Below, in pieces: positions 1-64,000 of a stretch of DNA of 64,000 bases. Position 1 is the first letter of the stretch. The number at the start of each line of letters is the position of its first letter. This stretch comes from Halorussus halophilus. Its GTDB lineage: Archaea; Halobacteriota; Halobacteria; Halobacteriales; Haladaptataceae. The DNA lies in assembly GCF_008831545.1 (NCBI RefSeq), contig NZ_CP044524.1, positions 186,001 through 250,000 of the forward strand, given 5' to 3'. The notes under the pieces were generated by a model that worked only from the letters and a program-made list of their open reading frames with translations, was not told where the DNA came from and searched no databases. Made by a program: the position numbers and the translations under genes.

Positions 1-2
1 GA

Positions 3-101
3 CGGACGTTGGAGCGAACTGACGAGGATGCGAAAGCAGGACGCGAAAGCGACGCCGACGAACCTGCCGAACCCCGGCGAGACAGGGGTGTCGAGTCGTG
101 A
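3..101 (+). CDS. C-terminal end of a gene upstream of the ABC permeases, probably its ATP-binding subunit (partial)
   Basis: The window opens inside a reading frame that ends with TGA at 99-101. Only about 32 residues are visible; they are hydrophilic and acidic (ending RDRGVES), as expected for a haloarchaeal C-terminal tail. No catalytic motif falls inside the window. In nucleoside-type ABC importers the ATPase gene normally precedes the two permease genes, and this tail sits directly before them in the same direction, so an ATPase is the most likely identity. That is inference from gene order only. Confidence 0.4.
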   Translation, partial: RTLERTDEDAKAGRESDADEPAEPRRDRGVES

Positions 102-147
102 GCGGAGGTGCCGAATCGTGATTGGAGGTGTGGAGTCGTGAGCGGCA
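88..147 (+). repeat. Three tandem 20-base copies of a ribosome-site and start-codon region
   Basis: Three imperfect 20-base units lie at 88-107, 108-127 and 128-147. Each has the pattern GTG-N2-GARTCGTGA-N2-GG. The upstream gene stops at TGA in unit 1, and the permease start codon GTG lies in unit 3. Units 1 and 3 both contain GTGA, the usual stop/start overlap between linked genes. The simplest reading is that a former stop/start junction was triplicated, pushing the permease start 40 bases downstream. Confidence 0.75.
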
Positions 148-1316
148 TCGACGCCCACGAGACGCTCGACCGGGCGGCCGACCGCATGTTGCGAGCCTCG
201 GTGTTGGAACGATTCGCCATCGCAGTCGCTTCCACGCTGCTCGCGCTCCTGCTCGGTTCTGGGGTGGTGGCCGCGGCGGGCTACGACCCAGTCGTCTTCC
301 TCTCCTCGCTATTCTACGGGGCGTTCGGTAGCGTCTCGAACGTCGCGTTTACGCTGCGTCAATCGACGATGCTCATCCTCGCGGGCGTGGCCGTCGCCAT
401 CGCGTTCCGCTCGGGCGTGTTCAACATCGGCGTGCAGGGCCAGTTCGTCGTCGGCGGATTCGCAACGGCGCTCACAGTGCTGTTCCTCGCACCGATGCTC
501 CCGAGCGGAACTGCGGCCGGATTCGCGCTCGTCGTCTTCGGAACTGTCGCGGCCATCGTCGCTGGCGGCGCGTACGCGGCCCTGCCCGGTTTGATGAAAG
601 CCTACGCGGATGCAAACGAGGTCATCACGACCATCATGCTGAACTTCATCGCCACGGGCGTCGTCTTCTTCTTCCTCGACAGTTATCTTCGGCCGCAGGG
701 AGCGGCCGCGCCGAACACCGAACCGTTCCCAGCCTACGTCGGTTTTCCATCGCTGGTCTTCGACAGCGGGTCGTTCTCGGTACTCGGACTCGCCGTCGCA
801 CTGCTCACGGTGGTCGTCGTCGCCGTCGTCATGGCTCGCACGCGACTCGGTTACGACCTCGTGACCAGCGGATATCAGGAGCCAGCGGCCGCCTACTCGG
901 GCGTGGACCCGAAGCGGACCGTCGTCACCACGATGACGTTCTCCGGGATGGTCGCTGGCTTGACCGGAGCCATCTTCACCATCATGATTCTGGGCTACTA
1001 CAGCGACCCCGCCACGTTCCCGACGTTCGGCTTCGACGCCATCGCTGTCAGTCTGCTCGCGGCGAATAATCCACTGGGCGTGGTTCCAGCAGGCATCCTG
1101 TTTGGGGGGTTGGACGCTGGCGGGCAGTACATCGGCTTCACGCTCGACGTGCCCGCGGAACTGGTAGACGGCGTCGTCGGTCTCGTGGTATTGTTCGTCG
1201 CCACACCGGAACTGTTCCGGATGGCGGCCCGGCGAACTGGTCTCGGTGGCCGTTACCGCGAGAGTGGTGAAGGTCAGACTGGAGGCGAGACAGGAGCGGA
1301 TGGTGAGGAGCGATGA
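138..1316 (+). CDS. ABC transporter permease, nucleoside/BMP-type importer, first subunit
   Basis: This is an integral membrane subunit of an ABC importer of the BPD_transp_2 family, the branch fed by Bmp/Med-type lipoproteins that bind nucleosides. About ten hydrophobic helices are visible. The segment AFRSGVFNIGVQGQF is the family signature loop. I chose GTG at 138 because GGAGGTG at 124-130 sits seven bases before it; a GTG at 108 would add ten residues but has the poorer context. The protein is then 392 residues, normal for the family. It overlaps the next permease by four bases (ATGA), so the two are translationally coupled. The substrate cannot be read from the permease; the nearby nucleobase permease and amidohydrolase make a nucleoside plausible. 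Confidence 0.88.
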   Translation: MSGIDAHETLDRAADRMLRASVLERFAIAVASTLLALLLGSGVVAAAGYDPVVFLSSLFYGAFGSVSNVAFTLRQSTMLILAGVAVAIAFRSGVFNIGVQGQFVVGGFATALTVLFLAPMLPSGTAAGFALVVFGTVAAIVAGGAYAALPGLMKAYADANEVITTIMLNFIATGVVFFFLDSYLRPQGAAAPNTEPFPAYVGFPSLVFDSGSFSVLGLAVALLTVVVVAVVMARTRLGYDLVTSGYQEPAAAYSGVDPKRTVVTTMTFSGMVAGLTGAIFTIMILGYYSDPATFPTFGFDAIAVSLLAANNPLGVVPAGILFGGLDAGGQYIGFTLDVPAELVDGVVGLVVLFVATPELFRMAARRTGLGGRYRESGEGQTGGETGADGEER

Positions 1317-2368
1317 GTGTCGGTGACTTCTCGACTCGAACGCGACGCACTGTCGGTGCTGGTACAGTAGTTCTCGCTCTGCTGGTTGCTGTTGCGTACG
1401 CGTTGGACCTTCCGGGAGCAGAACTCGTCACAGTCGGCGCAGTCGAGCGGACGCTCCGGTCGGCGACGCCAATCGCTCTGGCGGCTATCGGTGGTCTCTA
1501 CGCCGAGAAGAGCGGCGTCTTCAACATCGGTTTGGAGGGGTTCATGATATTCGGGGCGCTCGTGGCCGCCGCGAGTGCGTGGCTCGTCTCCGGCAGTGGG
1601 ACGATTACCCAAGGACACCTCTGGTTCGGCATCGTCTCCGCAGTGGTCGTCTGCGCGCTACTGACCACCATTTTCGCCGTGCTGACGATTCGCTACGAGG
1701 CCGACCAAATCGTCGCGGGCCTCGCGGTGTGGTTCATCGCGCTCGGGTTTGGGCCGTTCACTGCGACGGTCGTCTGGGGCGGCGTGTCGAGTCCGGTCTT
1801 GCCGAACGTCAACAACGTCACCGTTCCCGTGTTAGCCGAGATACCGGTCCTCGGTCGCCTCTTGTTCGACGTGTCGCCGCTGGTGTTGCTCACCGTCCTC
1901 GTCACTGCCGCGGCGTGGGTCGTCCTCTACCGAACGAAGTTCGGCTACTGGGTGCAGGCGGCGGGTGAGAATCCGCAAGCACTCGACACTGCCGGAGTGG
2001 ACGTGAAACGCGTCCGCTACGCCACAGTGATTCTTTCTGGTGCACTGTCTGGACTCGCCGGAGCGACGCTCTCCATTGGGTTCGGGAGCGGTTTCACCGG
2101 TACGGGCGTGACGATGGTAGACGGCCGGGGCTGGATTGCAATCGTCGCGTACCTGTTCGGCAACTACAACCCGGTAGGCGCGTTCGGGGCCTCGCTCCTG
2201 TTCGGTGCGACGGACATGCTACAGATTCAGTTCCAGACTATCGGCATCTCGTTGCCGGGGAGTCTCGTCGGACTGTTTCCGTACGTGGCGGTTCTAGTGG
2301 TGTTGGCGCTGGTCGGCTACACGCGGGTGCCTGCGGCAGTCGGCGAACCCTACGAGAGCGAGGAGTAG
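1313..2368 (+). CDS. ABC transporter permease, nucleoside/BMP-type importer, second subunit
   Basis: This is the second membrane subunit of the same importer, 351 residues with about nine to ten hydrophobic helices. It carries the paired signature SGVFNIGLEGFMIFGAL near residues 65-81, matching the loop in the preceding permease. The start ATG overlaps the stop of the first permease (ATGA at 1313-1316). It is the last gene of the operon: the following 190 bases are non-coding and the next gene converges on it. The gene for the lipoprotein substrate receptor must lie outside the window. Confidence 0.88.
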   Translation: MSVGDFSTRTRRTVGAGTVVLALLVAVAYALDLPGAELVTVGAVERTLRSATPIALAAIGGLYAEKSGVFNIGLEGFMIFGALVAAASAWLVSGSGTITQGHLWFGIVSAVVVCALLTTIFAVLTIRYEADQIVAGLAVWFIALGFGPFTATVVWGGVSSPVLPNVNNVTVPVLAEIPVLGRLLFDVSPLVLLTVLVTAAAWVVLYRTKFGYWVQAAGENPQALDTAGVDVKRVRYATVILSGALSGLAGATLSIGFGSGFTGTGVTMVDGRGWIAIVAYLFGNYNPVGAFGASLLFGATDMLQIQFQTIGISLPGSLVGLFPYVAVLVVLALVGYTRVPAAVGEPYESEE

Positions 2369-2561
2369 CCGTGGCGGGGCGGCGTCGAACACGTGGCCCA
2401 CCGTCTGAGACCACGTCTGTCGAGGCGGTGGCGCAGCTGGCAGCTATCGTGCGGTCTCGACACGTCCGCTTCGGCGGTCACGGACACAGCGATCGTCGTC
2501 TTCTGCTAGTTGGAACCTCGCGTGTGGAGTGAGAACGACGTGGCGAAACGAGTGTGACAGC

Positions 2562-3566
2562 TCATTCTCCGCGCGTCACGTCTACGCCCGTGAACTCGAA
2601 GCGCGCCCCGCCCGTTTCGCTCTCCGTGACCGAACACTCCCACTCGTACACGTCGGCCAGTTCACGGACGAATGCCAGCCCCAATCCGGCCCCACCGTGT
2701 TCGCTCGCGGTGGTGTAGCCCGCCTCGAACACGGTCTCGCGCTTGGAGGGTGGGACACCCGTTCCGTCATCGGCCACGTAGAATCCCGACGGAAGGGCAC
2801 CGACGACGACGGAGACGTCTGCCCCGCCGTGTTCGACCGCGTTCTCGAACAGATTCCGAAAGAGGTGGCGGATGTACGTTTCGTCGGCTTGGATCTCCCC
2901 GTCTATATCGACCGTCAAGGTCGCGCTCGCGGTGTCCGCTACGTCCCATGCCGCCCGAGCGGTCTCTGCCGGGTTTATCGTCGTCGCATCGGACACCGCC
3001 TCGCTGCCCCGCGTCAGCACCAACAGTACATCGATCATGGCCTCAAGTCGGTCGAACGCCTCTGTGACGTACGCGACCGCCTCAGTGTCCGCTGTAGTTG
3101 GCAACTGTTGGCTGTAGATTTGTCCGATGGCGACGGGATTGCGGAGTTCGTGTGCGAGCATACTCGCAAAGCGGTCGAGTCGGTCTGTTTTCTCGATGAG
3201 CGTCCTGGTCTGGGCGCGGCGGGAGAGTAGATTCGAGAGTCGTCGGAAGAGGGTGGCCTTGTCGACCGGCGCGGTCATGATTTCGTCGACAATCTGAGGG
3301 GAATCCACCGAGTCGGCGTCGGGAAGCTTGATGTTGATGTCGGTGTCCTCGCGGCGAATGAGGACGACCGGACAAAACTGGGGATGGTTGTCGCGCTTGT
3401 GCGCCAGCAACGTATCACGATACTTCGGGAGCGTGCGGTCATCGACGATGTGGCAGTCGACCCCCTGGAACGTCTGGTCGTCTTCGACCGCGTAGCGCTC
3501 TCGGAGCACCGATGCTAACGCCTGCCGATTACCTTCGCCCGCGGTGAGAATCTGCACCTGACTCAT
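2562..3566 (-). CDS. Sensor histidine kinase with degenerate N-terminal receiver-like domain
   Basis: A cytoplasmic histidine kinase of 334 residues without membrane helices. Residues 1-115 resemble a receiver fold but lack a clear phospho-acceptor aspartate. The dimerisation/phospho-acceptor helix has the H box MLAHELRNP with His139. The ATPase domain shows the N box (NLFENAVEHGG), G1 (DDGTGVP) and G2 (GGAGLGLAF). It begins eight bases after the stop of the KaiC-like gene, so the two are co-transcribed, and pairing of KaiC-like ATPases with soluble kinases is common in haloarchaea. No cognate response regulator is adjacent. It probably senses a cytoplasmic state relayed by the ATPase. Confidence 0.85.
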   Translation of the reverse strand: MSQVQILTAGEGNRQALASVLRERYAVEDDQTFQGVDCHIVDDRTLPKYRDTLLAHKRDNHPQFCPVVLIRREDTDINIKLPDADSVDSPQIVDEIMTAPVDKATLFRRLSNLLSRRAQTRTLIEKTDRLDRFASMLAHELRNPVAIGQIYSQQLPTTADTEAVAYVTEAFDRLEAMIDVLLVLTRGSEAVSDATTINPAETARAAWDVADTASATLTVDIDGEIQADETYIRHLFRNLFENAVEHGGADVSVVVGALPSGFYVADDGTGVPPSKRETVFEAGYTTASEHGGAGLGLAFVRELADVYEWECSVTESETGGARFEFTGVDVTRGE

Positions 3567-3574
3567 GAATCAGT

Positions 3575-4120
3575 CTACTCCCCTGAATGGTGTGCGTTCG
3601 TCTCGTCGAGGTGGCGATGATTCCGCACTCGCTCCGGCGTGCCACTCAAGATGCCGCGAACGTCGGTTATCGGGTCGCCGACTTCGATACCGTCAGCAGT
3701 GATGGTGTACTCTCGGAGGGTGTCCTCGAAGCCGCCGATACGCTTCTTGACGACGCCAGCGACTCGCCTGAGCCGCCCATCCAGTTCGATGTACTTCAGG
3801 AACATGATGTTGTCCGCGATGTAACTGATGTTCGAACTGGTGGGACTCGGCAGGCCTGTTACGTGCCCGATCTCGTCGATGAGCACGACGGCCACGTTCA
3901 TGTTCTTCAGATACCGAGTCAGCGCGTGGATCTTCCGACCTAGCTGTTCGACATCACCGTACAGCGCCGACTGGTAACCGTTGATGCCGTCGATCACGAC
4001 GAGTTCGAGGTCCTGCTCTTCGACCTGGGCTCGGGCGCGTTGGCCGAACTCCTCGGCTGACTGCGTAAGCGGGTCGATGGGTTCGAGTGTGAGCGTCCCG
4101 CTGTCACACAGATCCGTCAC
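3575..4120 (-). CDS. KaiC-like ATPase, C-terminal fragment downstream of an in-frame stop
   Basis: This encodes the rest of the second RecA-like domain of the KaiC/RAD55-family protein whose first part is at 4136-5062. It includes the Walker B region (LELVVIDGINGYQ) and a later helix typical of KaiC domains. The frame is identical to that of the upstream part: TAA at 4136-4138, then five codons (TFGIP), then a GTG that could serve as a restart. KaiC-like proteins usually read HRS-x-x-FGIPV here, so the stop replaces one residue, most likely Glu. No good ribosome site precedes the GTG. It may be untranslated, restarted or part of a read-through product. Confidence 0.7.
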   Translation of the reverse strand: MTDLCDSGTLTLEPIDPLTQSAEEFGQRARAQVEEQDLELVVIDGINGYQSALYGDVEQLGRKIHALTRYLKNMNVAVVLIDEIGHVTGLPSPTSSNISYIADNIMFLKYIELDGRLRRVAGVVKKRIGGFEDTLREYTITADGIEVGDPITDVRGILSGTPERVRNHRHLDETNAHHSGE

Positions 4121-4135
4121 CGGGATGCCGAACGT

Positions 4136-5062
4136 TTAAGAGCGGTGGACGAACATGTTCGTCGACTCCTCAAACAGATACGCCACGGCGGACTCGCCGT
4201 TCGACGCAACGGTCTCGAGGAATTCGGTAGCAGTGGTCGACTTACCGACGCCCGATGGCCCGCTGATAATCGTGACAGTTCCGCGTTCGATACCGCCACC
4301 GAGCAGGGCATCGAACTCGTCGATTCCGGACGTGATCTGGGTTGGCTCGAACGCCTCGCTGTGGTCTTGGGGGACGAGCGACGGGAACACGTCGATACTG
4401 CCGTCTCGAATCGCCATGCCGTGGGTGCCGGCCCGGTCACCGACGCCGCGGTGTTTGACCACGTCGATGCGCCGCCCGACTTCGCCTCGTTCGAGGGTGA
4501 TGATGCCGTCACTGAGCGACTGGAGTTGGTCGTCGAGGTCGGTGGTCGTCTTCGTGGCGAGAACCGTTGTCCCCCGGTCTTTGAGAAACCGCATGAACGC
4601 GATCATGCGCTTGCGGAACTGGTACTCGGTCGTCTCGACGTACTGGAGTTGGCTGATGGGGTCGATGAGAACGCGATTCGGGTCGATTTCCTCGACAGCG
4701 TCCCGGATGTCCGCGATGTAGTTCTCGTACTCGACGTCCTGAGGGTTCACGAGGTCGTACGTCCGCTCTTGACTGAAGAACTCGGACTCCGGGCCGAGGT
4801 CGAGGAAGTCGGCGCCGTCGAGGCTGATGCCCAGTTCTTCGGCGTTGACACGGAGGTCCTCGCGTGATTCTTCGCCGTGAATGAAGAGGACGTTTTCGTC
4901 GTTCTCCAGACCTGTGCTCAGGAACTCCGACCCAAGGAGCGTCTTGCCGGTACCCGGCCCCCCGAGGACGAGATAGATGCGCTCGGCGACGAACCCACCC
5001 CGGAGCAACGAATCAAGACCCAAAATTCCACTTGAATATCTTTTTCGAGAATCTATACCCAT
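4136..5062 (-). CDS. KaiC-like (RAD55-family) double-domain ATPase, N-terminal part ending at a premature TAA
   Basis: RecA-like signalling ATPase. Domain 1 carries Walker A GGPGTGKTLLG (about residues 30-42) and the paired glutamates HGEES. Domain 2 begins near residue 235 with Walker A SGPSGVGKSTT and FEEST, then stops at HRS followed by TAA. Continuing in the same frame gives a normal C-terminal half, so the intact protein would be about 495 residues, standard for a double-domain KaiC homologue. Start: ATG at 5062, with a TATA-like CCTTATACC 20-30 bases upstream, indicating a leaderless mRNA. The first 20 codons are AT-richer than the rest. Either a recent nonsense mutation, a sequencing error, or a functional split. 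Confidence 0.75.
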   Translation of the reverse strand: MGIDSRKRYSSGILGLDSLLRGGFVAERIYLVLGGPGTGKTLLGSEFLSTGLENDENVLFIHGEESREDLRVNAEELGISLDGADFLDLGPESEFFSQERTYDLVNPQDVEYENYIADIRDAVEEIDPNRVLIDPISQLQYVETTEYQFRKRMIAFMRFLKDRGTTVLATKTTTDLDDQLQSLSDGIITLERGEVGRRIDVVKHRGVGDRAGTHGMAIRDGSIDVFPSLVPQDHSEAFEPTQITSGIDEFDALLGGGIERGTVTIISGPSGVGKSTTATEFLETVASNGESAVAYLFEESTNMFVHRS

Positions 5063-5082
5063 GAACAATGTGAATTCACTTC

Positions 5083-5092
5083 TGGTATAAGG
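5083..5092 (-). promoter_or_regulatory. TATA box of the KaiC-like gene / histidine kinase operon
   Basis: On the minus strand the sequence CCTTATACC lies about 25 bases before the ATG at 5062. This spacing fits a leaderless archaeal transcript starting at or next to the ATG. It would drive the KaiC-like pieces and the kinase together. Confidence 0.5.
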
Positions 5093-5221
5093 TATTTGGG
5101 GGACTTATGGTCGCGCTACGTGAAAGAATAACCCGCTATGCGCTCTCTCTGCACATTCGTTCCGATTAAATCGACGAAGAATCGTGCAGCGTCACCATCG
5201 ACGTATCGAGTTGGATTTCCT

Positions 5222-5480
5222 ATCTGCGCAGACACCTTCGACTTCCTCGCCTTCGGGGAGGACGACGTTCGAAACGAACGTCGTGACGCCGCCTGCGATG
5301 AGACCGGACCCGTCGAGCAGTCGGACTTCGCTGGGGAACTACGCCGCGTCCGTGCGGACTTCGATGCCGACGCCGGTCACGAGCGGGAAACATGTCTCGG
5401 ATGTCGTCGATGTCGTCCCCAATCAACTGCTCTCCAGTGGTGTGAGCGCCCCCGCCATGTCACGTTTGATGTAGAAAGAC
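5222..5480 (-). pseudogene. Relic of an unidentified protein-coding gene with several internal stops
   Basis: The 5063-5585 interval has no intact gene. One minus-strand frame reads as plausible protein broken by stops: SFYIKRDMAGALTPLESS, stop, LGTTSTT..CFPLVTGVGIEVRTDAA, stop, then FPSEVRLLDGSGLIAGG followed by VTTFVSNVVLPEGEEVEGV. The composition and third-codon GC match local genes, unlike the other frames, and the stops fall about 30 residues apart. I do not recognise the family. Nothing resembling a transposase end is visible on either side. Confidence 0.4.
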
Positions 5481-5585
5481 AAGAGGTCTTACACTAATCA
5501 CTTAACTGTCGCCACGAAAATATTGGTTAGAGTGGAAATGCCGTCGTAGATTGTGAAGGAGAACGAACAGTAGGTCGGCTTTCGA

Positions 5586-7478
5586 CTACTCTCTCGGTCG
5601 CAACGGCAACTCCACTTGCGTCGGATGCTCTTGCTCGAAGTACACCGTGTTCTTCGCCACGTTGTACTCTCGGTCCCCATACAGTGGGCCACCCGTGTTG
5701 TGGTTCACGTCGTAGCGCGGGAAGTTCGACGACGAAATGTCCAGTCGAATCTGGTGGCCCGCTTCGAAGACGTTCGCTGTGGGATAGAGTTCCATCTCGA
5801 ATTCGTACACTGCGCCCGGTTCCACGAAGTCCGCGCTGTCCCGATACCCACGATACCGCGCACGGCAAATCGAATCGCAGAGGTTCAGCGCGAAGCCGTT
5901 CTCGAAGTCCTCGCTCGGCGGATACTCGTCGATGAGCTTCGCCGTGAAGTCCGTGTCTTTCGCGTCCGTCGAACCGAAGACGCTGACTCGAATCGGTCCG
6001 GCAATCTCGACGGCCTCTTCGAGCGGCGGCGTTCGGAACACCAGCACGTCGTCGCGCTCCTCCAGCGGTCGGTAAGGAGCGTCGGCGAAGTACGTGTCCT
6101 CTCGCGTGCGCTGGTCGTAGCCGCCGCGGCCGGTCATGTCGAGCAGTTTTCGCTCGCCGAGCGGGTACTCCAGAATCGACTCCTCGCGCGGTTCGTAGCT
6201 GATGTACGACGAGCAGTTGCCGCCCAGCGTCGGCACTGGGTCTTTGGGGTCGAACTCGTAGGTGGTCGAAGCCTCCCTCGCGGTCGGTTTCTCGGTGCTG
6301 AGGGTGCCGTCCGAGTGCGCGTAGTAGGTCGTGAACTCCGTATTTCGGAGAGGCCACGACTCGCCTTCGGCCCACTCACCGCCGTGGTAGAGTCGGCCGT
6401 CTCGGGTCTGTTTCCCAGACCCTGTTCCCATTCGGAAGTACTGCACCGTCGGTTGGTCGCTCCACGTGTCCTCGCCTTTCAGATAGTGGTCGAAGAAGCG
6501 CAGACGGGTCTCCTGATAGTCTCGCAGGGCCTGCTCGCCGAACTCCAGTTCGCCCGAGTAGGACTTGTTCCACGACGGGAGCGGGTAGCTGTTCCAGCCG
6601 TGGGTCCACGGTCCCATCAGCAGATAGTGGTCGCTCGACTTCTTCGCCGCGAGTGCCTCGAAGTTGTCGCAGGTCGCCTTCGTGTAGGAGTCGTACCACG
6701 CGCCCGCGTAGACGGTGGGCACGTCTGCACTCTCGTCGTAGAAGTTCTCGAAGTTGACGCCCGGCGACTGCCAGAGCTCGTCGTCGGCGTCGCCCTGCTC
6801 CATGATGTCGAACGCCCACTCCTCGTAGTCGGGGATGTGCCGGAGTGGTGATTGGCCGCGCTGGACTGGCCCATCGGCAAGTACCTCGCGCACGTCTACG
6901 TTCGCCAGTCGCTGTTGAATCTCGGGGTTGTCGAGCGCGCGCTGGGCGAACCCGCCGCCCAGCGTCAGTGCCCAGCAGAGCCAGCGCAGTTCGAACGCGC
7001 CGTTGTGCCGGAAGGTAGCTTTTCGGCCGTTCGCCGCCCCCTGATTGACGAACATCGCTTCCAGGTGCGGCGGGTCTTGCGTGGCGAGCGCAGACTGGAC
7101 CCACGCGCCGTACGAGGTGCCGATGGTCCCGACCTGTCCGTCGCAGTAGTCCTGCTCAGCGAGCCATTCGACCGTGTCGTAGCCGTCCTCGGCTTCGTTG
7201 ACGAAGATGTAGTAGTCGCCCTCGCTCTCGAAGCGTCCACGGCAGTCCTGAATGGCGACGACGTAGCCCCGCTTGGCGAACCACTCGCCGTGGCGTTCCA
7301 TCCGACCGCGCTTGTTGTACGGGGTGCGGTCGAGCAGCACGGGTTTCGGGTCGTCGATTGGCTCGCCGGTCTCCGGGTCGGCGGGCCGATACACGTCCGT
7401 CGCCAGCGTCACGCCGTCTCGCATCTCCACAGAGGCGTCGAGTTGGGCGTGTACTTCGTATTCGGCTTCTCCTACCAT
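5586..7478 (-). CDS. CocE/NonD family alpha/beta hydrolase (X-Pro dipeptidyl-peptidase S15-like)
   Basis: Serine hydrolase of 630 residues in the family that includes cocaine esterase, glutaryl-7-ACA acylase and X-Pro dipeptidyl peptidase. The nucleophile is Ser122 in GTSYGAW; the other triad members are recognisable as the Asp in AGAWYDSYT and the His in GPWTHGW. The C-terminal third (from about residue 420) is the beta-sandwich domain typical of the family. There is no signal peptide, so it is cytoplasmic. A CCTATTTCA element about 28 bases upstream fits a leaderless start at ATG 7478. It is transcribed away from the nucleobase permease. Esters or amides of acyl groups are likely substrates; which one is not visible. 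Confidence 0.87.
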   Translation of the reverse strand: MVGEAEYEVHAQLDASVEMRDGVTLATDVYRPADPETGEPIDDPKPVLLDRTPYNKRGRMERHGEWFAKRGYVVAIQDCRGRFESEGDYYIFVNEAEDGYDTVEWLAEQDYCDGQVGTIGTSYGAWVQSALATQDPPHLEAMFVNQGAANGRKATFRHNGAFELRWLCWALTLGGGFAQRALDNPEIQQRLANVDVREVLADGPVQRGQSPLRHIPDYEEWAFDIMEQGDADDELWQSPGVNFENFYDESADVPTVYAGAWYDSYTKATCDNFEALAAKKSSDHYLLMGPWTHGWNSYPLPSWNKSYSGELEFGEQALRDYQETRLRFFDHYLKGEDTWSDQPTVQYFRMGTGSGKQTRDGRLYHGGEWAEGESWPLRNTEFTTYYAHSDGTLSTEKPTAREASTTYEFDPKDPVPTLGGNCSSYISYEPREESILEYPLGERKLLDMTGRGGYDQRTREDTYFADAPYRPLEERDDVLVFRTPPLEEAVEIAGPIRVSVFGSTDAKDTDFTAKLIDEYPPSEDFENGFALNLCDSICRARYRGYRDSADFVEPGAVYEFEMELYPTANVFEAGHQIRLDISSSNFPRYDVNHNTGGPLYGDREYNVAKNTVYFEQEHPTQVELPLRPRE

Positions 7479-7562
7479 ACAATCACGTGCTGGCTAATCG
7501 TGAAATAGGTTCCCCTCTCCCGATTACATTCTCACATATCTAGATGCAAAAATTACCGGAGG

Positions 7563-7656
7563 TTTTATAGTAATTGTTTCTCCATTGGTAGCCGTTACAG
7601 TCATGCGAACAATTGCCAATACGATATCGACCACTGAATCCCCCGACTTCGCAGGA
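7563..7656 (+). promoter_or_regulatory. Promoter region and ribosome site of the NCS2 permease
   Basis: Two TATA-like elements are visible: TTTTATAG at 7563-7570 and AATACGATA at about 7618-7626. A ribosome site AGGAGGG at 7650-7656 lies eight bases before the ATG at 7665. The divergent hydrolase promoter is within the same 186-base gap. Confidence 0.45.
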
Positions 7657-7664
7657 GGGCGGCT

Positions 7665-9278
7665 ATGAGCGACGACCCCATAGAGGGTGACATTGCGCCG
7701 GAAGGACCGCCACCGAGCGACGAGCCAGAAGCCGCGAGCTTCGTGGAGTACGGCATCGAAGACAAGCCACCGTTGGGCGAGTCGATACTCTTAGGATTCC
7801 AACATTATCTGACGATGATCGGTGCGACGGTCGCCATCCCGCTCGCGCTCGCTGGCGCGATGGGGATGTTCGAGACGGCACCGGGCGACGTGGGTCGTCT
7901 CATCGGCACATTCTTCGTCGTCTCCGGTATCGCCACGTTGGCACAGACGACCATCGGGAACAAGTACCCCATCGTGCAAGGTGGAACGTTCTCGATGCTC
8001 GCCCCCGCGCTCGCTATCATCGGCGTGCTCGCGTCACAGGGCGTCGGTTACGAGGGGATGTTACAACACCTGATGGGTGCGGTCATCGTCGCAGGCTTGG
8101 TCGAGGTGGCAATCGGTTACTTCGGCGTGATGGGAGCGCTCAAACGCTACGTGAGCCCCATCGTCATCGCACCGACCATCGCACTCATCGGTCTCGCGCT
8201 GTTCAGCGCACCACAGATTACGAACCCGAATTTCGGCGCACCAGGCACCGGACAGAACTGGTGGCTCGTGGGTCTGACCCTCGTTCTCATCGTCGGCTTC
8301 TCTCAGTACCTCGACACCTACCACCGAACGTTCAGACTGTTCCCGGTGCTACTCGGCATCGGCACCGCGTGGATCGTCGCGTTCGCCCTTTCGTGGGCAG
8401 GCGTCTTCCCGTCTGGTTCGACTAGCTACGTCGATATCGGTGCAGTGATGAGCGCGCCGCTCATTCAGCCAGTCGTGCCGTTCCAGTGGGGCATGCCGCA
8501 GTTCCAACTTTCGTTCATCATCGGGATGATTGCCGGGATGCTCGCGTCAGCCATCGAAAGCTTCGGTGACTACCACGCGGTTGCCCGAATGGCTGGCAAA
8601 GGCGCCCCGAGCAAGAAGCGCATCGACCACGGCATCGGCATGGAGGGCCTCGGCAACGCCTTCGCGGGCATCATGGGCACCGGCAACGGTTCGACCTCCT
8701 ACACGGAGAACGTCGGTGCCATCGGCATCACGGGCGTCGCTTCCCGATACGTCGTCCAAATCGGTGCCATCGTGATGATTATCGCGGGTTACATCGGCTT
8801 CGTCGGTCAAGCGTTCGCCACGATTCCCGCACCCATTGTCGGTGGTCTCTACATCGCAATGTTCGGCCAAATCGCTGCGGTCGGTCTCTCCCAACTCCAG
8901 TTCGTGGACTTGGACAGCAACCGAAACGTCTTCATCGTCGGGTTCGCGCTGTTCGCCGGGCTTGCGATTCCGGCCTACATGGGTAACGTCGAAGGCGGTG
9001 CCGCTGGCTTCCAAGAGGGCCTCTCGCAGGTCGCTCTGCTCGGCGGCGTGCTCGGCAGTGAAGTCATCGCGACGACCGTGTTCGTCATCGGTTCGACGGG
9101 CATGGCCGTCGGCGGCATCATCGCGTTCTTCCTTGACAACACCATCGAAGGCACCGCCGAAGAGCGCGGCATCACCGAACTCGAAGAGATGTCGGAAGAC
9201 GATTCGGACTTCGACGCCTTCTTCGACCGATTCTCGCGGTCGTCGGAGAGCGAGGAACCCGCACCGCGCGCGGACTAA
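7665..9278 (+). CDS. NCS2 family nucleobase:cation symporter (xanthine/uracil permease type)
   Basis: Membrane permease of 537 residues with about 12-14 hydrophobic helices. It carries the nucleobase-ascorbate-transporter signature ENVGAIGITG (pattern [QEP]-N-x-G-x4-T-[RKG]), the motif AIESFGDYHAVARM that forms part of the substrate site, and GNKYPIVQGGTFSML in an early helix. The tail after about residue 490 is acidic and cytoplasmic. It imports a purine or pyrimidine base using an ion gradient, probably Na+ in a halophile. It precedes a hydantoinase-like amidohydrolase, suggesting uptake of a base or cyclic amide that is then ring-opened. Precise substrate unknown. Confidence 0.9.
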   Translation: MSDDPIEGDIAPEGPPPSDEPEAASFVEYGIEDKPPLGESILLGFQHYLTMIGATVAIPLALAGAMGMFETAPGDVGRLIGTFFVVSGIATLAQTTIGNKYPIVQGGTFSMLAPALAIIGVLASQGVGYEGMLQHLMGAVIVAGLVEVAIGYFGVMGALKRYVSPIVIAPTIALIGLALFSAPQITNPNFGAPGTGQNWWLVGLTLVLIVGFSQYLDTYHRTFRLFPVLLGIGTAWIVAFALSWAGVFPSGSTSYVDIGAVMSAPLIQPVVPFQWGMPQFQLSFIIGMIAGMLASAIESFGDYHAVARMAGKGAPSKKRIDHGIGMEGLGNAFAGIMGTGNGSTSYTENVGAIGITGVASRYVVQIGAIVMIIAGYIGFVGQAFATIPAPIVGGLYIAMFGQIAAVGLSQLQFVDLDSNRNVFIVGFALFAGLAIPAYMGNVEGGAAGFQEGLSQVALLGGVLGSEVIATTVFVIGSTGMAVGGIIAFFLDNTIEGTAEERGITELEEMSEDDSDFDAFFDRFSRSSESEEPAPRAD

Positions 9279-9347
9279 CGAATCGGCTCTTCGAACCAAC
9301 TCTTCAAACCGACTCTTTTAACGTGGCGTCGCTTCGACTCCACAGAC

Positions 9348-9761
9348 ATGACTGACCTAACCGACGCGCTGGTGGAGGGCGAGCGCGAGCGAGAACGCCT
9401 CTCGCTCCGAACTGGTGGGACGCTCGTGCTGACCGACGAGCGGTTACTAGTGGACGCCGACGACGAAGTGACGGCCGTCGAAATCGCCGACGTGGCAGAG
9501 GTCACGGTCGAAGACTACGACTGGTTTCTCCTCGTGCTGAGCGTCTCGCTGGTCGGCTACGGTCTCTACTCGACCCAGCGCGACGTGGCGATAGGGTTGG
9601 CGTTCGCGGGATTCGGCGCGGCGAGTCTCCTCTGGACGTACCGAAAGCGCGGGAAGGTCCGGGTCAAGGTCGAAGGGCGCGCGAAACCGCTGTCGATGTT
9701 ACCCGAAGACACCGACGCATTCTCGGCCGCGATGGAAGCGGCACTCAGCGACGAGGAGTGA
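9348..9761 (+). CDS. Small membrane protein with PH-like N-terminal fold
   Basis: A 137-residue protein. Residues 1-50 look like a short beta-rich PH/GRAM-type domain (LSLRTGGTLVLTDERLLVDADDEVT is split by polar turns). Two hydrophobic helices follow at about 58-75 and 79-95, then a basic stretch (YRKRGKVRVKV) and an acidic tail. A TATA-like CTCTTTTAA lies about 30 bases upstream. Proteins of this layout are frequent in haloarchaea and bacteria without known function. It lies between the permease and the amidohydrolase but has its own promoter. Confidence 0.7.
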   Translation: MTDLTDALVEGERERERLSLRTGGTLVLTDERLLVDADDEVTAVEIADVAEVTVEDYDWFLLVLSVSLVGYGLYSTQRDVAIGLAFAGFGAASLLWTYRKRGKVRVKVEGRAKPLSMLPEDTDAFSAAMEAALSDEE

Positions 9762-9810
9762 GCGACGCGAACGACGGCGACGACTCTATTTCCCTGCACT
9801 ATCTCTCCGA

Positions 9811-9820
9811 AAAATATACC
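9811..9820 (+). promoter_or_regulatory. TATA box of the amidohydrolase gene
   Basis: AAAATATACC places a transcription start near 9842. This supports the ATG at 9859 with a short leader rather than the earlier GTG at 9847. Confidence 0.55.
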
Positions 9821-9858
9821 ATACTGCTAAGTCCCGGTGCTGAGATGTGTGGCGTACT

Positions 9859-11283
9859 ATGGACGGACAAGCAGACCTTCGAGTCGTCAACGCCCGTGTC
9901 GTAACCCCGAGCGGTTCCATCGACGGCGGCGTCGCGGCCGCTGACGGTGAAATCGTCGCAGTCGGTTCCGAGCGAAACCTCCCTGACGCAGACCGCACCA
10001 TCGACGCGGAGGGCAACTATCTGATTCCTGGCTTCATCGACCCGCACGTTCACTGGGGGCTCTCCCGCTACGAGTACGAATACCACGAAGGGCTCGCCCA
10101 CGACTTCGAGACAGAGACCCGCGGCGCGGTCCACGGGGGCGTCACCTCCGTCGTGAACTTCCTCCTCCAACCGGACCCCTACGTGCCGGACATGGACTTC
10201 TTCCGCGAGGTCGGCGAAGAGAACTCCTACATCGACTTCGCCTACCACGCCATCGTCCATCAGGACCACCACGTCGAGGAAATTCAGGACCTCGCCGAGG
10301 AGGGCGTCCGCTCGTTCAAGGTCTTCTTCAACTGGTACAAACACGCTTCGCCCGAGTTGGGCATCGACCACTCCGACGCGGGTCGGGTCTACAAGGTACT
10401 GGACGACGTGGCCGACATCCCCGGCGGCGTCGTGATGTTCCACGCCGAGAACGAGGACTTGGCAATCGAGCGTCGCAAGGAGTTACAGGAAGAGGGCCGC
10501 AACGACCTCGAAGCGTGGTCCGAATCCGCGCCGAACATCTGCGAGGCGATGCAGATAGAGCAGATTGGGAGACTCACGGAGTTCACCGACTCACGGGCCT
10601 ACATCGTCCACATGAGCACGGGCGAGGGCGTGGACATCTGCGAGCGATTCCAAGAGAAAGGCGTCAACCTCCACGCCGAGACGCTCCCGGCCTTTTTGGC
10701 CCACACGAAAGACAAGGACCTCGGCAACTGGGGTAAGATTTCCCCGCCGCTCCGTGGCGAGGAGAGCAAGAAGCGCCTCTGGGAGGGCCTCCGAAACGGC
10801 ACCGTCGAGTACCTCGGCACGGACCACTGCCCGCACAAAATCGAGTTCAAGGAGAAGGACACGGGCAAGTACGGCGACGTGTGGGACGCTATTCCGGGCG
10901 ACAACAACGGCATCGAGTACTTCCTGCCGGTGATGATGAGCGAAGGCGTCAACAAGAACCGCCTCTCGATGGAGCGACTCGTGGAGGTGGCCTGCGAGAA
11001 CAACGCCAAGCGCTGGGGTCTCTACCCCCGGAAGGGCGCGCTCGCGGAAGGGTCGGACGCAGACATGGTCATCGTCGATTTGGACAAATCGAGAGTCGTG
11101 GACGACGACTTCTACCACACCATGGAACCGGGCTACTCGACGTTCCACGGCGAGGAACTGACCGGCCTGCCGACGCACACGATTGTGGGTGGAGAGGTTG
11201 TCGTGGAAGACGACGAACTGCAAGTTGACAAGGGCGGTCGGAGCTATCTGGCGCGCGGGCCTGAAGGCGTCGTGCGGGAGTAG
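9859..11283 (+). CDS. Hydantoinase/dihydropyrimidinase-type amidohydrolase (dihydroorotase superfamily)
   Basis: A binuclear metal hydrolase that opens cyclic amide rings (dihydropyrimidines, hydantoins, allantoin or dihydroorotate). From ATG 9859 it has 474 residues, matching hydantoinases. Metal ligands can be placed: His63 and His65 in DPHVHWG, carboxylated Lys154 in RSFKVFF, His195 in MFHAENED, His251 in IVHMSTGEG and Asp322 in GTDHCPHK. The aromatic/Tyr context FFNWYKH after the lysine is hydantoinase-like. Housekeeping pyrimidine genes are not adjacent; the neighbour is a nucleobase permease, so a catabolic role is more likely than UMP synthesis. Allantoinase cannot be excluded. Confidence 0.85.
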   Translation: MDGQADLRVVNARVVTPSGSIDGGVAAADGEIVAVGSERNLPDADRTIDAEGNYLIPGFIDPHVHWGLSRYEYEYHEGLAHDFETETRGAVHGGVTSVVNFLLQPDPYVPDMDFFREVGEENSYIDFAYHAIVHQDHHVEEIQDLAEEGVRSFKVFFNWYKHASPELGIDHSDAGRVYKVLDDVADIPGGVVMFHAENEDLAIERRKELQEEGRNDLEAWSESAPNICEAMQIEQIGRLTEFTDSRAYIVHMSTGEGVDICERFQEKGVNLHAETLPAFLAHTKDKDLGNWGKISPPLRGEESKKRLWEGLRNGTVEYLGTDHCPHKIEFKEKDTGKYGDVWDAIPGDNNGIEYFLPVMMSEGVNKNRLSMERLVEVACENNAKRWGLYPRKGALAEGSDADMVIVDLDKSRVVDDDFYHTMEPGYSTFHGEELTGLPTHTIVGGEVVVEDDELQVDKGGRSYLARGPEGVVRE

Positions 11284-11390
11284 GAAGCCAAAGAGAATAC
11301 AATTCAGATTCCTCGGTTGTGACGACGCGCCGATGCAGAACCGAAACAGACTGGACTTACGTTTATGGATGGGGATAGCAATCACTCTGT

Positions 11391-12275
11391 ATGGAGACGC
11401 GCTCACTCGGTGACACCGGACACGACAGCACCGTCATGACGTTCGGCGCGATTGCGCTCAACTGGCTCGAACAGGAGGGCGCGAACCAGATGGTCGAACT
11501 CGTCCTCGACCGCGGCGTCAATCACTTCGACGTCGCCCCGACCTACGGCGACGCAGAACTGAAACTCGGACCGAAGCTCCGCCAACACCGTGAGGATATC
11601 TTCCTCGGTTGCAAGACCCAAGAGCGTGACTACGAGGGTGCGAAACAGAAGCTCGAACGCTCGCTGGACCGCCTCGGCGTCGATACAATCGACCTGTATC
11701 AGGTACACGGTCTCGAATACGAAGCGGAACTGGACACCATCACGGGCGAAGATGGTGCGCTCGAAGCGTTCCGCGAGGCCAAAGCGGAGGGCCTTATCGA
11801 CCACATCGGCCTGACCAGCCACGGAAATCCCCAACTCATTCTCGATGCAATCGACCGCATCGACGACCTCGAAACAGTGATGTTCCCGTTGAATCCCGTC
11901 GTCGCTGGCAAGGACGACGACGAACACGACTACGAGGCCGTCTTGGAGCGGGCGAACGACGAGAACGTCGGCACGCTCGGCATCAAGGCGTTCGCGAAGG
12001 GACCGTGGCCCTCGACGGACGAACTGTCAGAGGCCGACCGCCCGTACGCGAACTGGTACGAGCCGACTGACACGCCGACCGAGATAGCGGAACGGTTCGA
12101 CTTCGCGGCCGCACAGGGTCTGACGAGCGTCGTCAGTCCAGGAGACCCGAAGCTCGTCGCGATGGTGCTCGACGCTGCACGACGCTACGACGGAATGGAC
12201 GAGGCCGCCCAGCGGTCGCTGGTCGAGCGCCTCCGTCACGACGAAAGTCCGGTGCCCGAGCAACTCCACCACTAA
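11391..12275 (+). CDS. Aldo/keto reductase
   Basis: A 294-residue TIM-barrel oxidoreductase using NAD(P)H to reduce carbonyls. The complete catalytic tetrad is present: Asp47 and Tyr52 in FDVAPTYGDAE, Lys75 in GCKT and His106 in YQVHGL. The barrel is somewhat short and the C-terminal cofactor loop is poorly conserved, as in haloarchaeal members. TATA-like TTTATGG about 27 bases before ATG 11391 indicates a leaderless transcript. The methyltransferase at 12288 starts 12 bases after its stop and is probably co-transcribed. Physiological substrate unknown. Confidence 0.87.
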   Translation: METRSLGDTGHDSTVMTFGAIALNWLEQEGANQMVELVLDRGVNHFDVAPTYGDAELKLGPKLRQHREDIFLGCKTQERDYEGAKQKLERSLDRLGVDTIDLYQVHGLEYEAELDTITGEDGALEAFREAKAEGLIDHIGLTSHGNPQLILDAIDRIDDLETVMFPLNPVVAGKDDDEHDYEAVLERANDENVGTLGIKAFAKGPWPSTDELSEADRPYANWYEPTDTPTEIAERFDFAAAQGLTSVVSPGDPKLVAMVLDAARRYDGMDEAAQRSLVERLRHDESPVPEQLHH

Positions 12276-12287
12276 TCGAGGGTCCTG

Positions 12288-13007
12288 ATGGACATCCCCC
12301 AAACGGTCAGGACTGCTCTCGCGGACCAGCCAGTGTGTGGTTCGACCTGTCTCGAAGCCGGAGCAGGCGTCGGCAATACCACGGCTGGACTCCTTGCCGA
12401 AGGTTGCGCTCGTGTCTACGCGGTGACGAACGACGGCGAACACGCGACGACCGTCCGTGAACGAGTCGGACGCGAGGAGTCTGACCGAACTGCTGTACTG
12501 GAAGCGGACCTCCGCGACGTCCCCCTGAGTGACGATTCAATCGAGCTTATCACCGCCCACGGCCTGTTCAACGTGCTCGCCCCAGACGCGCTCGGGACTG
12601 TCGTGGCTGAGTTGACTAGAGTTGCGAAACCGGGATGTCGTCTCGTCGTCGACGATTACGCGCCCCTGCCGGATGATGCGGCCGTCAGTGACCTGTTCGC
12701 CGTCGAGAACGCTATCACGGAACTGGCCGAAGGAAGACCCGCACTGACGTTCTATCCGGTGTCGGTGCTACGACGACTGTTCGCCGGGTACGGATGGGAG
12801 TTCGACCGGAAACGAATCTTACTCGACCCGGTGCCGTGGACTGCGAGTCACGTCGAGGCACACACCGAGGTCGTTCGCAGGGCCGCCGAAACGCTGTCTA
12901 GCGACGTGGGTGAGTCTCTTCTCGAAGAGGCTGAGCGTCTCGCTGCCGAGATAGGCGAGGAATCGGTCGGCGAGATGTACAGTGTCGCGATGCGACTGCC
13001 GAGGTAA
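12288..13007 (+). CDS. SAM-dependent class I methyltransferase
   Basis: A 239-residue Rossmann-fold methyltransferase. Motif I LEAGAGVGNTT (residues 22-32) binds S-adenosylmethionine, an acidic residue (TNDGE) ends strand 2, and motif IV-like ITAHGLFNVL follows at about 90. The C-terminal third is predicted helical and may recognise the substrate. Its start lies 12 bases downstream of the aldo/keto reductase, so both probably share a transcript. The acceptor is unknown. Confidence 0.8.
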   Translation: MDIPQTVRTALADQPVCGSTCLEAGAGVGNTTAGLLAEGCARVYAVTNDGEHATTVRERVGREESDRTAVLEADLRDVPLSDDSIELITAHGLFNVLAPDALGTVVAELTRVAKPGCRLVVDDYAPLPDDAAVSDLFAVENAITELAEGRPALTFYPVSVLRRLFAGYGWEFDRKRILLDPVPWTASHVEAHTEVVRRAAETLSSDVGESLLEEAERLAAEIGEESVGEMYSVAMRLPR

Positions 13008-13225
13008 CACTCGCGAGTAAGGGAGTCTACCAGCCGAGGACTAGATCTCCGAGAGCGGAGACCTTGGCTATGATAGCTTCGACGTTTTCCTCGTCGGTCC
13101 TAACTGTTTGCAGAATGGGTTCGAGATACCGACCGACAGTGTCGCAGTCGCCCTAACGCACAGAAGACACGACGCTATCGGTGGTCCACAAAACATTTAC
13201 TCACTCGACCAACACTTCCGACAAA

Positions 13226-14545
13226 GTGCCCTCCAAGTTCACCCGCAGACACTTCCTCGGCGGCGTCGCTGGCGGCGGTGCCCTCACGCTCTCGGGCTAC
13301 CAGTTCCTGCCCGCGAAATTCCTGCCGAACGTCGTCCTCGAAGAACGAACCAAACGCCAGCAAATCCCAGAAGTCGAGACGACGCTCTCGGTCGCACCCG
13401 ATGCAATCTCACAATCTCGCAAGCAACTCCGCGACGTCATCGACCGCGGCGAAGCGGCGTGGAAGCAGGTAGAGGACGCCGACGTAGAGTCCGACCAAGA
13501 GGAGTTCGACCGGAACCTCCAAAGCACGCTCGACACTGCGAGAGAGAAACTCTCGGAGACCGAAGGGAACGACGCCACGACGGAGACGCTCAAGAACCTC
13601 CGCTACGGCGTCAATCGCGGTGCGTGGTCGCTCGCTGCCGCGAAGGCAATCTCCGAGGAGTACGACCTCGACGCGATTCGAAGTCGCTCGGAGAAACTCT
13701 ACAGCAACCTCAACGAGTTCGCCGAGTCCATGTCCCACGCAGTCGCCGACCCACGTCGCGGCCTCGCGTACCTCTATCGGAGTCAGCGCGCACTCACCTT
13801 CGCGCGGATGAAGACCGACTTTCTCGGCGACCCGACCGACGAAGAGCGCGCGAACTCCGAGCTCGACCACGGCACGGTCGTCAGCGCGATTCGCGCAGAA
13901 ATCGAGGGTCGCCGTTGGCTCGGTGACGCGAAAGCGATGTACGATGCCCACCGGTCGAACGTCGCCGACGCGGAGAGTGCGACCGACCTCGAATCGCATC
14001 TCGACCAGACGTGGCAGGAGATGGCCGAGCGAATCGACGGTATTCTCCCCGACCGCGAGACGGCGGTCGAGCGGTACTTCCCCGAAAGCGAGGGACCACA
14101 CCACCACGCTGTCAACGAACTGTACAACAACGGCTACATGGTGGCTCAGGACGCCTACCCACCGTCCGACGGAATCCGACAGGACCTGCTCGCCTACGTC
14201 GCGGTCGAACACGCGAAAGCTCTTCAGCACGCGCTCGGGTTCGAATCGACAGTCAAACAGCTCGAAACCGCCTTCGAGAACGACAAGGTCGGCATGCCGC
14301 TGGTCGCCCGAACGAAGACTGACGCTATCAATCGTCTCGGCTCACTGCTCGACGAGTCGAACGACCCGATAACGCGAGAACTCGCGGCCCGCCCGCGCGA
14401 GGAAATCGTCATCGGCGACTGGTCGCTCGGACTCGACCCGCAGTTCGAGTCGGAGCATCCCCACGCCGAAGCGTACTCGACGTTTCTCCTCGCGGCGCAG
14501 AATATTCGACACACGCCGGACGTATTGGACTCGTTGTTGCCCTGA
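13226..14545 (+). CDS. Tat-exported haloarchaeal protein of unknown function
   Basis: A 439-residue protein beginning with a twin-arginine signal (TRRHFLGG, Arg7-Arg8) followed by a glycine-rich hydrophobic stretch. GTG 13226 is preferred over GTG 13181: CATTTACT about 30 bases upstream acts as TATA for a leaderless mRNA, and this start places the arginine pair correctly near the N-terminus. The mature part is almost entirely acidic helix, with His-rich EGPHHHAVNELYNNGY near residue 290. There is no lipobox, so it is secreted or held by the uncleaved signal. I do not recognise the family and no enzyme motif is evident. Confidence 0.75.
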   Translation: MPSKFTRRHFLGGVAGGGALTLSGYQFLPAKFLPNVVLEERTKRQQIPEVETTLSVAPDAISQSRKQLRDVIDRGEAAWKQVEDADVESDQEEFDRNLQSTLDTAREKLSETEGNDATTETLKNLRYGVNRGAWSLAAAKAISEEYDLDAIRSRSEKLYSNLNEFAESMSHAVADPRRGLAYLYRSQRALTFARMKTDFLGDPTDEERANSELDHGTVVSAIRAEIEGRRWLGDAKAMYDAHRSNVADAESATDLESHLDQTWQEMAERIDGILPDRETAVERYFPESEGPHHHAVNELYNNGYMVAQDAYPPSDGIRQDLLAYVAVEHAKALQHALGFESTVKQLETAFENDKVGMPLVARTKTDAINRLGSLLDESNDPITRELAARPREEIVIGDWSLGLDPQFESEHPHAEAYSTFLLAAQNIRHTPDVLDSLLP

Positions 14546-14622
14546 AATTCTCCGCCTGCATTCTCCGTCCCTACCCTGCCCCTTCCCCGCTCCTTTTACC
14601 CTCCGTACGCCAATCGCTACCT

Positions 14623-16293
14623 ATGCCCGACCCGGACCTCGACAGGTTCAGTTCACGACGCTCGACAGTGTACGCCAAGAACGGTCTCGTCTCGACGAGT
14701 CAACCACTCGCCGCGGAGGCTGGAGTCCAACTCTTGCGGGAAGGCGGCAACGCCTTCGACGCGGCCGTCGCCACCGCCGCCGCGCTCAACGTGGTCGAAC
14801 CCACGAGTACAGGTCTCGGCGGCGACGTGTTCGCGCTCTACAAGACCGCCGACGGCGAGGTCGGCGCGATGCGGTCTTGCGGTGGTGCGCCCGCCGAGGC
14901 GACCATCGAGAACGTCCGCAACGCGCTCCGCGAGGCAGACGACGCCTCGCAGTACTACCCCGAATCGCGGGGCTACGCGACAGACGACGCAGAAGAGGCG
15001 GGTATGCCCTTCCTCGGCCCCCACGCGGTTACGGTGCCCGGCACCGCCCGCGGGTGGGAAGCCACCGTGCAGGAACTCGGCCGTCTCACGCTCGCCGACG
15101 CCCTGCAACCTGCAATCGGCTACGCGACCGAGGGGTATCCCGTCTCGGAGGTTATCGCCTCCCACTGGACCGGCGCGGAGGACTTGTTCACCGACGACCA
15201 CGCCCGCGAGGCGTACCTGAAAGATGGAAATGCGCCCGGCGTCGGCGAAGAAATGACGCTCCCGAGACTCGGCGAGACGATGGAGACGATTGCGGAGGAA
15301 GGTGCTGACGTGGTCTACGAAGGCGAGATAGCAGAGCAGATTGCAGGCGAAATTCAGGAGAAGGGCGGGTTCATGACCGTCGAGGACTTAGCCGCCTTCG
15401 AACCCGAATTTATCGACCCCGTCTCGACCACCTACAACGGTGCGGAAATCTACGAACTCCCGCCGAACAACCAAGGTCTCATCGCGCTCGAAGCCCTCAA
15501 CATCGCCGAAGAACTCGATGCGGGCGAGCATCCCATCGACTCCCCCGAGCGCGTCCACTACTTCGCGGAGGCGATGAAGCGCGCGTTCCACGACGGCCAC
15601 CGGTACATCACCGACCCCGAGTACGAGGAGATTCCGCCGCTCGCAGACAAGGGCTACGCCAAAGAACGCGCCGAAGAGGTCGGCGAGTCGGCCAGCGACG
15701 TGAGCTTCGGCTTCCCCGGTGACACCGGTGCGGACCACGCCGAGGACGCAGACACCGTCTTGCTGACCGTCGCCGACGACGAGGGCAACGTCGTCTCCTA
15801 CATCAACTCCCGGTTCGCTGGCTTCGGTTCCGGTCTCGTCGCTGGCGACACTGGCATCGCGCTCCAGAACCGCGGGGCCTCTTTCTCGCTGGACTCCGAG
15901 CATCCGAACAGCCTCGAACCCGGAAAACGCCCGTTCCACACGCTGATTCCAGCACTTGCGAAGTTCGACGAGGACGACTGGGCGGCGTTCGGCGTCATGG
16001 GCGGCTACATGCAACCGCAAGGACACGTCCAAGTCATCTCGAATATCGTCGATTACGACGTGCCGCTACAAGCCGCGCTCGACGAACCGCGCTGGCGCTA
16101 CCGCGAAGACGGGTCGCTGGCCGTCGAAGCGCGCATGGACGACCGCGTGCAGTCGAAACTCGCGCGGATGGGCCACGACGTGAGCGTTCTCCCGCCGGTG
16201 ATGTTCGGGGGTGCCCAGATTACTCGGTGTGCGGAGGACGTGCTGTCGGGTGCGACGGAACCGCGAAAAGACGGCAACGCCACCGGTTACTGA
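14623..16293 (+). CDS. Gamma-glutamyltransferase family Ntn-hydrolase
   Basis: A 556-residue autoprocessing enzyme of the gamma-glutamyltransferase/acylase family. Self-cleavage should occur before Thr378 (DADTVLLTVADDEGNVVS), which becomes the nucleophile of the small subunit. Other family marks are GGNAFDAAVATA (residues 41-52), STGLGGDVF (62-70), GPHAVTVPGTARGW (132-145) and VMGGYMQPQGHVQ, the last with the GG that shapes the oxyanion pocket. There is no signal peptide, so it acts in the cytoplasm, unlike the periplasmic E. coli enzyme. CTTTTACC about 27 bases upstream indicates a leaderless transcript. Haloarchaea use gamma-glutamylcysteine as thiol, so it could turn that over; acylase activity is an alternative. 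Confidence 0.88.
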   Translation: MPDPDLDRFSSRRSTVYAKNGLVSTSQPLAAEAGVQLLREGGNAFDAAVATAAALNVVEPTSTGLGGDVFALYKTADGEVGAMRSCGGAPAEATIENVRNALREADDASQYYPESRGYATDDAEEAGMPFLGPHAVTVPGTARGWEATVQELGRLTLADALQPAIGYATEGYPVSEVIASHWTGAEDLFTDDHAREAYLKDGNAPGVGEEMTLPRLGETMETIAEEGADVVYEGEIAEQIAGEIQEKGGFMTVEDLAAFEPEFIDPVSTTYNGAEIYELPPNNQGLIALEALNIAEELDAGEHPIDSPERVHYFAEAMKRAFHDGHRYITDPEYEEIPPLADKGYAKERAEEVGESASDVSFGFPGDTGADHAEDADTVLLTVADDEGNVVSYINSRFAGFGSGLVAGDTGIALQNRGASFSLDSEHPNSLEPGKRPFHTLIPALAKFDEDDWAAFGVMGGYMQPQGHVQVISNIVDYDVPLQAALDEPRWRYREDGSLAVEARMDDRVQSKLARMGHDVSVLPPVMFGGAQITRCAEDVLSGATEPRKDGNATGY

Positions 16294-16302
16294 CGACTTC
16301 TC

Positions 16303-16617
16303 TTACTTTTCGGATTCGCTACTCTCTTCGTTTTCGGCCGTGTTCTCCGTCGCTTCACTACCGGACCTGCTCTCCGTCGCTTCACTACCGGACCTGCTCT
16401 CCGTCGCTTCGCTACCGGACTCGCTCGTTGTCTTCTCGTCGGTCGTCCCGCTCTCGTCGATAGTGATTTCGGTCGGTTCGCGCTGGCCGCCATCCCAGTC
16501 TGCGTCGTCGCCGCCTCGTGCGCCGAGGACGTAGCCGACTGCGAACGTCACCGCGAGGAGTACCAGCGTCCGGAGTGACGAACGGTCTCGCTCGGCACCT
16601 TCGGTATCGGTTGCCAT
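16303..16617 (-). CDS. Small single-pass membrane protein with a 9-residue repeat tail
   Basis: A 104-residue protein with a short charged N-terminus, one hydrophobic helix at about 15-33 (LVLLAVTFAVGYVLGA) and a very acidic, Ser/Glu/Thr-rich tail. The tail contains the nonapeptide SGSEATESR twice, followed by a third copy ending in N, encoded by a 27-base tandem repeat. Low-complexity acidic tails are common on halophile surface or membrane proteins. It converges on the gamma-glutamyltransferase gene with nine bases between stops. No function can be assigned. Confidence 0.6.
   Translation of the reverse strand: MATDTEGAERDRSSLRTLVLLAVTFAVGYVLGARGGDDADWDGGQREPTEITIDESGTTDEKTTSESGSEATESRSGSEATESRSGSEATENTAENEESSESEK
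16344..16424. repeat. 27-base tandem repeat, three copies
   Basis: Units begin at 16344, 16371 and 16398. The first two are nearly identical and the third has small changes. The unit length is a multiple of three, so copy-number change would lengthen or shorten the encoded SGSEATESR tail without breaking the frame. Confidence 0.85.
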
Positions 16618-16663
16618 GTGTGAGCAAACGGGCGTCGATGACTTTTCCGTTGCGGGTCCGTTT

Positions 16664-17041
16664 TCATCCCTCGTGTCGGCGCACTTGGTCGAGAAAACTC
16701 GTCAGCGGTGCTTTGATATTTATCTTCGTCACTTCGCCGTCGTTGGAGTCGTAGACGATGATGCCAGCCTGCTCCAGTTTCGGCAAGTGGTTGTGATGGA
16801 GCGCGGTGGCGATTTCGGTGCGAGTAATCATCGAGACTTGGTCGGGCGGTTGTTGGAACTCCCGGCCAGCGACTTCGTCGGTGAGTCGCTCGATTGGTAC
16901 CGGTTCTGGCTGTCCGTCGAGACAGGCGAGGGCGTGACGGCGGTAGCGGTCGCTCAGTAGCGACAACGTCTCGTCTATCTCGGAGGGTGACTCGTCGCGG
17001 TCTTGCTCTTGCTCGTCGTCCGCGACCGAGTCGTCGGTCAT
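16664..17041 (-). CDS. Haloarchaeal winged-helix regulator (DUF7344-type)
   Basis: A 125-residue protein with an acidic N-terminal tail and a winged helix at about 25-110 (LSDRYRRHALACL, then LTDEV, TEIATALHHNHLPKLEQAGII and VYDSNDGEV). This layout matches the small haloarchaeal DNA-binding family in which the recognition helix holds HNHLPKL. It probably binds DNA as a dimer and represses or activates nearby genes; its targets cannot be read from the sequence. The 46 bases separating it from the repeat-tail membrane protein gene suggest the two may be transcribed together. Confidence 0.75.
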   Translation of the reverse strand: MTDDSVADDEQEQDRDESPSEIDETLSLLSDRYRRHALACLDGQPEPVPIERLTDEVAGREFQQPPDQVSMITRTEIATALHHNHLPKLEQAGIIVYDSNDGEVTKINIKAPLTSFLDQVRRHEG

Positions 17042-17186
17042 ACCCGGTCAGACACTCTCCGGCCCTAAACGGTTGTCGCATGACGCTCGCGGAAATCGTA
17101 AAAATGACCTTACGATTCAAGTTGCATGGCTTCCGGAGGCGCTAGCGGCAATTGGGTCGAAGTACGAACGCTAGAACGTAGTGGTC

Positions 17187-17450
17187 TCAGGCTTCGGTCT
17201 CAGTCTCGGCGACGGAGTTCGTGTTCGTGTTGGTGTTGGTCTCGGCGTTGATGTCGTCGCCCTTCATCTCGTCCAGTTCGTCTTCGATGTCTTGGCGACC
17301 TTTCTTGAACTCGCCCATCGCTTCGCCGGTCGAACGTGCTAGCTTCGGAATCTTGTTCGCGCCGAACAGCAGGACGGCGATGAGGAGGATGACCATCATC
17401 TCCATGCCGCCGGGAACGGGTCCGAACAGTGGTGTGGTTTCGAGTACCAT
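17187..17450 (-). CDS. tatA: Twin-arginine translocase subunit TatA
   Basis: An 87-residue TatA/E family protein. Residues 15-32 form the short membrane helix, followed by the FG hinge and the amphipathic helix NKIPKLARSTGEAMGEFKKG. The acidic cytoplasmic tail ends with an Asn-Thr dipeptide run (NTNTNTN) made by a six-base repeat. TatA oligomers form the pore that lets folded proteins pass. Tat is the major export route in haloarchaea, and this window encodes at least three predicted clients (13226, 20815 and 28323 starts). TatC is not here. Whether it is the main or an accessory TatA copy cannot be told. Confidence 0.9.
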   Translation of the reverse strand: MVLETTPLFGPVPGGMEMMVILLIAVLLFGANKIPKLARSTGEAMGEFKKGRQDIEDELDEMKGDDINAETNTNTNTNSVAETETEA

Positions 17451-17543
17451 CGTAACTGGTACGAACTGGCCCTCACTTGTAGGCTTTTCCCTCGTCGCAC
17501 CGGGATGAAACGATTAACATGTTACTAAGAAGAAGGGACAAGC

Positions 17544-18038
17544 GTGTCAGACTCGTCCGACCCCTCCGACCCGCCCGAGGACTCCGGGAACACAGCGCGG
17601 GTCCGCGAGTACGTCCTCGACGCTCACCCCGACACCGTCCAGTGCATTCTCGACTGTGCGGACGCAGTCGCAGACGACTGGGAGGAGAGTACGGATAGTG
17701 CCGCGTTCACCACGTCTCGTGACGCCGTCGTGTCGCCACTCCGTGACCACCTCGAATCCGCAGGCGCGTGGTCCCGATTTCCCGAACTCCTCGCGGGTGC
17801 CGTGGATGCTGCGGGCGACTCGTTGTCCGCAACTCCTGTCGCAGCCCCACCGTACGTGACTGTGACGAGCAGAGGGCCACTCCTCCGGGCGACTATTTCG
17901 ACTGGACGACTCGTCGTCTCGTTTCCGGTGTTCGACGTACGTCGCGGTAGTTCGACCGACTGCGTCGCTGGCGACTCGACCCGGTACGTTCGCGGTGCGA
18001 GGACCCCGAAAGACGCGATTTGCGTCGAACTCAAATGA
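17544..18038 (+). CDS. Haloarchaeal hypothetical protein
   Basis: A 164-residue acidic cytoplasmic protein starting at GTG 17544, with a weak TATA-like TTACTAA just upstream. The first half is helical (REYVLDAHPDTVQCILDCADAVADDWEES) and the second half is beta-rich (PYVTVTSRGPLLRATISTG and RLVVSFPVFDVRRG). Two cysteines lie three residues apart near residue 35 without a second pair, so no zinc site is obvious. I do not recognise the family. It is followed by the cytochrome oxidase subunit gene, which has its own promoter (TCTATAATC). Confidence 0.65.
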   Translation: MSDSSDPSDPPEDSGNTARVREYVLDAHPDTVQCILDCADAVADDWEESTDSAAFTTSRDAVVSPLRDHLESAGAWSRFPELLAGAVDAAGDSLSATPVAAPPYVTVTSRGPLLRATISTGRLVVSFPVFDVRRGSSTDCVAGDSTRYVRGARTPKDAICVELK

Positions 18039-18115
18039 TTTTCAATTGTCTATAATCGGCGGCAAGGGTTTTCGAGGTTCGTCTCGAATCGTAAGACAGT
18101 GAGTCGGCCTGAGCT

Positions 18116-19810
18116 ATGAACGAACTGACAGCTCTCGTAGCGGTGGCGTGTGTCGGTATCCTGAGCGTCGGCGTCTATCGGTTCGGCGGACGAATTCCGA
18201 CGTTTCCACGAAACGTCTACGACGAGTACGTCGGACTCCCCGACGAGTTACGCAACAAGCCGCCGGGACTGACCCGCTGGCTGACGACCGTAGACCACAA
18301 GGACATCGGTCTGCTCTACATCGCGCTCGGGACGCTCGCGGGTCTGTGGGGCGCGACAGACGCGATTATGCTCCGAACTGAGCTACTGACACCGACGGCG
18401 AACGTCGTCACCGAGCGCATGTACAACGCGCTGTTTACCACTCACGGACTGACGATGCTGTTCCTGTTCGCCACGCCGGTCATCTTCGGGTTGGGCAACT
18501 ACTTCCTCCCGGTCCTCATCGGGGCCGACGACATGGCGTTCCCGCGCATCAACGCCATCGCGTTCTGGCTGTTACCCCCCGCGCTCCTGCTCATCCGGTT
18601 CGGTCTCATCTCGGACTTGGTAGGCATCCACGCGCTCGAACCGCCCCAGACGAGTTGGACGATGTACACCCCGATGACTGCAGAACTAGAGAACCCGCAG
18701 GTGGACGTGATGCTCCTCGGGTTACATCTCTCGGGCATCAGCACGACGATGGGGGCCATCAACTTCATCGTCACCATCGTCACGGAGCGGGCCGAGGACG
18801 TGGACTGGCCGGACCTCGACATCTTCTCGTGGACGATGCTCACCACGAGCGGTCTGGTGCTGTTCGCGTTCCCCATGCTCGGGAGTGCGCTTATTATGCT
18901 CCTGTTAGACCGGAACTTCGGCACGATGTTCTTCGCCGTACAGGGCGGCGGGCCGATACTGTGGCAACACCTGTTCTGGTTCTTCGGCCATCCCGAGGTG
19001 TACATCCTCGTCCTCCCGCCGATGGGCATCATCAGCTACATCATCCCGAAGTTCTCCCAGCGCAAACTCTTCGGGTTCAAGTTCATCGTCTACTCGACGC
19101 TCGCCATCGGCGTCCTCTCGTTCGGCGTCTGGGCACACCACATGTTCGCCACGGGTCTCGACCCGCGCATTCGAGCCTCGTTCATGGCCGTCTCCATCGC
19201 CATCGCGGTACCGAGCGCAGTGAAGACGTTCAACTGGATTACGACGATGTACAACGGCCGAGTTCGGCTCACGACGCCGATGCTGTTCTGCGTCGGAGCC
19301 ATCGCAAACTTCATCCTCGGCGGCGTCACGGGAGTCTTCCTCGCCTCGATTCCGGTGGACCTCGTCCTCCACGGGACGTACTACGTCGTCGGCCACTTCC
19401 ACCTGATTCTGGTCGGCATGATTCTGTTCGCGATGTTCGCGGGCAACTACTTCTGGTACCCGCTGATTACGGGGCGAATGTACGACACGCGACTCGCGAA
19501 GGCGCACTTCTGGCTCTCGTTCGTCACCGTCACGCCGTTGTTCACGCTCTTACTGCTCGTCGGCATGGGCGGTCTCCCGCGCAGAACCGCCGCGTTCCCG
19601 GTCGAGTTCGCCACGCTCCAGCAGGCCGCAACTGTCTTCGCGTATCTGTTGGCGGCCGCCCAACTACTGTGGGTCTGGAACATGGTCCACTCCTACCGCA
19701 AGGGCGAGAAAGTCACTGACGCCGACGTGTGGGACCTGAAAGGAACGGGCTTCTACTCGCGGGAGTGGCAGTGGTTCGAAGAGCGACTCGAACGGACGCG
19801 GAAGGACTAG
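18116..19810 (+). CDS. Heme-copper cytochrome c oxidase subunit I, A-family
   Basis: A terminal oxidase core of 564 residues and about 12-13 helices that reduces O2 to water and pumps protons. Heme and copper ligands are all present: His110 and His429 for low-spin heme, His427 for the oxygen-reducing heme, and His292, His341 and His342 for CuB, with Tyr296 for the His-Tyr cross-link. Glu294 in GHPEVY and Asp in GADDMAFPRINA mark a D-channel, placing it in the proton-pumping A1 type rather than ba3. No subunit II, III or heme-synthesis gene is adjacent; downstream is a convergent DUF6789 gene. Its partners must be encoded elsewhere. Confidence 0.93.
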   Translation: MNELTALVAVACVGILSVGVYRFGGRIPTFPRNVYDEYVGLPDELRNKPPGLTRWLTTVDHKDIGLLYIALGTLAGLWGATDAIMLRTELLTPTANVVTERMYNALFTTHGLTMLFLFATPVIFGLGNYFLPVLIGADDMAFPRINAIAFWLLPPALLLIRFGLISDLVGIHALEPPQTSWTMYTPMTAELENPQVDVMLLGLHLSGISTTMGAINFIVTIVTERAEDVDWPDLDIFSWTMLTTSGLVLFAFPMLGSALIMLLLDRNFGTMFFAVQGGGPILWQHLFWFFGHPEVYILVLPPMGIISYIIPKFSQRKLFGFKFIVYSTLAIGVLSFGVWAHHMFATGLDPRIRASFMAVSIAIAVPSAVKTFNWITTMYNGRVRLTTPMLFCVGAIANFILGGVTGVFLASIPVDLVLHGTYYVVGHFHLILVGMILFAMFAGNYFWYPLITGRMYDTRLAKAHFWLSFVTVTPLFTLLLLVGMGGLPRRTAAFPVEFATLQQAATVFAYLLAAAQLLWVWNMVHSYRKGEKVTDADVWDLKGTGFYSREWQWFEERLERTRKD

Positions 19811-20253
19811 GCAGTTTCTGCGCTCTTCGGGACTTCCTCGTTCGCGTTCCCCAACTGGGCGTACACCGCACCGAGGATGTAGCCGTACGCGAGGTGCGCG
19901 ACCAGCGTGAAGGCGTAGTACGGAATCAGCAACACGCCCTCGACGCCCGACGTGCTGGTGACGTTGAACGCGACCCAGAGCAGCACCCCGAGCGCGGTGC
20001 CTTCGATTGCGGGGTCTCGGTCGGAGGAGAACGTCTGGCGAAGCGCGAGGAAGACCAGCGGCCACGCGACGGCACCCGCCAAGAGAAAGAGGACGAACCC
20101 CAGCGTCACCTGTCCCGGCGTCCCTACGAAGGAGGCGATGGTCTCGAAGATACCGACTTGGTACCCCGTCTCTACGTCCGTAATGACGAGTCCCGCCGTG
20201 AGGACCGCGGTTCCGGCGATACCCCCGGCGATGGCGCGGACTGCGTTGTTCAT
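19807..20253 (-). CDS. DUF6789-type four-helix membrane protein
   Basis: A 148-residue protein with four hydrophobic helices at about 5-25, 45-70, 85-105 and 110-135, and a short polar tail. The pattern of small residues (AGGIAGTAVLTAG) resembles the DUF6789 group found next to oxidases and halocyanins in haloarchaea. Its stop overlaps the stop of the oxidase gene by four bases on the opposite strand. A structural or assembly role near the oxidase is possible but rests only on position. Confidence 0.65.
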   Translation of the reverse strand: MNNAVRAIAGGIAGTAVLTAGLVITDVETGYQVGIFETIASFVGTPGQVTLGFVLFLLAGAVAWPLVFLALRQTFSSDRDPAIEGTALGVLLWVAFNVTSTSGVEGVLLIPYYAFTLVAHLAYGYILGAVYAQLGNANEEVPKSAETA

Positions 20254-20350
20254 ACTCGATGTATCGGATTCCAGACCGTGAAACTTTCTGCCGAGGACGG
20301 GGGCGTCACGTTCGACCCGACTCGCATTACTGACTGGGACAGGACTGACG

Positions 20351-20815
20351 TCACTGCCCGGGAACGGAGATGTCGTCGCCCGTGTGGCCCACGTTCGCCC
20401 ACACGTCGCCGCCCTCCTGCACGACGACTTCGAACTGCACGTCCTCGCCGCTGGCGTGGTCGGCGTGCGAGTTGAACGAGACGACCTCCCCGTTGTCGTG
20501 GTTTTCGGAGTACGCCGTCAAACTGTAGAAACCGGGCGTCTCGTCGTAGTCGTCCATCGGGACGAACTCCTCGGAGGATGACGCGTCGTGGCTCCCCCAA
20601 ATCGGTCGGTCCGTCGAACCGGTTGGCGGTGCGTACACGAGCGTCAGTCTGACTGGTTCGACTTGCCCCGTGTCTGACCGAAGGAGGACTCGGTCGAGTG
20701 CGGGGGTGTCGTTTGCTTTCGCTCCAAATCCGGCACAACCAGCGAGAGCGGCAATCGACGCGGTTCCCGCCGCGAGCACGTCGCGACGCGACCGATTGGA
20801 GGGCGTCTCGGACAT
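20351..20815 (-). CDS. Tat-dependent lipoprotein of unknown function
   Basis: A 154-residue protein with a twin-arginine signal and lipobox (SRRDVLAAG then ALAGC, predicted lipidated Cys27), so it should be anchored on the outer face of the membrane. The mature domain is beta-rich and acidic with several Trp and His (PIWGSHDASSSEEF, FNSHADHASGED, DVWANVGHTGDD). The His/Asp-rich loops could bind metal, but no known site is recognised. It is followed by the oxidase-region genes on the same strand. Confidence 0.75.
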   Translation of the reverse strand: MSETPSNRSRRDVLAAGTASIAALAGCAGFGAKANDTPALDRVLLRSDTGQVEPVRLTLVYAPPTGSTDRPIWGSHDASSSEEFVPMDDYDETPGFYSLTAYSENHDNGEVVSFNSHADHASGEDVQFEVVVQEGGDVWANVGHTGDDISVPGQ

Positions 20816-20846
20816 ACCTCGACTGTATCGCCTTACGACAAAAAAG

Positions 20847-21131
20847 TTACTCGACGCGCGTCCACTGATGAATCCGAAATCGACCGTAGCCGCCGTAGGC
20901 GATTTCGAGCGCGCCGACCCACCAGTTCCACTTCTCGGGCAACGAGAGGTCCTCGGGCGCGTCGCTTAGGTTCGAGAGGACGATGGAGACGGTCAACTCC
21001 TCGCCCACGTCCGACTCGTGCTGACCGGAGTCACACAGGTCTCGCGCTTGTCGTGCGACGACTCGCCGCGCTCCCGCGTCGCTCCCGAACTCCTCGGCCA
21101 ACCGCCGTTCGAACTGTTCTCCGGGTTGCAT
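20847..21131 (-). CDS. Haloarchaeal hypothetical protein
   Basis: A 94-residue cytoplasmic protein. The first half is helical and charged (FERRLAEEFGSDAGARRVVARQARDL is split by turns); the second half has a conserved-looking aromatic segment LPEKWNWWVGALEIAYGGYG. No domain is recognised. It lies 31 bases upstream of the lipoprotein gene on the same strand, so the two may be co-transcribed. Confidence 0.6.
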   Translation of the reverse strand: MQPGEQFERRLAEEFGSDAGARRVVARQARDLCDSGQHESDVGEELTVSIVLSNLSDAPEDLSLPEKWNWWVGALEIAYGGYGRFRIHQWTRVE

Positions 21132-21238
21132 GATGGTCGTAGCTACAGTTGCTCACGAGTACGCACTCGGTATTGGTATACTCTCCGTTCGGGGCAGGTT
21201 CCGGACCGCGTTTCGGCCGCAAAACGAAACTGCCGTAG

Positions 21239-22210
21239 TTAGTTGTACAGTCCGATAGCTTTGATCTGCTCTTGGTAGCGGTTCCGAATCGTGACCTCCG
21301 TCACCTGCGCTACGTCTGCGACCTCTCGTTGGGTCTTCTTCTCGTTGCAGAGCAGGGAGGCCGCGTAGATTGCCGCGGCGGCGTAGCCGGTCGGGGACTT
21401 GCCAGAGAGCAGGCCCTGTTCGGTCGTCACGTCGATTATCTCGTTTGCCTTCGACTCGACTTCCTCGCTCAACTCCAGTTCCGAACAGAATCGCGGCACG
21501 TACTTCTTGGGGTCTACCGGTTCCATCTCCAAGCCGAGTTGCTGTGAGATGTAGCGATACGTGCGTCCGATTTCCTTGCGGTCAACTCGTGCGACTTCCG
21601 CGACTTCTTCGAGGCTTCGCGGAATGCCTTCCTTCCGGCAGGCCGCGTAGAGTGCTGACGTTGCGACGCCCTCGATAGACCGGCCGCGAATGAGGTCTTC
21701 TTTGAGCGCGCGTCGATAGATGACGCTCGCTACCTCCTGTACCGAGCGCGGGACGCCGAGCGCGCTCGCCATCCGGTTCAGTTCGCTCAGCGCGAACTGG
21801 AGGTTTCGCTCGCCAGCGTCTTTGGTTCGGATGCGCTCCTGCCACTTGCGCAGGCGGTGCATCTGACTGCGTTTCTCGGAGGAGAGCGCCCGGCCGTAGG
21901 CGTCCTTGTCCTTCCAGTCGATAGTGGTCGTCAGCCCCTTGTCGTGCATCGTGTTCGTCGTCGGGGCACCGACGCGAGACTTCGACTGTCGCTCTTGATG
22001 GTTGAACGCTCGCCACTCCGGGCCGCGGTCCACGTTGTTCTCCTCGACGACGAGACCGCAGTCGTCACAGACCAGTTCACTCCCGCCAGCGTTGGAGACG
22101 AGTGCGTCAGAATTACACTCCGGACACACTCGCTCGTCCGCCTCCTCGCGCTCGGTTTCACCTGTATTCTCCTCCAGTTCGCGCTCACGCTGGCGAGTGG
22201 TCCCCGTCAT
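21239..22210 (-). CDS. tfb: Transcription initiation factor IIB (TFB)
   Basis: A 323-residue archaeal general transcription factor that bridges TBP on the TATA box to RNA polymerase. The N-terminal zinc ribbon (CPEC..CDDC, about residues 28-50) is followed by the B-finger region, then two cyclin-like repeats (about 125-215 and 220-310) with the recognition-helix patterns [20 protein letters not shown] and [20 protein letters not shown]. Length and domains are complete. Haloarchaea usually have several TFB genes used for different promoters; which paralogue this is cannot be told. A TTTATC element about 30 bases upstream is its likely promoter. Confidence 0.95.
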
Positions 22211-22706
22211 AAGTTCGTGCTAGTAGGGCGTATTGGTAGATAAACCCTCGGTGCGCTCTAGCAGTCGTATTTTGGGTTACCAGTTTGGATTCTGGTATCG
22301 TTGCTATCACCATCTCGAACTTCCCCGCCCGCTCGCCACCGTCGGACATGCGGCGTCCGACGAGCCTTCGCTCGCTTCTCACGAAGGGGTCCCTGGCACG
22401 GGATATTCGGCGCTGCAAACCGCCGGAAGACGTTCCTGCTCACTTCGTTCGCGGGCATGCGTCTTCCGAGGTCACACTCACTGCGTCTTCGCGCGGCGGT
22501 GCCGCGCGAATGGTCCGAGGGACTACGTCTCTCACTATTCGCGTGACCGGCCCCTTTCAGTCCCACCCGCTGTTCGTGTCGCGAGCGTTTCCGGTGTTTG
22601 TGTCACCGAGCGTTTTCGTGGTCGGTGTCATATTCGCCCGGTGTACCTTCCCCTTGACCGATGCCGTTCCGGACAACGTTTTGTAGCTCCCTCGCGTCCT
22701 TCCTGT
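22211..22706. other. About 500-base intergenic region rich in inverted repeats, no gene seen
   Basis: No open frame here has haloarchaeal codon bias. Visible structure: GTCGGAC..GTCCGAC around 22345-22362, CGGAAGACG..CGTCTTCCG around 22421-22470 with a 25-30 base loop, and CGCGCGGCGGTGCCGCGCG around 22492-22510. The region also repeats short CTTCGTTCGC/CTCGCTTCTC motifs. It could hold a structured RNA or degraded repeat element. The TATA-like TTTTGTAG at 22679 belongs to the following gene. Confidence 0.4.
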
Positions 22707-22994
22707 ATGGCATCCAAGCGCCCGACCGTGTTCGCCGTAGACGAGTACGACGCGTTAGAGTTCGACGCCGTCCTCGTGCGAGACCGCACTGTCGTCTGCC
22801 TCGACGGCACCGACTCAGTGCGCGCGATTCCACTCGACAAGGTCAACCACATCGACGCCGACCCCGACACGATGCTGGTCGAACGCGAGATTCCCGAGAG
22901 CTTCTACGGCGGCGGCGAGTACGGCTTCGTGGACCTCGACACCTATCCCCAAGTCGAACAGCACTTAGAGGAGTTAGACGCCGAGGAGTACTAA
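22707..22994 (+). CDS. Small haloarchaeal hypothetical protein
   Basis: A 95-residue acidic protein beginning MASKRPTVFAVDEYDA. Predicted mainly beta in the first half (DAVLVRDRTVVCLDG, VRAIPLDKVNHIDAD) with a C-terminal helix. ATG 22707 is chosen because upstream sequence in the same frame has no coding character, and TTTTGTAG lies 27 bases upstream, fitting a leaderless transcript. Function unknown. Confidence 0.7.
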   Translation: MASKRPTVFAVDEYDALEFDAVLVRDRTVVCLDGTDSVRAIPLDKVNHIDADPDTMLVEREIPESFYGGGEYGFVDLDTYPQVEQHLEELDAEEY

Positions 22995-23012
22995 CACCGA
23001 ACACCCGGCATT

Positions 23013-24062
23013 TCAGAACCGCACTAGCGGTTTGATGACGCCGTCTTCTTTCGACGCCATCAACGCGAACGCCTCGTCGGTTTCCGAGAAGTCGAACTCG
23101 TGGGTCGTCATCAGAGTCGGGTCCACTCGCCCGTTTTCGAGCAGTCGCAGTAGACGACGAAGCCGGAGGCGACCACCCGGACAGAGCGCAGTCACGATGT
23201 CCTTCTCGGCCATGCCGACGCCCCAGCCTTCGCGCGGAATCTCCACGAACTCACCTTCGCCGTGGTAGCCGACGTTCGAAACCGTCCCGCCGGGCTTAGT
23301 CACTTCGACGCACTGCGCGAGCGTCTCGCTCGCGCCGAGCGCTTCGATGGCCGCGTCCACGCCGCGACCGCCGGTCAGTTCTAAAATCCGCTCGACCGGG
23401 TCGTCCTCCTCGAAATCGACTACCTCGTCGGCTCCGTACTCCTTCGCTAACTCCTTGCGCTCAGGGACGTTCTCGACCGCGATGACCTGTCCCGCGCCCT
23501 GCAAGCGCGCGCCTTTCGTCGCCATCAGGCCGACTGGGCCTTGAGCGAACACGGCGACTGTCCCGCCCATCGGGATGTCCGCGCGCTCTGCGCCCGCGAA
23601 ACCAGTACTCAGCATGTCACAGACGTAGACTGCCTGCTCGTCGCTGACGCCGTCTGGAATGTGGGCTAGATTCGCGTCGGCGTCGTTGACGTGGACGTAC
23701 TCCGCGAAGACGCCGTCTTTCTCGTTGGCGAACTTCCACCCGCCGAGCGGTGCGCCGGACTGAGAGGGGTGGCCGTCTTGTGCCGCGTCGGACCCCCAGT
23801 CGGGCGTGATTGCGCCGACAGCGACGCGGTCCCCTGCTTCGAAGTCCCCGACCAACTCGCCGACTTCGTCTACCACGCCGACGACTTCGTGGCCGAGAGT
23901 GAGATTCTCGCGCTCGCCGATTGCACCGCCGACGGTGTGTACGTCGGAGGTGCAGACCAGCGCGACGGTGGGTCGCAAAATCGCGTCGTTCGGTCCTGGT
24001 TCCGGGCGGTCCTTCTCGGCGAAGTCGGTCTCGCCGATTCCGTTCATCACGAATGCTTGCAT
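23013..24062 (-). CDS. Zinc-dependent secondary alcohol dehydrogenase (isopropanol dehydrogenase type)
   Basis: A 349-residue medium-chain dehydrogenase that interconverts secondary alcohols and ketones. It follows the clostridial isopropanol dehydrogenase pattern: catalytic zinc ligands Cys37 (CTSDVHTVGG), His58-Glu59 (LGHEV) and Asp149 (YVCDMLSTGF), no structural-zinc cysteine cluster, and the loop GWKFANEKDGVFAEYVHVNDAD. In the cofactor fold, Glu197-Asn198-Val199 occupy the place of Gly-Ser-Arg that binds NADP phosphate in the clostridial enzyme; an acidic residue there predicts NAD+ preference. ATG 24062 gives the family-typical N-terminus. The HTH_10 gene next to it may regulate it. Confidence 0.9.
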   Translation of the reverse strand: MQAFVMNGIGETDFAEKDRPEPGPNDAILRPTVALVCTSDVHTVGGAIGERENLTLGHEVVGVVDEVGELVGDFEAGDRVAVGAITPDWGSDAAQDGHPSQSGAPLGGWKFANEKDGVFAEYVHVNDADANLAHIPDGVSDEQAVYVCDMLSTGFAGAERADIPMGGTVAVFAQGPVGLMATKGARLQGAGQVIAVENVPERKELAKEYGADEVVDFEEDDPVERILELTGGRGVDAAIEALGASETLAQCVEVTKPGGTVSNVGYHGEGEFVEIPREGWGVGMAEKDIVTALCPGGRLRLRRLLRLLENGRVDPTLMTTHEFDFSETDEAFALMASKEDGVIKPLVRF

Positions 24063-24119
24063 GTCGAAATCCCCACTACGACACTCGACGCCAACGTACA
24101 TCAACGTCGGCGTGGATTC

Positions 24120-24785
24120 TCACCGAGAGGGAACAGACGCGGCGACCAACTTCGCCTCGATTCGCTGGAGACGCTCGCTTATCGTCCCCGCAGATTTTCC
24201 GAGTTCGTCTGCGAGTTCTCGGTGGGTCGTCTCCCGCGGCACCTCGTAGTAGCCCTCTCGAACCGCCAAGTCGAGCAGTGCCTGCTGTTTCTCGGTCAGC
24301 ACTGCCGAGCGGTTGCCGTCGCCGGGTTCGTACTCGCCCATCCGTTCTAAGTCGAGTCGAATCCCGTCCGGCAGTGTGGCGGCCGCCTGCTGAATCGCCT
24401 GACTCGTGCCGAGGACGGTGAGTTGCAGTCCGCGGACGGTTCCCTCGTCGAGATACTGCATCGGCCAATCGAGGACGATTTCGTGTTCGTGTAGAATCGC
24501 GAGCAGGTCGTCTACCAGTCCCGCGGTTCGACACTGGATGTACGCGAGTCCTTGCTCTCCGGTGCCCGCGATGTCGTATTCGAGCGCGTCGGGCGACGAT
24601 TCGAGCAACTCGCGGGCCGCGTCGAGGTCCCCACGGAGTTCTGCGAGTTCGACGTACCGGCCCTCGTGTACCGGACTCACGTACCGAATCGCGACGACTT
24701 CGACCTCGCCGTGGCGCGCGAAGATGTCGTCAATCGGGTGGACTCGCTGGTCGTCCCACGTCAGCGTCACTGTCGCGTATTGCAT
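24120..24785 (-). CDS. Bacterio-opsin-activator type HTH_10 transcription regulator
   Basis: A 221-residue regulator. Residues 1-155 form the alpha/beta sensor region common to haloarchaeal Bat-like proteins (TVTLTWDDQRVHPIDDIFARH at the start). The C-terminal HTH_10 domain (about 163-215) shows LTEKQQALLDLAVREGYYEVPR followed by HRELADELGKSAGTISERLQRIE, the recognition helix. It lies upstream of the alcohol dehydrogenase on the same strand and divergent from the P450 gene, so either could be its target. The ligand is unknown. Confidence 0.88.
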   Translation of the reverse strand: MQYATVTLTWDDQRVHPIDDIFARHGEVEVVAIRYVSPVHEGRYVELAELRGDLDAARELLESSPDALEYDIAGTGEQGLAYIQCRTAGLVDDLLAILHEHEIVLDWPMQYLDEGTVRGLQLTVLGTSQAIQQAAATLPDGIRLDLERMGEYEPGDGNRSAVLTEKQQALLDLAVREGYYEVPRETTHRELADELGKSAGTISERLQRIEAKLVAASVPSR

Positions 24786-24877
24786 CGCCTTCTCGTGAAG
24801 TCGTCCTCCGCACGCTTAAAGCTCCCTAGGATGCTCGGGAAAAGAGGTAGCCTGACGGCGTCCGTTTCGGCTACTAA

Positions 24878-26224
24878 ATGAGTAGCGACACCCCTCCGAC
24901 CAGTCGCGAGATGCCGCCCGGTCCCGACGGACTCCCAATAGTCGGCAACTACCTCGCGTTCGCCCGCGACCCGTTCGAGTTCATGACCGAGACTGCCCGA
25001 GAGTACGGCGACATCGCCGCGTGGGAGGAACTCGACGGCCCGATTTACCAACTCAACCACCCCGACTACATCGAGCAGGTGCTGGTGCAGAACAACCAGA
25101 ACTACATCAAGGGCCAGAACTTCCAGAAGACGCTCGGCCCGATTACCGGCAACGGCATCCTGAACAGCGAGGGCGCGGTCTGGCGGCGCAACCGCCACCT
25201 CATCCAACCGGCGTTCCATCCGGACCGGATTCAGGAGTACGCGACGATGATGACCGACTCCACCGAGGCGATGCTGGAGGGGTGGGACGACGGCGAGACG
25301 CGACTCGTCCACGAGGACATGATGACCGTGACACTGAAAATAGTCGCTCGCGCGCTGTTCGGCGTCGATATCGAGGACCACGTCCACGCTATCGGGTCGG
25401 CGCTGGAGGAGTTCATGGAAGCGTCGGAGAGTCTCTCGAACTACATACTCCCGGAGCAGATTCCGACGCCGTCCCGGAGGCGCATCAGGCAGGCCCGCGA
25501 GCGTCTCGACGCCGTGGTCTACGACCTCATCGAAGAGCGGCGTGCGAACCCGGGCGAACAGAACGTCCTCGCGATGCTGTTCGAAGCGGAGGACGAGAAC
25601 GGCAACGCGCTCTCGACCCGACAGATACGTGACGAAGTGGTGACGCTGTTGCTCGCTGGCCACGAGACGACGGCGCTCTCGCTCACGTTCACGATGTACG
25701 CGCTGGCGCGCCATCCCGAAGTCGAGTCGAAACTCGTCGCCGAACTGGACGAGGAACTGAACGGACAGACGCCGACGATGGCGGACATTCCGAACCTGAC
25801 CTACACCGAACAGGTCGTCAAGGAGTCGATGCGTCTCTACCCGCCGGTGCCGGGCATCATCCGCGAACCCGTGAAACCGGACATCATCGATGGCTACGAA
25901 ATCCCACCGGGCGCGACGGTTCGGATGCACCAGTGGGTCGTCCATCGGGACCCCCGCTGGTACGACGACCCGTTGGCGTTCGAACCGGAGCGCTGGACCG
26001 ACGACTTCGAAGCGGACCTGCCGAAACTCGCCTACTTCCCGTTCGCCGCTGGCCCGCGTCGCTGTATCGGCGACCGGTTCGCCATGCTGGAAGCGAAACT
26101 CATCTTGGCGACGGTCTATCAGCAGTTCCACCTCGAACTGACGCCCGGCACGGAACTCGACCTGATGGCGACAGTGACGGCGCGACCGAAGAACGAGATT
26201 CCGATGACGGTACACCGTCGGTGA
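24878..26224 (+). CDS. Cytochrome P450 monooxygenase
   Basis: A 448-residue soluble P450. The oxygen-activation helix has AGHETT, the K-helix ESMRLYPP (ExxR), the PERF-like region FEPERW, and the heme loop FPFAAGPRRCIG with the thiolate ligand Cys396. There is no N-terminal anchor. The AGHETT/ExxR pattern resembles the CYP102/CYP4-like branch to which other haloarchaeal P450s belong, so fatty acids or isoprenoids are possible substrates. No reductase is adjacent; a 3Fe-4S-type ferredoxin is encoded 18 kb away. An HTH_10 regulator is divergently transcribed 92 bases upstream. Confidence 0.93.
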   Translation: MSSDTPPTSREMPPGPDGLPIVGNYLAFARDPFEFMTETAREYGDIAAWEELDGPIYQLNHPDYIEQVLVQNNQNYIKGQNFQKTLGPITGNGILNSEGAVWRRNRHLIQPAFHPDRIQEYATMMTDSTEAMLEGWDDGETRLVHEDMMTVTLKIVARALFGVDIEDHVHAIGSALEEFMEASESLSNYILPEQIPTPSRRRIRQARERLDAVVYDLIEERRANPGEQNVLAMLFEAEDENGNALSTRQIRDEVVTLLLAGHETTALSLTFTMYALARHPEVESKLVAELDEELNGQTPTMADIPNLTYTEQVVKESMRLYPPVPGIIREPVKPDIIDGYEIPPGATVRMHQWVVHRDPRWYDDPLAFEPERWTDDFEADLPKLAYFPFAAGPRRCIGDRFAMLEAKLILATVYQQFHLELTPGTELDLMATVTARPKNEIPMTVHRR

Positions 26225-26288
26225 CGTAGCTGACAGTGTACCGACGGTGAGGTTGCTGATACTGTATCGTCGCTGAGGAAGCCGAACG
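26209..26288. repeat. Three degenerate ~27-base tandem repeats at the 3' end of the P450 gene
   Basis: Units starting near 26209, 26236 and 26263 share the pattern GTRYCG-CGGTGA-G-(T/A)-GCTGA. The P450 stop codon is inside the first unit. Similarity is clear between units 1 and 2 and weaker in unit 3. Confidence 0.5.
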
Positions 26289-26322
26289 AAATTCTATTAG
26301 CTTCCCTGACAGAGACCATTCC

Positions 26323-26910
26323 ATGGCCGATTCCGTGGAAGAACTCCGCGACCGACTGCGACGCCGTACGGAGCGAGTCACTGCGGAACTCCGGGCGGAG
26401 TGGAATACGGAGACGACGACCGACACCATCGACTACGGGCCGCTCCCGTGGGCTCCGGACGAGATTTCCGACTCGGTGGACGAACAGTTGGATCAGTTCG
26501 GCGGGATGTCGGCCGTCGTCGTCTGCTACACTGACAGCGAGGACGAGGCGGTCCTCGTTTACAACCGCAACGGCTTCTGGAAACCGCCCGGCGGCGCTTT
26601 CGAAGGCCGGACGTCGCTGGCCGAGACGGCTATCCGAGAGGCCGAAGAAGAGACCGGTCTCGACGTGGAGCTAACCGACCTGCTATCGACCGGACAGGTT
26701 CGGTATCACTACGAAGACGGGAACTCGGTGCTGTTGCCCGTGGCTACGTTCGTCGGCCACCGCGTCGGCGGCCGGTTGCGAGTCGAGCGAGAGCGAAACG
26801 ACCATCCGGGAGTGACGCGGGGCGTCGGCCTCTTCGGTCCCGACGTACTGCCCGAGAACTGCCGGGACCGAGACCGGATTCTCGAACTCCTCTCCCACAC
26901 GCAGTTTTAA
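26323..26910 (+). CDS. Nudix hydrolase
   Basis: A 195-residue protein with a helical N-terminal extension (1-55) and a Nudix fold. The Nudix helix REAEEETGL is intact (magnesium-binding REUXEEXGU), preceded by GGAFEGRTSLAETAI; the first glutamate of the consensus is replaced by Thr. Substrates are nucleoside diphosphates linked to another group; the exact one is unknown. A TTCTATTAGC element about 27 bases upstream suggests its own leaderless promoter. The next gene begins 25 bases after its stop and may be co-transcribed. Confidence 0.88.
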   Translation: MADSVEELRDRLRRRTERVTAELRAEWNTETTTDTIDYGPLPWAPDEISDSVDEQLDQFGGMSAVVVCYTDSEDEAVLVYNRNGFWKPPGGAFEGRTSLAETAIREAEEETGLDVELTDLLSTGQVRYHYEDGNSVLLPVATFVGHRVGGRLRVERERNDHPGVTRGVGLFGPDVLPENCRDRDRILELLSHTQF

Positions 26911-26935
26911 ATCCAGTCCGACGCAACGTCACACC

Positions 26936-28045
26936 ATGACCGCTTTCGAGGAGCGAACGCGCCGCTGTCAGCAACGCCTCGTCGCCGCCAACGCCGAGGC
27001 AGCCGTCCTCTTTCCGAGTACGAACCTCTTCTACGCGTCGGGCTTCCGCGAGGAACCGGCCGAGCGCCACCTGTTCCTATTCGTCCCTCAAGAAGGGGAG
27101 CCTGCATTCGTCGCGCCAGAGATGTACGACGAACAGATTCGAGACGCCTCGTGGGTCGATGACCTGCGACTGTGGGCCGACGGCGAGGACCCGATGGAAC
27201 TCGTGGAAGAACTCGCCGAGGAGATGGCCGTCCGAGACAGCCACCTGCTCGTAGACGACACGATGTGGGCACTGTTCACGCAAGACCTCCGCGAGACGCT
27301 CCCCGACGCCACGTTCGGTCTCGCCAGCGAGGTGTTCGACGACCTTCGGATGCGAAAAGACGACGCCGAACTCGACGCACTCCGTCGCGCCGGAGCAGTC
27401 GCCGACGAGGTGAGCGTCGAGATTCGGAAATTGGGAGAGGAAGCGATTGGCATGACAGAAAGCGAACTCGCTGCGGAAATCGAGTCCCGACTGGCCGACC
27501 ACGGCGGCGAGGAAGTCGCGTTCGGCACCATCGCTGGCTCTGGCCCGAACGGCGCAAAACCGCACCATCGCCACGACGACCGGGAAATCCAGCGCGGCGA
27601 CCCCGTTGTACTGGACTTCGGCGCGTACGTGGACGACTATCCCGGCGACCAGACCCGAACCGTCGTCTTTGCGGGAGAACCACCAAAAGAATACGAGGAA
27701 GTCCACGAAGTCGTGAAAGACGCCCAGCAGGCCGCTGTCGAGGCCGTCGAACCGGGCGTCACTGCCGAGAGCATCGACCGGGCCGCCCGCGAGGTCATCG
27801 AGGACGCGGGCTACGGCGAGCAGTTCGTCCACCGAACCGGCCACGGCGTCGGTCTGGACGTTCACGAAGACCCCTACATCGTCGAGGGCAACGAGATGGA
27901 GTTGGAAGCAGGCATGGTGTTCAGTATCGAACCCGGCGTCTACCTCCCCGGCGAGTTCGGCGTGCGAATCGAGGACTTGGTTGCCGTCACCGAGGACAGT
28001 TGCGAGCGACTCAACGATTCGCCGCGGACGTGGGAACCGTTGTGA
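26936..28045 (+). CDS. M24 family metallopeptidase (Xaa-Pro dipeptidase/aminopeptidase)
   Basis: A 369-residue cytoplasmic peptidase of the pita-bread fold. The five metal ligands are identifiable: Asp in VLDFGAYVDDYPGD (two Asp), His in GHGVGLDVHEDP, Glu in FSIEPGVY and Glu in VRIEDLVAV. The N-terminal creatinase-like domain spans about 1-135. It removes residues next to proline from short peptides, producing free amino acids. It may share a transcript with the Nudix gene just upstream. Confidence 0.9.
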   Translation: MTAFEERTRRCQQRLVAANAEAAVLFPSTNLFYASGFREEPAERHLFLFVPQEGEPAFVAPEMYDEQIRDASWVDDLRLWADGEDPMELVEELAEEMAVRDSHLLVDDTMWALFTQDLRETLPDATFGLASEVFDDLRMRKDDAELDALRRAGAVADEVSVEIRKLGEEAIGMTESELAAEIESRLADHGGEEVAFGTIAGSGPNGAKPHHRHDDREIQRGDPVVLDFGAYVDDYPGDQTRTVVFAGEPPKEYEEVHEVVKDAQQAAVEAVEPGVTAESIDRAAREVIEDAGYGEQFVHRTGHGVGLDVHEDPYIVEGNEMELEAGMVFSIEPGVYLPGEFGVRIEDLVAVTEDSCERLNDSPRTWEPL

Positions 28046-28322
28046 GTTTCCTCCCCGACTGGACCAGACCCGTCCTCATCGGTCGAGATCTGGTGTATCG
28101 AACAGGCCTCGACGACTTCGAGCCTCCCAATCGCGGTGGTTCTCGCGTCCGTGAGGTTCCTCGTTGGTGCCGGTGGCCGTCGCGTTCTCACTGTCGGGCG
28201 CTCGTCCGTCTCGAATCTCGACTTGTAGTTTCTTGACTCCGCTCGTCTGTGCCTCCCGACCCGTTCCGGCAGGCAATTTGAAGTGATAGAGCGGTGTACA
28301 GGTGTCGGGGGAGCGGGGGAGA

Positions 28323-29450
28323 ATGCACGACGACACACCACGAACGGGTAGTATCCACGGCGAGGCGGTCACGACGATGGGGCGACGGCGGTTCATGGAT
28401 ACGCTTCGGAGCCTCGGATTCGGCGCGCTATCTGCGAGTTTTCTCACTGCCGACGACGTGCAGGCGGCGAGTCGGGACGAAGTACCAGTAGTCTACGGGT
28501 TCGGACGGAACGACGAGGGCGAACTCGAACCGCATCGGAAGACGGTGCCCGCCGACTGGTACGACGACTTTCGCGGTGCAATCGCGGCACACCGCCGACT
28601 CGACGTGTTCGACCACGACGGCGTGGCGAACTCAGCGGTCGAACCGGGCGAGTACGCGGGGAAAAACGCCGCAATTCGCGTCGAGGTGACCGATGACGAG
28701 GCTCACGGTGCGCTACCGGAGGAAATCGACCACGTCCCCGTCGAAGTGCGTCGCGTAGACGCTTCAGACCGTCACGACGCTCCGGGAGACTCACCAGGGT
28801 CGCCGCCAGTACTCGCCAAGGGACTCCCGGGCGGCGTCGGCATCGCAAGTGACGAACTCTACGGGACGCTTGCTCCGGCGCTCAGAAACCCGAGCGACGG
28901 CGTGCTGTACTTCGCCACGTCCAACCACGTCTTCGAGGGCGACCGCACTCGCGGCGACTCGCTCTACGTCACCGCAAAATCAGGAAAGCAGGCAATCGGT
29001 ACGGTCCACGAGGGGTTCCCGCGCTCTGACGTGGTCTGTGTCCGACCGGCGAACGGCTACTGGCCGCTCCACAGCATCCGGAACGGGACCGACATCGACG
29101 TGCGCGGCCAGTTCACCAAAGCAGGGTTGGCCGACCTCAAAGCCGCGGGGAAGCGCCTCGAAAAGGTCGGGATGCGCTCGGGCCACTCGACGGGCAAAAT
29201 TCAGGCTATCGACGGGGTCACCTGCGCGTACGGGGCCATCTGCAAGCGCGGCCAACTCAAGTGGGGCCGAGAATCGGACTTCACGGACGGCGACAGCGGG
29301 TCGGTCAACTACGCACCCGACCCAGAGAGCCCCGAAGATGGCGTCCTCGTCGGCGGGTTGAACAATGCCCGGACGTGGTGGCCGGGCGAGAACTACATCT
29401 GGGGGACGGCAGGCTACCGAATCACGGAACAGCACGGCTACACGTTCTAA
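28323..29450 (+). CDS. Tat-exported chymotrypsin-fold serine protease
   Basis: A 375-residue protein with a twin-arginine signal (GRRRFMDTLRSLGFGALSASF, arginines at 21-23, divided by the hydrophobic core). A trypsin-like triad can be proposed: His202 in ATSNHVFEG, Asp236 in FPRSDVVCV and Ser325 in TDGDSGSV. The order His-Asp-Ser and the GDSGS box are those of family S1. Cysteines are few, as in haloarchaeal exported proteins. ATG 28323 follows a purine-rich GAGCGGGGGAGA ribosome site; an earlier GTG at 28302 is possible. The residue 45-160 region before the triad is unique and may be a prodomain. Substrate unknown. Confidence 0.7.
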   Translation: MHDDTPRTGSIHGEAVTTMGRRRFMDTLRSLGFGALSASFLTADDVQAASRDEVPVVYGFGRNDEGELEPHRKTVPADWYDDFRGAIAAHRRLDVFDHDGVANSAVEPGEYAGKNAAIRVEVTDDEAHGALPEEIDHVPVEVRRVDASDRHDAPGDSPGSPPVLAKGLPGGVGIASDELYGTLAPALRNPSDGVLYFATSNHVFEGDRTRGDSLYVTAKSGKQAIGTVHEGFPRSDVVCVRPANGYWPLHSIRNGTDIDVRGQFTKAGLADLKAAGKRLEKVGMRSGHSTGKIQAIDGVTCAYGAICKRGQLKWGRESDFTDGDSGSVNYAPDPESPEDGVLVGGLNNARTWWPGENYIWGTAGYRITEQHGYTF

Positions 29451-29475
29451 AGACGACCGACGTTCGCCCGACCGA

Positions 29476-29832
29476 TTATCCGTCCAAGAACGTCCCCAGC
29501 AGTTTCCGCTCGCCGACCCGCAGGTGTTGGTGGAACGTCGGCGCGGACACGTCGAGGACGTCGGCGACGTCCTCGCCGCTGCTGTCGCGGGGCCACTCGA
29601 AGAAGCCAGCGTAGTAGGCGGTCTCCATCGCAGACCGCTGGCGCTCGGTCAGTTCCGACTCCAATGCTGCGCTGAACTCCTGGACCGTGCGGGCCGGTCT
29701 GTCGCGTTCGCGCTGTGCGACGACTTCCATGCCGGGGTAGGCGTCTTGGACGGCCTGAACGACCGTCCGAACGTCTACGTCCTGTGGCACCTCGGCGACG
29801 CACCGCGCGCCATCTTCGTCGAACTCTGCCAT
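29476..29832 (-). CDS. Bat-type HTH_10 DNA-binding fragment separated from its sensor by an in-frame stop
   Basis: The frame continues that of the large sensor gene at 30016-33633. After TAG at 30016-30018 there are 61 open codons (FVYYVTAEDIDPECI onward, typical of the Bat linker domain) and then ATG 29832. The 118-residue piece ends in a full HTH_10 (LTERQRSAMETAYYAGFFEWPR, then GEDVADVLDVSAPTFHQHLRVGERKLL). If translated from ATG it would be a free DNA-binding domain lacking sensors; no strong ribosome site precedes it. Otherwise it is the dead end of a pseudogene or part of a read-through protein. Confidence 0.7.
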   Translation of the reverse strand: MAEFDEDGARCVAEVPQDVDVRTVVQAVQDAYPGMEVVAQRERDRPARTVQEFSAALESELTERQRSAMETAYYAGFFEWPRDSSGEDVADVLDVSAPTFHQHLRVGERKLLGTFLDG

Positions 29833-30015
29833 CTTGAGTGTCCCGCCGTGATCGGCGAGCGCGGGGAGCGGCGACGGCCCCGTGTAGACGACTTCGAAGA
29901 GGTGGCCATCTTCGTGTTCGTTGATGAGTCGGGTGCGCGATATTGCGCCGTCGTCCTTGGCCGACTCTCTGATACACTCGGGGTCGATGTCTTCGGCGGT
30001 GACGTAGTAGACGAA

Positions 30016-33000
30016 CTACTCACCGGGTCCCAGCGTCACTCCTTCGAGCGAAAATTGACACTCCTTCTCGCGGGGGAGTCGAACGAAGAAGTCGTCGCCG
30101 CCGCCGGTCTCCAAGGTAAGTTCGACCACGCCATCCGAAAGCAACGCCTTCCGGTTCTCGATGGCGTTTATGGCGTGGCCGATAGTCTCGCCCAACTCGG
30201 CGAGCACCGCCGTCTCGCGGGTATCGAAGGCGTTTCGCCGGTCGGCGTAGACGCAGAGGACGCCGTAGACAGTCTCTCTGTACCGGAGCGGGATGACGAC
30301 TTCCGACTGGTACCCCTTTTCGAGCGCCTGCTCGCGCCACGGTTCGAAGTCGGGGTCGGATTCGACGTTCTCTATCACCTGTACTTCGCCCGTCTCGTAG
30401 GCCAACTCAACCGGGCCATCCGGCGTCTCTTCCTGCATTGCCGCCGTCTCTGCCAAGTAGTCGTCGCCGTCACCTGCGCTCGCGGTCGGTTCGATTCGTC
30501 CGCTTCCGCTCGCCCCTCGCTTCGACCCGAGCCACGCGAATCGGTACTCCTCGGAAGCCGCGAGTCGGTCGCAGATGGCTTGTTCCATCTCATCGCGCGT
30601 CGAGGTTCGGACGAGCAGTTGGTCGATGTCCCGGATGACCTCGTTGATTCGGTCGAGTTCGGCCAGTTGCTCGCGCTGGTCGGCCAGTTCGGCCTCGCGG
30701 GCCGCTCGTTCGAGCGCGACTTCCGTGTTGGCCGCGAGGACCCGCAGGAGGTCGATTTCGTACTCGTCGAACGCCTCGGTAGTCAGCGACGCGACGGTGA
30801 TGGCACCCCAGTCGCCCAGCGGGAGGACGCAGAAGCCACGAATCGCGGGCGAACCGTCTTCGAGCGCGTTCTCGGCTTCCTGTGCGTTCTCGTGGACGAC
30901 GACCTCGCCGTCGGCGAAGGCGCTGCCGACTACGCCCTCGCCCTTCTCGAAGGTCGGCGCAGAGCCGATGCTCTCGGCCGTCTCGTCCGTCGTGACGAAC
31001 GGTTCGAGTTGCGCTTCGTCCTCGTTCCAACGGAACACGGACGCGTGCGGTTGGTCGAGGACCGTCCTGGCCGTCTCGACGGACGTCTCACCGATTTCGT
31101 ACTCGCGCTCGGCGGCCATCAACTCGCGGGTCGCGCCGTGGAGCGCGTCCAGCATCCGTTCGCGCTCCTTACGTTCGGTGATGTCCGTGTAGATGGTGTA
31201 TCCGCCGTAGTCTTCGCCGGACACTCTCGCGTTCCGGAGGAGGAACTCCCGCGTGCAGTCGGGGCCTTCGCGCGTGACCTCCGCGTCGATGCGCGCACCC
31301 GCCTTCACTTGCTCGTTCAACTGCTCGGCCTCGCCACGGTCCTCGTCGGGGACGATGAGGTCGTCCACGTTTTCGCCGCGTATCTCGTCACCGTCGTAGC
31401 CGAACACCTCCTCGAACGCCTCGTTGACGTTGCGGAGCTTCGGTTCGTCGCCCTGAATCTGGTAGTCGATGGTCGGTTCCGGAATGTTCTCGAACAGTCC
31501 GGCGAAGCGGTCGCGCTCTTCGCGGAGTGCCGTCTCGGATTCGACCCGCTTGAGCGCCTCGGAGGTGTGGGAGACGAGTAGCTCAGCCATCTTCAGGTCG
31601 TCTTCGTCGAACTCGCTCGCACTCCGAGAGCCCGCTTGGAAGACGCCGCGGTCGCCCACCGGCACGCTGAGCAACGACCGGTACTTCTCGTTGGCCAACT
31701 CGACGTCGGTGAGTTCCGTAGCGTCGTCGATGACGTACGACTCGCCGGTCTGGTAGGTCTTCCCAGCGAGCCCCTCGTCCGTGCGGAGGACGTTGTAGTC
31801 TTCCACCACCAGCCCGGAGGAGGTCGCCTTCGGGACGAGATAGTCACCCTCGGCTTCGTCTAACCCGCAGATGTCGAACTTCAGAATCTCTTCTGCGGCA
31901 TCGACGGTCTGGCGATAGATAGCTTCGAGCGTGTCACAGCTTTCGAGTTTGACCGCGACGTGGTGGAGGTCCTCTATCTTCTGCTTCTGGTGCTCGACGT
32001 CGCGCTCCAACTGCTTGCGCTCGGTGATGTCCGTGTACATCACGTAGCCACCGGAGTGCTCGCCCGGCAACTCGGCGGTTCGCAACAGGAACACGCGCTC
32101 GCCGTCCGCCGTCTTTCGGCGAACCTCCGCGTTGACGTGGTCACCCCGTTTCATCCGTTCGACGTGTTCGCGAGCCTTCTCTTTCTGGTCTTCGGGGACG
32201 AGGTGCTCAACCATCGACTCGCCGACCACTTCCTCGGCGTCGTAGCCGAACACCTCCTCGAAGGCCTCGTTGACCGAACGGAAGATGAGTTCGCCGTCGC
32301 GCATCTCGTAGTCGATTATCGAGTCGCGAATGTTCTCGAACAGTCCGGCGAAACGGTCGCGCTCGGCCTGTAACGCGGCTTCTGAGTGAATTCGTTCGAG
32401 CGCCTCCGCGACGTGTGCGACCAACAACTCCGCGAGTTCACGGTCGCTCTCGTCGAACGCGCCGACTTCTTGGGACACTGCTTGGAGGACCCCAACGTCG
32501 CCAATTGGGACCGACAGCGCGGACCGGTAGCCGCTCTCGGCGGGGACGACACCTGCCTCGTGGAGGTCCGCCGTCCGAATCGTCTCGCCGAGTCGATATG
32601 CCCGCGCCGCGAGTTTGTCGTCGGCATCGACGTTGGTCGTGGTGTAGTAGCCGTCCGTCGGAACACCCTTCGAGACCGCTTGCGGGACGAGTTCGCCGTC
32701 GTCTTCGGAGTCTACCGCACAGAGGTCGAACTCCAGCAGTTGCTCGGCCGTCTCGACGGTCAACTCGTAGACCTCGTCGGTCGTCTCGCAGGCTTCCAGC
32801 ATCACCGCGACTTCGTGCAGTTCCTGTGTCTTGCGCTTCTCCTCGGCGAGTCGGTCTTCGAGTCGCTTGCGCTGACTCTCGTCGCGAATGATGCCCGAGA
32901 AGTAGTGGTCGCCGTCGCGTACCGATTCCCGGAACGAGATGGCGAGCGGGATTTCGTGACCGTCTCGATGGCGACCCTTCAACTCGACGTAGTCGCGCTC

Positions 33001-33633
33001 GACCAGTTCCGGTTCCTCCCGCAGTTCGCGTAACTTCGCTTCGAGCGGTTCGTGCATTCTCGGCTGGAGCAGTGTGCGAAAGGAGGTGCCGACCAACGAC
33101 GTCGGGTCGCGGCCGAACACCTGCTCCGTCGTCGCATTGGCGAACACTATTTCGCCCTCCGCGTCGATGGTGACGATTGCGTCCGGCGAGCCATCGACTA
33201 GCGTCCGCAACTGTTCCGCAAACCGGTTCCGTTGTCGCTCGACGCGACGTCGTTCGACGGTGTTCTCGATTCGCTCGGCCAACCGCGCGGCGAAGTCGTC
33301 GGCGTCGGTTGCGACGAACGCCGCGCCCTCCGGACTCGACTCGACCGAGTCGCCGACGTAGAGGCGCGCCGTCTCGGGGTACAGTTCCCCGACTGCGTCG
33401 AGTAGCTCCGCCCCGGTCGTATCCGGTACGTCTGACTCTGCGACGATGCAGTGTACCTCGTCGTCTTCGGCGGCTTCGATTCGTGAGAGTACACCAGCCC
33501 CGGTGCGCTCGGAGGAGACGTGGAGCGTCGAGGAGTAGGCGTCGAGTGCCTTTGCGCGGTCCTCACAGCCGACGTAGACAGCGCGGAGCGACTCCCCCGA
33601 ACTCGCCCCGCGTCTGCCCGACTGTTCGAGCAT
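30016..33633 (-). CDS. Giant PAS/GAF sensor of the bacterio-opsin-activator family, truncated by in-frame TAG
   Basis: A 1205-residue cytoplasmic multi-sensor. From ATG 33633 (preceded by GAGGAAG): receiver-like domain without phospho-site (16-120), PAS (140-255), GAF (275-410), PAS (425-550), GAF (565-705), PAS (715-840), GAF (850-1000), GAF (1020-1160), then the start of the Bat linker domain. Modules are joined by coiled coils, and the second and third PAS-GAF pairs are similar to each other (both begin DRFAGLFENI). It ends at TLGPGE plus TAG, where relatives continue into the linker and HTH_10. The rest follows in the same frame to 29476, giving about 1385 codons. No kinase domain is present. 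Confidence 0.8.
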   Translation of the reverse strand: MLEQSGRRGASSGESLRAVYVGCEDRAKALDAYSSTLHVSSERTGAGVLSRIEAAEDDEVHCIVAESDVPDTTGAELLDAVGELYPETARLYVGDSVESSPEGAAFVATDADDFAARLAERIENTVERRRVERQRNRFAEQLRTLVDGSPDAIVTIDAEGEIVFANATTEQVFGRDPTSLVGTSFRTLLQPRMHEPLEAKLRELREEPELVERDYVELKGRHRDGHEIPLAISFRESVRDGDHYFSGIIRDESQRKRLEDRLAEEKRKTQELHEVAVMLEACETTDEVYELTVETAEQLLEFDLCAVDSEDDGELVPQAVSKGVPTDGYYTTTNVDADDKLAARAYRLGETIRTADLHEAGVVPAESGYRSALSVPIGDVGVLQAVSQEVGAFDESDRELAELLVAHVAEALERIHSEAALQAERDRFAGLFENIRDSIIDYEMRDGELIFRSVNEAFEEVFGYDAEEVVGESMVEHLVPEDQKEKAREHVERMKRGDHVNAEVRRKTADGERVFLLRTAELPGEHSGGYVMYTDITERKQLERDVEHQKQKIEDLHHVAVKLESCDTLEAIYRQTVDAAEEILKFDICGLDEAEGDYLVPKATSSGLVVEDYNVLRTDEGLAGKTYQTGESYVIDDATELTDVELANEKYRSLLSVPVGDRGVFQAGSRSASEFDEDDLKMAELLVSHTSEALKRVESETALREERDRFAGLFENIPEPTIDYQIQGDEPKLRNVNEAFEEVFGYDGDEIRGENVDDLIVPDEDRGEAEQLNEQVKAGARIDAEVTREGPDCTREFLLRNARVSGEDYGGYTIYTDITERKERERMLDALHGATRELMAAEREYEIGETSVETARTVLDQPHASVFRWNEDEAQLEPFVTTDETAESIGSAPTFEKGEGVVGSAFADGEVVVHENAQEAENALEDGSPAIRGFCVLPLGDWGAITVASLTTEAFDEYEIDLLRVLAANTEVALERAAREAELADQREQLAELDRINEVIRDIDQLLVRTSTRDEMEQAICDRLAASEEYRFAWLGSKRGASGSGRIEPTASAGDGDDYLAETAAMQEETPDGPVELAYETGEVQVIENVESDPDFEPWREQALEKGYQSEVVIPLRYRETVYGVLCVYADRRNAFDTRETAVLAELGETIGHAINAIENRKALLSDGVVELTLETGGGDDFFVRLPREKECQFSLEGVTLGPGE

Positions 33634-33694
33634 ACTTCCTCTATCTCCGTTCGCCAACAGTTGTAGGTGTTTCGCTTCCACCTTTTTCTCGTCG

Positions 33695-33828
33695 GGTGGC
33701 TCAGCGCGCGAAGCGCGCTGGCCACCCTCCTCCAAAAAATGTGGATCAAAAAAGAGACGCGAGAATTTCGGGCGGAGCCGACCGAAATTCTCGGCGTCTG
33801 CTGTGCGCTGGTGCGACTTCCGCACAGC
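33695..33828. repeat. Three consecutive imperfect hairpins between the sensor and MutS-like genes
   Basis: The 312-base gap 33634-33945 has no gene. Hairpin 1 (33695-33726): GGTGGC-T-CAGCGCGC, loop GAA, GCGCGCTGGCCACC. Hairpin 2 (33755-33799): AGACGC-GAGAATTTCGG pairs with CCGAAATTCTCGGCGTCT with one bulge. Hairpin 3 (33800-33828): GCTGTGCG pairs with CGCACAGC. They lie between divergent genes, so they are not ordinary terminators. The TATA-like AAAACTAAG at 33912 belongs to the MutS-like gene. Confidence 0.6.
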
Positions 33829-33945
33829 ACCGCAACCGCGCGCGACGGGTCGGTCGAATTGAAGATACTACTTTCACAGTCCAAACCCACCGCTCGCCAC
33901 GCCAGTGTGGACAAAACTAAGAGCCGGGGGTGTCACCCGACAGAT

Positions 33946-35727
33946 ATGCGATTGGAGGAGTACTGGGGCGTCGGCCCAAAGACGAGCGAGCGCCTCGAAG
34001 CCGCGCTGGGCGTCGAGCGGGCCATCGAGGCCATCGAATCGGGCGACGTTCGCGCCCTCGTGTCGGCAGGACTGCCGCGCGGCCGGGCGACCCGCATCCT
34101 TCGGCGGGCCAACGGCGGCGAAGGGATGTCGGTGCTGGCGACCCGCGACACGCGCGCCGTCTACAAGGAACTGCTCGACGCCGCGAGCGACTACGCGGTC
34201 ACCGCGACTGCGGCCGACCGCATTCGTGTGTTGACGCCGCTGCTCGACCGCGAGCAGGCCGGACAGCGCCTCGACAGCGTGATGGCGGCCGTCGAGTCGT
34301 GGACCAACCTCGACGGCGAGACGCGAAACGCGATTCTCAGGGCGTTCGAGACACACGCCGACGCCGACGAATTGGACGAGGAGCAAGCAGCGGTCGAAAC
34401 CGCGCTCTCGCTTCGAGACGCTGGCGTCTCCGGCGGGGCGTTCGAGCGCGTGGGCGGCATCGACCGCGACGACCTCGAAGCCGCGGCGAACGCGCTGGCG
34501 GACCTAGACGGCGGCGACGTGGCGCGCGGGGTGGACGAAGACCTCGACTCGCTCCGAGACGCGCTCGCGGATGCCGAATCGCTCCAGCAGGATTCCTTAG
34601 ATGCTGTCGAATCAATTCGCGAGGAGGCCCGCGCTGGCGCGGAGTTCTCGGAGGTAGTCGTGGACTTCGTGTCCAGCGAGACCGGCGCAGGCTACTCGCG
34701 GGTCAGAGACGCCACGCCGGACGACGCCATCGACGCCGGGGACTTCGTGGGTGCGACGCTCCGCGAACTGCTGGCCGACCTTCGTGAAGCAGTCGAAGAA
34801 CGCGAGCGGACCGTCGCCCGCAGACTGCGAGGCCGCATCGCCGAGTCGCAGGAGGCCATCGACGAGGCCAACGAAGCGGTCGGCGACCTCGCGTTCTCGC
34901 TGTCGCTCGCCCGGTTTTCCGTCGCGTTCGACTGTTCGCGCCCGGAGTTCACCGAGAACGGCTTCGCGGTCACCGGTGCGAGAAACGTCTCGCTGGTCTC
35001 CGTAGACGACGATTTGGTGCAACCCGTGAACTACGCCATCGGCGACCACGAGATAACTGGCAACGAAGCACCGCCGGACGGCGACCGCGTGGCAGTGCTG
35101 ACTGGGGCGAACAGCGGTGGTAAGACGACTCTGCTCGAAACCTTGTGCCAGATTGCACTGCTCGCGCAGATGGGCCTGCCCGTCCCCGCCGAGCGCGCCC
35201 AAATCTCGCTCTCGGAGGACATCGTCTTCCACCGACGCCACGCGAGTTTCAACGCGGGCGTCCTCGAATCGACGCTCCAGAGCATCGTGCCGCCGCTCTC
35301 GGACGACTCCGAGACCCTGATGCTCGTGGACGAGTTCGAGGCCATCACTGAACCGGGGAGTGCCGCCGACCTCCTGCACGGCCTCGTCAGACTCACGGCC
35401 GACCGGGGCGCGCTCGGGGTGTTCGTCACGCACCTCGCGGACGACCTCAAGCCACTTCCCGAAAAAGCTCGCAAGGACGGCATCTTCGCCGAGGGACTGG
35501 ACGACGACCTCGAACTACAGGTCGATTACCAACCGCGCTTCGACACCGTCGGGAAATCGACGCCGGAGTTCATCGTGTCGCGCCTGCTCGCAGGCACAGA
35601 CGACCGCGCAGTTCGCTCGAACTTCGAGACGCTGGCGCGAGCGGTCGGCGAGCAAGCGGTTCAGCGCACGCTATCTGATTGGTCGCCGGAAGACGACGCG
35701 GGAGGAGACGCGAAAGCAGACGATTGA
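33946..35727 (+). CDS. MutS-family ATPase with N-terminal helix-hairpin-helix region (MutS2-like)
   Basis: A 593-residue protein. The N-terminus (1-60) contains a helix-hairpin-helix-like segment (YWGVGPKTSERLEAALG, then LVSAGLPRGRATRILRRA), a helical core spans about 100-330, and the ABC-type ATPase at the C-terminus has Walker A TGANSGGKTTLLE, the signature region NAGVLESTLQSIV and Walker B MLVDEFEAIT. It lacks the mismatch-recognition domain of MutS and the Smr nuclease of bacterial MutS2, so mismatch repair is doubtful; branched DNA or recombination intermediates are likelier. ATG 33946 is preferred to upstream starts because AAAACTAAG supplies a TATA for a near-leaderless transcript and the extra codons lie in the hairpin region. 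Confidence 0.85.
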   Translation: MRLEEYWGVGPKTSERLEAALGVERAIEAIESGDVRALVSAGLPRGRATRILRRANGGEGMSVLATRDTRAVYKELLDAASDYAVTATAADRIRVLTPLLDREQAGQRLDSVMAAVESWTNLDGETRNAILRAFETHADADELDEEQAAVETALSLRDAGVSGGAFERVGGIDRDDLEAAANALADLDGGDVARGVDEDLDSLRDALADAESLQQDSLDAVESIREEARAGAEFSEVVVDFVSSETGAGYSRVRDATPDDAIDAGDFVGATLRELLADLREAVEERERTVARRLRGRIAESQEAIDEANEAVGDLAFSLSLARFSVAFDCSRPEFTENGFAVTGARNVSLVSVDDDLVQPVNYAIGDHEITGNEAPPDGDRVAVLTGANSGGKTTLLETLCQIALLAQMGLPVPAERAQISLSEDIVFHRRHASFNAGVLESTLQSIVPPLSDDSETLMLVDEFEAITEPGSAADLLHGLVRLTADRGALGVFVTHLADDLKPLPEKARKDGIFAEGLDDDLELQVDYQPRFDTVGKSTPEFIVSRLLAGTDDRAVRSNFETLARAVGEQAVQRTLSDWSPEDDAGGDAKADD

Positions 35728-35735
35728 GACTACAG

Positions 35736-35948
35736 TCAGAAGAACAGCACCCACGCCAGCAGTCCCATCGTCAACACTGACAGAATTGCGGGCAACAGCG
35801 CGAGAACCGTCGTCAGTAGTTTTCCCATGCCCCGCTCGGCGTCCACTGGACCGAGGACGATGTAGCCACAGCGCGCACACTGCTTTCTGTTTGCGCGGTG
35901 CTTGTGGCCGCAATCTTTGCACTCCCACTGCTTTGGCCCGAGACCCAT
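35736..35948 (-). CDS. Small zinc-ribbon membrane protein
   Basis: A 70-residue protein: zinc ribbon CKDC..CARC (residues 9-30) followed by one hydrophobic helix (LLTTVLALLPAILSVLTMG split by no charges) reaching the C-terminus. ATG 35948 is supported by an AAAAACTA TATA-like element about 34 bases upstream. Such ribbon-plus-anchor proteins are abundant in haloarchaea and probably scaffold membrane complexes; function unknown. It converges on the MutS-like gene. Confidence 0.7.
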   Translation of the reverse strand: MGLGPKQWECKDCGHKHRANRKQCARCGYIVLGPVDAERGMGKLLTTVLALLPAILSVLTMGLLAWVLFF

Positions 35949-36076
35949 TGTCGCGTTGTCAGACTCCACGAACGGGGGGGTGTTAGTTTTTGCGACCTAT
36001 CTATTTACAGGTACACATTCCTCGCTGACCTGTGGGAACACTTATGCACGCGGCGGGAGACTGACTCGCCGTACCG

Positions 36077-37684
36077 ATGGACGAGCGCGACGAGCGAGCG
36101 TCTCGACCCGGCGAGCAGTCAAAACGCCGAGCAAATCGACGGGAGGAGTCCACGAGCGACCGCCAGCGCGCCGACCAACTCCGCGAGCGAGTGCGAAGCG
36201 AATACGGAAGCGACGCCGACGCAATCGCCACGCGCCTCGACAGCGACGACCCCGAGGAGCGCGCCGGGGCGGCGTGGGCTCTCGCCGAACTCGCTGGAGA
36301 AGACCCGGACCGTCTTCCCGCCCGCTCGAAACTCGCCGCGCTCCTCTCCGACGACCACCGCTGGGTTCGCCGCGGCGCGTCGTGGGCGCTCGCCGCACTC
36401 GCCGACAGCAACCCCCACCGCGCCCGGATGGCCACCGAAGAGGTCATCGATGCGCTGTCAGACGACGACCCGCTCGTTCGGGAGAATACGGTCCTTACGC
36501 TCTCGTCGGTCGCTACCGAGTATCCACGCGCAGTCGAACCCGCACTCTCTCGACTGGCGACGCTCGTGAACGAGGAGGAGGGACTACTTCGAAAGTACGC
36601 CGCAGAGACACTCCACCGACTCGTCCGCGAACTCGACGAAGACGGCTTTCCGAAGACTATCGCGGCCTCTCCGGCGCTCGCGAACTTCCTGCCGGGCGAT
36701 GCGACGATTGTGGAGTTCTCCGACGAGGAAACCGTCGGAGAGTCGTCGGTCAGCGTTCGACCCCCGGAGTTCGACACCGACTCGGGTGAAGACACCACGG
36801 ACGACGCTCGTTCCCAACTCGGACCGCCCGACTACGTTTCGACGCCCCCCGAAATCGACGCGGGGTTCCGGGACTTCGAGCGACTCGCCGACCGCGGAAG
36901 CGGGCCGTTCACGACCTTCCAGAAAGCGCGCGCCCCGGACCCCGAGAGCGCGAGCGGAAGCCACGTCGTCGTCACGCTCCGAGCGGCGCGCCGAGACGGA
37001 TTAGCAGACGAAGACGCGCTCTCCCGCGCGCTCCGTGCGTGGGACGCCATCTCGGACCACAACCACGTGCTTCCGATAGTCGCGCGCGGTGAGACGCCGC
37101 GCCCGTGGGTCGCCACCGAGTTCGTGGACGGCGGCACCGTGCGCGACCGAATCGGCGGTCTCGACTTCGCTCAGGCGCTCTGGTACGCCCACTGCGTGAC
37201 GACGGCGCTCTGTCACGCCCACGCACAGGGCGTCCTCCACGGCGCGCTCAGGCCGGGCGTCGTCGGTCTCTCCCAGAGCTTCGGCGCGTGGTCCGTGCCG
37301 AAAGTCGGCGACTGGGGCTTCGGTGTCGGTCTCCCGAACGAGACACGACCACCTGTGCCACCGGCGTTCGCCGCGCCCGAACAACTCGCACCCGAGGAGT
37401 TCGGCCGACTCGACCACGCGACCGACGTGTACCAACTCGGTGCGCTCTGCTACGCGCTGTTCGCGGGCAGACCGCCGTTCGTCGGCGACTCGAAAGAGGT
37501 CGCTCGACGGGTCCAGAAACGAGACCCTGCTCCAGCGAGCTCGATCAATTCGGCGGTTCCCGAGGCGGTTGACGGTCTGCTCACGCGGGCACTCACGAAG
37601 GAGAAACCCGCGCGCTTCGAGACGGCCGAGGACTTCCGCCGCGAGTTAGAAGTCGTCGTCGAGGAGTACGCGACGTGGGCGTGA
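36077..37684 (+). CDS. HEAT-repeat protein fused to a Ser/Thr protein pseudokinase
   Basis: A 535-residue fusion. Residues 1-40 are charged and disordered. Residues 45-190 form HEAT-type repeats (ERAGAAWALAELAGEDP, RRGASWALAALADSNP, RENTVLTLSSVATEYP, RKYAAETLHRLVREL). After an acidic linker, residues 255-525 follow a eukaryotic-type kinase fold: the hinge ATEFVDGGTVRDRI, the APE box FAAPEQL, and DVYQLGALCYALFAGRPPF are kept. Catalytic residues are lost: HRDLKP has become HGALRP, DFG has become DWGFG in altered context, and no clear strand-3 lysine is present. It should bind partners rather than phosphorylate. There is no membrane segment. Confidence 0.8.
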   Translation: MDERDERASRPGEQSKRRANRREESTSDRQRADQLRERVRSEYGSDADAIATRLDSDDPEERAGAAWALAELAGEDPDRLPARSKLAALLSDDHRWVRRGASWALAALADSNPHRARMATEEVIDALSDDDPLVRENTVLTLSSVATEYPRAVEPALSRLATLVNEEEGLLRKYAAETLHRLVRELDEDGFPKTIAASPALANFLPGDATIVEFSDEETVGESSVSVRPPEFDTDSGEDTTDDARSQLGPPDYVSTPPEIDAGFRDFERLADRGSGPFTTFQKARAPDPESASGSHVVVTLRAARRDGLADEDALSRALRAWDAISDHNHVLPIVARGETPRPWVATEFVDGGTVRDRIGGLDFAQALWYAHCVTTALCHAHAQGVLHGALRPGVVGLSQSFGAWSVPKVGDWGFGVGLPNETRPPVPPAFAAPEQLAPEEFGRLDHATDVYQLGALCYALFAGRPPFVGDSKEVARRVQKRDPAPASSINSAVPEAVDGLLTRALTKEKPARFETAEDFRRELEVVVEEYATWA

Positions 37685-37688
37685 CTTC

Positions 37689-37937
37689 CTATCGAGTTCC
37701 CGCCGGACCGTCTGCCCCGTGGAAGTAGAGCACCCGCTCGTCGTCGCTTCTGACGGTCTCTCGTTCTACGTCCTGCCGACTCGTACACCGTCGTTCGTAC
37801 TGCTGTAGCACGGAGAACGGTGGGCCGCCGAACACGTCAGCCCAGCGGTCGCCGCGTTCGATGACGATTCGCTGGTCGTACGGTTGCCCGCAGACCGGAC
37901 AGGCGGTGTCGTCGTCGCCGGGTGCGTGGGAGTGCAT
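37689..37937 (-). CDS. Small zinc-finger haloarchaeal protein
   Basis: An 82-residue protein starting MHSHAPGDDDTACPVCGQPYDQR. A CPVC knuckle at 13-16 and a later single Cys leave an incomplete four-cysteine site, possibly finished by His. The rest is predicted beta/alpha with FGGPPFSVLQQYERRC. The start is the first ATG after which the codon bias becomes haloarchaeal. It converges on the pseudokinase gene with a four-base gap. Function unknown. Confidence 0.6.
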   Translation of the reverse strand: MHSHAPGDDDTACPVCGQPYDQRIVIERGDRWADVFGGPPFSVLQQYERRCTSRQDVERETVRSDDERVLYFHGADGPAGTR

Positions 37938-38036
37938 CGGTAGGGTTGTGCGGGTTTGTTGTCCTTCACTCTGTTGCACGTTAATGACACTCACTGTCAC
38001 GAAACTCCTTTTCCCGTTCGGCGTGCGCTCGCAACT

Positions 38037-38666
38037 ATGGCAGACGAAGAGTACGAAGGCGACCCACGCGTCGGCGTGATGAACGGCGTCGCGGTGCCGA
38101 CCGTCGAACCGGTCGAAGGCTACGACGACCACCCCGACCACGAAGCGCCGTCCATCGAATCGCTTCGCCGACTCGTCCGGCGCGGCGACTCGGTCGTCGT
38201 GGTCGGCGGCGGATGGGGCGCGTCCACCGTCGTCGCGGCCCGGATGACTCACTACGAGGGCGACGTGACGACGTTCGAAGCGACCTCCGAGATGATATCG
38301 ACTATCGAGCGCACCATCGAAATCAACCGCGTCTCTGACCTCGTGACGCTCCGGCACGCGGCCGTCGGCGAGGTTTCGGAGTTCACCGAAAAACTGTACG
38401 GCGAAGCGGACGGCGACCTGCTCGGCCCGGAGGCGATTCCGGCGTGCGACGTGTTGGAACTCGACTGTGAGGGCGCGGAACTGGAGATTCTCCGCGCGCT
38501 CGACTTCGACCCACGAGTAATCATCGTCGAGACCCACGGCGACCTCGGGTCGCCGACCGAGGAAGTAGAGGCGGAACTGGCCGACCGTGGCTACGAAATC
38601 GTGGACAGAGGCGTCGTCGGCCCCGACGACGACTTGGACGTGCTGACTGCGACGAGAGAGGCGTAA
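38037..38666 (+). CDS. FkbM-type SAM-dependent methyltransferase
   Basis: A 209-residue class I methyltransferase. Motif I is VVVVGGGWGASTVV (residues 53-66), the acidic end of strand 2 follows in TTFEATSEM, and the DVLELDCEGAELEILRAL segment is the FkbM hallmark. These enzymes methylate sugars, lipids or other small acceptors; here the acceptor is unknown. CTCCTTTT about 27 bases upstream of ATG 38037 suggests a leaderless mRNA. Confidence 0.82.
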   Translation: MADEEYEGDPRVGVMNGVAVPTVEPVEGYDDHPDHEAPSIESLRRLVRRGDSVVVVGGGWGASTVVAARMTHYEGDVTTFEATSEMISTIERTIEINRVSDLVTLRHAAVGEVSEFTEKLYGEADGDLLGPEAIPACDVLELDCEGAELEILRALDFDPRVIIVETHGDLGSPTEEVEAELADRGYEIVDRGVVGPDDDLDVLTATREA

Positions 38667-38788
38667 ACTGTCTCTCGAACTGTTGACTTGGTGGGAAACG
38701 ACGATTCGCTCCGTCGCTGACGAACGGTTCTTCCGCTCACAGTCGCCTCGTTTTAAGTACGCTCGCTTCCTCGGGTCGGGAAAGGGAT

Positions 38789-39532
38789 ATGTTCGGGCCG
38801 TTTCTCGCCGCTTCGTCGCTCGCGTCGGACCCGAGCGGCGCAGTCGTCGCGTTTCTCGGGTCCGTCCTCGTCGCTACCTCTGCGGCGGTGTTCGGCTTCT
38901 ACGCGCTCCGAAATCTCCAACTCAATCGCTTGGAGTCCCAAGGCCCGTTCTGGCGGTATCTCGCGCTCGTGGGCACGACAGCGGCGCTCTACGGCGTCTT
39001 CGGCGTACTCGGCGTCGTCGTCGATTCGCGGGTACTGACCGCGTTCGGCCACGGCGCACTCCTCTTCTGTATCGTCTTTCTGGCGTTCTCGATGCGAGAA
39101 GTGTACTACAACTCCGCGCTCGCGCCGCCTGCCGACGAGGGAATCCCGCTCTCGACGCTCCGCCGAATCGAGGTCGCGTTCGTCGTCGTCATCGTCGTGG
39201 AGTGGTTGGGCGTGTTACTCATCGACCAGTTGGTCGTCGCGCAACTCGTCAAGGCCGGTGGCAGTCTCGCGTTCGCCACCTACGGCGTGTTGTTCGCCGA
39301 GAAACTGGAGTCGATGACGAGCGGGACGTCGCTCGACACGCTTCGACGCCACTTGCTTCCAGTACTGGTCTCGTTGGGCGTCCTCGGCCTCGCAGACCTC
39401 GGCGTCGTCGTCGGACTGCAACCGCTCGTGGTAAACGCTATCAAGAGCGTCTTCGTCGTGCTGGTCGGTGGGTTCTTCGTCACCGCGACGATTCGACTCC
39501 AACAGAACGTCGAGGGACTGTCCGCGCCGTAG
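38789..39532 (+). CDS. Seven-helix haloarchaeal membrane protein
   Basis: A 247-residue integral membrane protein with about seven hydrophobic helices and short loops. Helix 3 holds FGHGALLFCIVFLAFSMREVYYN, split by the MRE turn; the third loop is polar with DEGIPLSTLRRIE. No retinal lysine in the last helix and no transporter motif are seen, so it is not a rhodopsin. A purine-rich GGGAAAGGGAT lies just before ATG 38789. Function unknown. Confidence 0.7.
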   Translation: MFGPFLAASSLASDPSGAVVAFLGSVLVATSAAVFGFYALRNLQLNRLESQGPFWRYLALVGTTAALYGVFGVLGVVVDSRVLTAFGHGALLFCIVFLAFSMREVYYNSALAPPADEGIPLSTLRRIEVAFVVVIVVEWLGVLLIDQLVVAQLVKAGGSLAFATYGVLFAEKLESMTSGTSLDTLRRHLLPVLVSLGVLGLADLGVVVGLQPLVVNAIKSVFVVLVGGFFVTATIRLQQNVEGLSAP

Positions 39533-39565
39533 CGACCGAGTGACTGTGCGTTCACTCTCCGACTC

Positions 39566-39910
39566 TCAGAGCGGTTGTAGCCCGCCGTTCCTGCAGTTCG
39601 GACACTCTATCTCGGGGGCCGGTTCGTAACGGACGCAGACAGTGCCACACGCGTTACAGTATCGGAGTGCAGACCGCTGTGGCGTGACTCTGGTGCGCCT
39701 GCGAAGGCGCTCTACGGTCTCCCGAACGTCGGCGAGTTCTGCTTCGAGTTTGGCTACCTCGGCGCGTAGTTCTTTGGCTACCTCCGCGCACAGTTCTCGC
39801 TCTGCTGCACTCTCCGCGTCTCCTCCCGTACTTTCCACGTCTGCCACCTGTTCGGCGGGTGGTTCGGTCTCTCGCTCGGACGAGTGGTCATCGCTCCCCT
39901 CGGTTGGCAT
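39566..39910 (-). CDS. Coiled-coil protein with C-terminal zinc ribbon
   Basis: A 114-residue protein. An acidic start is followed by a coiled coil at about 40-75 (EVAKELRAEVAKLEAELADV) and a zinc ribbon CNACGTVC..CPNC near the C-terminus. ATG 39910 (MPTEGSDD) is taken in preference to an upstream start that adds eleven residues without an acidic haloarchaeal character. The protein could dimerise through the coil. Function unknown. Confidence 0.65.
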   Translation of the reverse strand: MPTEGSDDHSSERETEPPAEQVADVESTGGDAESAAERELCAEVAKELRAEVAKLEAELADVRETVERLRRRTRVTPQRSALRYCNACGTVCVRYEPAPEIECPNCRNGGLQPL

Positions 39911-40188
39911 ACCACACGGACGTTGGTTGTCACTCTCTATCAAACGTTACGCTACCTGTCGCCGGACGACGAACTCTCTCCACGAACGTGCTGTCGCTAC
40001 CGAGAATTATGGACTGTGAAAGTCGGAGTAACGGTAGCCGTTACCCCGGTTGTCAGAGGCACAGTATTTCGACTCCCTTGCCTGCGGCGGCGAAGTGTCT
40101 CGCCCTTGCAGGCACTCGAAAGGGCGGCGGAAAACTGTATAATCGTTTTGCATGGTATGCCACCCTATTAAGACCCCTCCCGAACTTT

Positions 40189-40488
40189 CTAGGTACCTCC
40201 GTCCATCGTTTCGGGGTCCGCGATAGCGCGCGAGACGTAGAGTCGTTTCCGTGCGTCCGGGGCGTACAGTCGTTCTTCGACGAGTTCTGCGTCCTTGAGC
40301 TTCGTCAGCGCGTCGCGCGTCGTTCTGGCTGGAAGCAACGCTCGCGTGCGAATCTGGCGTTGTGTCAACGTCTCGTCTTCGGCTAACACCTTGTAGACGA
40401 GTTTCGCACTCGGCGGTAGGTTCAGCAGTCGCTCGTACCGTTGCTCTGGCGTCGTGTCAGGCTCTTCGCCCGTGGCAAAAACGTTCAC
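40189..40488 (-). CDS. Winged-helix DNA-binding protein (MarR/TrmB-like)
   Basis: A 99-residue single-domain regulator. The winged helix covers about 20-90: LPPSAKLVYKVLAEDETLTQ, then RQIRTRALLPARTTRDALTKLKDAELVEERLY with the recognition helix and wing. It begins with GTG 40488. It lies divergent from the tetrapyrrole operon across a 360-base gap and could be its regulator, but no operator repeat is evident. Confidence 0.75.
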   Translation of the reverse strand: MNVFATGEEPDTTPEQRYERLLNLPPSAKLVYKVLAEDETLTQRQIRTRALLPARTTRDALTKLKDAELVEERLYAPDARKRLYVSRAIADPETMDGGT

Positions 40489-40850
40489 CGGTCTTCGACA
40501 TAGCCACCCTCACCTTGGTCGGCCCCCTAATTAGTTGTTCCGATGCTATCTGTGAATAAAACACAGGATTGCTGTCACGCTCTGCGTCCTCGGTCACGCC
40601 GTCCCGCAGATACCGGCAACAAAATCCTACTCTTCCACGCCTCGCACTGCTCGCTCGGCACGGCGACGGCGCATCTCAGTGGTTCTCTGGCATGTTTTCG
40701 GGTTTGACGCGGCGACAAACTCCTACCGACTACAAGTTCTGCTCTGTCTCGCTCCGATTCTCCGGTAAGAACTGCACCGACCCCGAACTGAAGGCAGGAA
40801 CCACGCCTTTTGACAGAACTAACCCCTTCGCCATCTTCGATTAGGGTAGG
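40489..40850. other. Non-coding gap upstream of the tetrapyrrole operon
   Basis: No frame here has haloarchaeal codon use. The left part is AT-rich (CCCCTAATTAGTTG, GTGAATAAAACACAGG), suitable for promoters of the divergent regulator. Near the right end ACTAACC at about 40819-40825 lies about 27-30 bases before the ATG of the leader peptide. I see no cobalamin-riboswitch landmarks. Confidence 0.45.
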
Positions 40851-40898
40851 ATGTATCGTAGACGCTCGACTGCCACGGGTACGGAGGTGACTGCCTGA
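40851..40898 (+). CDS. Possible 15-residue leader peptide overlapping the cbiX start
   Basis: ATG 40851 opens the peptide MYRRRSTATGTEVTA and ends at TGA 40896-40898, whose last base is the first base of the cbiX ATG (TGATG). ACTAACC upstream fits a transcript starting next to this ATG, so it would be read as a leaderless message. It carries the cbiX ribosome site within it. It is basic, unlike normal haloarchaeal proteins, and may serve only for coupling. Confidence 0.4.
   Translation: MYRRRSTATGTEVTA
40883..40890 (+). promoter_or_regulatory. Full-length ribosome site GGAGGTGA of cbiX
   Basis: GGAGGTGA is an eight-base match to the 16S rRNA 3' end, seven bases before ATG 40898. It decides the cbiX start and is unusual among the mainly leaderless genes around it. 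Confidence 0.8.
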
Positions 40899-41677
40899 TG
40901 GTCGCGCTCGTACTGGCCGGTCATGGTTCCCACCGGAATCCCGAGTCGGCCCAACCGGTGTACGACCACGCCGCCCGACTCCGCGAGCGCGGCGAGTTCG
41001 CCGAAGTTCGGGAGACGTTCTGGAAGGAAGAGCCGTCGCTTCGGAACGTCTTGCGCACCGTCGAAAGCGACGAGGTGGTCGTCGTCCCGCTGTTCATGGC
41101 GGAGGGCTACTTCACCGAACAGGTGCTCCCGCGCGAACTCCGACTCACCGACGAGTGGGAACTGGACGTGGACAAGACCGTCCACTACGCCGACCCCGTA
41201 GGTACCCACGACGCCATGACCGATGTCGTGGTCGAGCGCGCAGCAGGAATTCTCGAAACTGCCCCCGAAGATGCAGGCCTCGCGGTCGTCGGCCACGGAA
41301 CCGAGCGCAACGAGAACAGCGCGAAGACGACGGAGTACCACGCAACGCGCATCCGCGAGCACGACGAGTTCGCCGAAGTCGAAGCACTGTTCATGGACGA
41401 ATCGCCCGAAATCGACGACGTGACCGACTACTTCGACGCCACAGACGTGGCCGTCGTCCCGCTCTTCCTCGCCGACGGCTACCACACGCAGGAGGACATT
41501 CCGGAGGACGCTGGTCTGACCGACGACTACCGGGACGGTTGGGACGTACCGGCGGCAGTCGAGGGGCATCGAATCTGGTATTCGGGGGCCGTCGGTACCG
41601 AACCGTTGCTTGCCGACGTAGCGTTCGAACGCGCCCAAGAAGCACTCGCCGGAGGTGTCCAGATTGCCACCGATTGA
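40898..41677 (+). CDS. cbiX: Sirohydrochlorin chelatase CbiX, two-domain form
   Basis: A 259-residue class II chelatase that inserts Co2+ (or Ni2+/Fe2+) into sirohydrochlorin. The two halves are related: half 1 begins LAGHGSHRN (His9) and half 2 VVGHGTERN (His133). In half 2 the second metal-ligand motif is intact (LFLADGYHTQEDIP), while in half 1 the equivalent histidine is Phe (LFMAEGYFTEQVLP). The C-terminal site is therefore probably the catalytic one, as in CbiK. It overlaps the following Fe-S gene by 23 bases, and SUMT, which makes its substrate precursor, is two genes downstream. Confidence 0.88.
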   Translation: MVALVLAGHGSHRNPESAQPVYDHAARLRERGEFAEVRETFWKEEPSLRNVLRTVESDEVVVVPLFMAEGYFTEQVLPRELRLTDEWELDVDKTVHYADPVGTHDAMTDVVVERAAGILETAPEDAGLAVVGHGTERNENSAKTTEYHATRIREHDEFAEVEALFMDESPEIDDVTDYFDATDVAVVPLFLADGYHTQEDIPEDAGLTDDYRDGWDVPAAVEGHRIWYSGAVGTEPLLADVAFERAQEALAGGVQIATD

Positions 41678-42851
41678 CGCGCCACAGCCGTTCGCCCACG
41701 GGACCGAGTCCTCACCCGCGGACACACTCCTCGACGCTCTCGGCGACTACTCTGACTCCTCGGCATCCATCGACTTCGACGACTTGCTTGTCGAAGTCGA
41801 GGACGAGGGGTTCCGGTTCGAGACGCCGGACTGTTCACACAGCGGACTCACACGAAGTCAACTCCACGAACTCGCGACCGACTCCGAGTACGTCAACGAC
41901 TGGTACTACTGGGAGCAAGCAATCGGCGGCCACGACGCCGACCATCGTGAGTTCCTGCGTTGGCTCGAAGGCGACGACCCGGTTCCCGAGCGGTACGACA
42001 GCCTCAGAGATGGAATCGCGAGCGAGTGGGGCCAACTCCAGATTACTGTGACGCTCGGCGAGACGACTCCAGAGGAGTCGCCTCGCCACGACGACGAGTT
42101 CGAGACGTCGCAGGCGTCTCGCTCTTCGGAACGACGAGCGACTAATTCCACCGTATCGGGAGCGACCGCCCGACGCTACGAACTCCGCCACGTCGCGGAC
42201 GCCGACGCCGAGCAGTCTACGCTCGACCACTACCACGACCCCCTCGACGCACGACTACTTGCGAGAGACGATTCTTCGGGTGAGTACCGGCCGCTCAAGA
42301 GCGCGCCGACACTGCGGGACGGGTGGGTGTTTCCGACTCTCTCCGTGAAACGAGTCGTTCGCGCCGTCCAAGAGTTCTACCCTGCTTCGATTTCGAACTG
42401 GGCGCGCGAACGCCGCGGTGAACTCGACGTGACCCACTTCGAGGCGACGGCCGAGCGCCAGACCGGCATCTACGCGCTGGTCGAAGAACTCGGGCCTGAA
42501 GCCGTGGCAAACGCCGTCACGGCGTGCTGTACCGACTCCGAATGTCTGAAACGCCGCGAGTGGGAGTACGGCGAAGACGAGCAGTTGGACGCTCCCGCAG
42601 GCGACGGCGAGATTCCCTGCCGCGAACCCTGCTCGCTGTTCGTCGCCACGGCCCGCGAGTTCGCCAAAGTCGAGCGCGAGACCGAGCAGACGTACGAACT
42701 GACGCTCACGCCGAGCGAGCGCGAACAACTCGACCGACTGGTCGCCGCCATCGCGGACGACGACCGGCCACGAATCGGCGACGCCACGGACGGCGCGAAC
42801 CGGTTCCGGGCGCGATACCTCCGCGAGAAGCGATTTGCAGGTGATGACTGA
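41655..42851 (+). CDS. DR2241-type Fe-S cluster protein associated with CbiX
   Basis: A 398-residue protein. From memory it matches the DR2241 family, in which these regions are fused behind a chelatase domain in Deinococcus; here they are encoded separately and directly overlap cbiX. Cysteines near the C-terminus (ACCTDSEC, about residue 295, and CREPC, about 325) probably hold a 4Fe-4S cluster. The N-terminal half is very acidic. Start is uncertain: GTG 41655 overlaps the GGAGGTG motif itself, whereas TTG 41664 lies six bases after it and could be the real start. It probably supplies electrons or stabilises the chelatase. Confidence 0.75.
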   Translation: MSRLPPIDAPQPFAHGTESSPADTLLDALGDYSDSSASIDFDDLLVEVEDEGFRFETPDCSHSGLTRSQLHELATDSEYVNDWYYWEQAIGGHDADHREFLRWLEGDDPVPERYDSLRDGIASEWGQLQITVTLGETTPEESPRHDDEFETSQASRSSERRATNSTVSGATARRYELRHVADADAEQSTLDHYHDPLDARLLARDDSSGEYRPLKSAPTLRDGWVFPTLSVKRVVRAVQEFYPASISNWARERRGELDVTHFEATAERQTGIYALVEELGPEAVANAVTACCTDSECLKRREWEYGEDEQLDAPAGDGEIPCREPCSLFVATAREFAKVERETEQTYELTLTPSEREQLDRLVAAIADDDRPRIGDATDGANRFRARYLREKRFAGDD

Positions 42852-43669
42852 TGTACGGAACAGTGTACTTAGTCGGCGCGGGTCCCGGCGACCCGGAGCT
42901 ACTGACGGTCAAGGCGAATCGGCTCTTGGACGATGCGGACGTGGTGCTCCACGACGCGCTGGCGAGCGACGAAATCGTCGAATCGGCGGACGCTGCCGAG
43001 ATACGCGACGTGGGCAAACGCTCGGGCGGCGAGCGCACGACCCAAGAGGAAATCAACTGCCTGATGGTCCGCAAAGCCAAGGAGGGCAAAGACGTGATCC
43101 GACTGAAGGGCGGCGACCCGACGGTCTTCGGTCGAGGCGGCGAGGAAGCCCAACACCTCGCGGCCGAAGGTATCGACTTCGAGTTCGTCCCCGGCGTCAC
43201 GAGCGCCATCGCCGGACCGGGCGTCGCTGGCATCCCAGTCACGCACCGAGACCACGCGTCGAGTTTGACGGTCGTCACGGGCCACGAGGACCCGACCAAA
43301 GACGAGAGCGCGCTGAACTGGGACGCACTCGCCGCGAACGTTCGAGCGGGCGGTACGCTCGTCGTGTTGATGGGCGTCGGTCGCTTGCCGGACAACGTGG
43401 CGGCACTCCGAGCGAGCGGTCTCGCGCCGGACACGCCGGTCGCCATGGTCGAGAAGGCGACCCGCGACGCAGAGTTCTCGGTCACCGGAACGCTCGACTC
43501 CATCGTCTCTCGCGCCGACGAAGTCGGCATCGAACCGCCCGCAGTGACGGTCGTCGGCGACGTGGTTTCGGTGCGCGAGCAGGTGGTCGAGTGCTTGCAG
43601 GAGACGCCCGCCGCGCAGTTCGCCGCGCCTGCCGACACCGCAGTCTCCGAGAGAGGTGTCGAACGATGA
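42851..43669 (+). CDS. cobA: Uroporphyrinogen-III C-methyltransferase (SUMT)
   Basis: A 272-residue enzyme that methylates uroporphyrinogen III at C2 and C7 to precorrin-2 using SAM. The N-terminal YLVGAGPGDPELLT and the downstream KGGDPTVFGRGGEE loop are the canonical SUMT boxes, and GVTSAIAGPGVAGIPVTHR is the third. The protein has no fused CysG oxidase or uroporphyrinogen synthase domain. Its ATG overlaps the upstream stop (TGATG) and its own stop overlaps the next ATG (ATGA), so translation is coupled through the operon. Its product feeds the chelatase CbiX. Confidence 0.93.
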   Translation: MYGTVYLVGAGPGDPELLTVKANRLLDDADVVLHDALASDEIVESADAAEIRDVGKRSGGERTTQEEINCLMVRKAKEGKDVIRLKGGDPTVFGRGGEEAQHLAAEGIDFEFVPGVTSAIAGPGVAGIPVTHRDHASSLTVVTGHEDPTKDESALNWDALAANVRAGGTLVVLMGVGRLPDNVAALRASGLAPDTPVAMVEKATRDAEFSVTGTLDSIVSRADEVGIEPPAVTVVGDVVSVREQVVECLQETPAAQFAAPADTAVSERGVER

Positions 43670-44793
43670 CAGGAGAGGACGAGGATGCGAATGCGGGCCA
43701 GAGCGAATCGTGGACCGTCCGCCGACTCATGACGGAGGTCGTCGGTTCCGGGCCGAAATCTGCGGAAGACATGAGCCGCGAGCAGGCCCGACAGGCTCTC
43801 GAAGCTATCTTCGCTGGCGAACCGGACCACACGACGCTCGGGGGCTTCTTCGTCGCTAATCGCTGGAAGCGCAACACGCCCGAGGAACTGGCGGCCTACG
43901 TAGACGTCATGCGCGAGCAGTCGGTGACGACGGCCGAACCGAGTGTGGACCCCGTGGACTGCGGCGCGAACTACGACGGCAAGACGCGCTCGGCGCTACT
44001 GGGAGTCGCGGCCGGAGTCGTCGCCGCGGCGGCTGGGACGCCGGTCGTCGCCCACAGCGGCGACTACGTGCCGATGAGCGAGGGCACGGCGTACAAGCAC
44101 GTCTTGGACGAACTCGGCGTCGAGACTGACCTCGCGCCCGGCGAAAGCGCCGACATGGTAGACGAGACTGGCTTCGGGTTCTACTACCAGCCGAACTTCA
44201 ACTCCACCGTCTCAGACCTCTACGAGCGTCGGTCCGCACTCGGAGTCAGAACCTTCCTCAACACTGTCGAGACGCTGGCCAATCCTGCCAACGCCGACGT
44301 GCATCTGGGAAGCTTCTACCACCTCTCGTTCGCCAAACGAATCGTCGATACCTTCCGGGAGAGCCACGAGAGCGACCTCTCGCGAGTCATCATGTTCCAA
44401 GGACTAGAGGGGTACGACGACATTCGGCCGGGCTACACGAAGGTGGCAGAGTGGGAGGCGAAAGCCTCCGGAATGGAGGCGGCGGATGCCGCCGAACGGG
44501 ATGGCGCGGAACTGGAGGACTACGAAATCCAAACTGCCGAATACGGCATGGACTTCGAGCGCGAAGACCTCGCGGTCGAGAACGTCGCAGGCGACTCGGC
44601 GACCATCACCGAAGAGATTCTGGCGGGCGAGCGCGAGGACCACTTCGCCGACGCAGTGGCGCTCAACGCGGCGTTCCGGATGTACGCTCGCGACGACGTG
44701 GACGAACTGGTAGACGGCGTCGAGTCGGCTCGTGAAGTCGTCGAAGATGGGAGTGCGGCCGCAGTACTGGACGACCTCCGGGAGTTCCGATGA
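43666..44793 (+). CDS. TrpD-like (glycosyl transferase family 3 / YbiB-type) protein
   Basis: A 375-residue protein with the anthranilate phosphoribosyltransferase fold: a helical N-terminal domain (residues 20-85) and an alpha/beta domain. The PRPP loop GTGGD of true TrpD is replaced by DCGANYDGKTRSALLG, and PVVAHSGDYVPMSEGTAYKHVLDELGV aligns with the anthranilate-site region, divided by conserved glycines. With these changes it resembles TrpD2/YbiB, whose members do not make tryptophan. It is encoded in a tetrapyrrole operon, overlapping SUMT (ATGA) and the ferredoxin (four bases). Its reaction is unknown; a sugar-phosphate or nucleotide-binding step linked to siroheme or corrinoid synthesis is possible. 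Confidence 0.75.
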   Translation: MTGEDEDANAGQSESWTVRRLMTEVVGSGPKSAEDMSREQARQALEAIFAGEPDHTTLGGFFVANRWKRNTPEELAAYVDVMREQSVTTAEPSVDPVDCGANYDGKTRSALLGVAAGVVAAAAGTPVVAHSGDYVPMSEGTAYKHVLDELGVETDLAPGESADMVDETGFGFYYQPNFNSTVSDLYERRSALGVRTFLNTVETLANPANADVHLGSFYHLSFAKRIVDTFRESHESDLSRVIMFQGLEGYDDIRPGYTKVAEWEAKASGMEAADAAERDGAELEDYEIQTAEYGMDFEREDLAVENVAGDSATITEEILAGEREDHFADAVALNAAFRMYARDDVDELVDGVESAREVVEDGSAAAVLDDLREFR

Positions 44794-45128
44794 GCGGGGA
44801 GACGAACCACTCGACCGACGAATCAGATAGCTCGACGCCCGCTGTCTCGGAGAAGCCGTACAAAATCGTCTTCGAGGGCGACGGCTGTTTCGGCGCGGGC
44901 AAGTGCGCCGAAGTCGCGGCCAACTGGGAGATGGACTTCTCGACCGGCCTCGCATCGCCCGATTCCTACTTCGTCGGCGAAGACGAACTGGCCGAAAATG
45001 TTCGCGCCGCAGAAGTCTGCCCTGCGAAGAAAGGTCGGGGGGTCATCCACGTCATCGACCGTCGAACGGGCGAAGAAATCGCACCGAATCCCCAAGACGA
45101 CGGGACGCCGAGCTTCGGAAGCGGTTAG
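44790..45128 (+). CDS. Single-cluster ferredoxin of the 3Fe-4S pattern
   Basis: A 112-residue electron carrier. Cysteines are Cys33-x5-Cys39 (GCFGAGKC) and Cys77 before Pro (EVCPAKKG), the C-x5-C...CP pattern of one-cluster 3Fe-4S ferredoxins that feed P450s and related enzymes. The N-terminal 20 residues are Ser/Thr/Asp-rich. It overlaps the TrpD-like gene by four bases and ends the operon. It could donate electrons to the Fe-S protein or reduce a metal-tetrapyrrole; the P450 at 24878 is an alternative partner but is 18 kb away. Confidence 0.8.
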   Translation: MSGETNHSTDESDSSTPAVSEKPYKIVFEGDGCFGAGKCAEVAANWEMDFSTGLASPDSYFVGEDELAENVRAAEVCPAKKGRGVIHVIDRRTGEEIAPNPQDDGTPSFGSG

Positions 45129-45222
45129 AAAGTCTATAGATACTTTTTCCAATCTAACCACAAGATATAATAGCTTCTTGTATCATGGTTGAGTCACCAA
45201 CTGTAGCGACCAGCGACTGACT

Positions 45223-45786
45223 ATGTCCCCCGACCAATCGACAGTTCTCGTCGTGGACGACGAGCAAGACGTTGCCGACTTGTACGCGATGTGGCTAGAG
45301 AGCAACTATCGCGTGCGGAGTGCCTACGGAGGCGACGAGGCCTTAGAGACGCTCGATGCCAGCGTAGACGTCGTCCTCCTCGACAGACGAATGCCCGGCC
45401 AGTCCGGTGACGAAGTACTCGAAGAGATTCGAGCGCGCGACATCGACTGTCGCGTCGTCATGGTGACGGCCGTCAAACCGGACTTCGACATCGTGGAGAT
45501 GGGCTTCGACGACTACCTCGTCAAACCGGTGTCGAAAGACGACTTGAACGAGACGGTCGAAGGGATGCTCACCCGCGTCGATTACGGGTCACAACTGCAA
45601 GACTACTTCTCGCTCGCCTCGAAGAAGGCCGTCCTCGAATCCGAGAAGGACGGCCCGGAACTCGAAGGGAGCGAGGAGTACGACGAACTCACCGGCCAAC
45701 TCGAAGAACTAGAGTCGGAAGTGGACAAGACCCGCGAAGAACTCGACGACCACGAGGACTTCGTCGGCGCGTTTCAGGACCTCTGA
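45223..45786 (+). CDS. HalX-type response regulator
   Basis: A 187-residue regulator with a receiver domain (1-120) and a C-terminal HalX helical domain (about 125-187). The receiver has the acidic pair DDE at 12-14, phospho-acceptor Asp54 in LLDRRMPG, the Thr/Ala switch MVTAV and Lys in LVKPVS. HalX has no known DNA-binding motif; it probably engages partner proteins. No kinase lies beside it. AT-rich ATATAATAG at 45167 could be its TATA, leaving a leader of about 25-30 bases. Confidence 0.85.
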   Translation: MSPDQSTVLVVDDEQDVADLYAMWLESNYRVRSAYGGDEALETLDASVDVVLLDRRMPGQSGDEVLEEIRARDIDCRVVMVTAVKPDFDIVEMGFDDYLVKPVSKDDLNETVEGMLTRVDYGSQLQDYFSLASKKAVLESEKDGPELEGSEEYDELTGQLEELESEVDKTREELDDHEDFVGAFQDL

Positions 45787-45839
45787 TTCGGCGCGTCGCT
45801 CGGTCTCGAACTCCTCCCCTCTCGATTTCTCTCCGTGGT

Positions 45840-46490
45840 TTAGGACTCCTCGACAGTGACTTCGAGAGCTTTGCGTACTGCCGCCGTCTGTAGCTCCAAC
45901 GGAAGGCTCGGCGGCAGTTCGCTCCCTGCGGTCGCTTCTCCGTCTCTCGCTTTCGCAGCGGCCTGCTCGGGAGTCAGGGGCAGATGCACGAACCCGATCG
46001 GCACGTCCAACCCCTCGCGCTCGACGTACGCTCGCGTCCGGTAGAGGACGTTGTTACAGCAGTGCGTTCCGGCGGTGTTCGAGACGCGCGCCGGGATATC
46101 TGCGTCGAGCAGGGCTTCGACCACCGAGACGACCGGCAGCGTGGCGAAGTACGCCGCCGCGTCGCCGTCTCGAATCCGCTCGTTTCGCGGTTCGGCGTCG
46201 GCATTGTCGGGTACGCCCGCGCACTCGGCGACGTTGACGCCGACGCGTTCGACGCTGACGCCCGCCCGACCCGCCGCCAGTCCCGTCGCGAGGACGACCT
46301 TCGGGTCGTGGCGCTCGATTCGCTCTCGCATCTCCTCGCCCGCGCTGTCGAACTCGACCGGTAGGACCGCACCAATTACTTCGTGGCCAGCGATTTCCTC
46401 GCCGTCCAGTTCGCGGGCGACTTCGGCAGTCGGGTTGCGCTCGTGGTCGCCGAACGGTTCGTAGCCGGTGAGAAGCAGTGGCCGGGTCAT
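45840..46490 (-). CDS. pcp: Pyroglutamyl-peptidase I
   Basis: A 216-residue cysteine peptidase of family C15 that removes N-terminal pyroglutamate from peptides. The triad is complete: Glu81 in VERVGVN, Cys145 in AGTHCCNN and His169 in FVHLP. The N-terminus TGYEPFGDHERNPT is the family signature. It is cytoplasmic and would serve peptide turnover together with the M24 and S9 peptidases in this window. The exchanger gene starts 31 bases upstream of its ATG region on the same strand. Confidence 0.93.
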   Translation of the reverse strand: MTRPLLLTGYEPFGDHERNPTAEVARELDGEEIAGHEVIGAVLPVEFDSAGEEMRERIERHDPKVVLATGLAAGRAGVSVERVGVNVAECAGVPDNADAEPRNERIRDGDAAAYFATLPVVSVVEALLDADIPARVSNTAGTHCCNNVLYRTRAYVEREGLDVPIGFVHLPLTPEQAAAKARDGEATAGSELPPSLPLELQTAAVRKALEVTVEES

Positions 46491-46521
46491 AGTTGGCCTG
46501 CGAACCCCGAACCCTTGGTCC

Positions 46522-47532
46522 TTACTGACCGCCGAACAGTAGCAACCGACCGCTCACGAAGACGAAGTACGCGACGACCAAACTGGCCGCGTCTCGGCGG
46601 CCGAGTCGGCCGTCGGTGACGAACAGCACGTAGCCCAGTACGCCGCCACCGACTACGAGCATGAGCGGCAGGTCCCAGAGGACGACGGGTTGGGGAACGC
46701 GATACGACGACACCAACCCGCCGATACCGATTGCGACGAGCGTGTTGACGACGTTGCTCCCGACCAGCGTTCCGAGCGCGAGCGTCGGCGTTCGTCGCCT
46801 CACTGCCTCGGCGACGGTCGAGAGTTCCGGCAGGGCCGCTCCGACGCCGAGCGTGACGACGCCGACCATCGACCCGCCGAGGCGTAGCACGGCGACGAGT
46901 TCCTCCAGCACGGCCAGCGTAACGTAGGCGCTGACCAGCACCGTCACTAGCCCGAGGAGGCCGACTGCCGCGTCGAGGCGGACGTCGCCGGGCGCTCGCT
47001 CGTCTTCCGACTCTGGTTCGACGGCCTCCGGAAGCGTCCGCTCGCGTCGGTCGAAGGTGTAGTAGAGGTACACCACGAAAGCCCCGACCAAGACGCCGCC
47101 GTCGAGGTGCGAAATCGTCCCGTCGGCCGCGAGCGCGAGTGTCAGCGCCACCGACAGCACCATCGGGACGTAGCTCGCGCGCAGGAACGACCGCGAGAGC
47201 GTCACGGTGCCGAACCCGAGCAAGAACGCCCCGACGAGCAACGTCTGCTGGAACATCGAGGACCCGACGCTCCCGCCCAGCACCGTCGCGGAGGCCACGC
47301 CGTAGTCGAGCGTCCCCGAGAGGATGCCCAGCGAGGCGATGAGGTTCGCGGCGATTTCCGGCAGACTCGTCCCGAACGCGACGACGGTCATCCCGACGAT
47401 GGCCTCGTCCACGTCGTACTGTCGTGCGACTCTGACGAACCGTTCGACCGCGACGGCGGCGCTCTTGACGAGCGCGGCTAGCGCGACCGCGCCGACGAGT
47501 ATCACGACCACCGTTCGAGGGGAAACGACCAC
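46522..47532 (-). CDS. Ca2+/Na+ (cation/Ca2+) exchanger, YrbG type
   Basis: A 336-residue membrane antiporter with two homologous halves of about five helices. The alpha-1 motif GTSLPEIAAN and alpha-2 motif GAALPELSTV..GSNVVN hold the ion-binding glutamates. The loop between halves (about 160-195) is acidic and might sense cytoplasmic calcium. It starts at GTG 47532, 30 bases after the stop of a Ca2+-type P-type ATPase on the same strand, so both are probably in one operon for calcium export. Confidence 0.88.
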   Translation of the reverse strand: MVVSPRTVVVILVGAVALAALVKSAAVAVERFVRVARQYDVDEAIVGMTVVAFGTSLPEIAANLIASLGILSGTLDYGVASATVLGGSVGSSMFQQTLLVGAFLLGFGTVTLSRSFLRASYVPMVLSVALTLALAADGTISHLDGGVLVGAFVVYLYYTFDRRERTLPEAVEPESEDERAPGDVRLDAAVGLLGLVTVLVSAYVTLAVLEELVAVLRLGGSMVGVVTLGVGAALPELSTVAEAVRRRTPTLALGTLVGSNVVNTLVAIGIGGLVSSYRVPQPVVLWDLPLMLVVGGGVLGYVLFVTDGRLGRRDAASLVVAYFVFVSGRLLLFGGQ

Positions 47533-47562
47533 GCCGGAGGTGCGACGAGCGTCCGTGTAAAA

Positions 47563-50277
<2,715 letters not shown>

Positions 50278-50312
50278 CGGCGATTCAGCTGACGGTCCCA
50301 ACGCTCGAAAAG

Positions 50313-50630
50313 CTATGGCGTGATGGAGGGAACGTGGGACTCCCCGCAGTCTCCACGGGTGCGATGGTCGCCACTCGTTCGACTCCCGGTACGAGTGACC
50401 GAGCCGTCGCGGGTTCCCCGCCGACCACGAGCGACTTCGGTCGTATTGCCACCGCGACGAGTCGGTTCGCCGTACCGCAACTGTTCGACGAGCTGCGGGT
50501 CTGGCGCTGTGGCGTCGTGCTGTGGGTCACCGTAGCGGATTCGGCTGGTGTCTCCCCGAAAGTGGCCGGTGCCTCCCTCAACTGGTTCGTGTTGTGGTGG
50601 CCCGTACAGCGTCTCCGGTGAGTGTGCCAT
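50313..50630 (-). CDS. Possible small basic, Gly/Arg/His-rich protein before the Ca2+ ATPase
   Basis: A 105-residue frame starting MAHSPETLYGPPQHEPVEG. A strong ribosome site (GGAGGG, six bases before ATG 50630) and a purine-rich leader support it. The codons of its middle are GC-rich in third position, as in real local genes. The protein is hydrophilic, low in hydrophobic residues and rich in Arg, Gly, Thr and Pro, which is atypical for a halophile and suggests disorder. It ends 35 bases before the ATPase start and could be its first operon gene. No domain is recognised. Confidence 0.4.
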   Translation of the reverse strand: MAHSPETLYGPPQHEPVEGGTGHFRGDTSRIRYGDPQHDATAPDPQLVEQLRYGEPTRRGGNTTEVARGRRGTRDGSVTRTGSRTSGDHRTRGDCGESHVPSITP

Positions 50631-50814
50631 CTTCGACCCTCCAGTTACGACTACTCCCTCTCGACACTTAGGGCGACAGCATGATTCTCGAAGCGCGAGA
50701 ATGGCTGGAAGCAGCTCCGTAACTGTTGTCTTCGAAATCGAATCAGTCCCCGAACTCAGGTTCGAACGCGTAACCGGTCGAAATCGCTAACCACGAGGGG
50801 GCACAAGAGCCTCC

Positions 50815-51294
50815 ATGGAACTCGTCTTGCTCGTCGCCATCGCGCTTCTGCTCGTAGGCGTCGTCGGCAGCGTCGTGCCGCTCGTTCCCGGCGCGGCCCT
50901 ATCGCTCGCTGGCATCTACCTCTACTGGTGGTCCAGTGGCTACACGACGCCCGGACTACTCGTTCTCGTCGCGTTCACCGTCGTGGGCGTAGCCGCGATA
51001 CTGGCCGACCACTTCGGCGGCGCGCTCGCCGCGAGAGCAGGCGGAGCGTCACTCGCAACGACGCTCCTCGCGTCTGTGGTCGGCATCGCGCTGTTGTTCG
51101 TCACCGGCCCAATTGGCCTGCTCGTCGGCGTCGCGGGCGTCGTCTTCGCCACCGAGTTCTACCGCACGCGAGACGCCGAGAAAGGCCTTCGTGCAGGCGC
51201 GTACGCCGCCGTCGGCGTTCTCGGCTCTGCGGTCGTCCAGTTCGTCGTCACGCTCTCGCTGCTCGTCGGCTTCCTCTTCGCCGTCTTCGTCTGA
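50815..51294 (+). CDS. DUF456 membrane protein
   Basis: A 159-residue integral membrane protein with about five helices. It has the DUF456 hallmarks: a first loop VGSVVPLVPGAALSLAG and conserved Gly-rich helices ADHFGGALAARAGGAS and GPIGLLVG. Function of the family is unknown. It converges on the peptidase gene with 11 bases between them. Confidence 0.85.
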   Translation: MELVLLVAIALLLVGVVGSVVPLVPGAALSLAGIYLYWWSSGYTTPGLLVLVAFTVVGVAAILADHFGGALAARAGGASLATTLLASVVGIALLFVTGPIGLLVGVAGVVFATEFYRTRDAEKGLRAGAYAAVGVLGSAVVQFVVTLSLLVGFLFAVFV

Positions 51295-51305
51295 GCTTCC
51301 GCTAA

Positions 51306-53390
51306 TTAGTTTCCCATCCCCAACTGGTCGTAGAGGAACGTCCACCGTTCGACCTGCTCTTCGACTGTCTCCGAAGCAGACGCGCCCCCGCCGTGACCCG
51401 CGTCGGTACTGGTTCGCAGGAGGAACGGGCCGCCGTCGGCCTCCGATTGCAGTCGAGCGGCCATCTTGCGGGCGTGGGCCGGATGGACGCGCGTGTCTTC
51501 TGCTCCGGTTTCGAAGAGAACTGGCGGGTACTCGACGCCCGCCTCGACGTTGTGGTACGGCGAGTACTCGCGGATGTACTCGAAGGCGTCCGACTCCTCG
51601 GGATTTCCGTACTCGGTAGTCCACGACCCGCCGAGCAGGAACTGGTGGAACCGGAGCATGTCGAGTAGCGGCACCGAACATCGCGCGGCGGCCCAGAGGT
51701 CGGGTCGTTGGGTGACTACAGCACCGACCGACAGGCCGCCGTTCGAGCGACCGGCGACCGCCAACTGCTCGGGGTTCGTGTACCCCGCGTCGCAGAGGTG
51801 TTCGCCCGCCGCGACGAAGTCGTCGAAGGTGTGCTGTTTGTTCGCCAGCATTCCGTCTTCGTGCCACTCCTCGCCGTACTCGTGGCCGCCGCGCGCACAG
51901 ACCTGCGCGTAGACGCCACCGTCCGCGAGGAAAGGGAGTCGAAAGCGGTCGAAGCTCGGAGTCTGACTGCTTCTGAACCCGCCGTAGCCGTAGAGAACTG
52001 TGGGATTGTCGCCGTCTAACTCGACAGCTTCGCGGTGGCAGACGAAGAGCGGCACTTCGACGCCGCCGGACGATTCCACGAACGCCTGTCGGACGACCAG
52101 CGTCTCGGCCCCCTCGACTTCGGCAACGACGCTCACGCGCTGTAGTTCCTGTCGGTCGCCAGTCGCGGGGTCCGCCCGCACGACACTCGGGGGTTGGTCG
52201 AACGACTCGACGCGGTAGAAGATTTCCTCGCTGTCGTCGTCGCTTCGGAGTTGCGACACCGACGCGTAGTCTGGAAGCGAAAGTTCGCGCACGTGGTCGC
52301 CGTCGTGGTCGAAGACAAGTAGCCGCGAGTGTGCGTCTTCCTGATAGTGCGCGACGAGGTGGTTTGGCGTCACGGCGAACGACTGGAGAATCGCCTCACG
52401 CTCGGGCAGCACCGTCCGGCACTCCGACAGTTCGAGGTCGCCCGCCCGAAACCGCTCCAGCGAGCAGGCGAGAATTCGCTTTCTCGGAGCGTCGTGGTCG
52501 GTCTGGACGTAGACCCTCCCGTCGTGGAACACCGCGAACGTCTCGGCGTCGCTGTCTGCGACGACGGGTCGCAGTTCACCGTCCACCCGAACCTGCCAGT
52601 CAGTGCCGGACACGTCGTGGAAGCCGACCGCGAGCGTCCCCGACTCGGGGTCGGTCCTGACCATCGGCCAGACTTGCTCGTCGTCGTGTTCGAGCAGGGT
52701 CGCTTCGCTTCCGTCGAATCGCCAGTGGCGAAGTTCTTTCTCTGCTTGCTTGCCGTCGGCTGGGTCGCCGGTCGCGACGTAGTAGAGTCCGTCGCCGTCA
52801 CCGTCCCACGCGACCATCCCCGGACTCACGGCGTCGAACCCGACGAAGCCGAGAAACACCCGCCCGCAGTCTTCTCGCACTGCGACTTCCTCGCCGTCGG
52901 GGGCGTTCACGACGTGTATATCGACCTGTTCGTCGCCGCCTTCTGTGACGCCGTAGGCGACGCGTTCGCCGTCGGGAGCCGGGAGAAACCAACTCAGCGA
53001 GCGCGTCGGCGCAGTTTCGTTACAGTTGGCCGACCACTCGTTCGGGTCGAGGAGGACTGTGCCATCGCCGTCGGGCGTCTCCCGGACGAACAGTCTGCCG
53101 TGGTCGGCTGCTGGCTCTCTCACCGTCTGGAAGTGGCGTCCACCTGCCACTTTCACGGCTCCGTACTCGCCGACTTCGGCGAGTTCCTGCATTCTGGGCC
53201 GGAGCGTCTCCTGCGTCGGAGTGTCGAGATGGGCGTCCACGTACTCGTTCTGTGCGGCGGTCCACGCTGTGACCTGCTCGTCGTCGCCCTCCAGCCAGCG
53301 GTACGGGTCGGAAATCTCCGTTCCGTGGCGGGTTTCGGCGACTTCCTCACGACGTGTCATCGGCGGGCTACGACTCTCTTCGGGGGCCAT
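51306..53390 (-). CDS. Prolyl oligopeptidase (family S9A)
   Basis: A 694-residue cytoplasmic serine peptidase cleaving after proline in short peptides. The N-terminal part (about 70-430) is the seven-bladed propeller that filters substrates. The C-terminal hydrolase has Ser in GRSNGGLSVGA, Asp in ETGAEDTRVHP and His in DAGHGGGASAS. ATG 53390 is supported by CTTTTTT about 35 bases upstream; ATG 53360 is another possibility. The region around the first residues reads TRHGTEISDPYRWLEG, the standard S9 start. Confidence 0.92.
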   Translation of the reverse strand: MAPEESRSPPMTRREEVAETRHGTEISDPYRWLEGDDEQVTAWTAAQNEYVDAHLDTPTQETLRPRMQELAEVGEYGAVKVAGGRHFQTVREPAADHGRLFVRETPDGDGTVLLDPNEWSANCNETAPTRSLSWFLPAPDGERVAYGVTEGGDEQVDIHVVNAPDGEEVAVREDCGRVFLGFVGFDAVSPGMVAWDGDGDGLYYVATGDPADGKQAEKELRHWRFDGSEATLLEHDDEQVWPMVRTDPESGTLAVGFHDVSGTDWQVRVDGELRPVVADSDAETFAVFHDGRVYVQTDHDAPRKRILACSLERFRAGDLELSECRTVLPEREAILQSFAVTPNHLVAHYQEDAHSRLLVFDHDGDHVRELSLPDYASVSQLRSDDDSEEIFYRVESFDQPPSVVRADPATGDRQELQRVSVVAEVEGAETLVVRQAFVESSGGVEVPLFVCHREAVELDGDNPTVLYGYGGFRSSQTPSFDRFRLPFLADGGVYAQVCARGGHEYGEEWHEDGMLANKQHTFDDFVAAGEHLCDAGYTNPEQLAVAGRSNGGLSVGAVVTQRPDLWAAARCSVPLLDMLRFHQFLLGGSWTTEYGNPEESDAFEYIREYSPYHNVEAGVEYPPVLFETGAEDTRVHPAHARKMAARLQSEADGGPFLLRTSTDAGHGGGASASETVEEQVERWTFLYDQLGMGN

Positions 53391-53532
53391 CGGTACGACC
53401 GTTCGCACAACGTGTCAAAAAAGCCCACGGTGGGTCGTCGTTTCCGGTGGCCGTCTGCACGGCGTGTCGTCGCCGTCGCTACCGATTTCCACGGGGCGGT
53501 TTTTTGGTCGTCGGCACCGTAGTCAGGTTGCA

Positions 53533-54126
53533 ATGAACTCGCACGCCGCCCTCGCGCTGGCCGCGCTGGTGCTACTGAGTGGGTGTGTCGGGGGATTCTC
53601 TCTCGACGGTGGGGCTTCCCAGTCCGAAACGACCGCTCTGGACGGGACGACCGCGATGGACTCGGACTCGGATTCGACGACCACCGCTTCGTCGCAGTCG
53701 CAGACGGGCAACGCCAGTGGCAACGTCTCGGCCGTCTTCCTCGCCGGAGAGAACGTCTCCGTCTCGCTCGAAGTCGCCAACTCGCCAGACGAGCGCCGGA
53801 CGGGCTTGATGCACCGTCGCTCGCTCGCCGAGAAGCACGGGATGGTCTTCGTCTACGAGGACGCCGCGCCGCGGACGTTCTGGATGAAGAACACCTACGT
53901 GGCTCTCGACATGATATTCGTCGCCGCCAACGGCACCGTCGTGAACGTCGAGCACGCGACGCCGCAACCGAACGCCTCCGAGTCGGAACTGGCGCGCTAC
54001 CACAGCGAGGGAGACGCCAAGTACGTCGTGGAACTGCCGCGAGGCTTCGCCAACCGAACTGGCGTCGAGGCTGGAACGCGCCTCGTGTTCAACGGTACCT
54101 CACCGACTACGGAAGCGAACTCGTAG
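53533..54126 (+). CDS. DUF192 lipoprotein
   Basis: A 197-residue exported protein. Sec-type lipoprotein signal LALAALVLLSGC with lipidation at the cysteine, a Ser/Thr/Asp-rich spacer (25-65) and a DUF192 domain (70-185) with the hallmarks RRTGLMHRRSLAEKHGMVFVYE and FWMKNTYVALDMIFV. The function of DUF192 proteins is unknown. ATG 53533 has TTTTTTGG 27 bases upstream, consistent with a leaderless transcript. Confidence 0.87.
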   Translation: MNSHAALALAALVLLSGCVGGFSLDGGASQSETTALDGTTAMDSDSDSTTTASSQSQTGNASGNVSAVFLAGENVSVSLEVANSPDERRTGLMHRRSLAEKHGMVFVYEDAAPRTFWMKNTYVALDMIFVAANGTVVNVEHATPQPNASESELARYHSEGDAKYVVELPRGFANRTGVEAGTRLVFNGTSPTTEANS

Positions 54127-54397
54127 CTGAAACGGCGTTCTGGCGACGAATCGCCACCTGCCGGAGTGCCAATCACAAAGCATTTATACGGCGGGTGTGA
54201 CCCCTAATCCACCTCGGGTAGGGGTACGCGAGGTATATTTTTTCGAGACAAACGGCGAGCAGTGCGTCTGTATGCCTGTTCGAAGACTCCGTTCCGAGCA
54301 GTCTCGCCGATTCGCGCCGGTCGTCCAGTCGCTAGCTTCCGGTTCTGCCAAGTGCGAAAGCAAAACGACTATACGTGGGTAGTCTCCTTCTCGCCGT
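54127..54397. promoter_or_regulatory. Gap with tandem TATA boxes and a hairpin, possible small-RNA or control region
   Basis: CATTTATACGG (54181-54191) and GGTATATTTTTT (54231-54242) both look like strong TATA boxes. Between them ACCCCT..AGGGGT (54200-54225) forms an inverted repeat. A 36-codon frame starts at ATG 54272 but has poor haloarchaeal character. A third TATA-like CTATACG (54369-54375) serves the small membrane protein at 54398. Confidence 0.4.
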
Positions 54398-54550
54398 ATG
54401 TCGATTATCGAATCGCGGTCTCCCGCTGACTCCGACACTACGTCTGGCGTAAGCTCCCTGTTCGTTCGCACGCTGCTACTCGTCGGTTCCGGGATGCGCG
54501 GGTTGTACACGCTCGCAGTTCTCGCGCTCGTCGTTCTACTCTTCTTCTGA
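54398..54550 (+). CDS. 50-residue single-pass membrane protein
   Basis: A short open frame, MSIIESRSPADSD at the start and ending VLALVVLLFF at the C-terminus. The first 25 residues are polar, followed by one hydrophobic helix (TLLLVGSGMRG, LYTLAVLALVV). CTATACG centred 27 bases before ATG 54398 gives a leaderless start. Third-codon GC is high as in neighbouring genes. Small membrane proteins of this kind often modulate transporters or enzymes; no target is visible. Confidence 0.6.
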   Translation: MSIIESRSPADSDTTSGVSSLFVRTLLLVGSGMRGLYTLAVLALVVLLFF

Positions 54551-54587
54551 CCGGAGGTTCTTAACGGATGCCGCCGTACCCGTCGGT

Positions 54588-54977
54588 GTGACCGACGAGT
54601 CGCCCACCTTCGACATCCCCCGTCGCCCCGAGCGCGTCTACCCCCGAGAGGGCGGCGTCGAGTACGTGGGCGGGACTATCTTTCACCTCTCGCCCGACCC
54701 GGAGTCGTCCAACGAGGAGTTGGCGACGCTAGTCGAAACCGTCTTGGACGGCGACCAGTACACCTTCGGCGACTGGTTCGACCTCCCCGCGCCCGTCTAC
54801 CTCGTCCACGACGAGCGCCACCGAAGCGCGTTTCGTGTCGTCGTGCGATACGAGACCGTCGAGTTTCACGTCCTCCCCGAGACGGATTCCGTGGCCCTCC
54901 GACGACTGTATCGGCGGCTGCGAGAGACGAGCGACCATTCGTGGGCTGTCGAGTGTGAGACGACGACCGCAGAGTAA
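54588..54977 (+). CDS. Haloarchaeal hypothetical protein
   Basis: A 129-residue acidic protein starting with GTG 54588, 27 bases after TTCTTAAC, which fits a leaderless transcript. It looks alpha/beta (RVYPREGGVEYVGGTIFHLS, PAPVYLVHDERHRSAFRVVV) with no recognised motif. It follows the small membrane protein gene with a 37-base gap and has its own promoter. Function unknown. Confidence 0.68.
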   Translation: MTDESPTFDIPRRPERVYPREGGVEYVGGTIFHLSPDPESSNEELATLVETVLDGDQYTFGDWFDLPAPVYLVHDERHRSAFRVVVRYETVEFHVLPETDSVALRRLYRRLRETSDHSWAVECETTTAE

Positions 54978-55037
54978 GTAGCACAGTTCTGTTTACCCAC
55001 GGTAGCTTTTTGACCCGTCCGTGAAACTCCCAAGGTA

Positions 55038-55706
55038 ATGACCGAAACGAGTACGGAGCGGCTCCAACTGCGGACGGCCGACGCAGAGACGGCGATGTTG
55101 GAGGCCGCCGACGAGAACGGTATCAAGGAAGCGCGACTCACCTATCCGAGTGGTTGGCTCTGGCTCGCGCGCGACGACGAGACTCGCGCGCTCGTCGAGG
55201 CACTCGCCGACGCCGAGGCTGGCACCCGATACGGCACCGACGATTTGGCGGCACTCGTGGACCTCGACCCCGACACCGTCGAATCGCGCGTCGAGACCCT
55301 GCTCTCGCTCGGCTTGCTCGTCGCCGACGAAGGCACCTATCGCGTCAACGAGTACAGCGGCGTCCGCCACGCTGTCGGCGAACTGACCGCGGTCGTCGAA
55401 GCGACCGGCGCACCCGACGGCGAGTCCCCGTTCGAACACCTCACTCGACTCGAATCCGTTCGCCTGCTGCTAGACGCACTGCTCTCTGCGGAACCCGGTC
55501 GGTCGTTCACGCAAGAAGAGCTACACGACTTGACTGGCGTCACTCGGAAAGCCGTCTGGGCGCACGTCGAGAAACTGGTCGCGCTCTCGGTACTGGAAGA
55601 GTCGGGCGACGAGTACGTATTGAACTCCGAAAGCCCGGTCTATCGCTGGACGCAGTCGCTGGACGCTGCGGTCGTCGGCGCGGTGCTCACCGCGTCGCAT
55701 CCGTAG
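55038..55706 (+). CDS. Haloarchaeal protein with two winged-helix regions
   Basis: A 222-residue cytoplasmic protein. Two segments resemble winged helices: residues 55-105 (YGTDDLAALVDLDPDTVESR, LLSLGLLVADEGTYRV) and residues 140-200 (SFTQEELHDLTGVTRKAVWA, HVEKLVALSVLEESGDEYVL). It probably acts as a transcription regulator. TAGCTTTTTG lies about 30 bases upstream of ATG 55038. No known family is recognised with confidence. Confidence 0.7.
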   Translation: MTETSTERLQLRTADAETAMLEAADENGIKEARLTYPSGWLWLARDDETRALVEALADAEAGTRYGTDDLAALVDLDPDTVESRVETLLSLGLLVADEGTYRVNEYSGVRHAVGELTAVVEATGAPDGESPFEHLTRLESVRLLLDALLSAEPGRSFTQEELHDLTGVTRKAVWAHVEKLVALSVLEESGDEYVLNSESPVYRWTQSLDAAVVGAVLTASHP

Positions 55707-55740
55707 GCTTCGCTCGCCGTCGGTAGGCGTCGTTCGCTAC

Positions 55741-56037
55741 TCAGGCAGTGACCTGTTCGGACTCCGAGTCGAGGTACTGTCCCTCCCACTCCCGTCGGGC
55801 TTCTATCTCGCGGGTGCCGCGTCTGGTCAGCGTGTAGTAGTTGGTACGTCGGTCGCGCTGACCCTTCTCGACGAACCCCTTGTCCACCAAGGTGTCGAGA
55901 TTCGGGTACAGTCGGCCGTGGTGAATCTCTTTTTCGTAGTACGATTCGAGTTCGTCTTTGATGGCGAGGCCGTGCGGTTCGTCGAGCCCCGCGATGACGT
56001 ACAGCAGGTCGCGTTGGAAACCGGTCAAGTCGTACAT
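55741..56037 (-). CDS. PadR-family transcription regulator
   Basis: A 98-residue PadR winged-helix protein: LTGFQRDLLYVIAGLDEPHG, LAIKDELESYYEKEIHHGRLYPNLDTLVDKGFVEK, then the wing RDRRTNYYTLTRRG. It probably binds as a dimer through the C-terminal helix (REIEARREWEGQYLD). Its target is unknown; it converges on the preceding two-winged-helix gene. Confidence 0.88.
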   Translation of the reverse strand: MYDLTGFQRDLLYVIAGLDEPHGLAIKDELESYYEKEIHHGRLYPNLDTLVDKGFVEKGQRDRRTNYYTLTRRGTREIEARREWEGQYLDSESEQVTA

Positions 56038-56139
56038 CCTTACCCCTAGTATGTCAAAGTCATCGAACAGACAAAAACATGATGGCCGTTCACACGCCTC
56101 CTATATATCAGTTGCCCACAGTGAGGAAACCACCAGAAG

Positions 56140-56886
56140 TTACTGATTCGTGGCGGTTAAGTTCTCCATACTCACCGATTCGACCCAGAAGTCGGCGACC
56201 GTCGATTCCGCCGCGCGGTTCGCCCGCGGAATGCCCGCGAGTCGGACGGTTTCCCCGACGGAGACGCTTCCCGCTAAGTCGTGTTCGAGGAGGACGGGCA
56301 CCGCGTCGGTGTCCGATTGCATCTGCTCGTCACTGTCGCGCAACTCGACCAGTTGAGCGTCCACGTAGTCGCTGTCTTCGGGCGCGAACGAGAGGTAGCC
56401 GACCGAACTACAGCGCGGACACTTCGCGTGGTCTCGGAACGTCCGGCCGGGTTGGGCGTCTCTTCGGGTGACGCGCTCGCACTTCGCACACCGGAACGCT
56501 GCGGTCACGACTTTCGGCCGAACCGGTTCCGTCGCGACGACGGCCCCGCTGAACGTGTGCAGTTCGTTCAGGTGGTCCGCTCGCAGTTCCTCGAACGAGA
56601 CTTCGCTCTGGGCAGGCAGGTCCGAGATTCGGAGGTAGACCGAGTCGAGTTCGTCGCTCGACTGCGACGTGAACCGACGCAGAGCGGCGCGTCCCGCTTG
56701 CAGGACCGCGTCTGGGTTCGTGAGAAGGGGCCGGACGAACTGGTAGTCGTGTCCGAACCGGTTGCAACTGACCGACAGCGCACGCTCGTCGGGAAACTGT
56801 TCGACGAACCGACTGACGCTGTCGGACTGCTCGCGGTACACGTACTCGTACCACTTTTCCGCTAGGTCGCCGTTGCGGACGGACAT
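56140..56886 (-). CDS. MCM N-terminal domain protein lacking the helicase motor
   Basis: A 248-residue protein that matches only the N-terminal third of archaeal MCM. Subdomain A covers about 10-90 (FVEQFPDERALSVSCNRF, PDAVLQAGRAALRRFTS). The zinc knuckle is FRCAKC..AKCPRC (about 130-155), and the OB fold is LHTFSGAVVATEPVRPKVV to VSVGETVRLAGIPR. It ends cleanly after the OB fold with no AAA+ domain. Full MCMs of haloarchaea are about 700 residues. It could bind single-stranded DNA or MCM hexamers; the polar surface and normal codon use argue against recent decay. Neighbours are unrelated. Confidence 0.8.
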   Translation of the reverse strand: MSVRNGDLAEKWYEYVYREQSDSVSRFVEQFPDERALSVSCNRFGHDYQFVRPLLTNPDAVLQAGRAALRRFTSQSSDELDSVYLRISDLPAQSEVSFEELRADHLNELHTFSGAVVATEPVRPKVVTAAFRCAKCERVTRRDAQPGRTFRDHAKCPRCSSVGYLSFAPEDSDYVDAQLVELRDSDEQMQSDTDAVPVLLEHDLAGSVSVGETVRLAGIPRANRAAESTVADFWVESVSMENLTATNQ

Positions 56887-57061
56887 GGCCGGTCTATCTC
56901 TGTCGAAGGTCTTTGTTACGTGCCTCCTTGCTGAGTTTGTGTCGGTTTAGTTTTCCCCTGTAAATCGACACATTGACTGCGAACTCGACGTGGTGTCGAG
57001 TCCGACAGATTCGGTCCGCGCCGCGCCAAAAGGTAAGTTACTGTGGGTGTCATTCTGTATC

Positions 57062-60000
57062 ATGTCTTCCCCTCCCGCCGACACTCCAACCGAGTCCTCC
57101 ACCGGGAACGCTGACCGACCGCAGCGGGCCGACGTTTCGGCCGGTCTCGAATCGGCGCTTCGTTCGGCCTGCGACGGCGATGTCCGCTTCGACGAGTACA
57201 CGCGAGTCCTCTACGCGACGGACGGGAGCATCTATCAGGCGACGCCAGCGGGCGTCGTCTTCCCCAGGGACGCAGACGACGTACAGGCCGCGCTCGAAGT
57301 CGCGGCCGAACACGACGCCGACATTCTGCCGCGCGGCGCAGGGTCGTCGCTCGCCGGGCAGACCGTCGGTGAGGACTGCGTCGTCCTCGACTGCTCGCGT
57401 CACATGGACGCGGTTCTCGACACCGACCCCGAGGCGAAGCGCGTGACAGTCCAACCGGGCGTCGTGCAGGACCACCTCGACGCACACCTCGCCCAGTGGG
57501 ACCTCAAGTTCGCACCCGACCCTGCCTCTTCGAATCGCGCGACGATAGGCGGCGGCATCGGCAACAACTCGACTGGGGCCCACTCGGTTCGCTACGGTAT
57601 CACCGACGCCTACGTCGAAGAGTGCGATGCGATTCTGGCCGACGGCACGCGAATTCACGCCCGGGAGATAGAACTCGACGGGCCGGAATGGGAGGAAATC
57701 GTCTCGAAGGACGACCGAGAGGCCGACCTGTATCGCACTGTCCGAGCACTGGTTGAGGACAACGCCGACGAAATCGAAGCGCGGTATCCGAAACTCAAGC
57801 GGTCGGTGAGCGGCTACAATCTTCACGAAGTTGTTTACAGTGGCGAAAACGAGAGCGTGGACGGGAACGGTAGCGCAACCGCAAACGAAGACGATGCCGA
57901 ATACGTCAATCTCGCCAAACTGTTCGTCGGCGCGGAGGGAACCCTCGGCGTCGTCGTCTCGGCGACGCTCTCGCTCGTGTCGCTTCCCGAGCAAACCGCA
58001 GTCGCGCTGTACTGCTTTTCGGACCTCGTGGACGCGATGGAGGCGGTCCCCGAGGCGCTCGAATTCGACCCGAGTGCGGTGGAGTTGATGGACGAGGAGG
58101 TGTTTCGCCTCGCCCGAGAGTCGTCGGAGTACGCGAAATACGCCGGGCCGATTCCCGAGTCGGCGACGGCCGCGCTCATGTTGGAGTTCGACTCGGAGTT
58201 ACACGGCGACCTCGAAGCGGCAGTCGCCCAGACCTACAGACACTTCGTCCACGACGGCGTGGCCTTCGACAGTATCGAAGCGTACCACGAGGACTCACAG
58301 GCCGACCTCTGGAAGCTTCGGAAAGCCGCGATTCCGCTCCTGATGAGCATGGACGGTGACCCGAAGCCGTACCCGTTCATCGAAGACGCGACGGTGCCGC
58401 CCGACGAACTGGCCGAGTACGTACAGGGCTTCGAAGGGATTTTGGAAGCCCACGACACCTCCGCTGCGTACTTCGCCCACGCCGGAAGCGGTACGCTCCA
58501 CGTCCGGCCGATTCTAAACCTAAAAGAGGGAGAGGGCGTCGAGAAGATGCAGTCCATCGCCGAGGACGTGACTTCGCTCGTGCTGGACCACCACGGCTCG
58601 TTTTCGGGCGAACACGGCGACGGACTAGCGCGCACGCAGTTCAATCCGAAGATGTACGGGCCACAACTCTGGGCGGCGTTCAAGCAACTCAAGACGACGT
58701 TCGACCCCGACTGGCGCATGAACCCCGGCAAGGTAGTCTTCCGGGACGACGACCCGACCGACATGCGCGAGAACCTGCGCTACGGCCCCGACTACGCCTC
58801 GCTCGAACCGGCGACGGTGCAGGATTTCTCAGAAGAGGGTAGTTTCTCGCACCTCGTCGAATTATGCAACGGCTGTGGCACCTGCCGCCAGACGGACTCG
58901 GACGTGATGTGTCCCTCCTATCGCGCGACGAAGGAGGAGGTGGCGACGACTCGCGGCCGGGCGAATCTCCTGCGAGCGGCTATCAGCGGCGAACTCCCGC
59001 CGGAAGAACTGTACACCGAGCGCTTCCAAGAGGAGGTTCTGGACCTCTGTCTGGGCTGTAAGGGCTGTCAGAGCGACTGCCCGACCGGCGTCGATTTGGC
59101 GAAGCTCAAAGCCGAGGTCAAACACCAGTACCACGAGCGAGCGGGCGCGAGCGTTCGGTCGCGGCTCTTCGCGGAGTTCGACCGCCTCGCCAAAGTCGGG
59201 AGTACGCTGGCACCCGTCTCGAATCGCCTCCTGAACTTGCCGGGGTCGTCCTTTGTCGCCCAGAAACTCGGCATCTCGCCCGAACGCGACCTCCCGACGT
59301 TCGCCAGTCGGTCGTTCGAGTCGTGGTTCGATGCGCGCGGAGGGCCACAAATCCCTCGCGAGGAAGCCGCCGCCGAAGTCCTTCTGGTCCCCGACAGCTT
59401 CACCAACTACGTCTCTCCGGAGGTCGGCCACGCCGCCGTCGCTGTGTTGGAAGCCGCGCAGGTCCACGTTCGCGTGCCCGACGCCGAGCCGTCGGGCCGT
59501 CCGGCGTACTCCGAAGGCTTCCTCGACGACGCCCGCGAGCGCGCCGAGGCGAACGTCGCGCAGTTCGCGCCTCACGTGAGAGATGGGTGGTCGGTCGTCT
59601 ACCTCGAACCCTCGGACGCTGCGATGGTACAGGACGAGTACCGTGACCTCTGTCCTGGCGAGGAGGCGAACGTGCTAGCCGCGAACGCCTACGGCGTCTG
59701 TGAGTATCTGAACGCAACGGGGGCCGACGACCGAATCGAGTTCGAGCCGACCGACGAACGAGTTGCCTACCACGGCCACTGCAACCAGAAGGCGTTGGGC
59801 ACCGCTGGCCACGCCACCGCGGTACTCGACCGGGCAGGCTACGACGTGGCGGCGCTCGACTCGGGGTGTTGTGGGATGGCCGGAAGCTTCGGCTACCACG
59901 ACGAACACTACGACCTCTCCCAAGACATCGCCGACATCCTCCGGGAGCAGATTTCGGAAGCTGACGCCGACAGCGTGGTCGCTCCGGGTGGCTCCTGTCG

Positions 60001-60064
60001 CTCACAACTGTCCGAGCAGTCACCGACTCATCCCATCGAGAAACTCGCCGCGCTGGTTCGTTGA
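57062..60064 (+). CDS. FAD-linked oxidase fused to Fe-S/CCG domains (D-2-hydroxyacid dehydrogenase type)
   Basis: A 1000-residue GlcD-GlcF-like fusion. Residues 40-280 form the FAD-binding PCMH fold (LPRGAGSSLAGQTVG, TIGGGIGNNSTGAHSVRYG). Residues 320-570 hold the substrate domain with HGDGLARTQFNP. Two 4Fe-4S motifs follow (CNGCGTC..MCP near 600 and CLGCKGCQSDCP near 665), then a C-terminal region with GHCNQKA and SGCCGMAGSFGYH (CCG-type, one intact). Such enzymes oxidise D-lactate, glycolate or D-2-hydroxyglutarate and pass electrons to quinone. The subunits are separate in E. coli glycolate oxidase. ATG 57062 is the first with normal character. Confidence 0.88.
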   Translation: MSSPPADTPTESSTGNADRPQRADVSAGLESALRSACDGDVRFDEYTRVLYATDGSIYQATPAGVVFPRDADDVQAALEVAAEHDADILPRGAGSSLAGQTVGEDCVVLDCSRHMDAVLDTDPEAKRVTVQPGVVQDHLDAHLAQWDLKFAPDPASSNRATIGGGIGNNSTGAHSVRYGITDAYVEECDAILADGTRIHAREIELDGPEWEEIVSKDDREADLYRTVRALVEDNADEIEARYPKLKRSVSGYNLHEVVYSGENESVDGNGSATANEDDAEYVNLAKLFVGAEGTLGVVVSATLSLVSLPEQTAVALYCFSDLVDAMEAVPEALEFDPSAVELMDEEVFRLARESSEYAKYAGPIPESATAALMLEFDSELHGDLEAAVAQTYRHFVHDGVAFDSIEAYHEDSQADLWKLRKAAIPLLMSMDGDPKPYPFIEDATVPPDELAEYVQGFEGILEAHDTSAAYFAHAGSGTLHVRPILNLKEGEGVEKMQSIAEDVTSLVLDHHGSFSGEHGDGLARTQFNPKMYGPQLWAAFKQLKTTFDPDWRMNPGKVVFRDDDPTDMRENLRYGPDYASLEPATVQDFSEEGSFSHLVELCNGCGTCRQTDSDVMCPSYRATKEEVATTRGRANLLRAAISGELPPEELYTERFQEEVLDLCLGCKGCQSDCPTGVDLAKLKAEVKHQYHERAGASVRSRLFAEFDRLAKVGSTLAPVSNRLLNLPGSSFVAQKLGISPERDLPTFASRSFESWFDARGGPQIPREEAAAEVLLVPDSFTNYVSPEVGHAAVAVLEAAQVHVRVPDAEPSGRPAYSEGFLDDARERAEANVAQFAPHVRDGWSVVYLEPSDAAMVQDEYRDLCPGEEANVLAANAYGVCEYLNATGADDRIEFEPTDERVAYHGHCNQKALGTAGHATAVLDRAGYDVAALDSGCCGMAGSFGYHDEHYDLSQDIADILREQISEADADSVVAPGGSCRSQLSEQSPTHPIEKLAALVR

Positions 60065-60160
60065 CGGAATCGACCGCCCTCGTCGCGTGAGCCTCCCGAG
60101 ACCAGTTTGCTTTCGCACACATTTATATAAATACGCTCCGAGGTACCACACGAATCGCCG

Positions 60161-60436
60161 ATGCAACCGATGGAAGCCGCCTACGTCGTCCTCAGTATCG
60201 CGCTCGTAGTCGTCGGTCTGGCCCTCGTCGGACTGGCGATGCGCGCATACCAGCAGACCGAACGCCGGTCGATGCTGTTGCTGACGGTCGGGTTCTCTTT
60301 CGTCGTCGCGGCGGCCGTCGCAACGACCTTCAGCGCGTTCCTCACCGACTTCTCCCAGAGTCGCCTGCTGTTGACTGTCAACTACGCGGTGACGACCCTC
60401 GGATACGTCTTCATCGTCCTCAGCGTCCGCACCTAG
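60161..60436 (+). CDS. Three-helix haloarchaeal membrane protein (DUF7521-type)
   Basis: A 91-residue protein with three hydrophobic helices (AAYVVLSIALVVVGLALVGL at the start, split by no charge, then two more) and short basic loops (YQQTERRSM). The strong TATA element ATTTATATAAATAC at 60120-60133 places the start near 60152, so ATG 60161 (or 60170) follows a very short leader. Small proteins of this family often pair with winged-helix regulators; none is adjacent. Function unknown. Confidence 0.75.
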   Translation: MQPMEAAYVVLSIALVVVGLALVGLAMRAYQQTERRSMLLLTVGFSFVVAAAVATTFSAFLTDFSQSRLLLTVNYAVTTLGYVFIVLSVRT

Positions 60437-60574
60437 CGTCTTCGGCGTACGGTCACCGCTCGGTAGGGCGTCCGTCCTCCATTACTTGTAGCGCACGGCA
60501 GCGTACGCTCGCCAACCCAACTCTCCCGGCTTCCCGCGGTAATCTACTTCCCATCGGACGCCCTCGGTCTATCC

Positions 60575-61339
60575 ATGACTACTCTCAAGCGCCGACTCGA
60601 CGACGGCGACTCGGTCGTCGGCCAGTGGCTCGCAATCGGCCATCCGACGGTCGCGGAACGCTGTGCGCCACACGCCGACTTCGTGGTCGTAGACACCGAA
60701 CACACGCCGACGACTCTGGAGTCTGTCACCAACGTCGTCCGCGCTGCCGAAGCGACGGCTGGAGAGACAGCATCGCTCGCTCGCGTCGCGGACAACGACC
60801 CGGTGCGAATCAAGCGGGTACTGGACACCGGCGTTTCCGGTGTTTTAGTACCGATGGTCGAGAGCGCCGAACAAGCACGTGAAGCGGTCGAAGCAGTCCG
60901 CTACCCGCCGGATGGCGTCCGAGGCATAGCCGGGTCGCGAGCTAACGAGTACGGAGACGCCATCGACGCCGCAGTCGAGTCTGCCGGGACCGAACTCACG
61001 ACTATCGTCCAAATCGAAACCGAGCGCGCAGTCGATACCGCCGCCGAAATCGCCGCCGTGGAGGGCGTCGATGCACTCCTCGTCGGCCCGGCCGACCTCT
61101 CCGGAAACCTCGGTGTGTTCGGCGAGCACGAGTCCGAGGTGTTCACGCAAGCCATCGAGTCGGTGCTGGCCGGAGCGAGTGACGCCGGGACCCCGGTGGG
61201 CACGCTGGCGACCGACGACGCGGAAATCCAGTTGTGGGCCGACTACGGCTTCGACTTCCAAATCGTCGGCACTGACATCGGCTACCTCGGGGCGGGGGCT
61301 GAGCAGGCCAAAGAAACGTACGAGGACGTGATGCGATGA
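60575..61339 (+). CDS. HpcH/HpaI family aldolase
   Basis: A 254-residue class II aldolase that forms or splits hydroxy-keto acids. Catalytic and metal residues are all in place: His43 (DTEHTP), Arg70 (SLARV), Glu148 (QIETERA) and Asp174 (VGPADLSG). It also contains VPMVESAEQAREAV and YPPDGVRGIAGSRA. The substrate may be a 2-keto-3-deoxy sugar acid or 4-hydroxy-2-oxo acid. The next gene overlaps its stop (ATGA), so both are coupled. Confidence 0.9.
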   Translation: MTTLKRRLDDGDSVVGQWLAIGHPTVAERCAPHADFVVVDTEHTPTTLESVTNVVRAAEATAGETASLARVADNDPVRIKRVLDTGVSGVLVPMVESAEQAREAVEAVRYPPDGVRGIAGSRANEYGDAIDAAVESAGTELTTIVQIETERAVDTAAEIAAVEGVDALLVGPADLSGNLGVFGEHESEVFTQAIESVLAGASDAGTPVGTLATDDAEIQLWADYGFDFQIVGTDIGYLGAGAEQAKETYEDVMR

Positions 61340-62556
61340 CGACGCTCGTCTGCTACGCCTGCGGTGCGACGGCCCCGCTCGGGGAGCGAAAGCGCTGTTC
61401 GTGTGGCGAACCGCTCTGGGTCGAGACCGACGCGAGCGACTTCTCGTGGCCAGATGGCCCCCTTCGAGGGGTTTGGCGCTACTCGGACCTCCTCCCTGTC
61501 TCCGCAACCTCCGGGGTCGCCGCGGCCGCGGGTGGAACGCCGCTCGTCAGAACGCCCGCGTTGGACGAGTTCGTCGGGTGTCGCCTCTACTGCAAGGACG
61601 AGAGCGAGAATCCGACGGGCACGTTCAAAGACCGCGGCAGCGCGGTCGGCGTCGCGTGGGCCGAAGCGAACGACCGCGAGTGGGTCGGCACGGTCTCGCA
61701 CGGAAACATGGCCATCAGTACCGCGGCCCACGCCGCAGGCGCTGGCCTGAACGCCCTCGTGCTGGTGCCGGAGGACGTTCCTGCTCCGCGACTCGCCGCC
61801 ATCGGGCAGTACGACCCCGAAATTCTGCGGGTGTCGGGCGACTACGGCCGTCTCTACTACGAGACGCTTGCCACGGAGTCGCCCGTCGAGTTCGTCAACT
61901 CCGACACGCCGCTCCGCGTCGCTGGCCAGAAGACCACGGCGCTGGAGATTTGCGAAGCGTTCACGCGCGGGGCGAGAGAGGCTCGTTCCGAGTTGCTCGG
62001 AGAGCAACTCGCGCCGGACGCTATCGTCCTCCCGACGAGCAGTGGCGGCCACGCTAGCGCCGCGTGGAAGGCACTGCGCGAACTCCGGGAGGCCGGTCTG
62101 CTCGACGCCGAGTCTGTCCCGCGACTGTATCTCGTGCAGGCCGCGGCCTGCGACCCCATCGCCACCGCGTTCCGCGAGGGAGCAGACGAAGTGAGTCCTG
62201 TGGAGGGTGGGGAGACAATCGCCTACTCCATCGCCAACGCCGACCCGCCGAGCGGCACCCGCGCGCTCGCGGCGGTCCGCGACACAGACGGTGCTGTCGT
62301 CTCTGTGCCGGACGACGACATCCGACTCGCCAAGCGACGACTCGCCACCGAAGCGGGCTTCTGCGTCGAAGCCGCCTCTGCGACCGCGTTCGCCGGAATT
62401 CGGCGACTCACCGACGCAGGAGAACTCGCCGCAGACGACTCGGTGGTCGCAGTGGTGACTGGCACTGGCTTCCGCGAACTCGACGCCGATAGCACAGCGA
62501 CCGAACTGGTCGAACTGGCCGACCTGTCGGAGCGACTGGACGCGGTTACGGAGTGA
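61336..62556 (+). CDS. Threonine synthase-like PLP enzyme
   Basis: A 406-residue fold-type II PLP enzyme. The N-terminus has a zinc ribbon CYAC..CSCG (Cys6, Cys9, Cys21, Cys23). The PLP lysine is Lys98 in NPTGTFKDRGS, and the phosphate loop is PTSSGGHASA. It resembles archaeal threonine synthase but may be a paralogue with a different substrate: the context is an HpaI-type aldolase, not homoserine kinase or dehydrogenase. The aldolase product could be the source of its substrate, which is inference. Confidence 0.82.
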   Translation: MTTLVCYACGATAPLGERKRCSCGEPLWVETDASDFSWPDGPLRGVWRYSDLLPVSATSGVAAAAGGTPLVRTPALDEFVGCRLYCKDESENPTGTFKDRGSAVGVAWAEANDREWVGTVSHGNMAISTAAHAAGAGLNALVLVPEDVPAPRLAAIGQYDPEILRVSGDYGRLYYETLATESPVEFVNSDTPLRVAGQKTTALEICEAFTRGAREARSELLGEQLAPDAIVLPTSSGGHASAAWKALRELREAGLLDAESVPRLYLVQAAACDPIATAFREGADEVSPVEGGETIAYSIANADPPSGTRALAAVRDTDGAVVSVPDDDIRLAKRRLATEAGFCVEAASATAFAGIRRLTDAGELAADDSVVAVVTGTGFRELDADSTATELVELADLSERLDAVTE

Positions 62557-62896
62557 CTTCGGGGTCGGTTCGTGGTCGTCGGAGGTCCCGAACGCGCTCG
62601 GTAAGCCACCCGACGGCCAGCGCGAACAGATAGTAGGTGAGGACGTTCCCCGTCTCCCAGAGGAGGTGACCGTCGCCGAGCAGATAGACGAGATTTTCGA
62701 GACCCCACACACTGTCGTACAACAGCATCGTCACGAGGTACGACGGCAGGAACAGGAGTCGAAGCACGGGCGAGGCGTAGATGCTGATTACCACCGGAAT
62801 CAGTGACGAGAGCGTGAGAAACGCGAAGACCCCGACCGTCACGCGCGAGCGCATCGCTCGCGGGAGACGCTGGACTGACTCTTGGAGGGACGACAT
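62546..62896 (-). CDS. Three-to-four helix haloarchaeal membrane protein
   Basis: A 116-residue integral membrane protein (VGVFAFLTLSSLIPVVISIY, LRLLFLPSYLVTMLLYDSV, VLTYYLFALAVGWLT). The loop WGLENLVYLLGDGHLLWETGN is conserved-looking and amphipathic. Its 3' end overlaps the threonine-synthase-like gene by 11 bases on the opposite strand. Function unknown. Confidence 0.7.
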   Translation of the reverse strand: MSSLQESVQRLPRAMRSRVTVGVFAFLTLSSLIPVVISIYASPVLRLLFLPSYLVTMLLYDSVWGLENLVYLLGDGHLLWETGNVLTYYLFALAVGWLTERVRDLRRPRTDPEVTP

Positions 62897-62946
62897 GTTT
62901 AGGAGTTGGCCCTCTTTCGATAAAAACTCTCGTGCGATTCAGACGG

Positions 62947-63192
62947 CTACTCGTCGGCGTAGACGATCTCCTCGATTTCGCGGCGTCTGGCGTCGGTGTC
63001 GCTGTTGCCGTCCTCATACTTGTACAACTTCTCCGACTCCTCGTCCTCCGTCGCGCGATGGGACCCGTCGCAGAACGGACGCTCGTCCGAGAGTCCGCAG
63101 AGACAGATGGCGACGTCGCCGTACTCGTCGTCGATGTCGCTCTCGTCCAACCTGACTGGTCCCGTCTCGGTGTGCGTGACTTCGCGCGCCAT
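62947..63192 (-). CDS. CDGSH-type iron-sulfur protein
   Basis: An 81-residue protein with one CDGSH motif: Cys30-x-Cys32 (ICLCG), Cys41 and His45 (PFCDGSHRA), which bind a 2Fe-2S cluster with three Cys and one His. The cluster is redox-active and releasable; it may act as an electron carrier or sensor. The tail is very acidic. Its 3' end lies 50 bases downstream of the membrane-protein start. It has no membrane segment. Confidence 0.9.
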   Translation of the reverse strand: MAREVTHTETGPVRLDESDIDDEYGDVAICLCGLSDERPFCDGSHRATEDEESEKLYKYEDGNSDTDARRREIEEIVYADE

Positions 63193-63223
63193 GTCGGTGC
63201 TTTGGGTGGGCGATGCCTAAATC

Positions 63224-64000
63224 CTACTCCGTCTCGGACTGCTCGTACGCGCCTTCTCGCTCTAACTGTCCCTTCTCCGCCAGTACCTCGGGCGTCCGAC
63301 AGACCCCGTGTGCGCCAGTCACCTGCGGCACCGTGCAGTTGTTGCAGTTCTCGCAGACAACTCCGACTTCCCCACTCTCCCCGTCCACACTCAAGAGGCG
63401 CGCCGGGAGTTTCGGCTCTGCGTAGAACGGTCGGCCCATGCCGACGGCGTCGCAGGCACTCGCGACTCCGTCGCTCTTTCCTTCGCCGCTCGTTCGAGGC
63501 GTCTCCGACGCCTCGCTCCCCAAGAGGAAATCAATCTGTTCGCGCTCCCTGATACCGCCCTCCAGCAGTACCGGAATCGAGACGCGTTCGCGCACCCGGC
63601 GCGCCAAGTCTGCGTTCCACCCCGGTTCGAAGTCGTACTCGAACGCCTCGACTCGATTCGCGAGCGCGACGAGCGCGGCCCGCCACTTGCTTCCGAAGGC
63701 CGCGGCGTAGCCTTCGCGGAACCGTTCGTCGCGCCACGCCTCGCCGGGGAACTCCCCGCGGACGATGCTCATGTCCCAGAATACGGAGGCTTGGACCGGA
63801 ACCACTGCGTCGTAGCCGATGCCTTGTAATCGCCTGCAGATGCGGACCGTGTCGTCAGTGCTCAGATGTCGCCGGACGAACGGCGGGGCCTCGGTTTCGG
63901 CGGGCACCTTCGTCATTAGCGGCACGTCGTCAGCACGCTCTCGAATCTCGTCGTGGACGACTTCCAGGAAGCGGACGCCGTCGGCGAACTCATCGTCCCG
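63224..64000 (-). CDS. NADH:flavin oxidoreductase / Old Yellow Enzyme family, 5' end beyond the window
   Basis: The visible part is the C-terminal 258 residues of an FMN oxidoreductase barrel; the frame is open to the edge of the window (DDEFADGVRFLEVVHDEI at the start), so the gene begins outside. The phosphate-binding end LLEGGIREREQIDFLL and VGMGRPFYAEP are the family marks. The cysteine motif C-x2-C-x2-C-x11-C (CENCNNC..GVC) is nearly that of the 4Fe-4S binding 2,4-dienoyl-CoA reductase branch (C-x2-C-x3-C-x11-C). Substrate unknown. Confidence 0.8.
   Translation of the reverse strand, partial: RDDEFADGVRFLEVVHDEIRERADDVPLMTKVPAETEAPPFVRRHLSTDDTVRICRRLQGIGYDAVVPVQASVFWDMSIVRGEFPGEAWRDERFREGYAAAFGSKWRAALVALANRVEAFEYDFEPGWNADLARRVRERVSIPVLLEGGIREREQIDFLLGSEASETPRTSGEGKSDGVASACDAVGMGRPFYAEPKLPARLLSVDGESGEVGVVCENCNNCTVPQVTGAHGVCRTPEVLAEKGQLEREGAYEQSETE

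Follow-up and report, generated by a model that had tools for sequence, protein, structure and literature searches.

A probable lineage-specific nonsense mutation in a large Bat-type regulator of Halorussus halophilus

Introduction

Is the in-frame stop codon in a large Bat-type gene of Halorussus halophilus a genuine loss of function, an error in the deposited sequence, the boundary between two working proteins, or a codon that the cell reads through? The Bat protein of Halobacterium salinarum combines GAF and PAS domains with a C-terminal HTH (PMC3184054). In H. halophilus, an earlier sequence-only reading had described a Bat-type sensor whose DNA-binding part is cut off by one in-frame TAG, and translation and Pfam searches agree with this description. 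The gene lies in a window of 64,000 nucleotides, the whole stretch of DNA analyzed here, which corresponds to positions 186001-250000 of a 532-kb replicon; the host genome consists of four contigs totaling 4.45 Mb. Coordinates are those of the window unless another sequence is named.

Gene layout and domain architecture

The gene occupies a minus-strand frame running from ATG 33633 to TAA 29476-29478, in which translation reveals only one interruption, the TAG at 30016-30018. The frame is otherwise open over 1385 residues and encodes a PAS/GAF sensor, a BAT domain (PF15915) and HTH_10; upstream of ATG 33633 it remains open to GTG 33825. The part preceding the TAG comprises 1205 residues with the C-terminus LGPGE, and the residues following it begin with FVYYVTAEDIDPE. 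The locus comprises the following features:

30016-33633, minus strand: truncated sensor ORF, 1205 aa (translation and Pfam PAS/GAF matches)
about 32872-33216, minus strand: first PAS domain (Pfam)
about 32392-32778, minus strand: GAF domain (Pfam)
about 32011-32298, minus strand: second PAS domain (Pfam)
about 30169-30603, minus strand: last GAF domain (Pfam)
30016-30018, minus strand: in-frame TAG, private to the H. halophilus genome (translation and orthologue comparison)
29671-30135, minus strand: BAT domain (PF15915), bisected by the TAG (Pfam and AlphaFold model)
29476-30015, minus strand: post-stop open frame, 179 codons to the TAA, with the BAT remainder and HTH_10 (translation and Pfam)
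29497-29652, minus strand: HTH_10 (PF04967) DNA-binding domain, intact (Pfam)
29476-29832, minus strand: sole candidate restart ORF, from ATG 29832, 118 aa (start-codon scan and orthologue alignment)

With Pfam-detected PAS and GAF domains at the N-terminal side, the domain order is identical to that of Bat-type regulators (GAF/PAS, PF15915 and PF04967; PMC3184054), and all domains share one frame if the TAG is passed. Unlike H. salinarum Bat, the H. halophilus gene is broken by a stop within the BAT domain: Pfam places model positions 1-40 before the TAG and 41-155 after it, and the BAT model searched across the TAG matches from 1 to 155 with one internal TAG. Sensor and BAT/HTH_10 are both encoded but do not form one polypeptide, as the TAG separates BAT 41-155 and HTH_10 from the rest. 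The gene, which belongs to a set of about ten large Bat-type regulators, is a family member by descent that fails the defining trait, namely sensor and HTH in one polypeptide. No bacteriorhodopsin gene was found among the scanned neighbours.

The coding signature is unbroken over the TAG (GC3 of 0.79 before the stop and 0.82 after it), and the 179 post-stop codons contain no further stops or indels. GC3 of the gene (29476-33633) is 0.79-0.83, compared with 0.89-0.94 in the H. vallis and H. limi orthologues. When the read-through module is modelled with AlphaFold (mean pLDDT 71.5; mostly 72-93 in BAT and about 40 in the HTH), the TAG maps to a turn between strands 44-52 and 58-65, early in the alpha/beta fold, so that neither half is predicted to contain a whole BAT domain. 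A PDB sequence search returned nothing relevant.

Orthologues and the ancestral codon

The comparison with relatives that the sequence-only reading had called for gave a clear pattern: no stop occurs at the site or close to it in any of the 16 same-genus orthologues, all are uninterrupted there, and all carry an invariant Ser, encoded by TCG in 15 cases and TCT in one. Relatives had been expected to carry a Glu-like residue at this position; Glu was seen in just two homologues, from a more distant genus. The orthologues' Ser codon makes TCG to TAG, a C-to-A change on the coding strand, the simplest origin, and the previously proposed conversion of GAG to TAG by a G-to-T change does not apply. 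By this comparison, the stop is derived and private to the H. halophilus genome.

The open frame past the TAG is more than a coincidence: the read-through product is collinear with uninterrupted orthologues such as Halorussus vallis NGM07_RS21295 (GAF domain-containing; plasmid unnamed1, NZ_CP100001), a syntenic orthologue with 68% identity over the C-terminal 385 residues. Unlike the H. halophilus gene, this is an intact single gene of 1228 residues with Ser TCG at the site. In both species, genes for a MutS-domain and a HEAT-repeat protein flank it on one side, and genes for a hypothetical protein and an M24 peptidase on the other, which identifies the gene as an orthologue and not merely a paralogue. 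In the window, a MutS-domain-V protein (33667-35727, plus strand) and a HEAT-repeat/kinase-like protein (36077-37684, plus strand) adjoin the large Bat sensor, and this linkage is conserved in H. halophilus, H. vallis and H. aquaticus. The plasmid, genome and viral collections searched contained no further sequence from this species or from any close strain.

The Halorussus aquaticus orthologue (NZ_CP100401, 50855-55386) is likewise annotated as two ORFs, a PAS sensor and a bacterio-opsin activator domain protein (NGM06_RS18695 and NGM06_RS18705); its break, however, is a frameshift by a 1-nt deletion near residue 893 and not the H. halophilus TAG. If both sequences are right, this independent break indicates that loss of the regulator has been tolerated at least twice, and on these genomes such loss seems to be tolerated. 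The orthologue in an incomplete genome (G012) also changes frame, but it sits on a short contig.

Divergence of the output module

Private changes were counted in H. halophilus and its sister H. vallis, polarised with 15 other orthologues. The H. halophilus to H. vallis ratio is 57:55 for the sensor versus 31:4 for the output module (Fisher p 5e-5), for a partition chosen after seeing where the changes fall; with the partition at the stop itself, it is 64:56 before versus 24:3 after (p 5e-4). The module breaks down into 7:1 in the BAT stub, 18:3 in post-stop BAT and 6:0 in the HTH, and none of six control pairs displays a comparable skew (p 0.15 or more). The corresponding end branches of the tree are 0.49 versus 0.37 before the stop and 0.38 versus 0.09 after it. 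The fast-diverging output module spans 29476-30153 (minus strand). There was no sign of recombination as the cause of the slow H. vallis module, in a comparison of little power, with fourfold sites near saturation everywhere.

The skew extends to the last 45 residues ahead of the stop, as would be expected if the whole output module had fallen out of use, although the module divergence could also have preceded the stop. After the stop, 4 of 73 invariant columns have changed (2 of 37 within the HTH); this retention of most invariant residues, together with the lack of a second lesion, suggests that the break is not old. For the same reasons, the post-stop remnant would be either young or still somewhat useful. 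The sensor half shows no relaxation, which is odd for a dead gene.

A nonsense mutation as the best explanation

The best explanation of the locus, in our view, is that a large transcriptional regulator of the Bat type has suffered a lineage-specific nonsense mutation, in the simplest case from Ser TCG to TAG; we give this a probability of roughly 0.7. Termination at the TAG would yield a 1205-residue PAS/GAF sensor ending in a 40-residue BAT stub and lacking HTH_10, and without this domain the truncated sensor is presumably unable to bind target promoters. The downstream 179 codons would be a remnant, probably untranslated or yielding only a partial 118-aa fragment. As a transcription factor, the gene would in effect be a pseudogene, judging from its sequence. 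We infer both that the remnant goes untranslated and that the TAG is correct in the cell.

Base-call error and other interrupted genes

An unlikely alternative is a base-call or assembly error, in which case the gene is intact in the cell and the TAG exists only in the deposited sequence. In favour of this, the lesion is one substitution in a 4.2-kb frame that is otherwise intact, with no second lesion, and the assembly contains two more single-stop genes. The first encodes a KaiC-like ATPase (3575-5062, minus strand); the second of its two KaiC-type domains contains a lone TAA (4136-4138), at a site occupied by Glu (GAG or GAA) in 7 of 9 homologues. The second is a Bat paralogue on the main chromosome (C1:2430154-2431899), which, like the gene studied here, has one stop that leaves its HTH separate; it differs in that the stop is a TGA between BAT and HTH_10, at a position that is Arg in 12 of 12 genus orthologues (CGN in 11, AGG in one). 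Counted at E < 1e-25, BAT domains with an internal stop number 2 of 11 in this genome versus 0 of 121 in the 17 other genus genomes (Fisher p 0.006, or 0.08 without the discovery case).

Several observations weigh against an error. There is no general excess of stops, with none in 85 ABC-ATPase and none in 34 HATPase domains, and the TAG is the sole clear mid-gene stop among about 210 homologous genes on the replicon compared with H. vallis, as judged by eye, most apparent stops in that comparison being wrong-strand ORFs or over-extended starts. A genome-wide systematic stop-codon error was rejected, as it was seen neither in these families nor in the replicon-wide comparison. Neither a CTAG nor a GATC motif is present at the site. 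The three lesions are three different stop codons that arose by different substitutions, as expected if members of large paralogous signalling families are lost independently. An error would also leave the faster divergence of the output module unexplained; this divergence favours a real, though not brand-new, truncation.

The KaiC-like ATPase is probably the other broken gene of the sequence-only reading, which had left its second long gene unnamed; it was the only matching case found. An expected Glu at the stop holds for most homologues of this gene, but the kind of mutation is not shared with the Bat-type gene. A P-type cation ATPase and a Na/Ca exchanger (46522-50277, minus strand) share a frame with one TAG between them and can be mistaken for a broken gene; they were rejected as the second case, being two complete neighbouring genes that a stop separates in relatives as well.

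Fate of the two halves

The nonsense mutation could also have left a useful product. In this variant, which we regard as improbable, the shortened sensor would be retained as an active protein that does not bind DNA, while only the output module decays; it may, for example, compete with paralogous Bat regulators or draw off their signal. The suggestion derives from the normal rate of divergence in the sensor half and the faster rate in the module.

A functional split, with a sensor lacking DNA binding and a separate BAT/HTH protein made by re-initiation, is very unlikely. The post-stop frame is open, with a strong coding signature and a complete HTH_10, and overlapping gene pairs in Haloferax volcanii are an established case of termination-reinitiation (PMC6728339). 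However, the first ATG, GTG or TTG past the TAG is ATG 29832, located 183 nt downstream, a distance far greater than in the overlapping pairs used to test coupling, so that re-initiation is not expected here. Its 118-aa product, partial BAT plus HTH, lacks much of the BAT fold, the restart Met is absent from the orthologues and hence not ancestral, and the output module is evolving at a higher rate, not a lower one. The earlier reading had named as an alternative that relatives might conserve two independent stable proteins, but no relative has the split, and the second half has no conserved start of its own. Of the sensor without DNA binding and the free HTH domain that had been predicted, the former agrees with our reading, while the free HTH is doubtful, given the bisected BAT domain and the distant start.

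Amber read-through or reassignment, in which a suppressor tRNA or pyrrolysine yields the full-length regulator, is the least probable reading and was rejected: the frame is intact and key residues are retained after the stop, but no CUA anticodon was found among the tRNAs read (45 matches, of which two untyped, with some probably intron-bearing tRNAs unrecovered), all matches to pyrrolysyl-tRNA synthetase (PylS) fall below the family cut-off, TAG terminates routinely on the replicon, archaeal stop read-through is reviewed as demonstrated for selenocysteine and pyrrolysine alone (PMC8211752), and the stops in the KaiC-like gene and the Bat paralogue are TAA and TGA. TAG is a regular terminator in H. 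halophilus: it ends 113 of 444 called ORFs on the 532-kb replicon. Among the TAG-ended ORFs, 52 have a homologue in H. vallis with at least 50% identity, and 43 of these stop where that homologue stops.

Implications

The stop has the appearance of an ordinary loss-of-function mutation, with a sequencing error as the less likely option, and not of a new genetic trick. Two cautions follow from the locus: acquiring a stop is nothing unusual for a gene in a large paralogous family of regulators, and the codon that the stop replaced should be read off relatives, not guessed. If shown to be expressed and selected, the sensor half would illustrate sensor-only proteins arising from haloarchaeal one-component regulators.
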